Source: a virus. From it: DNA of 37,901 bases. The number at the start of each line of letters is the position of its first letter. Within the stretch, counting starts at the first letter, position 1. The translations under genes were made by a program, and so were the position numbers. Shown here in pieces: positions 1-37,901 of the stretch. Location of the stretch: IMG/VR virus record IMGVR_UViG_3300044625_000798, positions 1-37,901 of that record; one strand, written 5' to 3'. The notes beneath the pieces are model-generated. The model saw nothing but the letters and a program-made list of their open reading frames with translations. It had not been told where the DNA came from and did not search any database.

Positions 1-1
1 C

Positions 2-70
2 ACGACTTGGTCCCGCGTCACGGACCAGAACGAGCAGATGGCCGCATACGACGAGTGGCTCGCCCACTGA
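2..70 (+). CDS. C-terminal fragment of a plus-strand protein (cut by window edge)
   Basis: An open frame enters from the left edge and ends with TGA at 68-70. Its last 22 residues end in DEWLAH and have a natural, mixed-charge composition. It would converge on the glycosyltransferase gene ending at 104. Only the tail is visible, so neither family nor function can be assigned. It may be another phage gene or flanking DNA. The fragment is so short that chance is a real alternative. Confidence 0.3.
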   Translation, partial: TTWSRVTDQNEQMAAYDEWLAH

Positions 71-103
71 AGCCTCAGCGTGGCGATGTCGATGCGTGAG
101 GTG

Positions 104-1018
104 TCACCCGCCACGCTTCACCTCGTCGGGAATCCAGAACGACACACACCGCATCGACGGATTCAGAGCCATGCGTGTGCCGCCAGGCCCGTGGTAGTAG
201 TCGCCGTCCTCTTGGCTCGCCGCCGCTTGGATGCTGCGATGGAAGGTCACGTGCTCGCAGTCGGAACCGTCGTACCGACCTTGCAGAAACCGCAGCCCGT
301 CGTAGATCGCAAGCTGCCCGAAGGCCGAGTTGACCTCGACCGGCGGCGAGCCGACCGGAGGATGCCAGTGGTGGAACCACTGCTGATCCCGCTGCCGCCA
401 GTGATTCCAACGGCAGGCGAAAGCGTCGTAATGCACGGCCATCGGCTTCGGCGTGATGGGCGGACCCCACTCGCCCCACGAGTAGGACGCCAGCCCGTAG
501 AGGGTGCTATCCCACGTCATGTGAGCCACGCTCGTAGCCACGCCGTCAACGCTCCAGCCGCCCCACGGATCGGTGTCAAACACGATCACGTAGTCGGGCG
601 TCCTGCCGTGCCGAACGAACGTCTGGCACGCGGTGCGGTACTCGGCGAGGGCGTGCGTCCGAACCGGCTCGGTCGTGTAGTTGAGGTGCGGCCGGCCGTT
701 GATGTTCAGCGACACATGCCGCTGCCGGCCGTCGCTCCACTCCGCGAGCACGGCCTTCGTGTCATCAGTGGAGTCGTTCTCGTAGATGAAGCACGACCAC
801 TCGCGAAACATCGCGCCGGTCTGCTCGACAATCTCCAGTGTGCGAGGCAACCACGGCATGGCGTTGCGGCAGATCGCAACGAGCGAGACCGTGCGATCCT
901 TCGCAAACTCCCTTCCCGCACGCACCGCCTCCGCGTAGTCCTCCGCGAACTCCGGGTCAGGCGGGAGCAGCACGTCAGGATGGTGCCGCTCGATCTCGTC
1001 AAGCGTGATGGTTGCCAT
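104..1018 (-). CDS. Glycosyltransferase (CAP59/mannosyltransferase-like)
   Basis: A 304-residue protein. Near residue 45 it has VSLVAICRNAMPWLPRTLE, the usual N-terminal strand of a family-2-type glycosyltransferase. This is followed by FIYENDSTDDT, a signature shared with CAP59-like mannosyltransferases. A DxD-type metal/nucleotide-sugar site (FDTDPWGG) lies near residue 147. There is no signal peptide or membrane segment, so it should act in the cytoplasm on a sugar nucleotide. It is the last gene of the leftward small-gene cluster, 21 bases after a ribbon-helix-helix-like gene, with no strong ribosome binding site. Together with the genes at 2642-3963 and 33089-33826 it implies that the phage modifies a glycan (host surface, virion protein or DNA). 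The acceptor is unknown. Confidence 0.7.
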   Translation of the reverse strand: MATITLDEIERHHPDVLLPPDPEFAEDYAEAVRAGREFAKDRTVSLVAICRNAMPWLPRTLEIVEQTGAMFREWSCFIYENDSTDDTKAVLAEWSDGRQRHVSLNINGRPHLNYTTEPVRTHALAEYRTACQTFVRHGRTPDYVIVFDTDPWGGWSVDGVATSVAHMTWDSTLYGLASYSWGEWGPPITPKPMAVHYDAFACRWNHWRQRDQQWFHHWHPPVGSPPVEVNSAFGQLAIYDGLRFLQGRYDGSDCEHVTFHRSIQAAASQEDGDYYHGPGGTRMALNPSMRCVSFWIPDEVKRGG

Positions 1019-1039
1019 GCCCGCAGCATGGCGACGGCG

Positions 1040-1255
1040 TCAAGTTCGCCGACGCTTCCATCGTGCCGCCGCTCCGGCTTCGGCCTGCTCGCCGATAGCC
1101 GGGTTGCCCTCTGGCATGTGCGGCACATCGACCCGCAACATCTTCGCCAGTGCCGCCCGAATGGCTTGGCTCGGCGTGGCTCCATGCTTCTCGCACCACT
1201 CTGCCAGCGGCTTCGCCAGCGGGCCGACAACGAACGTGATGCGGGGCGGGATCAT
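1040..1255 (-). CDS. Small ribbon-helix-helix-like protein
   Basis: A 71-residue protein. It starts with a beta-strand-like segment (PRITFVV), followed by two predicted helices around LAEWCEKHGATPSQAIRAAL. This is the strand-helix-helix pattern of CopG/Arc-type DNA-binding proteins. The C-terminus is basic (ARWKRRRT). The start codon overlaps the stop of the preceding gene as ATGA, so translation is probably coupled. By family analogy it could be a small repressor or a nucleoid-type DNA binder. The sequence alone does not identify a target, and a non-DNA-binding helical protein is possible. Confidence 0.55.
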   Translation of the reverse strand: MIPPRITFVVGPLAKPLAEWCEKHGATPSQAIRAALAKMLRVDVPHMPEGNPAIGEQAEAGAAARWKRRRT

Positions 1256-1479
1256 GGGTCGATGACTACCTCTGACTTGGTTTCAATCCACACCCTCGCG
1301 CCGCAGGACAGCGGCTTGCACGGGGAGTAGACCACCGTGCTCGGGCCGAGGATTTGCACGGAGTGGGCATAGGTATTGCCGCCGCCCGCCTTGACCGTCA
1401 ATACCGGCTCCTGCTCGCCCGTCTTGGCGTTGCGGCGAATGACGTGCTGATTGACGTGGATTCGCGTGATGCGTGGCAT
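1252..1479 (-). CDS. Small phage protein of unknown function
   Basis: A 75-residue protein beginning MPRITRIHVNQHVIR. It is rich in beta-strand-like segments (QEPVLTVKAGG, STVVYSP, ARVWIETKSEVV) and lacks membrane or signal sequences. A GAGG motif lies five bases before the ATG. It is followed in overlap by the ribbon-helix-helix-like gene. The style is that of conserved orphan proteins in the early cassettes of temperate phages, but no domain is recognised and no function is proposed. Confidence 0.6.
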   Translation of the reverse strand: MPRITRIHVNQHVIRRNAKTGEQEPVLTVKAGGGNTYAHSVQILGPSTVVYSPCKPLSCGARVWIETKSEVVIDP

Positions 1480-1490
1480 GGTGGCCTCTG

Positions 1491-1748
1491 CTAATCAGTG
1501 ATGTCTGCTAAAGCCCAAAGTTTCCCAAGCGTGCGATTTCTAGTCTCACCTTCTCGGCACGTCACCTTGCCGCTCTTGGCAAGACGCCGCATGGCGGATT
1601 CGACGATAGCCGGGTCTAGCCTTGTGCAGCCGGTGATATGAAATCGCCTCATCGGCCCCCCAGCCAAAAGCGCGACGATTTGGTCGCACGCACTGCTGAC
1701 CTGCTCTGCCTTGTCGCACCTTTGTTGCCAAGTCCTTAGAAGTCTCAT
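1491..1748 (-). CDS. Small winged-helix-like protein
   Basis: An 85-residue protein. An N-terminal helix (RTWQQRCDKAEQVSSACDQI) is followed by MRRFHITGCTRLDPAIVESAMRRL and a basic turn (AKSGKVTCREG). This looks like a winged-helix module with a recognition helix and wing. An AGAGGG ribosome binding site precedes the ATG. The leader between this gene and the one ending at 1782 shares a linker sequence with the next gap upstream (see findings). A transcription regulator is possible. No specific family is recognised. Confidence 0.5.
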   Translation of the reverse strand: MRLLRTWQQRCDKAEQVSSACDQIVALLAGGPMRRFHITGCTRLDPAIVESAMRRLAKSGKVTCREGETRNRTLGKLWALADITD

Positions 1749-1781
1749 GGCCGTTTCCCTCTCGTGTTGGTGTGTAGGCGG

Positions 1782-2045
1782 TCAGGATGCTGCGTTGCGA
1801 ACAATCTCGGCGCAGAGCCGGTGATAGGCGGCTCCAGACAAGCCACGCCCGCCGTGAACGTATTGCCCCATTTCATGCCGCATCGTGCCTGAATCGCTTG
1901 CCTGCCAATTGTCGATACAGTCTTCGATGGCAGCATGAACTGACCACCCCCAGTGTCGATGCAGCTTGAGCTTGATGCTAGCCATTAGCACAAGCTCTTG
2001 GCGTGCGGTCTTGCCTGTCCAAAGTTTTGCGGTTGCGGTCTTCAT
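1782..2045 (-). CDS. Small protein of unknown function
   Basis: An 87-residue protein starting MKTATAKLWTGKTARQELVL, with no membrane or signal segment. It contains a tryptophan-rich patch (HRHWGWSVHAAIEDCIDNW) and a glycine-rich C-terminal half. The ATG overlaps the stop of the preceding gene as ATGA, with a GAGGG motif about seven bases before it. No family is recognised. Coupling to its small neighbours suggests co-expression from the promoter near 2511. Confidence 0.55.
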   Translation of the reverse strand: MKTATAKLWTGKTARQELVLMASIKLKLHRHWGWSVHAAIEDCIDNWQASDSGTMRHEMGQYVHGGRGLSGAAYHRLCAEIVRNAAS

Positions 2046-2239
2046 CGCGCTGCCCTCGCACTGCGGTCGTCTTCGCAAATCTTCTTAGCCTTGTCGTATG
2101 TCTCCGCGCACCCGAGGAAAGTCCGGTGGCCGGAATGATTGACTGCAAACACCTCGTAACTGGTCTCGCTGACATATCGCCCTGCGGCGTCGGCGACTTT
2201 TTGCCTGTGCGTTTTTACTTGGTACTTCATAGCGTTCAT
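2042..2239 (-). CDS. Small basic protein of unknown function
   Basis: A 65-residue protein from the ATG at 2239, which has AAAGGGAG six bases upstream. An ATG six bases earlier is too close to that site. The sequence has strand-like stretches (MKYQVKTHRQKVADAAGRYV, SYEVFAVNHSGHRTFLG) and a short charged C-terminal helix. The stop overlaps the start of the next gene. No known domain is visible. A fold related to small DNA-mimic or DNA-binding phage proteins is possible but not supported. Confidence 0.55.
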   Translation of the reverse strand: MNAMKYQVKTHRQKVADAAGRYVSETSYEVFAVNHSGHRTFLGCAETYDKAKKICEDDRSARAAR

Positions 2240-2270
2240 CGTCATCTCCCTTTCGTGGTGGTGTGGTTGG

Positions 2271-2468
2271 TCAGTTGCTGCCCGCCTCTTCGATCTCCCT
2301 CGCGAGCCGCTTCTTGGCTCGGTCGCACGCCTGCTGTGCAGCGACCTTCTCTTCCAACCGGTTAAGCGTGTAGCCCTTGGCGAGATTTGCCTCGGCCTTC
2401 ATCAGCCGCAGGCCAGCAAGCCGGAAGTCCTCGGTGGCCTGCTCAACAAAAGTCTTTGTCGCGTTCAT
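2271..2468 (-). CDS. Small helical protein, first gene after the 2511 promoter
   Basis: A 65-residue, almost entirely helical, charged protein (MNATKTFVEQATEDFRLAG onward) with heptad-like spacing that suggests a coiled coil or helical hairpin. The chosen ATG at 2468 has an AAAGGG site seven bases upstream. A second in-frame ATG at 2504 coincides with the expected transcription start of the promoter at 2511-2538 and would give a leaderless product 12 residues longer. Function is unknown. Its position makes it the lead gene of the small-gene operon running left to 104. Confidence 0.6.
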   Translation of the reverse strand: MNATKTFVEQATEDFRLAGLRLMKAEANLAKGYTLNRLEEKVAAQQACDRAKKRLAREIEEAGSN

Positions 2469-2510
2469 CGTGGTCCCTTTCGCGTTGGTGTCGTTTCCGT
2501 TCATGCCCCA

Positions 2511-2538
2511 ATTATACCTTCTATCGGATGAAAGGCAA
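2511..2538 (-). promoter_or_regulatory. Sigma-70-type promoter for the leftmost operon
   Basis: On the minus strand there is a perfect TATAAT at 2516-2511, sixteen bases after TTGCCT at 2538-2533. An A/T tract just upstream (2551-2560 region) resembles an UP element. The predicted start point falls on the ATG at 2504. Further upstream lie CGGGAAAAAC and GTTTTCGG motifs that recur at the other control regions. Confidence 0.75.
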
Positions 2539-2641
2539 CCCCTGGGTAAATTATTTTTTTGACCCCCGTAATCCACGGGAAAAACGAGGGTTTTCGGCCG
2601 ACCGGGCCTCGGCTGGCCGGGGGCCGAGGTGGTCGCCAGCG
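2539..2641. other. Intergenic control region upstream of the 2511 promoter
   Basis: No gene is seen here. The stretch holds an A/T-rich block, CGGGAAAAAC at about 2576, GTTTTCGG at 2590-2597, and a GC-rich end next to the stop of the glycosyltransferase at 2642. The layout (A/T tract next to the promoter, GAAAAC-type motifs beyond it) matches the regions at 15681-15734 and 18249-18300. Confidence 0.5.
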
Positions 2642-3268
2642 TCAAGCCTGCGGCCACTCGTGATGCACGAGCCGCCCCGTCACTGCCATCGTCGTGAGTT
2701 CGGGATAGGCATACGTGCCAACCACACTCAACTCGCCGTCGCCGCGCCCCGTGCCTTTGTGGTTGTGCCACGTGCGAATCGACAGCGCCGGGTTGACCAC
2801 GGCATAGCCTGCCTTCATCGCCTCGCCGGCGATCGCTTGGTCGCAGCCGATGTAGCCCAGCGGGATGCGGTCGCCGATCCCGACAAGCTCGCCCCCAATA
2901 AACGCCCATACGTCTTGTGAGCCGCTGTAGAACCGCTCGTCGCGGTAGTGCCCAATCATGCGAGGCGTCGCGGGCGACTCCCACCGGGTCAGCGTGACGA
3001 GCCGCTTCGGTTCTGCGACTGCCCCTTCGAGCAGCCGGGCCGTTTGGTCGAACTCAATGTCGGCGTTCGCCAGCACGCAGACCTGGCCAGCGAACTTGTC
3101 CGCACACAGCCGGAACACATGCCCGTATCGCAGCCGCACGTTGCTATTAAAACTCAGCGGCACGATGCGCTCGAAGATGCCACGCTCCGTGTTCGCCTTG
3201 AGCGTGCCGTCGAGTTCGGCTATTCGCTCTGGGTCGCTCGGAACGTAATGCTCGATCAGCAGGATCAC
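2642..3268 (-). CDS. Glycosyltransferase-like protein
   Basis: A 208-residue protein starting with GTG in a GTGA overlap with the preceding glycosyltransferase. A GGAG motif lies eight bases upstream. A central VCVLANADIEFD segment (about residues 66-77) matches the acidic, DxD-like metal/nucleotide-sugar site of GT-A-type transferases that follow a variable donor-binding half. LGYIGCDQAI and YAVVNPALSIRTWHNH resemble the acceptor-side region of such enzymes. There is no membrane segment. It is the last gene of the methyltransferase-GT-GT operon and probably acts on the same glycan. The exact family and substrate are unknown. Confidence 0.65.
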   Translation of the reverse strand: MILLIEHYVPSDPERIAELDGTLKANTERGIFERIVPLSFNSNVRLRYGHVFRLCADKFAGQVCVLANADIEFDQTARLLEGAVAEPKRLVTLTRWESPATPRMIGHYRDERFYSGSQDVWAFIGGELVGIGDRIPLGYIGCDQAIAGEAMKAGYAVVNPALSIRTWHNHKGTGRGDGELSVVGTYAYPELTTMAVTGRLVHHEWPQA

Positions 3269-3963
3269 AGTCGCGGCTCCACTTCCACGAAGTCGCGTAC
3301 GATCTCGCCGCCCAGGTCATCGGCCGTGACCGGAACGTGGTGATACTTCGCGTGCCACTCTGGCCCCGAGACGTGCGTGCCCTTATCGGCTCCTATGTTC
3401 TGGATGCGGCTGACGGTCGGGAACGCCTCCCACCGCGTTCCGCGGATCACGTTGTTGACGATGATGTCCCAGCTCGTGCCGTCCTTGCTCGTCCATCGTG
3501 GAGCCATCTCGACCCAGCGATCGACCCACGTTCCCCAGCCCCACGGCGTGAACCAGCGTCGCGTGCCGCACTCGGCAGGACGTCCGTTGCTCGCCTGCTG
3601 GTAGCCCGAGATCGTGAACACGTTCGGATCGTGGCGGTACTTGTCGCGTGCCCACGAGAACCAGAGCAAGGCATCGCGAGTCGGTACGGTATCGTCCTCG
3701 AAGTGCAGATGGAACTCCGAGCTCATGAACTCAAACCCGTACCGCAGCGAGGTGTAGATCGCGTCGTTGCAGCCGGCGTGCTCGGTGAGCACGACCGACT
3801 CGTAGCCGTACTTCGCGGCAATCGCCTGGCTCGCCTCCGTCTCGTCGCACGGATCGAGCAGCACCGCGACGCGGCAACTTGAGACTCCGACGCAACGCGA
3901 GACTGCCTGACAGGTCTGGTCAAGGTACTCCGGCCGGTTGTAGCCGCTGATGGTGATGTTCAT
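3265..3963 (-). CDS. Glycosyltransferase (GT2/GNT-I-like motif layout)
   Basis: A 232-residue protein from the ATG at 3963, which overlaps the methyltransferase stop as ATGA. The N-terminus (MNITISGYNRPEYLDQTCQA) is a classic family-2-type start. FHLHFEDDTVPTRDAL carries an EDD acidic metal site. FTPWGWGTWVDRW and FPTVSRIQNIGADKG follow in the order seen in GNT-I-type transferases. The protein is cytoplasmic. The tight overlaps on both sides make it part of a translationally coupled operon with the methyltransferase and the gene at 2642, consistent with stepwise building or capping of one glycan. Longer upstream frames lack a ribosome binding site. Confidence 0.75.
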   Translation of the reverse strand: MNITISGYNRPEYLDQTCQAVSRCVGVSSCRVAVLLDPCDETEASQAIAAKYGYESVVLTEHAGCNDAIYTSLRYGFEFMSSEFHLHFEDDTVPTRDALLWFSWARDKYRHDPNVFTISGYQQASNGRPAECGTRRWFTPWGWGTWVDRWVEMAPRWTSKDGTSWDIIVNNVIRGTRWEAFPTVSRIQNIGADKGTHVSGPEWHAKYHHVPVTADDLGGEIVRDFVEVEPRL

Positions 3964-4541
3964 GCCTTCTCGCACCACGCCACGAGCAGCCCGTTCCAGT
4001 AGCCTTCGGCGTCGTTCATCCGGTTGCTCAGGTATGCGTTGCGGCTCACGACGTTCATTCTGCCGCCGAGCGCCAGCATTCCGGCGTCGCACCCGCGATG
4101 TACCTTCTCCCATGAATAGTCGTCGACGATGTAGACGAACGCATCGGCAAGGTGCGGCCACGCAATGGCAAGCTCGCGGGCGTGATGCTCTTCTTCGTGC
4201 GGCCCGTCGTAGAGGTACACCGTGAACTTCGTGCCACCGAACGTGTCGGCAGGCAGCGGAGCAAACCAGTCGCGGTCGTGAATCGTCGCCGGCAAGCCGA
4301 ACCGCTCGCACGTCGCCTGTAGCTCCGCTCGCGTGTCGCCGAACTCGCTGTGATTGTCGATCATGTGGATGCACTCCACGTCGTTGCCGTGGCACATCGC
4401 CACGGCGGTCGAGCCCTTGTAGGAGCCGACTTCAAGGATGCGCGCCTGCGGCACCGTGGCGACGGAATCGTTCAGCAGCCGCCGGTTGGCTGATGAGGAG
4501 AAGCCGGGAAGGGCGAGGGCGTCGAGCCAGGATGGCATCAT
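3960..4541 (-). CDS. Class I SAM-dependent methyltransferase
   Basis: A 193-residue protein. ILEVGSYKGSTAVAMC (about residues 35-50) is motif I of the Rossmann methyltransferase fold. IHMIDNH supplies the acidic residue at the end of strand 2. LYDGPHEEEHHARELAIAWPHL, about residue 109 onward, resembles the Methyltransf_24 family, often found with sugar or rhamnosyl O-methylation. Two adjacent ATG codons (4541, 4538) follow GGGAG; the first is used here. It heads an operon with two glycosyltransferases, so a sugar or capping methylation is the most economical guess. DNA methylation motifs (NPPY, DPPY) are absent. Confidence 0.75.
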   Translation of the reverse strand: MMPSWLDALALPGFSSSANRRLLNDSVATVPQARILEVGSYKGSTAVAMCHGNDVECIHMIDNHSEFGDTRAELQATCERFGLPATIHDRDWFAPLPADTFGGTKFTVYLYDGPHEEEHHARELAIAWPHLADAFVYIVDDYSWEKVHRGCDAGMLALGGRMNVVSRNAYLSNRMNDAEGYWNGLLVAWCEKA

Positions 4542-4559
4542 GCTTCTCCCGAAAGGAAA

Positions 4560-4593
4560 GCCCGGCCGGCAGCAGCGCAGCCACCGGCCGGGC
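4560..4593. terminator. GC-rich hairpin between 4608 and 4541
   Basis: A perfect 10-base inverted repeat, GCCCGGCCGG paired with CCGGCCGGGC, has a 14-base loop. It sits in the gap between the small secreted-protein gene and the methyltransferase. There is no T-tract, so it may attenuate transcription or stabilise a processed end. It does not look like a full intrinsic terminator. Confidence 0.45.
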
Positions 4594-4607
4594 AACCACC
4601 ACGCGCG

Positions 4608-4910
4608 TCACTCGTAGCGAATGCAGGCGAACCACTGCCGCCGAGACGGCGAGTACGCCACGCCCCGCTCGACGATCCGATAGCGTCCGTAGAAACAACA
4701 GTTCCGCATCGCCGCGTCGGGCGTCGGCCCGGTGCCGATCCCCTCACGGACGCCGCCGTTGCGGCCACAGTGCCGCAGGATTCCCGTGCGGGCCATCTCC
4801 TCGGCGTCCTGCTGGGCCGACGAGAACACGACGCGGCGGGCGTAGACGTTCGTGTCGGCACGAGCGGCGACGCTGACGATGCACAGAACGAGAGCAAGCA
4901 AGAGACGCAT
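4608..4910 (-). CDS. Small exported cysteine-containing protein
   Basis: A 100-residue protein with a clear signal peptide: MR, then LLLALVLCIVSVA, then an ARA-type cleavage site before DTNVY. The mature part of about 81 residues has four cysteines (LRHCGRN, RNCCFYG, FACIRYE) that could form disulfides outside the cytoplasm. A perfect AAGGAGG lies seven bases before the ATG, so it should be strongly expressed. The function is unknown. Possible roles include superinfection exclusion or another envelope function, as for some exported phage proteins, but that is inference only. No catalytic motif is visible. Confidence 0.7.
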   Translation of the reverse strand: MRLLLALVLCIVSVAARADTNVYARRVVFSSAQQDAEEMARTGILRHCGRNGGVREGIGTGPTPDAAMRNCCFYGRYRIVERGVAYSPSRRQWFACIRYE

Positions 4911-4936
4911 GGCAACCCTCCTTGGTGAGAAACGAA

Positions 4937-5113
4937 CTACCGTCGGAACGCGGACTCAGGATACGTCGGCGGGGTCCAGCCTTTGACGAGCTTCCCCTTG
5001 AGCGACAGGTCTCTGATTCGCTGCCTCACCCACGGCGAGCTCCGCAGCGAAGCCATCGACAGCCACTCATCGGCAACACTTGGGGCCTTCGGCTCTCGGC
5101 CGCGAGGCTTCAT
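4937..5113 (-). CDS. 58-residue basic protein
   Basis: A short frame starting MKPRGREPKAPSVADEWLSM and ending SAFRR. A GGAAGGAG site lies seven bases before the ATG, which strongly supports the start. It overlaps the 3' end of the 51-residue membrane-protein gene by 47 bases in another frame. The protein is basic with a predicted central helix (SPWVRQRIRDLSLKGKLVKG). No family is recognised. It is well supported as a translated frame by its ribosome binding site and its place in a run of overlapping genes. Confidence 0.55.
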   Translation of the reverse strand: MKPRGREPKAPSVADEWLSMASLRSSPWVRQRIRDLSLKGKLVKGWTPPTYPESAFRR

Positions 5114-5222
5114 GATTCGGCTCCTTCCGTCTCAATGAGGCACCGACAAGAATCCCAACGCCGAAGGTCATCGCGTGGATGATCACTCCGACCGAGATGC
5201 AGCACAGTTGCTCGATGTTCAT
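5067..5222 (-). CDS. 51-residue single-pass membrane protein
   Basis: The protein begins MNIEQLCC and has one hydrophobic segment (ISVGVIIHAMTFGVGILVGA), followed by a basic stretch SLRRKEPNHE. This suggests N-out/C-in insertion in the inner membrane. Its ATG overlaps the stop of the 83-residue gene as ATGA, and its own 3' end overlaps the 58-residue gene. Small single-helix phage proteins can be holins, holin-like or exclusion proteins. Here there is no endolysin next to it, so a lysis role is only one possibility. Confidence 0.55.
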   Translation of the reverse strand: MNIEQLCCISVGVIIHAMTFGVGILVGASLRRKEPNHEASRPRAEGPKCCR

Positions 5223-5470
5223 GGCGTCACCTTTGCTCCGTTGCCTTGCTCGTCCGTCACCTCGACCGCCGTGATGTTGTTCAGAACGTTCGCCAGCTTT
5301 TCGGCGAGAATCAGCGGCTCGTCTTCCTCGTCCGCAATCGTCGTAGCACAGAGAGCAAGCTCGTCGGCAAGCTCCTCGCAGTGCTCACACGGGCCTCCGT
5401 CCCCGTCGATCCACAGGCGAATCCGCAGTGGCCCAACGACCACGCTCCGCGTCAGTTCGTAGACACGCAT
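5219..5470 (-). CDS. 83-residue acidic protein
   Basis: The ATG at 5470 follows AAGGAGG with a six-base gap. The N-terminal half is strand-rich (MRVYELTRSVVVGPLRIRLW). It is followed by CEHCEELADELALC, a cysteine-containing acidic helix, and a second helix around LILAEKLANVLNN. Its first 86 bases lie inside the end of the VRR-NUC gene in another frame, and the ribosome binding site is built from nuclease codons. A CxxC pair hints at metal binding, but no family is recognised. Confidence 0.65.
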   Translation of the reverse strand: MRVYELTRSVVVGPLRIRLWIDGDGGPCEHCEELADELALCATTIADEEDEPLILAEKLANVLNNITAVEVTDEQGNGAKVTP

Positions 5471-5729
5471 CGGCTTCCTCCTTGCTGGTGACGACGTGGC
5501 AGACCGCACCGCCTTGCGTCTCGATCTCGTTCATGCGACGGGCTTGAATCGCGGTGGCCTTCTTGCCGGGCTGCTTCACTTCCAGAAACACCGCCCGCCC
5601 GTCCTTGAGGCAGAGCAGGTCTGGTACGCCAGCCAACTGGTACGGGCCGCCATGAATCTTCATGACCCACCAGCCGCGTTGCTTGGCTAGCCGAACTATC
5701 GAAGCGACGATGCTGGATTCGCGTGGCAT
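5385..5729 (-). CDS. VRR-NUC domain nuclease
   Basis: A 114-residue protein from the ATG at 5729 (AAGG eight bases upstream). It carries the compact VRR-NUC signature: an N-terminal E in MPRESSI, GVPDLLCL (PD at 36-37), VFLEVKQPGKK (E50, K52) and IQARRMNEI (Q62). These form the PD-(D/E)XK metal site. Stand-alone phage VRR-NUC proteins are thought to act on branched DNA, as Holliday-junction-type nucleases or in packaging and replication. The last roughly 25 residues are unlike the family and are encoded over the start of the next gene, so they may be a non-essential tail. It overlaps the GP88-like gene by 34 bases. Confidence 0.85.
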   Translation of the reverse strand: MPRESSIVASIVRLAKQRGWWVMKIHGGPYQLAGVPDLLCLKDGRAVFLEVKQPGKKATAIQARRMNEIETQGGAVCHVVTSKEEADACLRTDAERGRWATADSPVDRRGRRPV

Positions 5730-6442
5730 TCCTTTGCCCTTGCTACCGCGTCGCCGTTGAAGCAGCGACGGCACGATTCGCATACCCGAACAATCGACTC
5801 GTTCAGATTAAGGGGGCAATCCTGAGCGATAGGGGCCGATCCGTCAAGGTCATATTTGTTCCGAAACACGACCGGTGCTATCGCTGCTGGCGGCACCTCG
5901 CCGTCGTCGCACTGGTACGACCAGAACCACTGCAAGCCATCCGGCACGATGCTGCGAAACTCCTCCAGCCTTGCCCATGATGCCCGGTCTATGGAGAAGT
6001 GAACGTAGACGTTTGGGCGCGGCCGGATCGTCGCGGCGATCTCAGGCTTTCGCGTGACGACCCACTGCGGCACCGTTGGTCGCATGAACGCAACGGAGTC
6101 GATGCACGCGGGCGTCTCGGCCACGAGGTCACCGCCGCCGCACCACCGAATGAACGTGAGCCGCAGCCGCTCGGAATATCGTGCGATTCGTGCAGCCATC
6201 CTGCCGGGGTCGGCCCGCAGGGAGTTCAGGAGCCGGTGCTGCTTGGCGAGGCTCGCCGACCACGTTGACGGGCCGCAGGCGAAATAGCACGTCTCGGCGC
6301 ACACCGTCGTGGGGCGGCACGTCCCGATGATCGGGAAGTTCAGCGACCAGCCCGTGACCTTGTTGGTCGAGAACGGGTTCTCGTCGGGACCGAGAAGGTC
6401 GCCGTGACCCTGCGGCTTGCTTGCCAGCGTGGCGACGCTCAT
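5696..6442 (-). CDS. GP88-like phage protein with cysteine clusters
   Basis: A 248-residue protein. SLNFPIIGTCRPTTVCAETC (about residues 33-52) is the TC-x-C-x-C signature of the mycobacteriophage gene-88 family. It is followed by the RLLNSLRADPGRMAARIA and FIRWCGGGDL regions typical of that family. A second cluster near the C-terminus (CPLN, VCESCRRCF) could bind metal or an Fe-S cluster. The biochemical role of the family is not established. Position between helicase-linked and nuclease genes suggests a nucleic-acid transaction. There is no strong ribosome binding site before the ATG at 6442. Confidence 0.7.
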   Translation of the reverse strand: MSVATLASKPQGHGDLLGPDENPFSTNKVTGWSLNFPIIGTCRPTTVCAETCYFACGPSTWSASLAKQHRLLNSLRADPGRMAARIARYSERLRLTFIRWCGGGDLVAETPACIDSVAFMRPTVPQWVVTRKPEIAATIRPRPNVYVHFSIDRASWARLEEFRSIVPDGLQWFWSYQCDDGEVPPAAIAPVVFRNKYDLDGSAPIAQDCPLNLNESIVRVCESCRRCFNGDAVARAKECHANPASSLR

Positions 6443-6463
6443 GCCGCCAGCGGAGCAGCCGTG

Positions 6464-6784
6464 TCAAGCAGTCGTCAGGTACTCGGCAATCCTGTCGCGG
6501 AGCTTCTCGTTCGTGTCCCGCAGATGCTCCAGATACGCCCGCCCGTTCTCCTCGCGGTCGGCCTCGGCGAACGTCATCCCCTGGAACCGCCCGTACTGGA
6601 AGCGGAACTCTGCCGTGCCGGTCTGCCGCGTTGCGGCGACCGGAACGGCCGCGGCCTCAACTCGCTCCAGCACCCCGCAGAACACGCACTGCACCACGTC
6701 CTCGCGGCCGACGTTCTCGACCCGCTCCCAGGTCGAGGCAGAGCAGCGATAGCAGCGGATGGTGGCGGGGTGGAGGTCGATCAC
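6464..6784 (-). CDS. Zinc-ribbon protein with ExoX-C-like tail
   Basis: The best start is GTG at 6784, in a GTGA overlap with the helicase stop. An upstream ATG would lie deep in the helicase gene. The 106-residue product has a CYRC...CVFC zinc-ribbon (first about 40 residues). It then has FQYGRFQGMTFAEADREENG and YLEHLRDTN, resembling the short putative DNA-binding module at the C-terminus of exonuclease-X-like proteins. Coupling to the UvrD-type helicase suggests an accessory DNA-binding factor for it. Confidence 0.6.
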   Translation of the reverse strand: MIDLHPATIRCYRCSASTWERVENVGREDVVQCVFCGVLERVEAAAVPVAATRQTGTAEFRFQYGRFQGMTFAEADREENGRAYLEHLRDTNEKLRDRIAEYLTTA

Positions 6785-8427
6785 AGCACCTCCATCCGCG
6801 GCACCGGCTTGCCGTGCCGCCCTTCGTTGATGACGTACAGATTCCGCCGTGCCCGCGTCACGCCGACGTAGGCGATCCGGCACTCCTCATCGTGCTGGGC
6901 TTGGCAATCGTCGCGGCCTTGCTCGACGCGGCGGCTGATCGTGGTCAGCAGGGCCACGTTGTCGGCCTCCATGCCCTTGACCGAGTGGATCGTGCCGACT
7001 CGGATTCGCGGGTTCGATGCCAGTTCCGTACCCCACCGCTCCGCGTGCCGCCGCCACTCCTCGCCGTGATCGACGAGGCCGCACCACTTGCCACTGCGAA
7101 TCTGCTCGACGAGCGGCGCAGTCGCGCCGACCTTCTCCAACTCGTTCGGGAAGATCACGTCCCACTCGTCGGCGTGCTTCTTCGCCCAGCCGGTCTTCAC
7201 GCCGCGAGCCAGCATCGGCTCCTTGGCGTTGTTCACGGTCGGCAACAATTCAACGGCACGCCCCCACTCGGCACCGCTGACCGGCTTGCCCTTCTCCAGC
7301 GAGTGCAGGGCGGCGAGCCCTTGCCCGCGAACCGTCACGCCGTCGGTCTGCTTGACCCAGCGAGCGGGCTTGCCGGCCGCATTGAGCGAGGCGTAGAGCC
7401 GGCTCGCCTCGTAGTTCGTGCGGGCGATGAACAGCCACTCCTCGTCGGGCCGCGCCGCCGCTATCGGCACCTCGGTCTCGGTGTCGAAGATGCGGCCCTC
7501 GTGATCGGCCGGAGCCACGCCACGGTCGAAGTAGCCACGATACATTCGCCGCAGGCACCGCTCGCCGAGGTCGAGGATCGGCTTCGGGCATCTGTAGGAC
7601 TTCGGCATCGTCTTTTCTTTCTCGGCAGGCCAGCCGAGGAAGCACTCGGCCGACGAGCCGGCGAAGCCGAAGATCGCCTGGAACGGATCGCCTACGACGT
7701 AGCACCACTTCACGCTCTCGGCAGACACGAGCCGCTTGCACGCCGCGTCAAGAAGAGGCGAGGCATCCTGCTGCTCGTCGAATAGCCACGCTGACACCGG
7801 GGGCAGTTCTCCCTCCGGCTCAACGCGGTAAACGCCTTCGGTCGTGCTGACCCGCAGCCCGGTGAACCGCAGCAGCAAGTCGGAGAAGTCGATGCGGTCC
7901 TCGATCCGCTTCGCCGACTCGTAGCGTTCGGCTATCCGAACAACCGCGGCGAAGTCTGGCACGTTGTCGTCGAGCGTCCGTGCTCGCCGTACCACCTCGT
8001 CGAGCGGCAGGAGCGTGTTGCGGGCGTGGTCCCAGACGTTGAGCGCCGCCCCTTCGTTGCCGCCGACGAATTTCTGCCGGCCCGTTTCCTCGTCGATGCT
8101 GGTCGAGACCTTCACGCCGAGGGCGTTGCTGATCCACTCGATGTCGGCGGTCCTGTCTCCGAGGAGTTGCCCCGGCCCGATGCCGAGGCACCGCTTCGCC
8201 GTCGAGTGGACGGTGCGGAACCACCCCTCGCCGTCGAGCATGGACGGCGCGACGTTCCACGCCGCCGCTGCCCGACCGACCGCCTCGGCCCGAGCCGCCC
8301 GCGTGAAGCTGGCGAACCCGAGCCGCAGCGGGTCGTTGCCCAGCTTGGGCAATGCCCCCTCCATGATCCGCAGGAGTTCGGTGGTCTTGCCGCTGCCAGC
8401 AGCTCCGATCAGTCGGGCGATCTGCAC
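6781..8427 (-). CDS. UvrD/Rep-type superfamily 1 DNA helicase
   Basis: A 548-residue protein starting with GTG at 8427 (AAAGG seven bases upstream). All main SF1A motifs are visible: Walker A GAAGSGKTT (8-16), motif II DEQQDAS (217-223), motif III GDPFQAIFGFAG (246-257), motif V TIHSVKGMEADN (479-490) and motif VI VGVTRARRNLY (521-531). It should be an ATP-driven 3'-5' helicase or translocase in phage replication or recombination. It is shorter than UvrD (about 720), with reduced 1B/2B insertions, as is usual in phages. The start codon lies immediately below control cassette C1. Confidence 0.93.
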   Translation of the reverse strand: MQIARLIGAAGSGKTTELLRIMEGALPKLGNDPLRLGFASFTRAARAEAVGRAAAAWNVAPSMLDGEGWFRTVHSTAKRCLGIGPGQLLGDRTADIEWISNALGVKVSTSIDEETGRQKFVGGNEGAALNVWDHARNTLLPLDEVVRRARTLDDNVPDFAAVVRIAERYESAKRIEDRIDFSDLLLRFTGLRVSTTEGVYRVEPEGELPPVSAWLFDEQQDASPLLDAACKRLVSAESVKWCYVVGDPFQAIFGFAGSSAECFLGWPAEKEKTMPKSYRCPKPILDLGERCLRRMYRGYFDRGVAPADHEGRIFDTETEVPIAAARPDEEWLFIARTNYEASRLYASLNAAGKPARWVKQTDGVTVRGQGLAALHSLEKGKPVSGAEWGRAVELLPTVNNAKEPMLARGVKTGWAKKHADEWDVIFPNELEKVGATAPLVEQIRSGKWCGLVDHGEEWRRHAERWGTELASNPRIRVGTIHSVKGMEADNVALLTTISRRVEQGRDDCQAQHDEECRIAYVGVTRARRNLYVINEGRHGKPVPRMEVL

Positions 8428-8430
8428 GGA

Positions 8431-8684
8431 ATGCCCTTTCTATATTTGGGCCTCAAAAAATCTCGCCGCCGACCAAAAAGTCCACGCCCACCCGTAAGCT
8501 GGGCAATCTGACTGCCCGAAAGTGACCAAACCGAGAAATAAGTCTCGTCACAAACCGTTTTCGCGGAGGTTTTCGCGGCACGTTTCGCCTCGTAAAAACA
8601 GCCACGGATCGCACCTTGCCGGGAAAACCGAGTACGCTCGAACAACTTTTTGGGCATGTGAAAAATCCCCATATACATAGGGAT
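8431..8684 (-). repeat. Control cassette C1 (paralogous to 18392-18613)
   Basis: The gap between the primase stop and the helicase start holds six blocks shared, in the same order and orientation, with cassette C2. Read on the minus strand these are TGTATATGGGGATTTTTCAC, CCAAAAAGTTG, ACTCGGTTTTCCCGGCA, CGCGAAAACCTCCGCGAAAA followed by CGGTTTGTG, CGTGGACTTTTTG, and AGGCCCAAATATAGAAAGGG. The first block is the end of an intrinsic terminator. The last is A/T-rich and sits just above the helicase ribosome binding site, so it may hold its promoter, although no good -35 is visible. See findings. Confidence 0.75.
8661..8684 (-). terminator. Intrinsic terminator after the primase gene
   Basis: On the minus strand ATCCC pairs with GGGAT around a roughly 10-base A/T-rich loop and is followed directly by TTTT. 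It starts at the primase stop codon and is the first block of cassette C1. The equivalent in C2 has TCCCC paired with GGGGA before TTTTTC, so the hairpin is kept although its left arm differs. Confidence 0.6.
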
Positions 8685-10423
8685 CACTCGGAGTCCGTCG
8701 GGCCGACCGTCGGCGGCGAGTCGTCCGTGGTCGCCAACTCCTCCAGCACCGCGAACTCCCTCCTAGACCACACCACGTACGATTTGCGGGCTCCTCCGAG
8801 GTGGCGGTACTCCATGTGCCTAAAATCCTTATCGCCCTCCAGACGGGCAAGGAGACGCCTCTTGAGGGCAAGCCGCTCCCCGTCGTTCACCCGATGCTGC
8901 CGCTCGATGTCCTCCCAGACTTTTCCCCAGGCGAACCACAGCGTGCCGTCCTGCCGCCATGCGGCCCGTCCGGTCGGGTCAGGCACGTCATCGTCGCTGG
9001 GCTGCGACGCCTGCGAGAGCCTGTCGTAGAGCCAGCCGGCGAGCAGGACGTACCGCAGGCTGCTCGCTCCCGGCCACTCGTGCTCGACGTTCTCCAGCAG
9101 CTTCGCCTTCACTCCGCGGGCGGTGCGGGTCTTGGCGTTCTGGTCGCCCTGCTTGTTCTTGACCTTGTATCCGCCGTCCCAAATCTTCTTCCACTTCCCA
9201 GGCTCGTCGTCGAGCATCACCACGCCGGTCGCCGCCAGCACCGCCGCCGCGACCTTTGTGGCCGAGCGGTACTGATCGACCGAGAGCGAGACGTTGCCCG
9301 TCCCGTTGGCCGTCCACTGCCTCCAGGCCGGAACGTGGAGCCGGTATTCCAGCGGGTCGGAATGCACGACCGTGAGCCGCCACTCCCCCGGCCCCCACTC
9401 GGGATCGGCGTCAGGCACGATGGGCGTGAACGCCAGCCCGGTTTCGGTGAACACCCGCACCCAGCCGTTCGCCGCGTCGGGCTTGATCGGCTTGAGCTTC
9501 GCACACTCCCTGGCACTCGTGGCCTCGGCGTGGGCGATCGCCGCCGACTGATCCATGCCAGCCGCCCGCGTCTTGCGGACGTAGCCGATTGCAGAGCGGT
9601 AGATCGCCACCACCTCGGCATCGTCCATCGGCGGGCGGCACTGCACCGTGTTGAGCATCCGAATCTTCGCCAGCAAGTCCTGCTGCTCGGTCTGGTCATC
9701 GAGGTCTGGCCCGGCCCGAAACGCCTCGCGGACGGCGAACCGATACACCTCCTCATTCCGGCCGCCTTCCTTGATCGGCTCGTGGATCACCGCCCGTGCG
9801 GGCTTCCGGCCTGTGCCAATCCGCTGCCCCGTGCCGTCGTCGTTCCAGAGCAGGTTGACCAGCTTCTCGGGAAGGGGCTGGAGTTCCACATCGTCGGGAC
9901 TCATCCCCGGCACCCACTCGTAGAGCTTGCCGGTGTGATGCACTGATGGCGGAATGACCGACTGTGCGGCCGAGCCGCCGTTGCCGATCCGCACCTCGAT
10001 ACCGTTGACCTTCCTGACCGCCGTTGCGGGGAGCCCCTCGTCCCACCGAAACAGCCGGTGCGGCCCGCGGCCTGCCGTGTAGGTCGGCGTCCAGATTTCG
10101 CCGAGGCCGAGGGCGTTCCATGCCGCCTTCGCATCGTCGCCGTCGAGCTCCACGTCCACGACGCCCGACGCCGGCCCGAGCAGCAGGCCGATGTTGACCG
10201 GCGTGCCGCCGTCAAACCATGACAGGATTTCTTCCTCATCGCTCGTGGCGTGCAAATGCCACGCCTCTCCCTGCGGATGCTTGCCCGGCGTGCCGCAGTC
10301 TCGCCCCTTCCAGCATGTGCAGACTCCAGGCTCCCGCGAGCCGTAGAGTCGCACGATCTTCCAGCCGCGTGCGGCGTAGGTCGCTGCGAGCGCGGCGACT
10401 CCGTTCTGCGTGGTCATAGCCAT
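8684..10423 (-). CDS. Bifunctional DNA primase/polymerase (Prim-Pol) domain protein
   Basis: A 579-residue protein from the ATG at 10423 (GGAGGGAC just upstream). Residues 8-170 form a Prim-Pol domain: ALAATYAARGWKIVRLYG, the zinc-type insert CTCWKGRDCGTPGKHP (C35, C37, C43, H49), the catalytic acidic strand GVVDVELDGDDA (about 87-98), and SVIPPSVHHTGKLYEW (about 155-170). Residues about 215-280 match a primase C-terminal helical domain (RNEEVYRFAVREAF...PPMDDAEVVAIYRSA). The remaining 300 residues lack helicase motifs, so separate helicases encoded nearby must serve the replisome. The function is RNA/DNA primer synthesis at the phage origin. Confidence 0.88.
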   Translation of the reverse strand: MAMTTQNGVAALAATYAARGWKIVRLYGSREPGVCTCWKGRDCGTPGKHPQGEAWHLHATSDEEEILSWFDGGTPVNIGLLLGPASGVVDVELDGDDAKAAWNALGLGEIWTPTYTAGRGPHRLFRWDEGLPATAVRKVNGIEVRIGNGGSAAQSVIPPSVHHTGKLYEWVPGMSPDDVELQPLPEKLVNLLWNDDGTGQRIGTGRKPARAVIHEPIKEGGRNEEVYRFAVREAFRAGPDLDDQTEQQDLLAKIRMLNTVQCRPPMDDAEVVAIYRSAIGYVRKTRAAGMDQSAAIAHAEATSARECAKLKPIKPDAANGWVRVFTETGLAFTPIVPDADPEWGPGEWRLTVVHSDPLEYRLHVPAWRQWTANGTGNVSLSVDQYRSATKVAAAVLAATGVVMLDDEPGKWKKIWDGGYKVKNKQGDQNAKTRTARGVKAKLLENVEHEWPGASSLRYVLLAGWLYDRLSQASQPSDDDVPDPTGRAAWRQDGTLWFAWGKVWEDIERQHRVNDGERLALKRRLLARLEGDKDFRHMEYRHLGGARKSYVVWSRREFAVLEELATTDDSPPTVGPTDSE

Positions 10424-10452
10424 CGTCCCTCCGTGTGCGTGTGGTTTGAAGT

Positions 10453-10484
10453 GCCCCGCGCCGCGTCTCCACGCGGCGCGGGGC
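10453..10484. terminator. 14-bp GC hairpin between 10507 and 10423
   Basis: GCCCCGCGCCGCGT pairs perfectly with ACGCGGCGCGGGGC around a 4-base loop. It fills most of the 83-base gap upstream of the primase. It lacks a T-tract, so attenuation or transcript processing is more likely than full termination. Confidence 0.55.
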
Positions 10485-10506
10485 GAATCGACGAGCCGAT
10501 CCCTGA

Positions 10507-11271
10507 CTACGACGCATCCTGCGTCACGTCGAACTGCGTAGCGATCCGCGACAGCGGCTCGGTGTAAATCCGCCGCACGATCTCGCCTTCCTCCTTGCTG
10601 ATCGAGCCGACGAACTTCGGCACGATCTGCGAGTAGGGCTGGCCTCCCGCGTTCTCCACCCGGTCGAGCGTGAGGCTCACGATCGCCCGGTAGTGAGGCA
10701 CCGACAGCCGCTTCACGAACGGCGTCACGGTCTTCAGCGAACCGGGGCCAGCCGTGACCAGCAGCGGCCACGCCTCATCAGCACGGAGGATCGCCAGCAG
10801 TCGCGACTCCTTGCACCGCTTGCCGCGACCGGACTTGCTCGTGCCGTACTGGTTGTACGGCAGGCGAGTCCAGTCATAGGTGCGGTCACCCGTGCGGCAC
10901 GACTCCAGCACCTCGGCGTCGAGGTCGCCGATCTCGTCGTTGACCCTGACCGCAGTCATGAGGTCGTACGACACCAGCACCGGCGACGCCTTGCCCTGCG
11001 GCTCCTCGCTGCCCCACAACGTGCCACGCACGCCGTAGTAGACGAGCACGCCGTCGATCGACTTCGCCGACTGCTCGTTGTTGCCCGAGTCAGTCCAGCT
11101 CCACACCTTGCCGCCGCCTGCGGGCGTCGAGACGCGGGGGAGGTCGGACGCCAGCAGCGTCTCGCCCGGCCCCAGGTTTGCCATCAGCGCCTCCCGCACG
11201 TCCGAATCAGGACGCAGGGCGAGGAACTTGCTCTCGGACGCACCCGCAATCAACTCACCTGTCGGTGCCAT
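10507..11271 (-). CDS. Conserved phage replication/recombination-module protein
   Basis: A 254-residue protein from the ATG at 11271 (AAAGGAG seven bases upstream). It has the layout of a widespread phage family: LPRVSTPAGGGKVWSWTDSG (about 60-80), IDGVLVYYGVRGTLW, a ...YNQYGTSKSGRGKRCKESRL segment, LLVTAGPGSLKTVTPFVKRL, and YSQIVPKFVGSISKEE. In related phages the QYGS...GKACK segment follows paired cysteines that are mostly missing here. The family has no assigned activity known to me. Its constant place beside helicases and primase suggests single-strand DNA binding or annealing, but this is inference. Confidence 0.65.
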   Translation of the reverse strand: MAPTGELIAGASESKFLALRPDSDVREALMANLGPGETLLASDLPRVSTPAGGGKVWSWTDSGNNEQSAKSIDGVLVYYGVRGTLWGSEEPQGKASPVLVSYDLMTAVRVNDEIGDLDAEVLESCRTGDRTYDWTRLPYNQYGTSKSGRGKRCKESRLLAILRADEAWPLLVTAGPGSLKTVTPFVKRLSVPHYRAIVSLTLDRVENAGGQPYSQIVPKFVGSISKEEGEIVRRIYTEPLSRIATQFDVTQDAS

Positions 11272-11324
11272 GATGGCACTCCTTTCTGAAGGTAGGAAAC
11301 ATACCCGAACTATCAAACGCCAAG

Positions 11325-11768
11325 CTATACGCTCGCCTTGAACGTGCAGCGATCCGATGCCTCGTCGTAGTTCATCAGCACGCACTCGTACCGATTGGAA
11401 ACAGAGAACAGCGTGGCCGCGTCCTTCTCTCCGCAGGTGAAATACGCCCGAGCGTCAGATTCGTTGCCATTACTGGCTGCCAGCAACTTCACGCCAATCG
11501 TCTCTGGCACGCGACGCACCACGAAGTAAACGTCGCCTCGGTAATGCTCGCACTCAACGGCCACGCAGTCTCCTAGCCTCCAGCCCGTGGCACGCATCGT
11601 TTCGCTGTTGATGCGGATGCCGAACGAATTCAACCTGTGATTGTCACGCCTCGGCGAAACAAGCAACGCACACATCGCACGCGCACCGCTACCGGCTGCA
11701 CGGCGACCGAACGACAGCTTGAAACCGTTCACGACACCGTTTGCACTCTCTGCATGCAGGACGCTCAT
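11325..11768 (-). CDS. Unknown protein, possible AbrB-like fold
   Basis: A 147-residue protein from the ATG at 11768, which has AAAGGAGG eight bases upstream. It is basic and strand-rich. FGIRINSETMRATGWRLGD followed by CVAVECEHYRGDVYFVV has the strand-helix-strand rhythm (N-x-x-ATGWRLGD-x-V) of SpoVT/AbrB-type DNA-binding domains. The C-terminal third (AATLFSVSNRYECVLMNYDE) has no visible match. It lies between the coiled-coil protein and the conserved replication-module protein. The AbrB-like reading is tentative. Confidence 0.55.
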   Translation of the reverse strand: MSVLHAESANGVVNGFKLSFGRRAAGSGARAMCALLVSPRRDNHRLNSFGIRINSETMRATGWRLGDCVAVECEHYRGDVYFVVRRVPETIGVKLLAASNGNESDARAYFTCGEKDAATLFSVSNRYECVLMNYDEASDRCTFKASV

Positions 11769-11793
11769 AGCAGTCCCTCCTTTGGTAAGACAA

Positions 11794-12252
11794 TCAACCC
11801 AGTGTGCGATGCGACAGTCGCATCTCACGGAACTCACGAACCAGACCAGCGAACGGCGTGCCATCGGCGAGGGCAGCTTCGCCGCCCTCGCCGCCACGCT
11901 GCTCGATCAGCCACGACTTGAGCGTGGTGGTGTTCACCGCGATCAGGTCGTCCAGACCAGCCGCCTCTGCCGCCTCGACCACCGCCTCGCGGTTCTCGGT
12001 CGGCACAGACACGGAAAAGAACTCACGCACATACCACGACTTGCCGGCCGCCCGCACGCCGTCGAGGCCCGAAGCGGCAAGCTGCTCGACCGCCAGAGCC
12101 TCGGCATCCTTCAAGGCCGAGTTGACCTTCGATACTTCGGCCTCCAGCCGCTTTTTCTCAGCCTGCAACTCCGCGATCCGCTCCAGCATGGTTGAAAGCT
12201 GCACCGACTGCTGATGCTGCCCCGCGACTTCTTGATCGAATACTGAACTCAT
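11794..12252 (-). CDS. Coiled-coil phage protein
   Basis: A 152-residue protein whose ATG overlaps the SNF2 helicase stop (ATGA). An AAAGGAG lies eight bases upstream. Residues about 16-60 are a strong coiled coil (LERIAELQAEKKRLEAEV). A small mixed alpha/beta part follows with FFSVSVPTENREAVVEAAEA and LIAVNTTTLKSWLIEQ. This resembles phage proteins grouped with recombination functions (Gp157- or Gam-like arrangement), though motif matches are weak. The helicase coupling suggests an accessory role. Confidence 0.6.
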   Translation of the reverse strand: MSSVFDQEVAGQHQQSVQLSTMLERIAELQAEKKRLEAEVSKVNSALKDAEALAVEQLAASGLDGVRAAGKSWYVREFFSVSVPTENREAVVEAAEAAGLDDLIAVNTTTLKSWLIEQRGGEGGEAALADGTPFAGLVREFREMRLSHRTLG

Positions 12253-13664
12253 GCCACCGACTCCTTTCGCGGCGAAAGATTCCGCAGCACCGCCTCGATC
12301 ACCGATCGACGCTCCCGTAGTGCCGCATAGACTTGCTCGTCCACCGTTCCCGGTGCGACGAGGTGGTAGTACCTCACGCACCGCGTCTGCCCAGGTCGCC
12401 TCAGCCGGGCCAGACTCTGCTCGTAGTCGCCGAGGCTAAAGCCAAGGCTGTAGTAAAAAGCGTATGCGGCCCGCGAGAGGTCAATTCCCACGCCGCCGGA
12501 TTGAATCTGCACGCCGAGGATCGTCGCATCGCCGGCCTGCCATCGCTCAAGGTCTTTGCGGTCGCCCGACACCTCCGCGTATTCGCGGCCGAGCGTTCGT
12601 GCCGCGGCCTGCACGTCGTCAAGGTCGCTCCGAAACCGGCAGAACACGACCACCGGCTCGGTCACCGCGAGGTCGTCGAGCCGATCCTCCAGCACTTGCC
12701 GCTTCGTCGGCGTGCCGTCGATCAAAACGCACCCCAGTTCGTCGGTGCGGGCGTATCCGCCGGTCGCCTGTTGCAGTCGCAGGAGTTTCGTGAGCGCGTT
12801 CGACACCGTGACCGTGCCAGCCTCGATCTCTGCCGTCATCTCCTTTTCTAGCTGGCGGTAGAAACGCAGCGTGGCAGGAGACAGCGGCACCGGAATCGTG
12901 TCGTGAAGCGCCTCGGGCAAGTCCAGCACCTCGTCAGCGGTGACCCGCCACGAGTGGGCGTCGAGCTTCGCGGCAAGTTCGTCTTGATTCCGCCACTTCT
13001 TGACCTTGCTGGGGAAGCGTGCGTCGCACTCTGCGTAGCGTGCCCGCATCCGCGTGTAACTCGATCCAAAGACTTGCTGGTCGAGGAACCGAAACTGCCC
13101 GTAGAGGTCGAGTGGCGAGTGCGGCATCGGCGTGCCGGTAAGACACAACCGTTTTGCGTGCTCCTGCTTTGCTGCCAGCCGCGCCAGCCAGCGGCTTGCC
13201 TTGCCACCCGGTGCCTTGATCCGGTGCGACTCGTCGAGAACGATGGCCGACCACTTCGTTGACTCGATGACCTTCCCCAGTTCGCCGCGCCACACGCTGT
13301 CGTAGTTGACGACCACGACCAGCGTGCGACCGCCCGCCGTCGCGAGTGCCTGCCGCAGCCGCTCGGCCCGTTGTGCCGATGTTCCGGTGTGGATCAGCAA
13401 GACGCCGAGCATCTTGCTCACGGCCAGCAGCCCGAGGGCGAGCAGGGCCGTGAGCGTCTTGCCGCAGCCCATATCAAGGGCGAGCAGGGCCGCGTGCCTC
13501 GCCGCCGCCCACGCTGCGGCCTCGCTCTGGTGACGCCACGGTTGAAAGTCGCCACGGGCCGCACCGGCCACGACCTTCTCCCACGCTGGCGCGACTGCCT
13601 GCGGGCAGACGACGAGCACGTGCGGACGCATCCGCATCCGATCGAACGAGTCATGCCACGCCAC
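12249..13664 (-). CDS. SNF2-type superfamily 2 helicase/ATPase
   Basis: A 471-residue protein starting at GTG 13664, with AGGAGG six bases upstream. The start overlaps the preceding gene by 14 bases. Motifs are Walker A DMGCGKT (64-70), DEAH-equivalent DESH (144-147), motif III LTGTP (175-179), motif V QSGGVGIDL (388-396) and motif VI QSLARLRRPGQ (416-426). This is the compact phage version of the SNF2/SWI2 group, expected to translocate on double-stranded DNA and to help replication or recombination. FQPWRHQSEAA near residue 40 is the Q-motif-like entry of the ATPase domain. Confidence 0.92.
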   Translation of the reverse strand: MAWHDSFDRMRMRPHVLVVCPQAVAPAWEKVVAGAARGDFQPWRHQSEAAAWAAARHAALLALDMGCGKTLTALLALGLLAVSKMLGVLLIHTGTSAQRAERLRQALATAGGRTLVVVVNYDSVWRGELGKVIESTKWSAIVLDESHRIKAPGGKASRWLARLAAKQEHAKRLCLTGTPMPHSPLDLYGQFRFLDQQVFGSSYTRMRARYAECDARFPSKVKKWRNQDELAAKLDAHSWRVTADEVLDLPEALHDTIPVPLSPATLRFYRQLEKEMTAEIEAGTVTVSNALTKLLRLQQATGGYARTDELGCVLIDGTPTKRQVLEDRLDDLAVTEPVVVFCRFRSDLDDVQAAARTLGREYAEVSGDRKDLERWQAGDATILGVQIQSGGVGIDLSRAAYAFYYSLGFSLGDYEQSLARLRRPGQTRCVRYYHLVAPGTVDEQVYAALRERRSVIEAVLRNLSPRKESVA

Positions 13665-13950
13665 GGGTCACCTCCTCGGTCGTGAGGTCGACGTGCAGAA
13701 TCTCGTCAGCCAGCGAGTCGGCCTTGGCCTGCGCCGCCCCAATCAACCGCACGATCTCGGCGTGAGCGTCACGCATCGCCGCGGCCTTCGTGTCCCGCCA
13801 GCCGGCCGACACCGGCTCCAAAGCAGCGCCGCGGGAAACCATGTCCTGGCCGTCCACGACAATTCCGCTGACTGTCGCTTCCATGAGGTAGTAGTCGCCG
13901 GGATAGCCCGCGAAAACGTATGACCGCCAAACCCGCGTTCCCTTGTCCAT
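13651..13950 (-). CDS. Small protein of unknown function
   Basis: A 99-residue protein from the ATG at 13950 (AAGGAG eight bases upstream). It has a strand-rich first half (WRSYVFAGYPGDYYLMEATV, GIVVDGQ) and a helical, charged second half (KAAAMRDAHAEIVRLIGAA). It directly precedes and overlaps the SNF2 helicase and is preceded by a strong hairpin, so it may begin a separate transcript segment. No domain is recognised. Confidence 0.6.
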   Translation of the reverse strand: MDKGTRVWRSYVFAGYPGDYYLMEATVSGIVVDGQDMVSRGAALEPVSAGWRDTKAAAMRDAHAEIVRLIGAAQAKADSLADEILHVDLTTEEVTRGVA

Positions 13951-13988
13951 CGCTCGTGCTCCTTGCCGTTCGTTTTTGAATAGAGAAA

Positions 13989-14027
13989 CCGGGGCGGGCG
14001 GGAGAACGGAGGAACCGCCCGCCCCGG
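13989..14027. terminator. 13-bp perfect hairpin after the DUF932 gene
   Basis: CCGGGGCGGGCGG pairs perfectly with CCGCCCGCCCCGG, loop 13 bases. On the minus strand it is followed by a pyrimidine-rich TTTCTCTATTC. It lies in the 109-base gap between DUF932 (stop at 14060) and the 99-residue gene, and is the best candidate for a partial terminator inside the early transcript. Confidence 0.55.
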
Positions 14028-14059
14028 CGAGCCGCCTTTCGGCAGCGTCTGGCGGGGGA

Positions 14060-15064
14060 CTAGACCGCCATCTCGACCGCACTGGCCCAAGCCCGCTCCT
14101 TGAAAGAGTGAGCCGAGCCGAACAACACACTGCGGAACTTCCGCTCCGCACGAACATCGCCCCGGCCCGTCACGCGGAGTTCGTGGTCGGCCCACTCACT
14201 CGCGGCGTTGTAGGCCGTCCAGACGTTGGCACCGTGCCCGCCCTCGTTCGTCGGCATCGCGAAGCGATCCCAGAGGGCCGTCAGCACCTTGCCGCGACTC
14301 CGGTCGCCGCGACCGGCCACCAGACCACCGAAGTAGTCGCTGACCTCTTGCGTCGAAACCGTCTTCGCCATCATCTGCCGCGCCGCGAGGCCGAAGCCCT
14401 CGTGAGCGTTGTTGATCACCCCCAGGCACTCGCGGGCCTTCTCCACGCGGCGGCTCAATCCGCCGCTGGTATGGAACAACTTGAGCCCGAGCGGCAGGCC
14501 GTCGGCGTTCCTGGCCTTGTCGGCCATGCCGATGGCGAGTCGCAGCGTGTTCGCACAGACCACCCGTACCGAAGTCGGAAACAACCGCACGGCCCCGGTG
14601 CCGTCGTGGCTGTTGGTGATCAAGACGTACTTCTCCAACACATCGCGGTCGGTGACTTCGACGTGGCCCGGCATCTTGGCCAGCATCCAGACCTTGCGGC
14701 CGCCGCGAAGCGATCCGCAGGTGTGCCAGATAGCAAGCGGCTCGTCACCGCCGATCACCTCGTCCATCCACGCGAAGGCGTCGCGGTTCTGGAGCGGCTG
14801 ATACCGCAGCCCCACCGCACCGAGAGCCTTGCCCGTGTCCGTCCGCATCGTGGCCCGATGCGTGTCGATGGGCTGATGCGAGCCGTCAGGCATGATCGCC
14901 GCGAGGTCGGTCAGGGCGACCGTCCAATCGAGCCCCGCGATCCGCAGGGCGTCGGCCGAGGTCTGTGCCTCGCTGACCACCGTGCCGAACCCGTGCCACG
15001 CTGGCTTGTAGGCGAACATCGCCGAACCGGCAGCCTGCGTCGTGAAGTCAATTTCGTGAGCCAT
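14060..15064 (-). CDS. DUF932 phage/plasmid protein
   Basis: A 334-residue protein. PAWHGFGTVVSEAQTSADAL near residue 22 is the hallmark PAWHGLG motif of the phage/plasmid-like DUF932 family (TIGR03299 type). LRYQPLQNRDAFAWMDEVIG and VRVVCANTLRLAIG lie in their usual order. A CGGAGG site precedes the ATG. The length is typical. The molecular function of the family is unknown. It recurs in phages and plasmids in early regions next to replication genes, as here. The stretch before it (15065-15140) carries a hairpin and a conserved linker. Confidence 0.85.
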   Translation of the reverse strand: MAHEIDFTTQAAGSAMFAYKPAWHGFGTVVSEAQTSADALRIAGLDWTVALTDLAAIMPDGSHQPIDTHRATMRTDTGKALGAVGLRYQPLQNRDAFAWMDEVIGGDEPLAIWHTCGSLRGGRKVWMLAKMPGHVEVTDRDVLEKYVLITNSHDGTGAVRLFPTSVRVVCANTLRLAIGMADKARNADGLPLGLKLFHTSGGLSRRVEKARECLGVINNAHEGFGLAARQMMAKTVSTQEVSDYFGGLVAGRGDRSRGKVLTALWDRFAMPTNEGGHGANVWTAYNAASEWADHELRVTGRGDVRAERKFRSVLFGSAHSFKERAWASAVEMAV

Positions 15065-15106
15065 ATCAGAATCCTCCGTAGTCAGGAAACCTAAACAATC
15101 AGTCCA

Positions 15107-15133
15107 GCGGCACGGCCAACGCGACCGTGCCGC
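15107..15133. terminator. GC hairpin between 15141 and 15064
   Basis: GCGGCACGG pairs with CCGTGCCGC (9 bp, 9-base loop). It is flanked on the minus strand by the stop of the 66-residue gene and a TGATTGTTTAGG linker before the DUF932 ribosome binding site. There is no T-tract. Confidence 0.45.
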
Positions 15134-15140
15134 AAGTCAG

Positions 15141-15341
15141 TCAGTACTTGATCTCCTCGACCACCAGACCCTCCTGCTGCCGGATCACGGCACACAGGTT
15201 CTCGATCAACGTCAGCGTGGCATCCACGTTGGCGGGGTTGTCGCCCACCTTGGTCGTGAGCCGCGTCCGCATGTCGTCGCGGCCCAGGTAGCGGATCGCG
15301 TCTTGAATCTTCTTGAAGTCCATTTTCGTAGCAGGGGTCAT
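15141..15341 (-). CDS. Small helical protein
   Basis: A 66-residue protein from the ATG at 15341, with GGAG eight bases upstream. It is mostly helical (MDFKKIQDAIRYLGRDDMR, VDATLTLIENLCAVIRQQEG) and ends EEIKY, with no membrane segment. No domain is recognised. It is second in the operon driven by promoter B and is flanked on both sides by copies of the conserved linker. Confidence 0.55.
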   Translation of the reverse strand: MTPATKMDFKKIQDAIRYLGRDDMRTRLTTKVGDNPANVDATLTLIENLCAVIRQQEGLVVEEIKY

Positions 15342-15386
15342 CGTCGTGTCTCCGTTGAAATGGGTGGTGGTTGGGAGTCCGAACAA

Positions 15387-15599
15387 TCAGCAGCCGAAAA
15401 AGAATGGGACTTGAACCACTTCGGCGTCGGCCTTTAGTCCCATGCCAGTGTTCTCGTACTTGCGACGAAATGCGTTCGCCGCCTTGTGCGTCTTGAACGT
15501 CTTCACCAGCCGGGCGTCTGTCGTGCAAGTCACAACCATATGAGCCCGGTTGATCCCAGCCACCCAGCCGATTTTTGTCTTGATCGCAAACTCGTACAT
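15387..15599 (-). CDS. Small basic protein, first gene after promoter B
   Basis: A 70-residue protein starting MYEFAIKTKIGWVAGINRAH. GGAG lies eight bases before the ATG. There are three strands, then a helix (KTHKAANAFRRKYENTG) and a final strand (AEVVQVPFFFG). The beta-beta-beta-alpha layout and basic helix allow RNA or DNA binding, but no family is recognised. Its stop codon is followed directly by TTGTTCGG, the shared linker of this gene array. Confidence 0.55.
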   Translation of the reverse strand: MYEFAIKTKIGWVAGINRAHMVVTCTTDARLVKTFKTHKAANAFRRKYENTGMGLKADAEVVQVPFFFGC

Positions 15600-15652
15600 C
15601 GTTCATTCTCCGTTTCGTTGTCCCGTCGCGGTGTCCGCCGCGTCATGCCCTC

Positions 15653-15680
15653 ATTCTACGAAATAGTTATCGGCTGTCAA
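15653..15680 (-). promoter_or_regulatory. Promoter B (sigma-70 type)
   Basis: TTGACA at 15680-15675, sixteen bases, then TAGAAT at 15658-15653 on the minus strand, with AAAAATATTTTAC upstream like an UP element. The region from -35 to the first start codon is closely similar to that of promoter A, including a CGCGGCGGACACCGCG leader hairpin. It drives 15387 and the replication genes below. Confidence 0.8.
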
Positions 15681-15734
15681 TAGGGTGATCGTAAAATATT
15701 TTTACCCCGTTTTTCCCGGTGTTTTCGGGGGGTC

Positions 15735-15986
15735 TCACCGGATCACCCCCAGCCCCGCGTCCGCGAGGTCGAGGACGGCCCGCCCGAAGGCCCGCAGCCG
15801 CCCCGGCGGCTTGGGCTCGACCGGGGCGGGCTGCGGGTACGCAGTCGGCAGACCAGCCAATGGCGGTACCGTCCGACGCTGCGCGAGGTCGATGCACGCA
15901 AGCTGGAACCGAACCTCGACGACGAGGCTCGCGGCCACAGTCATGCCGAGGATCACGCAGGCGGTGCGGACGAGGTCGCGGATCAT
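15735..15986 (-). CDS. Small membrane-anchored protein
   Basis: An 83-residue protein whose ATG overlaps the preceding stop (ATGA), with AGGAGG seven bases upstream. One hydrophobic segment near the N-terminus (TACVILGMTVAASLVVEV) is followed by a proline-rich linker (QPAPVEPKPPGR) and a short helical C-terminus. It probably spans or anchors to the inner membrane once. Function is unknown. It ends the operon of promoter A, just before promoter B. Confidence 0.55.
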   Translation of the reverse strand: MIRDLVRTACVILGMTVAASLVVEVRFQLACIDLAQRRTVPPLAGLPTAYPQPAPVEPKPPGRLRAFGRAVLDLADAGLGVIR

Positions 15987-16483
15987 GCCACTGCCTCCTG
16001 TTGCGTCGGCCACCAGTACGGAAGGTCGGCGGGCTCTTGCCATCCGAACTGCCCGTAGTGCTGTCGATCCTTGCGGAGCAGATTGCTCCGGTGCGATGCG
16101 TGCAGCCTGTCGTAGCCGAGCCAGTTGGGTTGCGTGAACGCTGGAAGCCCGTCAGCGTACTTGACCCACAAAGCCATCTCGTAGCGGGCAAGATCGTCTA
16201 TCGTCTTGCGAAACTGATCCCGCAGTGTGTCTTTGAATCCGCGTTGCCGCCACGCCACGCACATGATCTCGGCGTACTCAGCCAGGGCTAACTCGTGGCC
16301 TCGCCACATCTGCACCGCCGGATGGTTCCGCCACCGCGATGCCGGATTGCCGCGATGCTCGCCAACATCGACGCCGAGCGCGAGCAGAATCTGCTTGCAC
16401 TCGACCCGCTGCTTGCCGAGCCGCTTGTTGTCGAGGCACCGGGCCGAGGCCCAGATGTTCGAGTAGGGCATGAAGGTTTGCAT
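15983..16483 (-). CDS. Pyrimidine-dimer DNA glycosylase-like (MSMEG_6728/Pyr_excise type)
   Basis: A 166-residue protein starting MQTFMPYSNIWASARCLDNK. The QTF-PY...SArcLDnkRLgKQRvE pattern is the hallmark of the MSMEG_6728 family, related to T4 endonuclease V (pyrimidine dimer DNA glycosylase). NHPAVQMWRGHELALAEYAE and AWRQRGFKDT follow as expected. The predicted role is recognition of base lesions or modified/mismatched bases in phage DNA. Actual activity in this family is mostly untested. The ATG lies two bases after the stop of the 52-residue gene, within a tightly packed operon. Confidence 0.75.
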   Translation of the reverse strand: MQTFMPYSNIWASARCLDNKRLGKQRVECKQILLALGVDVGEHRGNPASRWRNHPAVQMWRGHELALAEYAEIMCVAWRQRGFKDTLRDQFRKTIDDLARYEMALWVKYADGLPAFTQPNWLGYDRLHASHRSNLLRKDRQHYGQFGWQEPADLPYWWPTQQEAVA

Positions 16484-16485
16484 CG

Positions 16486-16644
16486 TCAGTTCCTTGATGG
16501 CTGCGGAGCCCGACGCTCACGCAGCAGCCGTTGAATCTCACGCGATGCCTGCTCCAGCAGGCGGCGGCTCCGGTCGTCGATGCTGTCACGCCACGCGTGA
16601 CGCATGCACCGGCGGGCTATGGCAGCAGGTTGGCGAGGCGTCAT
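16486..16644 (-). CDS. 52-residue basic helical protein
   Basis: A short frame, MTPRQPAAIARRCMRHAWRD onward, with many arginines and a helical LLEQASREIQRLLRERR. A GGAGG motif lies nine bases before the ATG, which overlaps the preceding stop as ATGA. The coupling and binding site make translation likely. Function is unknown. Composition suits nucleic-acid binding. Confidence 0.5.
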   Translation of the reverse strand: MTPRQPAAIARRCMRHAWRDSIDDRSRRLLEQASREIQRLLRERRAPQPSRN

Positions 16645-16829
16645 GACTGATCTCCTCCGTTGATGTTGTCTCCACGGTCGTCGAGGATGTACCAATCCCT
16701 GCCCGCGTAGTGCTCCTCGGCGTATGCGTTCGCGTCGTCTCGGTGCAGGGCGTCGAACGCCTCGACAACCTCCCACCGACCGTCAGCCGCCACGAAAGCG
16801 ATTCGGTATTCGCTGGTGAATTCGTTCAT
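16641..16829 (-). CDS. Small acidic protein
   Basis: A 62-residue protein from the ATG at 16829 (GGAGG eight bases upstream): MNEFTSEYRIAFVAADGRWE, then a helix (VVEAFDALHRDDANAYAEEH) and WYILDDRGDN. It is strongly acidic, which recalls DNA-mimic anti-restriction proteins, but no family match can be made from sequence alone. It is followed in overlap by the 52-residue basic gene. Confidence 0.55.
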   Translation of the reverse strand: MNEFTSEYRIAFVAADGRWEVVEAFDALHRDDANAYAEEHYAGRDWYILDDRGDNINGGDQS

Positions 16830-16866
16830 CGCATCGTCCTCCGTTGTAGTTGGTAGTCCCGAACAA

Positions 16867-17190
16867 TCAGCCCTCGTTGATCCACAGGCACCATGCCGTT
16901 TCACAGTCGTACCGCGTCCCTTTGCGAACCGGGGAGCGGTCGCGGCCCATGATCACCACATCGCCGGTGCGAGGCCGATAGAAGCCAGCCGCGATCATCA
17001 CGTCGATGCAGTCTCGTGCCATCGGCTTGTCGTAGTTGGCTTCGGCATGGTTGAGGGCATCGTTCAAGGCATCTGCGATGTCGTACCCCTCCGCGTCTGA
17101 GTAGGTATCCATGTAGTAGGCCACCTCGTCGCGCAGCCGCTTGGTGGCGGTCGCGTTGTAGGCGTCGATCACTCGCTGGCGGTTGGTCAT
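16867..17190 (-). CDS. Unknown protein in the small-gene array
   Basis: A 107-residue protein whose ATG overlaps the preceding stop as ATGA. The first half is helical and acidic (AYYMDTYSDAEGYDIADALN, ALNHAEANYDKPMARDCID). The second half is basic with strands (GDVVIMGRDRSPVRKGTRY). No catalytic motif is recognised. Its stop is followed by the shared linker TTGTTCGGGACT. Confidence 0.55.
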   Translation of the reverse strand: MTNRQRVIDAYNATATKRLRDEVAYYMDTYSDAEGYDIADALNDALNHAEANYDKPMARDCIDVMIAAGFYRPRTGDVVIMGRDRSPVRKGTRYDCETAWCLWINEG

Positions 17191-17417
17191 GACTGCACCG
17201 CTACAGTTCGCGGGATGCCGTCGATGTGAAACACCCGCCACGTCGATCCGTCGAGCGTAGCCTCGACCCTATAGACCCTCGCGCCGTCGAGAGGGTGAAA
17301 CCCGATATGTGTCTCTCTCCTGACCATAGTCCCAACTGGGAGCAACACGCCGCCAATCGGCTTTGCAACAACCCCCTCGACTTCCATCGCGAACGTCTTT
17401 TCCGCAAGAGTTCTCAT
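17187..17417 (-). CDS. Small beta-rich protein
   Basis: A 76-residue protein from the ATG at 17417 (GGAGG eight bases upstream). Strands dominate (FAMEVEGVVAKPIGGVLLP, ARVYRVEATLDGSTWRVFHI), suggesting a small barrel. It is coupled to the next gene by an ATGA overlap. No family is recognised. Confidence 0.5.
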   Translation of the reverse strand: MRTLAEKTFAMEVEGVVAKPIGGVLLPVGTMVRRETHIGFHPLDGARVYRVEATLDGSTWRVFHIDGIPRTVAVQS

Positions 17418-17450
17418 CGTCCCGTCCTCCGTTGAAGTCCCATCGTTCCG

Positions 17451-17479
17451 CCCGTGCTGCGGAACGCCCGCAGCACGGG
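17451..17479. terminator. 12-bp hairpin between 17491 and 17417
   Basis: CCCGTGCTGCGG pairs perfectly with CCGCAGCACGGG around AACGC. It lies in the 73-base gap between two array genes, inside the linker between TGACTGTTC and the ribosome binding site. There is no T-tract. Confidence 0.5.
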
Positions 17480-17490
17480 TATCTGAACAG

Positions 17491-17718
17491 TCAGCCGACT
17501 GCGTTCGCTTCTGGCCGAACCCATTCGCCCTGACCAATCGGGCGTCCGCTGAAGTCTTCGACCCACCAGCGAACAGACTCGCTGCCGTTGGTCGTTCCCC
17601 AGTTTTTGGCAACTCGGTCGCCACTCCAGAACGCCGCCATGGGGTCAGCGGCCTTGAGTTCCTGCATCTCACGGGCGAGGTTGCTGAGGCTCTTCAGTCT
17701 GATGTAGTAGGTCGTCAT
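17491..17718 (-). CDS. Small protein of unknown function
   Basis: A 75-residue protein starting MTTYYIRLKSLSNLAREMQE, with GGAG eight bases before the ATG. A helix is followed by a tryptophan-rich strand region (SESVRWWVEDFSGRPIGQGE). No membrane segment or domain is recognised. It is flanked by hairpin-containing linkers on both sides. Confidence 0.5.
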   Translation of the reverse strand: MTTYYIRLKSLSNLAREMQELKAADPMAAFWSGDRVAKNWGTTNGSESVRWWVEDFSGRPIGQGEWVRPEANAVG

Positions 17719-17750
17719 CGTCGCGTCTCCGTAGTCTTGAGTCCGTGAAA

Positions 17751-17773
17751 CCCCGCCGCACTGTGCGGCGGGG
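17751..17773. terminator. 10-bp hairpin between 17795 and 17718
   Basis: CCCCGCCGCA pairs with TGCGGCGGGG around a 3-base loop, followed on the minus strand by TTTC. It is the most terminator-like of the array hairpins but still has a weak T-tract. Confidence 0.5.
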
Positions 17774-17794
17774 TTGAGGTAGCCTAACAATCGG

Positions 17795-18169
17795 TCAGTA
17801 GGTCATCTGCTCGCCAGTCGTCTCGTCGAGCACCTTGTCCCACTCGGCGTAGATGGCGTCGATCATCTTGTCGCTGACGCCCGACACGTTCATCGTGAAC
17901 ACGCCGTGCAGTATCGCCGAGTAGCCGCCAACGCCCGAACCGTCCGTACCCCAGATGCTGCCCTTGTGTGGCAGGATCGACAGGATGCCGTACCACTGGC
18001 CGTCGAGTTCGACAAACTGGCGACGGCTAGCCTCGTAGCTGTGGCCTTCCTTCGTCAGAGCCTTGGTGATCGTCACCACGTTTTCGCGGCTGATGATCCG
18101 CCAGCCAGCCGAAAGGGCGGCCTTCACGAAGTCGCGGGCAATCTTCGAGGTCTTGGTTGCGGTCTTCAT
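17795..18169 (-). CDS. Lead gene of the small-gene array
   Basis: A 124-residue protein from the ATG at 18169, with GGAG four bases upstream. It starts with a basic helix (MKTATKTSKIARDFVKAALS), then strands (WRIISRENVVTITKALT, ASRRQFVELDGQWYGILSIL) and an acidic helical end (MIDAIYAEWDKVLDETTGEQ). It is first after promoter A, so it should be expressed early and strongly. No family is recognised. Counter-defence is a plausible but unsupported role. Confidence 0.6.
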   Translation of the reverse strand: MKTATKTSKIARDFVKAALSAGWRIISRENVVTITKALTKEGHSYEASRRQFVELDGQWYGILSILPHKGSIWGTDGSGVGGYSAILHGVFTMNVSGVSDKMIDAIYAEWDKVLDETTGEQMTY

Positions 18170-18219
18170 CGTTCGTTCTCCGTTTGGCGTCTCGCGGTGT
18201 CCGCCGCGTTGACCCATGA

Positions 18220-18248
18220 ATCATCCCACAAAGGTTATCGGCTGTCAA
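18220..18248 (-). promoter_or_regulatory. Promoter A (sigma-70 type)
   Basis: TTGACA at 18248-18243, a 17-base spacer, and GATGAT at 18225-18220 on the minus strand. An A/T tract (AAAAAATATTTTACC) lies upstream. The downstream leader, with a CGCGGCGGACACCGCG hairpin and an AAACGGAGAACGATG start region, closely matches promoter B. It drives the array from 18169 leftward. Confidence 0.8.
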
Positions 18249-18391
18249 TAGGGGGGAGGTAAAATATTTTTTGTGCGGTTTTGCCCGCGAAAACAGGGGT
18301 CTCAGGATTTCGGGGGCTGGGCCACCCCGTCCAGCCGCACCTCGGCTCGTCGGTGCCGTCCCGCTTGTTGCGACGGATCACGCGGCGTCAA
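18249..18391. other. Gap between promoter A and cassette C2
   Basis: Together with promoter A and C2 this belongs to a 449-base stretch (18170-18618) without a credible gene. It holds the A/T tract of promoter A, a CCGCGAAAAC motif at 18285-18294 and its partner GCGGTTTTGC just before it, then GC-rich sequence with no coding signal. Confidence 0.5.
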
Positions 18392-18613
18392 ATCCCCTTC
18401 TTATATATGGGCCTTCTGCTCGCCCCGAAGGGGGCAAAAAGTCCACGTTCATCCGCAGACGCCAAAAAAGACACGGCCACAACCGTTTTCGCGGAGGTTT
18501 TCGCGTCGCGCTAACTCGTTGCGCCGCAAGGGCATAGCATTCGCTGCCGCGAAAACCGAGTTGCGCCGAGCAACTTTTTGCCCTAGTGAAAAATCCCCAT
18601 ATACAAGGGGGAC
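18392..18613 (-). repeat. Control cassette C2 (paralogous to 8431-8684)
   Basis: The minus strand carries the same six blocks as C1 in order: TGTATATGGGGATTTTTCAC at 18605-18586, GGGCAAAAAGTTG, ACTCGGTTTTCGCGGCA, CGCGAAAACCTCCGCGAAAA continuing to CGGTTGTG, CGTGGACTTTTTG, and AGGCCCATATATAAGAAGGG ending near 18395. Sequence between the blocks is unrelated. It lies just after the HTH gene stop at 18619 and upstream of promoter A, so it separates the lysogeny genes from the early array. Confidence 0.75.
18588..18613 (-). terminator. Intrinsic terminator after the HTH gene
   Basis: On the minus strand TCCCC pairs with GGGGA around an A/T-rich loop, followed by TTTTTC. It is the first block of C2 and lies right after the stop at 18619, so it should end transcription of the excisionase/regulator pair. 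Confidence 0.6.
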
Positions 18614-18618
18614 GTTCG

Positions 18619-18861
18619 TCAGGCCCGCTTCTTCGCTCGGCGTTTCTTGCTGGCGGCGATCCAGACAGGGTTGCCGCTCGTCTCATGAATGTGCGGCTGG
18701 AGCCTGGGCAAGTCGGTCGTGGCGAGTGCTGCGAGCCGCCCATCCTCCACGAACACGCCGATACCGGTACGCCGTGCAACGCGGCTGATCGTGATCGGCG
18801 CCACGCCGAGCCGCTTCGCCGCTTCCTGGCCGCTGATGTAGACCACTGCATCGTCTCCCAT
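18619..18861 (-). CDS. HTH DNA-binding protein
   Basis: An 80-residue protein from the ATG at 18861 (GGAG eight bases upstream). YISGQEAAKRLGVAPITISR (about residues 9-28) is a helix-turn-helix of the MerR/excisionase type, with a wing-like continuation RTGIGVFVEDGRLAAL. The C-terminus is very basic (ASKKRRAKKRA). It probably controls the phage switch or acts as a recombination directionality factor with the gene upstream. It follows the other HTH gene after 47 bases and precedes a terminator. Confidence 0.7.
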   Translation of the reverse strand: MGDDAVVYISGQEAAKRLGVAPITISRVARRTGIGVFVEDGRLAALATTDLPRLQPHIHETSGNPVWIAASKKRRAKKRA

Positions 18862-18908
18862 GCCGTTCGTCTCCATTCGTAGCATGCGTACCAATAGGAA
18901 GCAAGCAG

Positions 18909-19130
18909 TCACGCCAACTTTGATCGCTTGCGTCCCGCGAGCGAGGGATCGCGGGCGAGGTACTCGCGGACGTTCTCCTCGACCGACTTCCTGCTGACGG
19001 CCCAGGCCCGGCCGCTCAATCGGAAGCCGTCGAGTTCCTTGCGGTGGATCATCTTGATGACCCAAACGTCCGTGCAGCCAAGGAGTTCCGCCGCGTCTGG
19101 CACAGAAATCCAATCGGGGGGCTTTTGCAT
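18909..19130 (-). CDS. Excisionase-like HTH protein
   Basis: A 73-residue protein. WISVPDAAELLGCTDVWVIK followed by MIHRKELDGFRLSGRAWAV is the HTH_17/excisionase pattern (helix-turn-helix plus short wing), with a basic end (SLAGRKRSKLA). GGGAG lies eight bases before the ATG. It is divergent from the integrase across 145 bases, the usual place for a recombination directionality factor or a repressor of int. Which of the two HTH genes is the excisionase cannot be told from sequence. Confidence 0.72.
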   Translation of the reverse strand: MQKPPDWISVPDAAELLGCTDVWVIKMIHRKELDGFRLSGRAWAVSRKSVEENVREYLARDPSLAGRKRSKLA

Positions 19131-19165
19131 TGTTCACACTCCCGTGCTATCTGGAACAAACGACG

Positions 19166-19191
19166 CCAGCCGCCCGGTGAAGGACGGCTGG
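19166..19191. other. Inverted repeat in the int/xis intergenic region
   Basis: CCAGCCG pairs with CGGCTGG around a 12-base loop in the divergent gap between the excisionase-like gene and the integrase. It could be an arm-type site for integrase or excisionase, or a transcript hairpin. Confidence 0.35.
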
Positions 19192-19198
19192 GGTCGAA

Positions 19199-19215
19199 TG
19201 GCGGGGACGGGATTC
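19199..19215. other. Candidate attP core resembling a tRNA 3' end
   Basis: On the minus strand this reads GAATCCCGTCCCCGCCA. This fits the end of a tRNA gene: T-loop GAAT, T-stem half CCCGT, seven acceptor bases CCCCGCC and discriminator A. Tyrosine integrases often use such sites, and this one lies 60 bases before int. Without the host attB it is only a candidate. Confidence 0.35.
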
Positions 19216-19275
19216 CTCGTCTAAGGGACTTGCTACGCATGAGGCGTGACCTACCTATCAGCGGAGGACACCACC

Positions 19276-20133
19276 ATGCTGCTACAACAACTGTTCGACG
19301 ACTTCTACCGGCCGCTCCGGTTGCGCGGGCGCTCTGCCAATACGTGCCGACTCTATGACTGCACAATCCGCGCATTCGGCAAGTGGCTCGGGTATCCGCC
19401 GACCATCGACGATCTCACTGACCTGACGCTGTCGCGGTATCTCGACGCTCGTGCGGCGACCCGCAGCCCGTACACAGCAGAGAAAGAGCGGACGCAGCTA
19501 GTGAGCCTCGCAAGGTTTGCACGGGATCGAGGAATCATTCCTACGATGCCGGAAGTACCGCCTGCACCGCTGCCGGATCGCGTGCCTCGTGCCTGGACAC
19601 TTGGCGAACTCGGGTCGATCTACCGTGCCGCCGCCGCGACGCGGGGCTACGTCGGCGACGTGCCGGCTGGCGTGTGGTTTTCCGCCCTCGTCTCTGTGCT
19701 GTGGGAGTCGGCGGAACGCATCGGCGCGGTGCTAGAGTGCCGGCCCGACGACCTCGACGCACCGACGCTGCACGTTCGGGCCGAGTACCGAAAGGGCAGG
19801 AAACGCGATCGCGTCTACCGGCTCACGCAGCGGACGTGCGGGTTGCTTCAGCAGGCCCGCGGACGGCATCGGCTGCTTGAATGGCCCCGGTCGCACACGC
19901 TGCTATGGGGCAAATACGCCGATGTCGTGGCCCGTGCCGGCCTGGGCCGCGGTCGGCACCTGTCGTTTCACGCCCTGCGCCGGTCAGCAGCCAGCCACTA
20001 CGCTGCTCTCGGCGGCGATCCGGTGCAACTGCTCGATCACTCCAGCCCTCGCATCACGCATCGCTGGTACCTCGACCGCCGGCTGACAGACCGCGGGCCG
20101 GCACCGTGCGACGTGCTGCCGGAACTAAGCTGA
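19276..20133 (+). CDS. int: Tyrosine recombinase (phage integrase)
   Basis: A 285-residue protein from the ATG at 19276, which has GGAGG eight bases upstream. A GTG 30 bases earlier lacks one. Residues 1-90 are a core-binding SAM-like domain (YRPLRLRGRSANTCRLYDCT). The catalytic domain has the full set: R148 in WESAERIG, Lys near 173-176, HALRR (H232, R235), H255 and nucleophile Y265 in HRWYLD. It integrates phage DNA at attB. It is the only confident plus-strand gene, flanked by divergent HTH genes and by converging late genes ending at 20206. Confidence 0.92.
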   Translation: MLLQQLFDDFYRPLRLRGRSANTCRLYDCTIRAFGKWLGYPPTIDDLTDLTLSRYLDARAATRSPYTAEKERTQLVSLARFARDRGIIPTMPEVPPAPLPDRVPRAWTLGELGSIYRAAAATRGYVGDVPAGVWFSALVSVLWESAERIGAVLECRPDDLDAPTLHVRAEYRKGRKRDRVYRLTQRTCGLLQQARGRHRLLEWPRSHTLLWGKYADVVARAGLGRGRHLSFHALRRSAASHYAALGGDPVQLLDHSSPRITHRWYLDRRLTDRGPAPCDVLPELS

Positions 20134-20205
20134 CGAGCCTGGCACGGCGGGGGGCAGCACCTCGGGGAAAGGAGACCCGTGGTGCGCCACTCCCGCCGGC
20201 CCGGC

Positions 20206-20412
20206 TCAGTCTCCGCGAATGTTCGACAGGCAGGGCCGCTCGTCCCGCTGGGCGATGGTGACGGCCAGCGATCCCTTGACCCGCGACAGCTCGGCCAAGA
20301 GCCGCATGACGTGGGCGGCGAGGGTGCCGGCCGTCCCGGTGTAGGCACCGCTGAACTTGCGGGCGTCCCATTCAGCCTGCTGGAGGTAGGCGTCAGAGAG
20401 GGGCTCAGCCAC
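20206..20412 (-). CDS. Small helical protein
   Basis: A 68-residue protein starting at GTG 20412, with AGGAG seven bases upstream and an 8-base overlap with the DUF6378-like gene. A helix (SDAYLQQAEWDARKFSGAY) is followed by a second (TLAAHVMRLLAELSRVKGSL). It converges on the integrase. No family is recognised. It is the last gene of the late-accessory operon. Confidence 0.5.
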   Translation of the reverse strand: MAEPLSDAYLQQAEWDARKFSGAYTGTAGTLAAHVMRLLAELSRVKGSLAVTIAQRDERPCLSNIRGD

Positions 20413-20881
20413 GCCGGCACTCCTGATGGCACGCCGCGTACCCAGCGATGTCGATGGCGGCGTCGTCGGTCGCCTGCGACCCTAGCTGCCGGGCGATCTT
20501 GTCGAGCACCATGACCAACGCCCAGTCGGCAGCCGAGAACGTCGTGCCGAACGCCGCATTCACAAGCGACGCCGTGCGGGCGAAGTGTTCAGTCGGTGGG
20601 CCGTACTTGCCGTGACGATCCCGCACCGCCGCGATGGCGTCGTGCAGCGTCTGCTCCGCAGCCGTCTGGTCGGACTTCAAGAGCGAATCGCCACGCATCC
20701 GCTGCCCGTCGCAGCAGGACGCCGCCCGACTCAGCACTTCGGCGGCGCACGCCTCGGCGGGCTTGCAGCCGGCCAGGATGGGCGGCTTGTACCCCTGCAT
20801 CTTGGGATCGTCCTTCGGCGTTGCCTCCAGTCGAGACCTCACCGCCGCCCGCAAGGGCTCATTCACGATGTCGATGGTCAT
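20405..20881 (-). CDS. DUF6378-like phage protein
   Basis: A 158-residue protein from the ATG at 20881 (AAAGGA upstream). The C-terminal 90 residues have the DUF6378 layout: DRHGKYGPPTEHFARTASLV, FSAADWALVMVLDKIARQ, and DDAAIDIAGYAACHQE. This helical fold is common in phages and is thought to resemble nucleotide-pyrophosphatase-like helical bundles. The N-terminal half is distinct, with CKPAEACAAEVLSRAASCC. A role in nucleotide metabolism is a guess. Confidence 0.65.
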   Translation of the reverse strand: MTIDIVNEPLRAAVRSRLEATPKDDPKMQGYKPPILAGCKPAEACAAEVLSRAASCCDGQRMRGDSLLKSDQTAAEQTLHDAIAAVRDRHGKYGPPTEHFARTASLVNAAFGTTFSAADWALVMVLDKIARQLGSQATDDAAIDIAGYAACHQECRRG

Positions 20882-20891
20882 TGGTTTCCTT

Positions 20892-21902
20892 TCACGCAGA
20901 CCGAACCGTACCGTCACCCATTACCCGATAGTTGTTCACGTCGAACGCGCCGCCCTTGAGCACCGTCGCCACAGCAAACCCGTGATTCCAGCGGTTGATC
21001 CTGGCGTATTCGGGCCGCAGGTCGCACAGGCACCCGGTGCTCCAGCAGCCCGTCTCGCGGTGCCACATATCAGCCTCGGCGTGGTTGCTCGTCCGGTGCG
21101 AATGTCCTACCAGCACTGTCGAGAGCGTTTTCATGAACGCCCCGCGAGCCACGTTGACCGGAGCCGCCATGCCGCTTGGCAACTCGTGGCCGTGCAGGAC
21201 CGGCAGCTTGCCGAGCATCACCGGCCGCTTGTCCTCGACCAGCGTAATGTCGTGCTCGTCGAGGTCGAGCCAGGAGCCTAACGACATGCGAGGGTCGTCG
21301 CTGATCTCGGCGGCATGCTGCCAGAGCCAGTGCGTCCACCGCTCCTCATGGTTCCCGAGCTTGTAGACCATGGGGATGCCGGGGAACTCTTGCCGCAGAT
21401 ATGCGAAGAACGCCCGCACCGCTTCGAGCTCGCTCTTGAAGTCACGCTGCGTCGGGTCCTTCATGTACCGCGAGATGGCATAGAAGTCGGCGATGTCGCC
21501 GTTGAGCAACAGCCCGGCGAGGTTCTGGTCCTTGAGGAAGCCGACAGCCGCAGCGACCGCGATCTCGGAGTGGTACGGCACGTGAACGTCGGACAGTATT
21601 CCGACGGGGCCGAGGACGTCCATGCGGTGCGGCGTCCACGGTTCGGCCATCGACTTCGGCATGGCGAGGATTTCGCCGGCGGCTCGAGGTGGACGCGGGG
21701 CCGCTGCGTTCCGCTTCACGCGCTCCCTCGCTCCGTTGACGCCAAGCTGCGCACGAATCCTACTGCGGGCCTGCTCCAGCGTGATGGCTTTGTTGGACTC
21801 CTTGACGAGCCGCCGAGCCAGCGTCCGAGCCGGGGCGTCGGGGTGTGTCTTGCACAACTTGCGAGCCATCGCCGTGATCGCATCACCGCCCGTCGTTGGC
21901 AT
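20892..21902 (-). CDS. Calcineurin-like metallophosphoesterase
   Basis: A 336-residue protein with GGGAGG six bases before the ATG. All five metallophosphoesterase motifs are visible: GILSDVH (101-107), GD (135-136), GNHE (183-186), HGHE (237-240) and GHSH (266-269), forming a two-metal site. Residues 1-90 are a basic helical region (ARTLARRLVKESNKAITLEQ) that may bind nucleic acid. Phage members act on nucleic-acid or nucleotide phosphates. The substrate here is unknown. It overlaps the peptidase-like gene by 20 bases. Confidence 0.88.
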   Translation of the reverse strand: MPTTGGDAITAMARKLCKTHPDAPARTLARRLVKESNKAITLEQARSRIRAQLGVNGARERVKRNAAAPRPPRAAGEILAMPKSMAEPWTPHRMDVLGPVGILSDVHVPYHSEIAVAAAVGFLKDQNLAGLLLNGDIADFYAISRYMKDPTQRDFKSELEAVRAFFAYLRQEFPGIPMVYKLGNHEERWTHWLWQHAAEISDDPRMSLGSWLDLDEHDITLVEDKRPVMLGKLPVLHGHELPSGMAAPVNVARGAFMKTLSTVLVGHSHRTSNHAEADMWHRETGCWSTGCLCDLRPEYARINRWNHGFAVATVLKGGAFDVNNYRVMGDGTVRSA

Positions 21903-22179
21903 CAGGCACCTCCCTGTATCCGTGAGCCCAAAGAACCTTCGCCAGGTCTTTTCCGGCCTGCTCGATGACTTCCTCGCTCGCCTGCGGAAAGATCGCGTGG
22001 CACAGCTCGTGCAGCAGGATCGTCAGGCGATGTTTCCCACGCATCCCGTCGTGCAGGACGATTCGGGGATGCTTGGCCTTGCGCGTGTACGTGATCCCGT
22101 AGGCCTGACCCTGGAGCGTCGTCCAGCGGACGAGCCAGCGTTCGTCACCGTTTAGCGTGAAAACGTGGTCCTTCGGCAC
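21883..22179 (-). CDS. Zinc metallopeptidase-like protein
   Basis: A 98-residue protein starting at GTG 22179 (AAAGGA seven bases upstream). LTILLHELCHAIFPQASEEV contains HExxH (HELCH) in a hydrophobic helix, with downstream glutamates that could be the third ligand. A strand-rich half precedes it. This resembles minimal SprT/ImmA-like peptidase domains of phages. It might process a phage or host protein. Activity is not certain at this small size. Confidence 0.65.
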   Translation of the reverse strand: MPKDHVFTLNGDERWLVRWTTLQGQAYGITYTRKAKHPRIVLHDGMRGKHRLTILLHELCHAIFPQASEEVIEQAGKDLAKVLWAHGYREVPDANDGR

Positions 22180-22215
22180 GGGCGTTTCCTTTCGCCCGTC
22201 ATCGTGGCCGGCGTG

Positions 22216-22659
22216 TCAAGTGGACGCCTTGCTCCACTTCCCGACCGGGCACTCGGAGTCAGCCCAGGAGAGCTTCGAGACGTACTTCTTGGCCCGCACG
22301 ACCGGGCAGCCGCACTTGCTGCACGCCCCATCCTTGAGGAACTCACAGGCTAGGCAGATGTCGTGCCGGCGGATGATCTCCTCGTCGCTCGCCATCGGCA
22401 TCCCGGCGGCGACGTGCTTGGCTGAGGCGACGGCGAAATTCTTGACCTTGTCCACGAACGACGGCGCGTCGGTGCGAGTGAGGTCGCAGGCCGGGGACTG
22501 CGGCCTCGCCGGCTTTGCCGTCCTCGGAAACGCCGCGTGCGTCTCATCTACGGTGATCTGGTCGCCGTCCTGGCTGACGATGCACGGTCGCACTTCGTCC
22601 AGGGTGTAGCCGCGCTCGCGGCAGCGAGCCTCCAGGTGTTTCAGCCGGCAGGAGATCAT
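22216..22659 (-). CDS. Zinc-cluster protein of the distal tail region
   Basis: A 147-residue protein. The N-terminal RLKHLEARCRERGYTLDEVR is a short helical segment found in phage proteins at this place. The C-terminus has CLACEFLKDGACSKCGCPV, then SWADSECPVGKW, a C-x2-C-x7-C-x2-C-x-C plus C array that should bind one or two zinc ions. The ATG overlaps the preceding stop (ATGA) with no ribosome binding site of its own, so translation depends on coupling. The role is unknown. Confidence 0.65.
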   Translation of the reverse strand: MISCRLKHLEARCRERGYTLDEVRPCIVSQDGDQITVDETHAAFPRTAKPARPQSPACDLTRTDAPSFVDKVKNFAVASAKHVAAGMPMASDEEIIRRHDICLACEFLKDGACSKCGCPVVRAKKYVSKLSWADSECPVGKWSKAST

Positions 22660-23600
22660 GGTAGTGGGTTGTCGCCGTTGACGCAGGGCGGGATTGTCGT
22701 GAACTGCACGCCGTTCAAAAACACCGGAATCTCGTTCTCGAAGTCAGCGGTGCCACAGCACTCCCCTACCACATAGTGCGTGCCGGACGAAAGTAATGTC
22801 CCGTCTCCAATGTCGTAAGACTCGCAAGTTGGAGGATTGCAAAGCCCAGCCGACGGATTGTTGCAGTTGATGCTGGACATGATTACAAGCGGCACAAATG
22901 AAGTATTCGTATAGCCGGCACCGCCCATTGCGTCGCTGAGTGCCTGAAGTTTTGCGTTCAACTGGTCAGTAAACGCCTGCAATCCGCCACTGTTTTCAGG
23001 GCATGCAAACGTGCCTACCGGAACGTCTATGGCGGCCGAAAAGAACGTGCATTCAACAACGCACGGCTCGGCCGCGCACGCCTCGCCGGGGTGGTGAACG
23101 CCGTTGCAGCGAGCGGCGCACTCTTCAGCCGTCACGTTGTCCACGCAGGTCCGCTCTGGCCCTTGGACGCACAGCGGAAATTGGTCGAACGGAGTGTCCA
23201 AATCAATGACTCCGCAACAACTAAAGTTCAAAGAAGCCGCAGTGCGCCGGTACGCCTCGCCGGTCCCTTCCAAACCAAACTCAGGAGCGGGACAAGTTCC
23301 AATCGAAATAATTTCCGAGTAAACAGCTACGAGGCACTCCCATCCTTGCTCTTCTGCCTGCTGGATTCTGACGGCAAGCAACGCATTATCGAACTCCATT
23401 TGGTCTTGTTGCTCTTCGGCGTATTCTGTCTCGCTTGAGCAAAACTCGATGGCCGGCTGGCCCGTCCACGCAAACTCGTCTTGTTGAGCGCAGTAACAGC
23501 ACGCACCCGTTTCCCCGTACGGCGTGCAGCAGCACGAATCGGCCGCGGCAAGGCTTCCGCCATCGACGATGACGGCTCCGTCTTTTGTGAACAAAGCCAT
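22656..23600 (-). CDS. Cysteine-rich probable tail/virion protein
   Basis: A 314-residue protein with 25 cysteines, about one in twelve residues, spread along the chain (SCCCTPYG, GACCYC, FSCCGV, EECAARCNG, EACAAEPCVVEC, GECCGT). The NVTAEECAARCNG segment followed by PGEAC looks like a small disulfide-repeat motif. There is no signal peptide or membrane segment, and base use is less GC-biased than in its neighbours. Its place after two distal tail genes suggests a receptor-facing tail or fibre component stabilised by disulfides or metals. The family is not recognised. Confidence 0.6.
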   Translation of the reverse strand: MALFTKDGAVIVDGGSLAAADSCCCTPYGETGACCYCAQQDEFAWTGQPAIEFCSSETEYAEEQQDQMEFDNALLAVRIQQAEEQGWECLVAVYSEIISIGTCPAPEFGLEGTGEAYRRTAASLNFSCCGVIDLDTPFDQFPLCVQGPERTCVDNVTAEECAARCNGVHHPGEACAAEPCVVECTFFSAAIDVPVGTFACPENSGGLQAFTDQLNAKLQALSDAMGGAGYTNTSFVPLVIMSSINCNNPSAGLCNPPTCESYDIGDGTLLSSGTHYVVGECCGTADFENEIPVFLNGVQFTTIPPCVNGDNPLP

Positions 23601-23606
23601 GAGCCA

Positions 23607-24518
23607 CTATTCCTCGCACTCTGTCGTGTCGAGAGTGATGTCGATGTCGATTTGCTTGCCGGACTGGCAGTCGCCGCTCACTTGAATCGTTCCGCTGCCG
23701 TGGCTTATTGTCAGCGTGCCGCCAGTGATCTCACCACCAAAGTTGTCGCACTCGATTGTAGTGTCCATAGGATCACTGGCAACGAACGTCCAAAAATCCT
23801 GCTTCGTGACAACAAGCCCGTTTTGCCATTTTACGTCAGTCACGAACTGTCTTCTCACAAGCCCAAGCCACCTGCAGCAGCCTTGGTCGTTGAAAAGCAT
23901 TTGCGGCCCATCGCCATCTATGATGCCTGCGGCCGACTTGGCCGGGTCGCTGGTGGCAAGCCGTCCTGCGTCGGTCCCTGTTGTGCATTCGTTGCTGGCC
24001 TCGACAAGCTGCCACGCATCGTCTTCATCCTGAAACACAGCGCAGATTCCTGCATTGTTCGGAAGCGTCATGAACTGATTGAACGCCCGCGCCGTTGAGC
24101 CAGAGTCAACAAACGTAATCGTCTTTTGGCTCCCCTGCAGCCAGGGTTGCGAAAAGCCGGCAATGCGGATTTCAGTCGGATCGCGTTCCGTGTTGACGAA
24201 ATACCAGGCTGTGCCCTCCTTGCCGATCACGCATGTCTTTGTAGTGGCCGGGCTGCCTGGGCCGGCAACGTCAAACAAAAGGTTTGTCGCACTGACCGTG
24301 TTTGGCGTAGCGGTCTGGTTGTAGAACGTGACGGTTTTTGTCTCGTCTTTGTTCCAGTCGCTTGTAATGGTCACGACACGAAACTGCTTGCGTTCTCGCG
24401 GCGTGTCGACGCGCTCAAACGACAGCGGCTTCGCCTGCTGCGGCTCGCCCTCGACGGCACGCACCACGCGGGCGATGCGAGCCGCGCTCTGCCGATCAAA
24501 TTGCGTGAGGTCACTCAC
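23607..24518 (-). CDS. Distal tail/fibre-type structural protein
   Basis: A 303-residue protein starting at GTG 24518 in a GTGA overlap with the preceding gene. After a helical N-terminus (LTQFDRQSAARIARVVRAVE) it is almost all beta-strand and rich in T, S, N and G (TKTVTFYNQTATPNTVSATN), typical of phage tail tips or fibres. The C-terminal 90 residues (GGTLTISHGSGTIQVSGD, IDIDITLDTTECEE) resemble a small beta-sandwich. No specific domain is recognised. Confidence 0.6.
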   Translation of the reverse strand: MSDLTQFDRQSAARIARVVRAVEGEPQQAKPLSFERVDTPRERKQFRVVTITSDWNKDETKTVTFYNQTATPNTVSATNLLFDVAGPGSPATTKTCVIGKEGTAWYFVNTERDPTEIRIAGFSQPWLQGSQKTITFVDSGSTARAFNQFMTLPNNAGICAVFQDEDDAWQLVEASNECTTGTDAGRLATSDPAKSAAGIIDGDGPQMLFNDQGCCRWLGLVRRQFVTDVKWQNGLVVTKQDFWTFVASDPMDTTIECDNFGGEITGGTLTISHGSGTIQVSGDCQSGKQIDIDITLDTTECEE

Positions 24519-25381
24519 GACGGCGTTCCGAAGGTCGAGGTCAGGTTGCCTGCAGGGCATACCCGACGATTGAGGATCGCCGGCGCGCCGCCGGTCTGGC
24601 CGCCGGAGCCGTCGAGCCCGACCGGATTCGGCGACGCGATCCACTCCGAGTTCTCGAAGTCAAACACCATCGCCCGCCGCTTTTGGCCGCCACTGATGAA
24701 GTTGTACCCAACGTCAGGTAACTGGAGGTTGTGGCCGCTCTGACGGTAGAGCAGCGTCGCCTCGGAGGCCCAGTAGGTGATCATCGCACTGTTCCACTGC
24801 TCGACGGTTTGCACGACGTTCACGCCGTCGACCTTCACCGTGTGCGTCGGCAGTCCATACCAGCTGCTGCTGTTGACAAAGTTCTGCGAGCCGACCCACC
24901 CGGTGGGGAACGCTGCAAAATTTTGCCGCACCTTGAAGGCGATCATGCTCTCGGGTGCCGTCAGACCGGGAAAATAATCGTAAGCCGAGTTTGTCAGCGG
25001 ACGGAGCGTGCTGCCGTCGTAGTAATAGAGCGCCGCTACCTCGCCGGCCTTCGACTCGACGGTCCACTCGGCCGCCCTGCTCGTGGGGTGCGTGTATTCG
25101 TTGGGCCGCAGAATCGAATACGTCGCCTCGACCAGCACGTGGTAGGGCGAGCCTTCGTAGCCCTCGGCGAGCGTGAACTTGCGTAGCCGCAGGGCCGTGT
25201 GGATGGGGTGCGTCGTGCCCCACGCCAGGCCGCACGTGTCAGTCAGGATCGTGAGCTCGCTCGTCGGCGACGACAGCGTGTCGTCGCTCAGCACGGCCAC
25301 CCAGCGGCGCACGGCGACGGCGGGCGAGCCGATCTCTTCTTCGAACGTCCGCGGCAGTTCCCGGATAGATGAGATGCTCAT
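24515..25381 (-). CDS. Minor tail protein
   Basis: A 288-residue protein coupled to the tape measure gene by an ATGA overlap, the usual place of distal tail or tail-tip proteins. It has an N-terminal helix-strand segment (SIRELPRTFEEEIGSPAVAV), a strand-rich body and aromatic patches (VAALYYYDGSTLRPL). HVLVEATYSILRPNEYTHP and AMVFDFENSEWIASPNPVGL suggest a beta-sandwich hub. Position and composition support a structural role. No family is named with confidence. Confidence 0.65.
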   Translation of the reverse strand: MSISSIRELPRTFEEEIGSPAVAVRRWVAVLSDDTLSSPTSELTILTDTCGLAWGTTHPIHTALRLRKFTLAEGYEGSPYHVLVEATYSILRPNEYTHPTSRAAEWTVESKAGEVAALYYYDGSTLRPLTNSAYDYFPGLTAPESMIAFKVRQNFAAFPTGWVGSQNFVNSSSWYGLPTHTVKVDGVNVVQTVEQWNSAMITYWASEATLLYRQSGHNLQLPDVGYNFISGGQKRRAMVFDFENSEWIASPNPVGLDGSGGQTGGAPAILNRRVCPAGNLTSTFGTPS

Positions 25382-28300
25382 GCCCTGGCTCCGAGGACGC
25401 CGATGGTCACGGGGCGGCCGATGGCACCGCCGACCGTGTTGATGATGCTCTGATTGATCTGCCGCAGGAGCTTGCTCTGCTGCCGGGCCTCGATGAGGTT
25501 CGGGTCTTGGGCGTTTGCGGCAAGGCCAATAACGAGGGCAGCGCCCTCCTGCGTGCGAACGTCGGCGGTCTGCACCGAGCGAGCACCGAGCGTGTTGAGC
25601 TCGCGGAGGCGGTTCTGCTGGCGCTCAAACTCGGCCTGCTGGGCCTTGGCTTGCTCCTCCAAGAACGCCTGCTGGGCCTTCTGCGCCTCTTCGTACTGCC
25701 GCTGTTGGGCCTGGGCGATCTGCTGCTGCGTCCGCTCCTGCTCCTTCGCGGCGTCATCGGCCTGCTTGGTAAATGCCTTCTGCTGCTCGTCCGCACGCTT
25801 CTGATCCTGGCCGGCGATCTGTGCTTTCTTTTTCTCTACGTCGTCGAGATGCTTGATCTCTTTGTTGAAGATCTCTTGCTGTCGGGCAACCTCGGCGTCG
25901 AACGCCTCTTTGTTCAGGATGCCGTCGCGGGCCTGCTCCTGGGCGGCGGCGATGCCTTCCTGCAGTCGCTGCGCTGCCTCGGCTCCGGCGTTGCCGAACT
26001 CCGCAGCCTTGTTGATCGTCTGCCCGACGGCACGGTCTACTTGCTCAAATGCACGAGCGAAGCCCTCGCCGAACCCCTGCTCGGCGGCCTGCTGCTGATC
26101 TTCAAGCCGTGCTTGAAGTTGGTCGAGTTGCCCGAGCCTCGCTGCGGCGGCATCCGCCTCTTGCTGATTGCCGGCGGTTCGTGCCTGCAAGAGCCTTGCC
26201 GTCTCTTGGGCCTGCTGCTCTTGTACGGCGACGATGTCCCGCTCGATCTGCGACTGCTCCTGCCCGGCCGACAGCAGTTCGTCGATCCGCTTTCGCTGGT
26301 CGTCGAGCCGCTTCCGCTCGTCCTCGGCAGCCTTGGCCGAGCCGTCCGCGATCGCCTGCTGCTCGTTACTGATGACGCCTAGTTGGCGAATCCGCTCCTC
26401 GCCGTTGGCAACCGCCTCGGCGTCGCCGCTATCCTTTGCTGCGGCGACTTCTTCTTGAATGCGTGCGATCTCTCGCTCGACAGCCAGCACTTGCTCCGCG
26501 GCTTTCGCCCTGCCAGAGTCGCCGCCGAACTCGCGGTTGATTCGGGCCTGCTCCAGAAGTTGGTCGGCGACCTGCCTGTCGGCATCAATGCGACGCTGGG
26601 CCTCCTCGGCTGCTTTGCGAGTCTCTTCCTGCACTAGCTTCAGCGACTCGATCTGCCGCTCGTACTCGGCCGTGGCGTTCGCTACGCCACGGGCGTACTG
26701 CTCGGCGTTGAGTTCGCCGCCGTTGGCCTGCTCCTGCAAGTCTTCCAAGGCCGTTTGGAATTCCAGGGCCGCGTCGAAGCCTGCCTGCCCGAACTCGCCG
26801 GCCTTGGCGATGGCGTCGTCGAGAGACTTGCCGCTGCCGGCGATAGTCTTCTGCAATTCGTCGAACGCCTTCTGCTCCTCTTTCGTCAACGACTGCACGC
26901 TGGCCGCCGTTTTGTCGACGCTCTCGGACGCCTGCTCGGCCGAGCGGTCGATACCCAGGAAGTTCTCCGCGATCGTGAGCAGCCGCCCGACGGTGCCGCC
27001 GATGGCCGAGGCGATCGTCGTGAACACGGACGCCACGGACCCGAACACGCTGTTGATGACGCTGCCGATTGCAGACAGCGGACCGCTGAGTCCGGTGAAC
27101 TCGACGAACGAAGAAACGGCAGAGCCCACGTACTTGGCCACGCTGCCGAGCGTGTTTCCGATTACCTCGCCGACCTTCCCGAATGCCGTTGTAATGATCG
27201 TCACGACACGGCTGATGGTCTCTCCGAGTGCGCCGACGTTCGCGGCAATCGCGCCGATGGGCGTGAACGACACAAGCCACTCGGCGACGGCGACCTGGGC
27301 GTTGCTGATTCCTTCAAGGAATCCGAACACGGATTCCGCCAACGGCTCAAACGCTTGCGACACGGCCTGCACGACCGTCGCAAACGGCTCAAACACCACG
27401 CCGATGATGCGGCCGAGGTTGCCGATGCCTGTGCCGATGAACTCGATCACGCGGCCGATGTTCGTCAGCACCGGCTCCAGCACCTGACCGATCGGATCAA
27501 TGATCGCCGTGAGCCCGGCTGTGACTTCGGCGAACGCGGTGGCGACGCCTTCGCCAAGACCGACGAACGGCAGCAAGAGCGATTGCCCGAGCCCTTGCGT
27601 CGCCACGCCGAGGGCGTCGAGGCCGGCACCGAACTCGTCGATGCGGCGACGGTCAATGACGGTGAGTGCCCTGCCGAAACGCTCCATGTCTCCGGCCGCG
27701 CCGCCTATGTTGCGAAAGAACGGAAGAAGGTCGGCACCAGCTCGCCCAAACAAAGCTACTGCTGTCGCGGTGCGGCGGGCAGGGTCTTCGATCTTGCTTA
27801 GAGACTCGCCGATTCGTAGGTACTGATCCTCCGGTGAAAGCGACTGCAACTCTTCCGCCGTCACGCCGATCTCGGCGAGCGCCTTTTGCGCCGCCTTACT
27901 CTCCTCATCAACGCCCAGCACCGACTTCTGGAGCCGGCCGAACGCAGCACTCACCGCGTCGATGCTCGTGCCGCTGCGAGTAGCCGCCGCTTCAAGCGTC
28001 TGGATAAACTCGAACGACACGCCGAGCTTGTCGGCGGTGTTGCCGAGCTTCTCGACGCGGTCCTCCAGGGAAGTGAGTCCCTGGACAACTGCGGTCGCCG
28101 CAGCACCGAACGCCGCCACGCCAGCGACCGCCGCCGTGAACGGATTAACGAGGCCGGCCACCGACGCCCCAATGCTCGTGAGCCCCTGTGACAGCCCTGC
28201 GGAAAACACACGAGACAGACCCTCGCCGGCACTCGATAGACCAGAGAGCCTGCCGGCCACGTTGCCTAGCGGGCCGGGAAGGGCCGAGAGGATGCCAGAC

Positions 28301-28839
28301 AGTTCGTTGAACTTAAGTGTGCCGGCGCCGCCGGCCCCTTCGGCGGCGGCCTCGTATTTGGAAGCCGCGAGCGTGGCCTTGGAGTACGTCTCTGCGGTTC
28401 GCTGGAGCGCCGCCGCGTACTGCTCCTCGGTGAGCAGGCCGGCTTCACGAAGCCGATTGAGTTCGGCGGTTGAGTTGTCGAACTCGCGTTGGGCTCTCTG
28501 CTCGCGCGTCAGGTTGGCTTCGATGATCCGCGAGGCCGTTTCAAGGTCGCCAGCCGCTTGCTCGGCTGATCGCTGAAGCTCCTCAAGTGCCCTAGCGTAT
28601 TCCTGCGGCGACGTGATTCCGGCTTTGAGGTTCTCCGTCAACGCCTGGACGCGGATGCCGAACTTGTCCTGGGCGGCGACCGCCGCTGCCGACTCGCTGC
28701 CGAACTTCTTGAAGACCGCCGTGACGCTAGCGGCCTCTTTGTCTAACTGCTGCAACGCTTTTTCGACGGGCGACAAGCTCTGCCGAACGCCCGTGGCGTC
28801 CGCAGAAATCTTCATCGCCAGTGAGAGCACGTTCGCCAT
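25378..28839 (-). CDS. Tape measure protein
   Basis: A 1153-residue protein, the longest in the window, right after the G/GT chaperones. The N-terminus (LSLAMKISADATGVRQSLSP) is typical of tape measures. Long helical and coiled-coil stretches fill residues 20-170 and about 640-1080. Between them are glycine/alanine-rich hydrophobic stretches (FTAAVAGVAAFGAAATAVV; many VGNTLGSVAKYVGSAV-like segments) that may insert in the host membrane. The C-terminal third is Q/A/E-rich. The length would predict a tail of roughly 170 nm at 1.5 angstroms per residue. There is no lysozyme or peptidase domain. Confidence 0.92.
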   Translation of the reverse strand: MANVLSLAMKISADATGVRQSLSPVEKALQQLDKEAASVTAVFKKFGSESAAAVAAQDKFGIRVQALTENLKAGITSPQEYARALEELQRSAEQAAGDLETASRIIEANLTREQRAQREFDNSTAELNRLREAGLLTEEQYAAALQRTAETYSKATLAASKYEAAAEGAGGAGTLKFNELSGILSALPGPLGNVAGRLSGLSSAGEGLSRVFSAGLSQGLTSIGASVAGLVNPFTAAVAGVAAFGAAATAVVQGLTSLEDRVEKLGNTADKLGVSFEFIQTLEAAATRSGTSIDAVSAAFGRLQKSVLGVDEESKAAQKALAEIGVTAEELQSLSPEDQYLRIGESLSKIEDPARRTATAVALFGRAGADLLPFFRNIGGAAGDMERFGRALTVIDRRRIDEFGAGLDALGVATQGLGQSLLLPFVGLGEGVATAFAEVTAGLTAIIDPIGQVLEPVLTNIGRVIEFIGTGIGNLGRIIGVVFEPFATVVQAVSQAFEPLAESVFGFLEGISNAQVAVAEWLVSFTPIGAIAANVGALGETISRVVTIITTAFGKVGEVIGNTLGSVAKYVGSAVSSFVEFTGLSGPLSAIGSVINSVFGSVASVFTTIASAIGGTVGRLLTIAENFLGIDRSAEQASESVDKTAASVQSLTKEEQKAFDELQKTIAGSGKSLDDAIAKAGEFGQAGFDAALEFQTALEDLQEQANGGELNAEQYARGVANATAEYERQIESLKLVQEETRKAAEEAQRRIDADRQVADQLLEQARINREFGGDSGRAKAAEQVLAVEREIARIQEEVAAAKDSGDAEAVANGEERIRQLGVISNEQQAIADGSAKAAEDERKRLDDQRKRIDELLSAGQEQSQIERDIVAVQEQQAQETARLLQARTAGNQQEADAAAARLGQLDQLQARLEDQQQAAEQGFGEGFARAFEQVDRAVGQTINKAAEFGNAGAEAAQRLQEGIAAAQEQARDGILNKEAFDAEVARQQEIFNKEIKHLDDVEKKKAQIAGQDQKRADEQQKAFTKQADDAAKEQERTQQQIAQAQQRQYEEAQKAQQAFLEEQAKAQQAEFERQQNRLRELNTLGARSVQTADVRTQEGAALVIGLAANAQDPNLIEARQQSKLLRQINQSIINTVGGAIGRPVTIGVLGARA

Positions 28840-29150
28840 CAGTCGAATCCAAGTTGTTTTTTCAAGTCCAAAATCACGTCTCGTGCTTGGACTGCGTGCT
28901 GCGGAGGTTTCTCGATCGGGTTGAAGTCGCTCGCCTTCGGTGTCTTGCCCTGCTCGCTATACGGTGCCAACGATGCCGAGACGATCAGGCCCGTCTCGGC
29001 CCAACTGTCAGGAAGTGCGTGGTAGTACCTCGTGAACGCCAGCCACTCGGCAAGCTCGCGCGTCGTCATCCGACGCTCGATCTCGCCGACTGTCATTCCA
29101 AGGTGCCCCGCCAGCCGGAAGACGAATCTTCGCAGCGGGCGGACGTTCAG
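28839..29150 (-). CDS. GT extension of the tail assembly chaperone (gpT-like), made by -1 frameshift
   Basis: The frame has no credible start of its own. It is entered by a -1 slip at 29150-29156 from the G gene. It adds 103 residues beginning LNVRPLRRFVFRLAGHLGMT, with MTTRELAEWLAFTRYYHALP, the pattern of gpT-type minor tail/chaperone domains. The fused product would be 223 residues. By analogy with lambda gpG/gpGT it should bind the tape measure and recruit tail tube subunits, then leave the tail. The stop overlaps the tape measure start by one base. Confidence 0.85.
   Translation of the reverse strand: MNVRPLRRFVFRLAGHLGMTVGEIERRMTTRELAEWLAFTRYYHALPDSWAETGLIVSASLAPYSEQGKTPKASDFNPIEKPPQHAVQARDVILDLKKQLGFD
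29108..29142 (-). promoter_or_regulatory. Stimulatory stem-loop of the -1 frameshift
   Basis: Starting seven bases after the slippery heptamer, the minus strand can fold CCGCC with GGCGG, a short inner helix, and GAAGA with TCTTC closed by a TTCG tetraloop. It is well placed at a ribosome's entry channel to promote slippage. Confidence 0.75.
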
Positions 29151-29509
29151 TTTTTTGCTAACTCCTCCACATCCGATTCCGACATCGCGTTGTGCTTCAT
29201 CGCCTTTTCGAACAGCGTCGAGACGACCTTCGCTGACTTGCTCGCCAGCTTCTCGACCTTCTCGTCGGTGAACAGCCGCTCGCCGGTTTCGGGGTGACAG
29301 AGGCAGCGGGCGAGGAACTTCGTGCGGAAGTTGTCGATGCCCGTCTCCCGCTTGCCGATCCACTCACGCTCGTAGGCGTCACGCTCTCCTACGGTCATCA
29401 CGCGGATGCCGAGCGTCATGTTGCCCCACTCCTTCACCGTGACCTTGAGGATGCCCAGGTCTTCCGCCGCCATGATCTGCGCCGCGAGTTCTTCAACCGT
29501 CAGTGCCAT
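29147..29509 (-). CDS. Tail assembly chaperone G
   Basis: A 120-residue protein from the ATG at 29509 (AAGGA six bases upstream). It starts MALTVEELAAQIMAAEDLGI. The body (WGNMTLGIRVMTVGERDAYE, FLARCLCHPETGERLFTDEK) is typical of gpG-like chaperones, between the tail tube gene and the tape measure. It ends GCA AAA AAC TGA, so the A AAA AAC heptamer is in the correct frame directly before the stop. Most ribosomes stop here and a minority make the GT fusion. Confidence 0.85.
   Translation of the reverse strand: MALTVEELAAQIMAAEDLGILKVTVKEWGNMTLGIRVMTVGERDAYEREWIGKRETGIDNFRTKFLARCLCHPETGERLFTDEKVEKLASKSAKVVSTLFEKAMKHNAMSESDVEELAKN
29150..29156 (-). promoter_or_regulatory. Slippery heptamer A AAA AAC
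   Basis: The canonical X XXY YYZ signal for -1 programmed frameshifting lies in the zero frame of the G gene, immediately before its TGA. Slipping leads into the open gpT-like frame. Confidence 0.85.
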
Positions 29510-29519
29510 TGTCAATCCT

Positions 29520-29855
29520 TCAGTTGGGAGCCAGTTTGAACGTCGCGGCGTACCGTGCCACGTCGTTGACCTTCCCCTCAAGACGCAGCGTCTGGCAGAT
29601 GGCCTTCGCCGTGAACGTCAAGCCGCCGCCGCTGATGTCGAGCGTGGCTTTCTTGCCGTACTGGGCCAGACTGATCTGCGCCGTCGAGAGGCACGAGATG
29701 TCTATAGCACCCATGTCCAGCGACCAGCCGGCCGGCGAGTGCGTGCCGCCGCGGTACGTCGGCAAACTGCCGCCGACGAGCACCTTGATCTCGGTGACCT
29801 CACCGAGCTCGACGGTATCCCACTTCGCCGTGACGCCCGTACATACTGTCGCCAT
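29520..29855 (-). CDS. Tail tube-like protein 2
   Basis: A 111-residue, strand-rich protein with GGAGG six bases before the ATG. EVTEIKVLVGGSLPTY, GWSLDMGAIDISCLSTAQIS and VARYAATFKLAPN have the alternating-strand look of a small tail-tube domain. It lies directly before the G/GT genes, the normal place of the major tail protein. A similar-sized protein is encoded just upstream, so one may be the tube and the other a paralogue, terminator or decoration protein. Confidence 0.6.
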   Translation of the reverse strand: MATVCTGVTAKWDTVELGEVTEIKVLVGGSLPTYRGGTHSPAGWSLDMGAIDISCLSTAQISLAQYGKKATLDISGGGLTFTAKAICQTLRLEGKVNDVARYAATFKLAPN

Positions 29856-29875
29856 GACGGGCCTCCGTCACGCGA

Positions 29876-30265
29876 CTACACGCGGGCGATGCGGATCGTC
29901 GCCTGCCCCCGGATCGCGTCGTTCACGGCCAGCGTCAGCGTGCTGGAGTTCACCGTGTAGGCCACGCCAGCCAGGAGCGACGTGCCGCCCGTGCTGATCG
30001 TGCAGGTTCCGGTCGCACCGTCCGCGATGATGCTCTTGCCGAGGTAGTCGAACTGGACCGAGCGGCCCGTGTCGGTCGTGCTGCCCTTCAGCGGGCGGTC
30101 AATCGTGGCGACCTGGGCACCCGTGGTGAGCCCGAGGTGCGATACGTCGATCTTCTCCTGGTCGGCGTTCGGGTCGTTGTAGGTGATGACGACGTTCGTG
30201 ATGGTGTAGTTGGTCGCGCCGAGCGCAAGCGACGTTCCGGCACCATCATGCGGCGTGGCTGACAT
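29876..30265 (-). CDS. Tail tube-like protein 1
   Basis: A 129-residue strand-rich protein: TSLALGATNYTITNVVITYN, KIDVSHLGLTTGAQVATIDR and a C-terminal TLTLAVNDAIRGQATIRIA. EKIDVSHLG followed by a GRSVQFDYLG region resembles compact major tail proteins. It sits between the DUF3168-like tail completion protein and the second tube-like protein. An AGGAG lies ten bases before the ATG. Confidence 0.65.
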   Translation of the reverse strand: MSATPHDGAGTSLALGATNYTITNVVITYNDPNADQEKIDVSHLGLTTGAQVATIDRPLKGSTTDTGRSVQFDYLGKSIIADGATGTCTISTGGTSLLAGVAYTVNSSTLTLAVNDAIRGQATIRIARV

Positions 30266-30278
30266 TTCTTCGATTCTC

Positions 30279-30698
30279 CTACGTTTCGGACCACATCACG
30301 GAATACGTCTGAGTGACGCTGTAGACTGGTGGCATTTCGCCGCCCGCCAACTGCACGAACCCGTCCGCCTCGTTGTCGAGGCTGACGTTCTTCACTACTA
30401 CCGAGTCTGTCTCAGCGGTGCCGTACCCATCCAGAACCCGACGGCACTTGTCGGCGAGGTCTCTTACTGCCTCGTAGGTCGTGGCGTAGATGTCCACCGT
30501 AAGGATCACGGTTGGCATTCCCATCGGGCCGGCGAGCGTGTGCTGCCGCTGGACGCCAGATCGCCGCCACGTCACGAACGGAAGGTCGGCGGTCGCGGGG
30601 GCGATGACCGGATAGACCCGCGTGCCGACCATCGCCGCTACGTCGGCGTCGGCGATCAAGGCGGACCGGCAGACCTGTTCGGGGCTCTTGAGCGGCAT
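30279..30698 (-). CDS. DUF3168-like tail completion protein
   Basis: A 139-residue protein. RSALIADADVAAMVGTRVYP, PFVTWRRSGVQRQHTL, VILTVDIYATTYEAVRDLAD and a C-terminal YSVTQTYSVMWSE fit the DUF3168/gp17-type tail completion family in length and strand order. Such proteins cap the tail at the head end. Its place between the HK97-gp10-like protein and the tail tube genes agrees. Confidence 0.8.
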   Translation of the reverse strand: MPLKSPEQVCRSALIADADVAAMVGTRVYPVIAPATADLPFVTWRRSGVQRQHTLAGPMGMPTVILTVDIYATTYEAVRDLADKCRRVLDGYGTAETDSVVVKNVSLDNEADGFVQLAGGEMPPVYSVTQTYSVMWSET

Positions 30699-30735
30699 AG
30701 GGCACTATGCCACGCCGCCTGGGGCTTCTTGCAGC

Positions 30736-31551
30736 CTAGCCAGGGCCGAGCGTGTCGGTGCCGGTCACGGAGCCGGAGTCGCGGATACGCAGGGCGTTCC
30801 ACGCCTCCAGCATCGTCAGGGAGAGTTCCCGCTGAAGGTACTCGGCCACGCGGGCCTGCGTCTGGTCGAACGCCGTCTGGACCGGGGGGCGTCCTGCGGT
30901 GCCGCCGGCCGGCATGGCGGGGATGACGATGGGCGTCTTTGACTTCTTGAAAAACGCCCGCGGATACGGCGGGTCGGTCTGGACCCGGCCGTCGGAGCCG
31001 GCCGACTTCTGGTCGAACTTGAACGGGCCGAGCTTGTTGAAGCTCGACGCGATATAGGCGTTCTGCCCGCTGACCCAGTGGACAACGCCCTTACCGCGAA
31101 CTGTCTCTTGCCGCCCGTTGCGGACCCGCGTGAATGGCTTCGTCGGCGAACGCCGCTGGTACGGCTCGTTCGAGAACTTCGAGACTGTCCGCTGCTGCGT
31201 GCCGAACTCCAGCCACCATTGATGGAAGCCGCGATCCGGCCCGGCACGCACGGAGCCGCCGGCCGCACTGGAACTGCCGGCCGCGCCGGCCCGCTGATAG
31301 CCCACGATGCCGACCGCCACACCGGTCTGCTTGTATTTGACGACCTTCTGTGCCACCGCTCGCCGAAGGTTCCCTGTCGGCCCGAGCGGCGTCACTTCGC
31401 GGAGCCGAAGGTAGAGCGGCAGGATCGCCTTCTCGATGGCGTCTCCGAGCTTCTCCGCGGCCTCGGCCTTCGGGAAGAATGACTGAATGTTGTCCCGAAG
31501 CGACCGCAGTTCGGTCGTGTCGATGCTCAACTGAACGCCGGCGACCGCCAT
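30736..31551 (-). CDS. HK97-gp10-like tail/neck component
   Basis: A 271-residue protein from the ATG at 31551 (AGGAG eight bases upstream). It shares one base with the preceding stop. The N-terminal half has the gp10 pattern (TTELRSLRDNIQSFFPKAEA, VTPLGPTGNLRRAVAQKVVK, and WLEFGTQQR). The middle and C-terminal parts hold an unusually long insertion (about residues 125-215), since typical members have about 110-160 residues. It belongs to the neck, between head closure and tail completion proteins. Confidence 0.75.
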   Translation of the reverse strand: MAVAGVQLSIDTTELRSLRDNIQSFFPKAEAAEKLGDAIEKAILPLYLRLREVTPLGPTGNLRRAVAQKVVKYKQTGVAVGIVGYQRAGAAGSSSAAGGSVRAGPDRGFHQWWLEFGTQQRTVSKFSNEPYQRRSPTKPFTRVRNGRQETVRGKGVVHWVSGQNAYIASSFNKLGPFKFDQKSAGSDGRVQTDPPYPRAFFKKSKTPIVIPAMPAGGTAGRPPVQTAFDQTQARVAEYLQRELSLTMLEAWNALRIRDSGSVTGTDTLGPG

Positions 31552-31868
31552 TAGGTCGTCTCCTGGCAGAGCAGTTCGTGCTCGCTCCGGTTGGCGTGCT
31601 CCAGAATCGAGACGATCTCCAGTGTGCGGCCCCGCCACGAAATCCGCATCTGCTGCGTCAGCCCCGTCAGATACCGCATCCGCACGCGGTGCGAGACCTC
31701 GGTCTGCTGCTGGCCGGCGAGCAAGAACTCTCGAGCCGTCACACCCTGAACGCTGGCCCACACTTCGGCAAACGTGGTGTCGTAGACCGGCACCATCTCG
31801 CCCATCGCGTTCTTCGTTTCGCGATAGGCCAGCACCGTAATCCGCTCGCGGAGGTCGCCGGCCTTCAT
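31551..31868 (-). CDS. Head closure / head-tail joining protein
   Basis: A 105-residue protein starting MKAGDLRERITVLAYRETKN, with EMVPVYDTTFAEVWASVQGV and LTQQMRISWRGRTLEIVSI. This is the classic layout of the SPP1-gp16-like head-tail joining family: an LR-RI start, a WA-V strand and an R-Y/R-R-G-R strand. The start overlaps the preceding stop by one base (TGATG). It should close the connector below the portal. Confidence 0.85.
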   Translation of the reverse strand: MKAGDLRERITVLAYRETKNAMGEMVPVYDTTFAEVWASVQGVTAREFLLAGQQQTEVSHRVRMRYLTGLTQQMRISWRGRTLEIVSILEHANRSEHELLCQETT

Positions 31869-32329
31869 CAGACGATGCTCCCCTCGCCGACGATGACGAG
31901 CTTGTATGTTGCCCCCACCGAGGACGCGATATAGAGCGTCCCAGCGGCCGTGCCGCCCGCCGTGGGATTCGTCACGAGCAGCATCCCGCCGGCCGGCACG
32001 CTGCCCGTGAACGCCCCGGTGAGCGTCAGCGTGGCACTGGCGTGGGTGTTCTCGACATAGAGCGTCTTGACGGCCGAAAACACAACCGACACAGCCGCGC
32101 CGTCGCGGGTGTCCGAGAGCGCCGAAAGCTGGAAGGTATCGGTGCCGCCCGAGGTCCGGTTGTCGCTGTAGATCAGTTGAGCTTGATTCGCTCCGTCGCC
32201 GTCGCTCAAGGCCAGAAAATAATCCGCCTTCGTCACGCGGGTGTTGCGGGCGATGTCGGCGGTGTCGGTTTCCAGGCCGACGATCCGGCAGAGAATCTCG
32301 GCAGACAGGCTCACGTGTAGCTTCCCCAT
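31868..32329 (-). CDS. Unknown head-tail region structural protein
   Basis: A 153-residue protein from the ATG at 32329, overlapping the connector gene by 19 bases. A short first half (MGKLHVSLSAEILCRIVGLE) is followed by many beta-strands rich in T, G, S and A (LYVENTHASATLTLTGAFTG, AAGTLYIASSVGATYKLVIV). This looks like a small beta-sandwich. A virion decoration or connector-associated role is suggested by position only. Confidence 0.55.
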   Translation of the reverse strand: MGKLHVSLSAEILCRIVGLETDTADIARNTRVTKADYFLALSDGDGANQAQLIYSDNRTSGGTDTFQLSALSDTRDGAAVSVVFSAVKTLYVENTHASATLTLTGAFTGSVPAGGMLLVTNPTAGGTAAGTLYIASSVGATYKLVIVGEGSIV

Positions 32330-32892
32330 GAGACGGTGTCGAGCAGCCGCATCGCAGCAACGGGCATCGCCCCGTCGCCACGCTTCTCGTAGAGTTCGTG
32401 AACGCACATAAGGATGGCCGACTTGACCCGCTGCGGCACGCTCGTGGTGTCGCCGTAGCCGGCCCACCACGTCACCGTCACGGAGTTCTGGTCGAGCAGG
32501 TGCGACGGCCACGAGCCGCCGTAGAGGTTGCGAATCACGCCCGGCGTCGCGTCCCGGTCTACCCGGTAGCTGGCACCGGAGAGCGTCGCGGTGCCTCCGG
32601 CGTCGCCGGTGACGTAGGTGATCGTAACCGCCGTGGCCGTGCCCGAGGCGATCATCGGCGGGCGGGGCAGTTCGATCTCGGCCGGAAACGCATCGAGCTT
32701 CATCACAAGCTGCTGCGTCACGAGAGCCCGGTCAAGGTAGTCCTCGACCCACTCGCGGGCGGTCGTGATGTACCCCTGGATCAAGGCATCGTCGGCCGAG
32801 GCATCGACGCGGCAGTGGGCCTTCGCCTCAGAGAGCGTGACCGGCTCGACGACGGGGGCTGTTGATCGCCGCAGGCTCCGGTAGCGTCTCAT
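32311..32892 (-). CDS. Head-tail connector protein (gp6-like)
   Basis: A 193-residue protein. PVTLSEAKAHCRVDASADDA and ITTAREWVEDYLDRALVTQQ are the hallmark N-terminal helices of gp6/phiE125-gp8-type connectors. A beta-insert (AVTITYVTGDAGGTATLSGA) and the final helix AILMCVHELYEKRGDGA follow. The ring sits below the portal. The ATG overlaps the preceding stop as ATGA, with an AGGAGG eleven bases upstream. Confidence 0.85.
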   Translation of the reverse strand: MRRYRSLRRSTAPVVEPVTLSEAKAHCRVDASADDALIQGYITTAREWVEDYLDRALVTQQLVMKLDAFPAEIELPRPPMIASGTATAVTITYVTGDAGGTATLSGASYRVDRDATPGVIRNLYGGSWPSHLLDQNSVTVTWWAGYGDTTSVPQRVKSAILMCVHELYEKRGDGAMPVAAMRLLDTVSWGSYT

Positions 32893-33092
32893 TCCCTGCG
32901 TCGCCTCCTGGGCGTGAGGTCGGCCGACTCGGCCACCGGCTCCACGCTTGCCGTCTCGATCAAGGCCTGCTGCGAGTCCCGCACCTCGGTGGCATACTCC
33001 CACGCGATGAGGCTTTGGGCCTGCCGCTCGGGAAGGTCAACCACCTCGCCGGGCTTGTAGGCACCGTGCGGTCGCTTCATTCGTATTTTCAT
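32889..33092 (-). CDS. Small head-region protein
   Basis: A 67-residue protein: MKIRMKRPHGAYKPGEVVDL, PERQAQSLIAWEYATEV and a basic end (LTPRRRRRE). The first 40 residues look like a small beta-hairpin followed by a helix, as in short phage proteins found between capsid and connector genes. Both ends overlap neighbours as ATGA, so it is translated from a tightly coupled message. Function is unknown. Confidence 0.6.
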   Translation of the reverse strand: MKIRMKRPHGAYKPGEVVDLPERQAQSLIAWEYATEVRDSQQALIETASVEPVAESADLTPRRRRRE

Positions 33093-33826
33093 TCGTCACC
33101 CACCTTCCATGCAGCCTTCGGCGGCTTTCGGGTTTCCTGCCACTCGTTGCAATACTGGAAAACCGGCTTCCCCAGCTCCTGGCTGGGCCATGTGATGACG
33201 TACTCGCCGTGCCCGATGCAGACTCGTGGCGTGACGTAGAGCCGGTTTCCGCAGGCTTTGAACGCCTTCCAGAACGAGATGTCGGAGTCCACGCGGCCAT
33301 CGCCCCACGAGCCGGTCGGATCGGGCTGCTCGTGGAACCACGGCTTCGCCATCCGCCGCAGGGCGGAGGTCGAAATGATCGTGCAGCCGAAGTGTGCGGT
33401 GTCGACCTGTTGCACCGGATGGCCGAACCACTCCCGCGGCACCTGGGTCACGCCGCCGGGGGGCGGATTGTCGAGCGTGTCGAGGAGCGTGAGCATCGGT
33501 CTGCCGTCCTCTCGCTTCGTCTGGAGCGGGGCAAGGGCATCGCACTGGAACGTCATGGCGAGGGCGAACAGATGTTCGATATTCTCGCGGCTCACAAAAC
33601 TGTCCATGTCGAGCGTGATTATGTACTCCGTCGTCGGCTCAAATTTTTCGAGCATCCGCGTGAGAACCTGAGACCAGAACGCACCTTGTCCTAGCGTCGG
33701 GCGAATGTGCAGCGGCATCATCGCTTCGATGAAGCCGAAGATGTTGATGAGCGGCCCGAACCGCGGCCCCGAGAGGATCGCCTCGCACCGCACCTCGACC
33801 GCCGAATCGCCGACCTTGACGAGCAT
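33089..33826 (-). CDS. Glycosyltransferase inserted in the head-tail module
   Basis: A 245-residue protein. YIITLDMDSFVSRENIEHLF (about residues 68-87) holds the DxD of a GT-A-type glycosyltransferase. Upstream is a nucleotide-binding half (VEVRCEAILSGP), and downstream HFGCTIISTSALRRMAKPWF and GRVDSDISFWKAFKACG fit the acceptor-side and catalytic regions. It overlaps the small gene below and follows a hairpin after the decoration gene. A glycosyltransferase within the capsid-connector block is unusual and points to glycosylation of a virion protein or a horizontally acquired accessory gene. Confidence 0.75.
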   Translation of the reverse strand: MLVKVGDSAVEVRCEAILSGPRFGPLINIFGFIEAMMPLHIRPTLGQGAFWSQVLTRMLEKFEPTTEYIITLDMDSFVSRENIEHLFALAMTFQCDALAPLQTKREDGRPMLTLLDTLDNPPPGGVTQVPREWFGHPVQQVDTAHFGCTIISTSALRRMAKPWFHEQPDPTGSWGDGRVDSDISFWKAFKACGNRLYVTPRVCIGHGEYVITWPSQELGKPVFQYCNEWQETRKPPKAAWKVGDE

Positions 33827-33848
33827 GGGTTTTCGCTTTCCAGAAATG

Positions 33849-33883
33849 AGAAACGGCGGGGAGGCTCGCGCCTTCCCCGCCGT
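33849..33883 (-). terminator. Hairpin before the head-module glycosyltransferase
   Basis: ACGGCGGGGA pairs with TCCCCGCCGT with a few more pairs inside. On the minus strand it is followed by TTTCTCATTTC. It could reduce transcription from capsid genes into the connector genes. Confidence 0.55.
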
Positions 33884-33909
33884 CTACTCTGCTCGTCGTG
33901 TCAAGCGGA

Positions 33910-34359
33910 TCAGCCGGCCGCCTGGGTGTTCACGCCCTTGTCGGATGCCGAGGTCGGCCCGGCCTCGCCCTTGCTCAGACGGGCGGTCGTGATGACGCCG
34001 CACGTCGAAGCCGGAGTCGCGTAGACCGTGAGGTACCGACGCTTGCCCCGAAGGTCGATGTCGAACCGATGGGCGTAGCCGACGCCAGCGGTGGCCGTCG
34101 AGCCGGCGGCGACCGTGAAGTCGGTGCCGGCGACGAACCCGCTGATGTTGGTCTGGCCCGACCCGGCCACGTCGCTCTGCGCCACCCGCAGCACCGTGGC
34201 GGCGGTCGTGGGACCGGTCGCCGAGGTGAACGGGCTGAACAGCACGTCGATCGACGCATGGGCGAAACCAAGCGTGTCGATCTCGACGGAGTGGGTCGCG
34301 GTCAGGGCCACCGAAGTCTCGGCCTTGCTGACGCTCTTGCTAGCAGCAACGTGGTTCAT
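33910..34359 (-). CDS. Possible capsid decoration protein
   Basis: A 149-residue, A/T/S/G-rich beta protein directly after the major capsid gene, the common place of decoration or cement proteins. FDIDLRGKRRYLTVYATPAS and THSVEIDTLGFAHASIDVLF suggest a beta-sandwich similar in layout to bacteriophage head-stabilising or hub-like proteins. An AGGAG lies eleven bases before the ATG. Family is not certain. Confidence 0.6.
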   Translation of the reverse strand: MNHVAASKSVSKAETSVALTATHSVEIDTLGFAHASIDVLFSPFTSATGPTTAATVLRVAQSDVAGSGQTNISGFVAGTDFTVAAGSTATAGVGYAHRFDIDLRGKRRYLTVYATPASTCGVITTARLSKGEAGPTSASDKGVNTQAAG

Positions 34360-34392
34360 GGATCAAGAATCTCCTAGAGAGGGTCAGGTGAA

Positions 34393-35760
34393 TCAGCCGA
34401 ACTTGAGAGCCACAACCGGGCCGGCCTTGCTGGTCGATCCGAGGTCGTTCACGACCATCGCGTTCCGCGTGGTGGCGAAGGTGAGGGTCTGATCGAACTC
34501 GATGTACCGCTCGCTGGCGGTCTTGATCGAGATCGCCCGGCGCTCGCCGAAGATCGCGGCCTGCGACAGGTCGCCGAACAGGGCCGCCACCTGGCCGGTC
34601 GTGCCGGTCAGAGCCGAGGTCATCGGCTGCACCAGCGTGACGGGGTAGCCGAGGAACTGCTCCCCGAAACCGGCAGCGACGTTGTCGTTGCTGTTGCCGC
34701 CCGCGTTGCCGGTTCCGCCAGGAAGCATGGCGAGCCGCAGCATCGCGGCACCCCAGCCGGCCGGAGAGATGTACCACCGGCAGTTCCGGTTGCGGGCGTA
34801 CAGCGGCAGCCTGGCGAGCAGGTCGGTGAAGTTGTTCATGGTCAGCGAACCGAAGGTCTGATTGCTCGTGGCAGTCACGACCGACGCCGAGTAGGCCGAC
34901 TGAAGAACCTTCGTCGCCACGCCCGTCACGCCGTGGTAGGCGAGCGTGCCGTCACCGATGAAGCCCGCGTTGTCGAAGGCTTCGCTGAACGCCTGGGCCG
35001 TCTCGACCGCCATCGCGTCAGCCAGGTCGATGACCGAGTCTTCGAGCAGCGAGTTCGAGGTGCGGTTCGCCACGCCCCAGATCTTCGCCGTGAGCTCGAC
35101 GTTGTCGAACGTCACGTCCGAAGCCGTCACCTCGACGTTCTCGCCAACCGGGCGAGCCGTGAGGCCACCCGTCCGACGAGCGTAGACGAGGGTGTCGGAG
35201 GTCATATTGACCCGCTTCGCCTGCTGCGGGAACACGCCGAACTCCTCGACGAGCCGGATGATCTCGGACGACAGCTCGGGAGCCGTCAGCACACCGCCGA
35301 GCGAATTGACACCGGCACCCTGCACGCGGCTCTCGACGCCGTGATCCTTGCACCACCGTCGGGCCTCGGCATCGCCGAAAACGTAGCCCTTGATGTGCAT
35401 ACCCGCACGGTACGCGGACTCCGACGACCGGAACGCCTTCAGGGGGCCGTGCGACTTCGGCACGGCGTACTCTCTCTTCTCCACGTCGGGCTCCTTCGCC
35501 TCGGGGGTCTCGATCGCCTTGGCCGGTGCGGAACGCTCCAGCACGGCACGCAGTTCGACGTTCTTCGCGGCGACCCGCTGGAGGAACTCAATCCGCTCGC
35601 GGAGCTTGTCGGCGCGGGACTCAAGGGACCGGAGCGAAGCTTCCTGCTCCTCGGTCATGGGCTCGGCGGGGGCGTCGCCCTCGGGGGCTTCCTCGCTCAT
35701 CGCTTCCATCTCGGCGACAACCGAGGCCAACTCGTCGAGCAGTGCCTTGATCTTGTCCAC
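34393..35760 (-). CDS. Major capsid protein, HK97 fold
   Basis: A 455-residue protein starting at GTG 35760 (AGGAG eight bases upstream). Residues 1-90 are an acidic/basic coiled coil (IKALLDELASVVAEMEAMSE, LESRADKLRERIEFLQRVAA), the delta scaffold domain normally removed by the prohead protease. The HK97 core follows: VLTAPELSSEIIRLVEEFGV, ARPVGENVEVTASDVTFDNV, WGVANRTSNSLLEDSVIDLA and the C-terminal strands RYIEFDQTLTFATTRNAMVV. Length and order are typical. Confidence 0.93.
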   Translation of the reverse strand: MDKIKALLDELASVVAEMEAMSEEAPEGDAPAEPMTEEQEASLRSLESRADKLRERIEFLQRVAAKNVELRAVLERSAPAKAIETPEAKEPDVEKREYAVPKSHGPLKAFRSSESAYRAGMHIKGYVFGDAEARRWCKDHGVESRVQGAGVNSLGGVLTAPELSSEIIRLVEEFGVFPQQAKRVNMTSDTLVYARRTGGLTARPVGENVEVTASDVTFDNVELTAKIWGVANRTSNSLLEDSVIDLADAMAVETAQAFSEAFDNAGFIGDGTLAYHGVTGVATKVLQSAYSASVVTATSNQTFGSLTMNNFTDLLARLPLYARNRNCRWYISPAGWGAAMLRLAMLPGGTGNAGGNSNDNVAAGFGEQFLGYPVTLVQPMTSALTGTTGQVAALFGDLSQAAIFGERRAISIKTASERYIEFDQTLTFATTRNAMVVNDLGSTSKAGPVVALKFG

Positions 35761-35870
35761 GGCGACATCTCCTAGTTCGATTCGTGGCGACGCGGACGCA
35801 TCGCCTACGGTCAAACCTATGGGTCGCAGTGGGCACCCATGCAGACACAGGACGGGCGACAGTAAAGAAC
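35761..35870. other. Intergenic leader of the capsid gene
   Basis: This 110-base gap holds the capsid ribosome binding site, and an ATGGGT...ACCCAT hairpin around 35818-35840. A TTGACC is visible on the minus strand without a matching -10. No gene is seen. Confidence 0.4.
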
Positions 35871-36044
35871 TCAGGCGACCTTCACGCGGCGAATCTCGTT
35901 CGCCGGGAGGATGTGCTTGTCCGTGTTGCCGCACCGCTGGCAACGTAGATAGCGAGTCTGGTACTCGCCCGACCGCTGGCTCGATGCAACGACGAGCCGT
36001 CCTTCGCGGCAGCGTGGACAGGGATCGCCTGACTTAGCGGCCAT
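35871..36044 (-). CDS. 57-residue zinc-ribbon protein
   Basis: A short frame, MAAKSGDPCPRCREGRLVVA..., with CPRC and a second CQRC separated by about 23 residues. This is a typical four-cysteine zinc ribbon that could bind DNA or RNA. GAGG lies four bases before the ATG, and the start overlaps the protease end by 11 bases. Small zinc ribbons between protease and capsid are rare but seen. The role is unknown. Confidence 0.6.
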   Translation of the reverse strand: MAAKSGDPCPRCREGRLVVASSQRSGEYQTRYLRCQRCGNTDKHILPANEIRRVKVA

Positions 36045-37050
36045 GCTGCCTCAGAAACTCTTTGATGTCAGCGACTCGGCTGATGGTCCCGGTGTGTCTT
36101 GCGATTGTGAACGCCTGCCGCTGAAGGAACTTGTCAAACGACCGCTGGGCCACCGTCACGTCGGCGTCGGGATACGCCGGAAACGTCACCGGACCCACGT
36201 CCAAGAGCGAGTCGATGCGGGTGATCGTCCGCACGCTACGACCGTCCTCGATAGCCCACGAATCGCCGCCGCTCGGAACGGTGAACGAGAATGACGAGCC
36301 CTTCACGATTCCCGCCCGAATGTTGCTGGCGATGTCCCGCCCGTAGGTCGTGTCGGGCACCGGGAACTCGTACCGCAGACCCACCTCGTCCACGCTCATC
36401 GACAGCGTGCCGGGGTAGCGGGCGAGCGGGTAGTTCGCGTCGTGGTTCCAGAGCGCCCGCGTCTCCAGCGGCTTTTTGCGACCGCGTCGCTCCGCGACGA
36501 TGCCGAAGGCACGCGGGTCAATCCGCTCGATGAACTCACCGTTCAGTTCGAGCGAGTTGACGCCGAACTTGGCCGCGTAGCCCACGATATATTCCCGCTC
36601 GCTGCCGTCTTCGGCGCTGCGGCTCTCGACCGCCAACAGCGGCACCGCCGACTCCACTTCGTCAATTGCCAGACTGCGTCGCTCGATGTTCATCGTCATG
36701 CTCCTTGCGTTCTCGTCTGCTGCCTCGATCTGCTTGGTCAACTTGCTCGCCCACGCCTGCCCCGGATCGCCGCCCCACAGAGCCCACGCGATTCGGCCCG
36801 CGCTCGGAAAGCCGTTCTGGCTGGGGCTCCACCCTTCGCCTTGCTTGTCCACCTCGTGCCGGGCGAAGTAGCTCGCCATCCGCTTCGCGGTGTCGGGTGA
36901 GATGTTCGTGCCGTTCGATAGGTCTCTCGCGCGGGCAACGCCGACTGCCGTGCCGCCGCGTCCGTACTCGCTTCGCCAATCGAGCCCCTTCTGTGCCTCA
37001 CTCCGCACGCCAGCCGGGGGCGTGAAGTCGATGTGGTCATATTTCGCCAT
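36034..37050 (-). CDS. HK97-family prohead protease with extra N-terminal domain
   Basis: A 338-residue protein from the ATG at 37050 (AAGG upstream, 14-base overlap with the portal gene). Residues about 120-290 are the prohead protease: EYIVGYAAKFGVNSLELNGE, TRALWNHDANYPLARYPGTL (catalytic His) and GIVKGSSFSFTV (catalytic Ser). Residues 20-105 carry a separate phage domain (GVARARDLSNGTNISPDTAK, RIAWALWGGDPGQAWASKL). An internal ATG at 36693 has AAGGAG seven bases upstream and would give a protease-only form of 219 residues. It cleaves the delta domain of the capsid protein. Confidence 0.88.
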   Translation of the reverse strand: MAKYDHIDFTPPAGVRSEAQKGLDWRSEYGRGGTAVGVARARDLSNGTNISPDTAKRMASYFARHEVDKQGEGWSPSQNGFPSAGRIAWALWGGDPGQAWASKLTKQIEAADENARSMTMNIERRSLAIDEVESAVPLLAVESRSAEDGSEREYIVGYAAKFGVNSLELNGEFIERIDPRAFGIVAERRGRKKPLETRALWNHDANYPLARYPGTLSMSVDEVGLRYEFPVPDTTYGRDIASNIRAGIVKGSSFSFTVPSGGDSWAIEDGRSVRTITRIDSLLDVGPVTFPAYPDADVTVAQRSFDKFLQRQAFTIARHTGTISRVADIKEFLRQHGR

Positions 37051-37901
37051 CGCTCGCCTTCTTCTTTCGCTTCCGCGAGCGAGCCGCCGGGGCAGTGGGC
37101 GTCGGCTGGTCAAGCGGCGGCTGCGCATCGACCGCTGCCGGTGCAGGCTGACGCTCCACCACCCCGGCGAGAATCGCCGCAATCTGCTGCTGATTCATCG
37201 ACGGGAACGCCGCAGCGACCATCGCCGCCGCACCTTCCCGATTCACAAGCCCATCGACCACCGACTGAATGATCGCGATGAGGCCGGTGATCTGCGCCCC
37301 GTTGAGCGACACGTCCGCGACTTGCGGAGCCTCGGGCTCGGCAGGCTCGCCCGGCGTCGCAGGCACCACCGGCTCGCCTGCCGCAGCGGCCAGCCCGCCC
37401 TCGACCGCCTGCCCGTCGATCTCGCTGCCCGGCTGCTGCTGTGCCAGCACGTCGCCCTCGCTCGGCCGCTCACCCAGCGTGCCCATGTTGAGCGGGCGGT
37501 AGCGAATGTCGCCGCCCTCGACCGGGTCGAGGTTCTCGGTCGCGCGGATGTCGTTCGTGGAAACGACGCCGATGTCCCACATAGCCCGGTAGTACGCCGA
37601 CCGGCTGGCGGCATCGCCACGCAGCAAGCCCCGCACATCGAACTCGACCAGATAGCGGTCCTGGTCTGCGATGAGGTCACGCATGAACGCCGACTCGAAT
37701 CGACGCAGCCACGGCATGATGCAGTGAGTCACGAACGCGATGTCGCCATCCGGCGTCGCGGAGGCAATGCCAAGCAGCGAACCAGGCACGCGGAACAGCC
37801 GGGCGATCTCCTCGAGCTGGTAGCGGCGAAGCTCGATGAACTGGCTGTCGGTGTTGCTGCTCTGCGGAATGTCGTAGGGCTTCAGCCCGCCGGTCAGCAC
37901 C
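37037..37901 (-). CDS. Portal protein, HK97 type (5' end outside the window)
   Basis: The last 287 or so residues of a portal. LTGGLKPYDIPQSSNTDSQF, IARLFRVPGSLLGIA and WLRRFESAFMRDLIA match the clip/stem-side region of the HK97-type portal family. GVVSTNDIRATENLDPVEGG is the typical C-terminal signature. The long tail is rich in P, A, E and Q, and ends in RSRKRKKKASDGEI. The start lies beyond 37901, so the terminase should lie further right. The stop overlaps the protease start. Confidence 0.9.
   Translation of the reverse strand, partial: VLTGGLKPYDIPQSSNTDSQFIELRRYQLEEIARLFRVPGSLLGIASATPDGDIAFVTHCIMPWLRRFESAFMRDLIADQDRYLVEFDVRGLLRGDAASRSAYYRAMWDIGVVSTNDIRATENLDPVEGGDIRYRPLNMGTLGERPSEGDVLAQQQPGSEIDGQAVEGGLAAAAGEPVVPATPGEPAEPEAPQVADVSLNGAQITGLIAIIQSVVDGLVNREGAAAMVAAAFPSMNQQQIAAILAGVVERQPAPAAVDAQPPLDQPTPTAPAARSRKRKKKASDGEI

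Follow-up and report, generated by a model that had tools for sequence, protein, structure and literature searches.

The tail gene region of a 37.9-kb IMG/VR virus record raises the question of how an open reading frame that follows a G-like chaperone gene, and that leads directly into the tape-measure gene, comes to be translated. From the letters of the DNA, a sequence-only reading had proposed a programmed −1 frameshift at this place. We refer to the whole stretch of 37,901 nt as the window; the features concerned, all on its minus strand, are as follows.

30279..30698, minus strand: tail terminator/gp17-like gene, upstream context (PF11367, E 2e-11; phrog_347)
29147..29509, minus strand: G-like tail assembly chaperone ORF, 0 frame, 120 aa (phrog_344, E 2.7e-22)
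29164..29168, minus strand: GGAGG, Shine-Dalgarno-like candidate stimulator, 7 nt upstream of the heptamer
29156-29150, minus strand: in-frame slippery heptamer (A AAA AAC), followed at once by a stop
29149-29147, minus strand: stop TGA of the G-like ORF, adjoining the heptamer
29143..29149, minus strand: spacer TGAACGT, 7 nt, containing the 0-frame stop
29108..29142, minus strand: stem-loop of 35 nt, probable stimulator (MFE −20.7 kcal/mol; compared with codon-preserving shuffles)
28839..29150, minus strand: T-like extension, −1 frame, 103 codons (phrog_337, tail protein, E 7e-14; pN/pS 0.28 in codons 2-18)
25378..28839, minus strand: tape-measure protein, 1153 aa (matches to many PHROG tape-measure families); its start overlaps the T stop

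The −1 frame reads from the CTG at 29150 and stays open over its 103 codons up to the tape-measure start, where one base of TGATG (28841-28837) is common to the T stop and the tape-measure ATG. Together with the phrog_337 match, this bears out the sequence-only reading, which had described the frame as gpT-like and open to the tape measure. The lambda order is tail tube, G, GT and tape measure; here the tape-measure gene comes after the T-like extension. On the other side of the G-like ORF, two small ORFs (29876-30265 and 29520-29855) gave no Pfam or PHROG match naming a tail tube; they stand in tandem at the place expected for the tail tube, and their mutual similarity is marginal. A close relative of the window was placed in a Planctomycetota bin, no more than a hint of the host.

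The G-like ORF ends in GAG TTA GCA AAA AAC TGA. The in-frame A AAA AAC reported earlier at its stop is correct base for base, as is the seven-base spacer (TGAACGT, 29149-29143) ahead of the hairpin. The 19 ORFs of the window contain four in-frame heptamers of the form X XXY YYZ, and the one at 29156-29150 alone abuts a stop. Under the phage's own codon usage, the probability of GCA AAA AAC given the residues A-K-N is ~0.017. The G genes of relatives use GCA for 16% of their alanines and AAA for 8% of their lysines, yet all 46 distinct gene ends of the A AAA AAC type read exactly GCA AAA AAC. Since this set had been selected for GCA AAA, the weight of the result rests on the missing GCG, GCC and AAG variants, none of which turned up at the heptamer place among all the gene ends listed. 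The position of the stop was identical in all 71 close junctions. In the clade with G GGA AAA it lies 3 nt past the heptamer, and in Moraxella, Chloroflexi and Rooney sequences still farther away. The suggestion that the abutting stop is an efficiency control is an interpretation and, given this variation in stop distance, is not supported in the form proposed.

Scans of viral and genome collections returned some 270 loci, many of which overlap, and 106 distinct homologous G/T pairs. A slippery heptamer of one of four kinds was found at the junction in 104 of the 106 pairs: A AAA AAC (70), G GGA AAA (21, placed one codon upstream), G GGG GAA (7) and G GGA AAC (6). Of these, G GGG GAA is a weaker form of the motif because its second codon re-pairs imperfectly. 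The remaining two pairs were divergent actinobacterial sequences with other end contexts, and X XXA AAG heptamers never occurred among the sequences examined. On a tree made from G and T, with the frameshift site left out, seven switches from one kind of heptamer to another are required in all. This exchange of the heptamer for other slippery heptamers, and not for arbitrary letters, is the strongest sign of function. Relatives that keep both frames and lack a heptamer had been named beforehand as evidence against a frameshift; the 104 slippery junctions speak to the contrary.

The replacements also bear on who slips. An RNA polymerase that added an A within the A6 run would shift the frame without any ribosomal slippage; a six-A run is indeed present, and slippage during transcription is known to be able to yield the same product. 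However, relatives carry GGGAAAA, GGGAAAC or GGGGGAA in place of A6, and these mostly preserve tandem tRNA re-pairing, not a long homopolymer. The conserved RNA hairpin described below likewise suits ribosomal slippage better, and we consider slippage by the polymerase highly improbable.

Several further observations were made at and around the junction. The G/T junction of L212, GGGAAAAAAC, contains two overlapping slippery heptamers and is possibly an intermediate between two heptamer kinds. In four relatives (L004 and L005 with L107 and L108) T is 99-100% identical to that of the window, while G is 88% identical and carries a five-residue insert, a mismatch that suggests recombination near the frameshift site. 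In Moraxella phage Mcat30 (L274), the sequence around 1476 looks like an unannotated frameshift site. The Glu-Leu pair ahead of the heptamer (29165-29160 in the window) is nearly always encoded in the relatives as GAA CTx or GAG TTx; GAG CTx, which would make AGCT, is very rare. Over the whole window AGCT is somewhat depleted (78 seen, 137 expected), and GCGC strongly so (98 seen against ~339 expected from trinucleotides), which might reflect escape from host restriction.

Coding selection on both sides of the heptamer was compared as pN/pS over 69 distinct sequences, with the last 20 codons ahead of the heptamer as the G part. Before the heptamer, the 0 frame gave a pN/pS of 0.31 and the −1 frame one of 1.8. 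Past the stop, the −1 frame (T codons 2-18) gave 0.28 and the 0 frame 0.92. Hence, the frame under protein-level selection is the 0 frame up to the slippery site and the −1 frame beyond it. No start codon common to the relatives was found within or upstream of T codons 2-18, which are also conserved in distant homologues. Codons conserved in this way without a common start would be read by ribosomes arriving through G.

These values also weigh on the possibility that T is a separate protein with its own start, for example the ATG at 29096-29094, and that the heptamer is incidental. That ATG, at T codon 19, is the first widely present one (67 of the 69 relatives), and the annotation of some relatives, Moraxella phage Mcat30 among them, shows T as a gene of its own. 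Yet codons 2-18 lie ahead of it and are under the protein-level selection just described, the ATG is lost in L046 and L123, and where present it belongs to a conserved protein motif, LGMTV. The retention of the heptamer, or its exchange for another slippery one, also stands against independent initiation, and the Mcat30 junction itself carries A AAA AAC. We therefore give a separately initiated T hardly any credence and retain ribosomal frameshifting as the reading of the junction.

Downstream of the heptamer, the RNA can form a stem-loop, CCGCC...GAAGA-UUCG-UCUUC...GGCGG, that begins 6-7 nt after it, within the 5-8 nt at which stem-loops follow the heptamer in dnaX/IS911-type signals (PMC4066793). 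RNA folding of this segment had been proposed as a check, and the hairpin has a predicted MFE of −20.7 kcal/mol, with a z value of −3.6 when exactly 39 nt are folded. The z value was −0.5 once the hairpin was embedded in 76 nt of GC-rich surroundings, and about −2.0 (p 0.04) against codon-preserving shuffles. In this single sequence the hairpin is thus moderate evidence, and its support comes from the relatives. The UUCG loop pointed out earlier is present in the hairpin at 29142-29108, although most relatives lack it, and it is closed by an A-U pair, unlike the extra-stable C(UUCG)G.

For the comparison across 69 relatives, the 48 nt past the heptamer were tested against shuffles that preserve the T protein and its codon usage. 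The mean z of the hairpin was −2.3, with p ≤0.05 in 77% of sequences, compared with mean z values of −0.55 to +0.84 in eight control windows from the same genes. A fixed 16-pair structure was formed in 81.7% of cells, and in at most 57.7% when one side was slid. The pair at columns 28-48 was seen as AU, UG, GC and CG. The number of pairs changed on both sides was 5 versus 4.6 in shuffles and thus not above them, and relatedness inflates such counts. RNAalifold found no consensus structure over all 69 junctions, because helix registers differ among clades, and a weak one (−4.1 kcal/mol) on a subset; an Rfam scan of the window gave no match. One clade (L148, L149, L150, L152, L155 and L157) keeps heptamer and stop and has no such hairpin, which makes the hairpin a common, not an obligatory, part of the signal. 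Larger folds are predicted in this clade and are not claimed here. Four distant actinobacterial sequences (L170, L162, L167 and L161) also fold strongly at this place, as judged from the predicted fold.

Upstream, the signal may also include a GGAGG, which the sequence-only reading had overlooked (29168-29164) while correctly listing heptamer, spacer and hairpin. Among the distinct A AAA AAC-type ends, the codons that form it are GTG in 43 of 46 (usage 50%) and GAG in 44 of 46 (usage 69%); it is missing from a large part of the clade with G GGA AAA. Its distance of 7 nt is slightly short of the 9-14 nt known for Shine-Dalgarno-like stimulators of bacterial −1 signals such as dnaX and IS911 (PMC5009743), and we treat it as a candidate stimulator only.

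Compared with known systems, the junction resembles that of lambda G/GT and its relatives in long-tailed phages. It has a G-like 0-frame gene of the chaperone family phrog_344, a T-like −1 extension without a conserved start of its own, a heptamer near the G end and a position directly ahead of the tape measure (PMC5009743, PMC10885494). It differs from lambda in its heptamer (A AAA AAC, not G GGA AAG), in the stop directly past the heptamer, in the downstream hairpin conserved in most relatives, and in a T-like product that matches Pfam Phage_tail_T (PF06223) only below the family cut-off. The Streptomyces phages phiSASD1 (gp35/gp35.1) and Dubu (gp13/gp14) have homologous G and T genes that are annotated as joined by a −1 shift, with ACG GGA AAC TGA at the homologous place; their G is about 35% identical, their heptamer is G GGA AAC and their hosts are different. 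The g-t junctions of the haloarchaeal phages HCTV-1, HCTV-2 and HCTV-5 may be counted as a further related system, in archaeal hosts. With dnaX and IS911 the site shares the order of Shine-Dalgarno, heptamer and stem-loop; it differs in its second codon (AAC, not AAG), in the shorter distance of the Shine-Dalgarno-like element, and in gene and function. In the literature, we found nothing relevant on frameshifting in phiSASD1 or in phages of Planctomycetota.

Based on the protein families, heptamer replacement across 106 pairs, the frame switch and the lack of a conserved alternative start, the earlier proposal of a programmed −1 shift stands. We put the probability that lambda G/GT-type ribosomal frameshifting joins the G-like chaperone to the T-like extension at roughly 0.95. 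What the sequences show is the elements themselves, how these are conserved or replaced, and coding selection in two frames with its switch at the site. The site is real and conserved, and it is a further case of the known tail-chaperone frameshift.

That it is the ribosome that slips, how efficiently it does so, what each stimulator contributes and that the products act as chaperones are what we infer from these features. A minority of ribosomes on the G-like gene would step back one base at A AAA AAC, the tRNAs on AAA and AAC slipping in tandem to the −1 frame. The stem-loop would stimulate this step, and pairing of GGAGG with 16S rRNA would perhaps also help. Slipped ribosomes would bypass the abutting stop and go on in the T frame, yielding a 223-aa G-T fusion, with the 120-aa G made in excess of it. 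In lambda the ratio of this kind is 30:1 and matters in tail assembly (PMC5009743); by analogy, G and G-T would act here as tail-assembly chaperones, G coating the tape measure and T recruiting tail-tube subunits. A AAA AAC is reported to be inefficient in E. coli (PMC4066793), which is compatible with a low-yield event or with a host of other tRNA properties. Slip sites that are poor in E. coli are kept over deep divergence in this phage lineage, which is linked to non-model bacteria, mostly with an abutting stop; it is conceivable, if rather unlikely, that the ribosomes or tRNAs of these hosts slip by other rules or that a slow termination step at the stop plays a part.

Ribosomal frameshifting at this junction would add an uncultured phage group to those with a tail-chaperone frameshift. 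The comparative support is unusually strong, with heptamers replaced and not lost and a hairpin kept against synonymous drift. The natural variants in the kind of heptamer, the presence or absence of the hairpin and the distance of the stop may be usable to study what determines the G:GT ratio outside E. coli.
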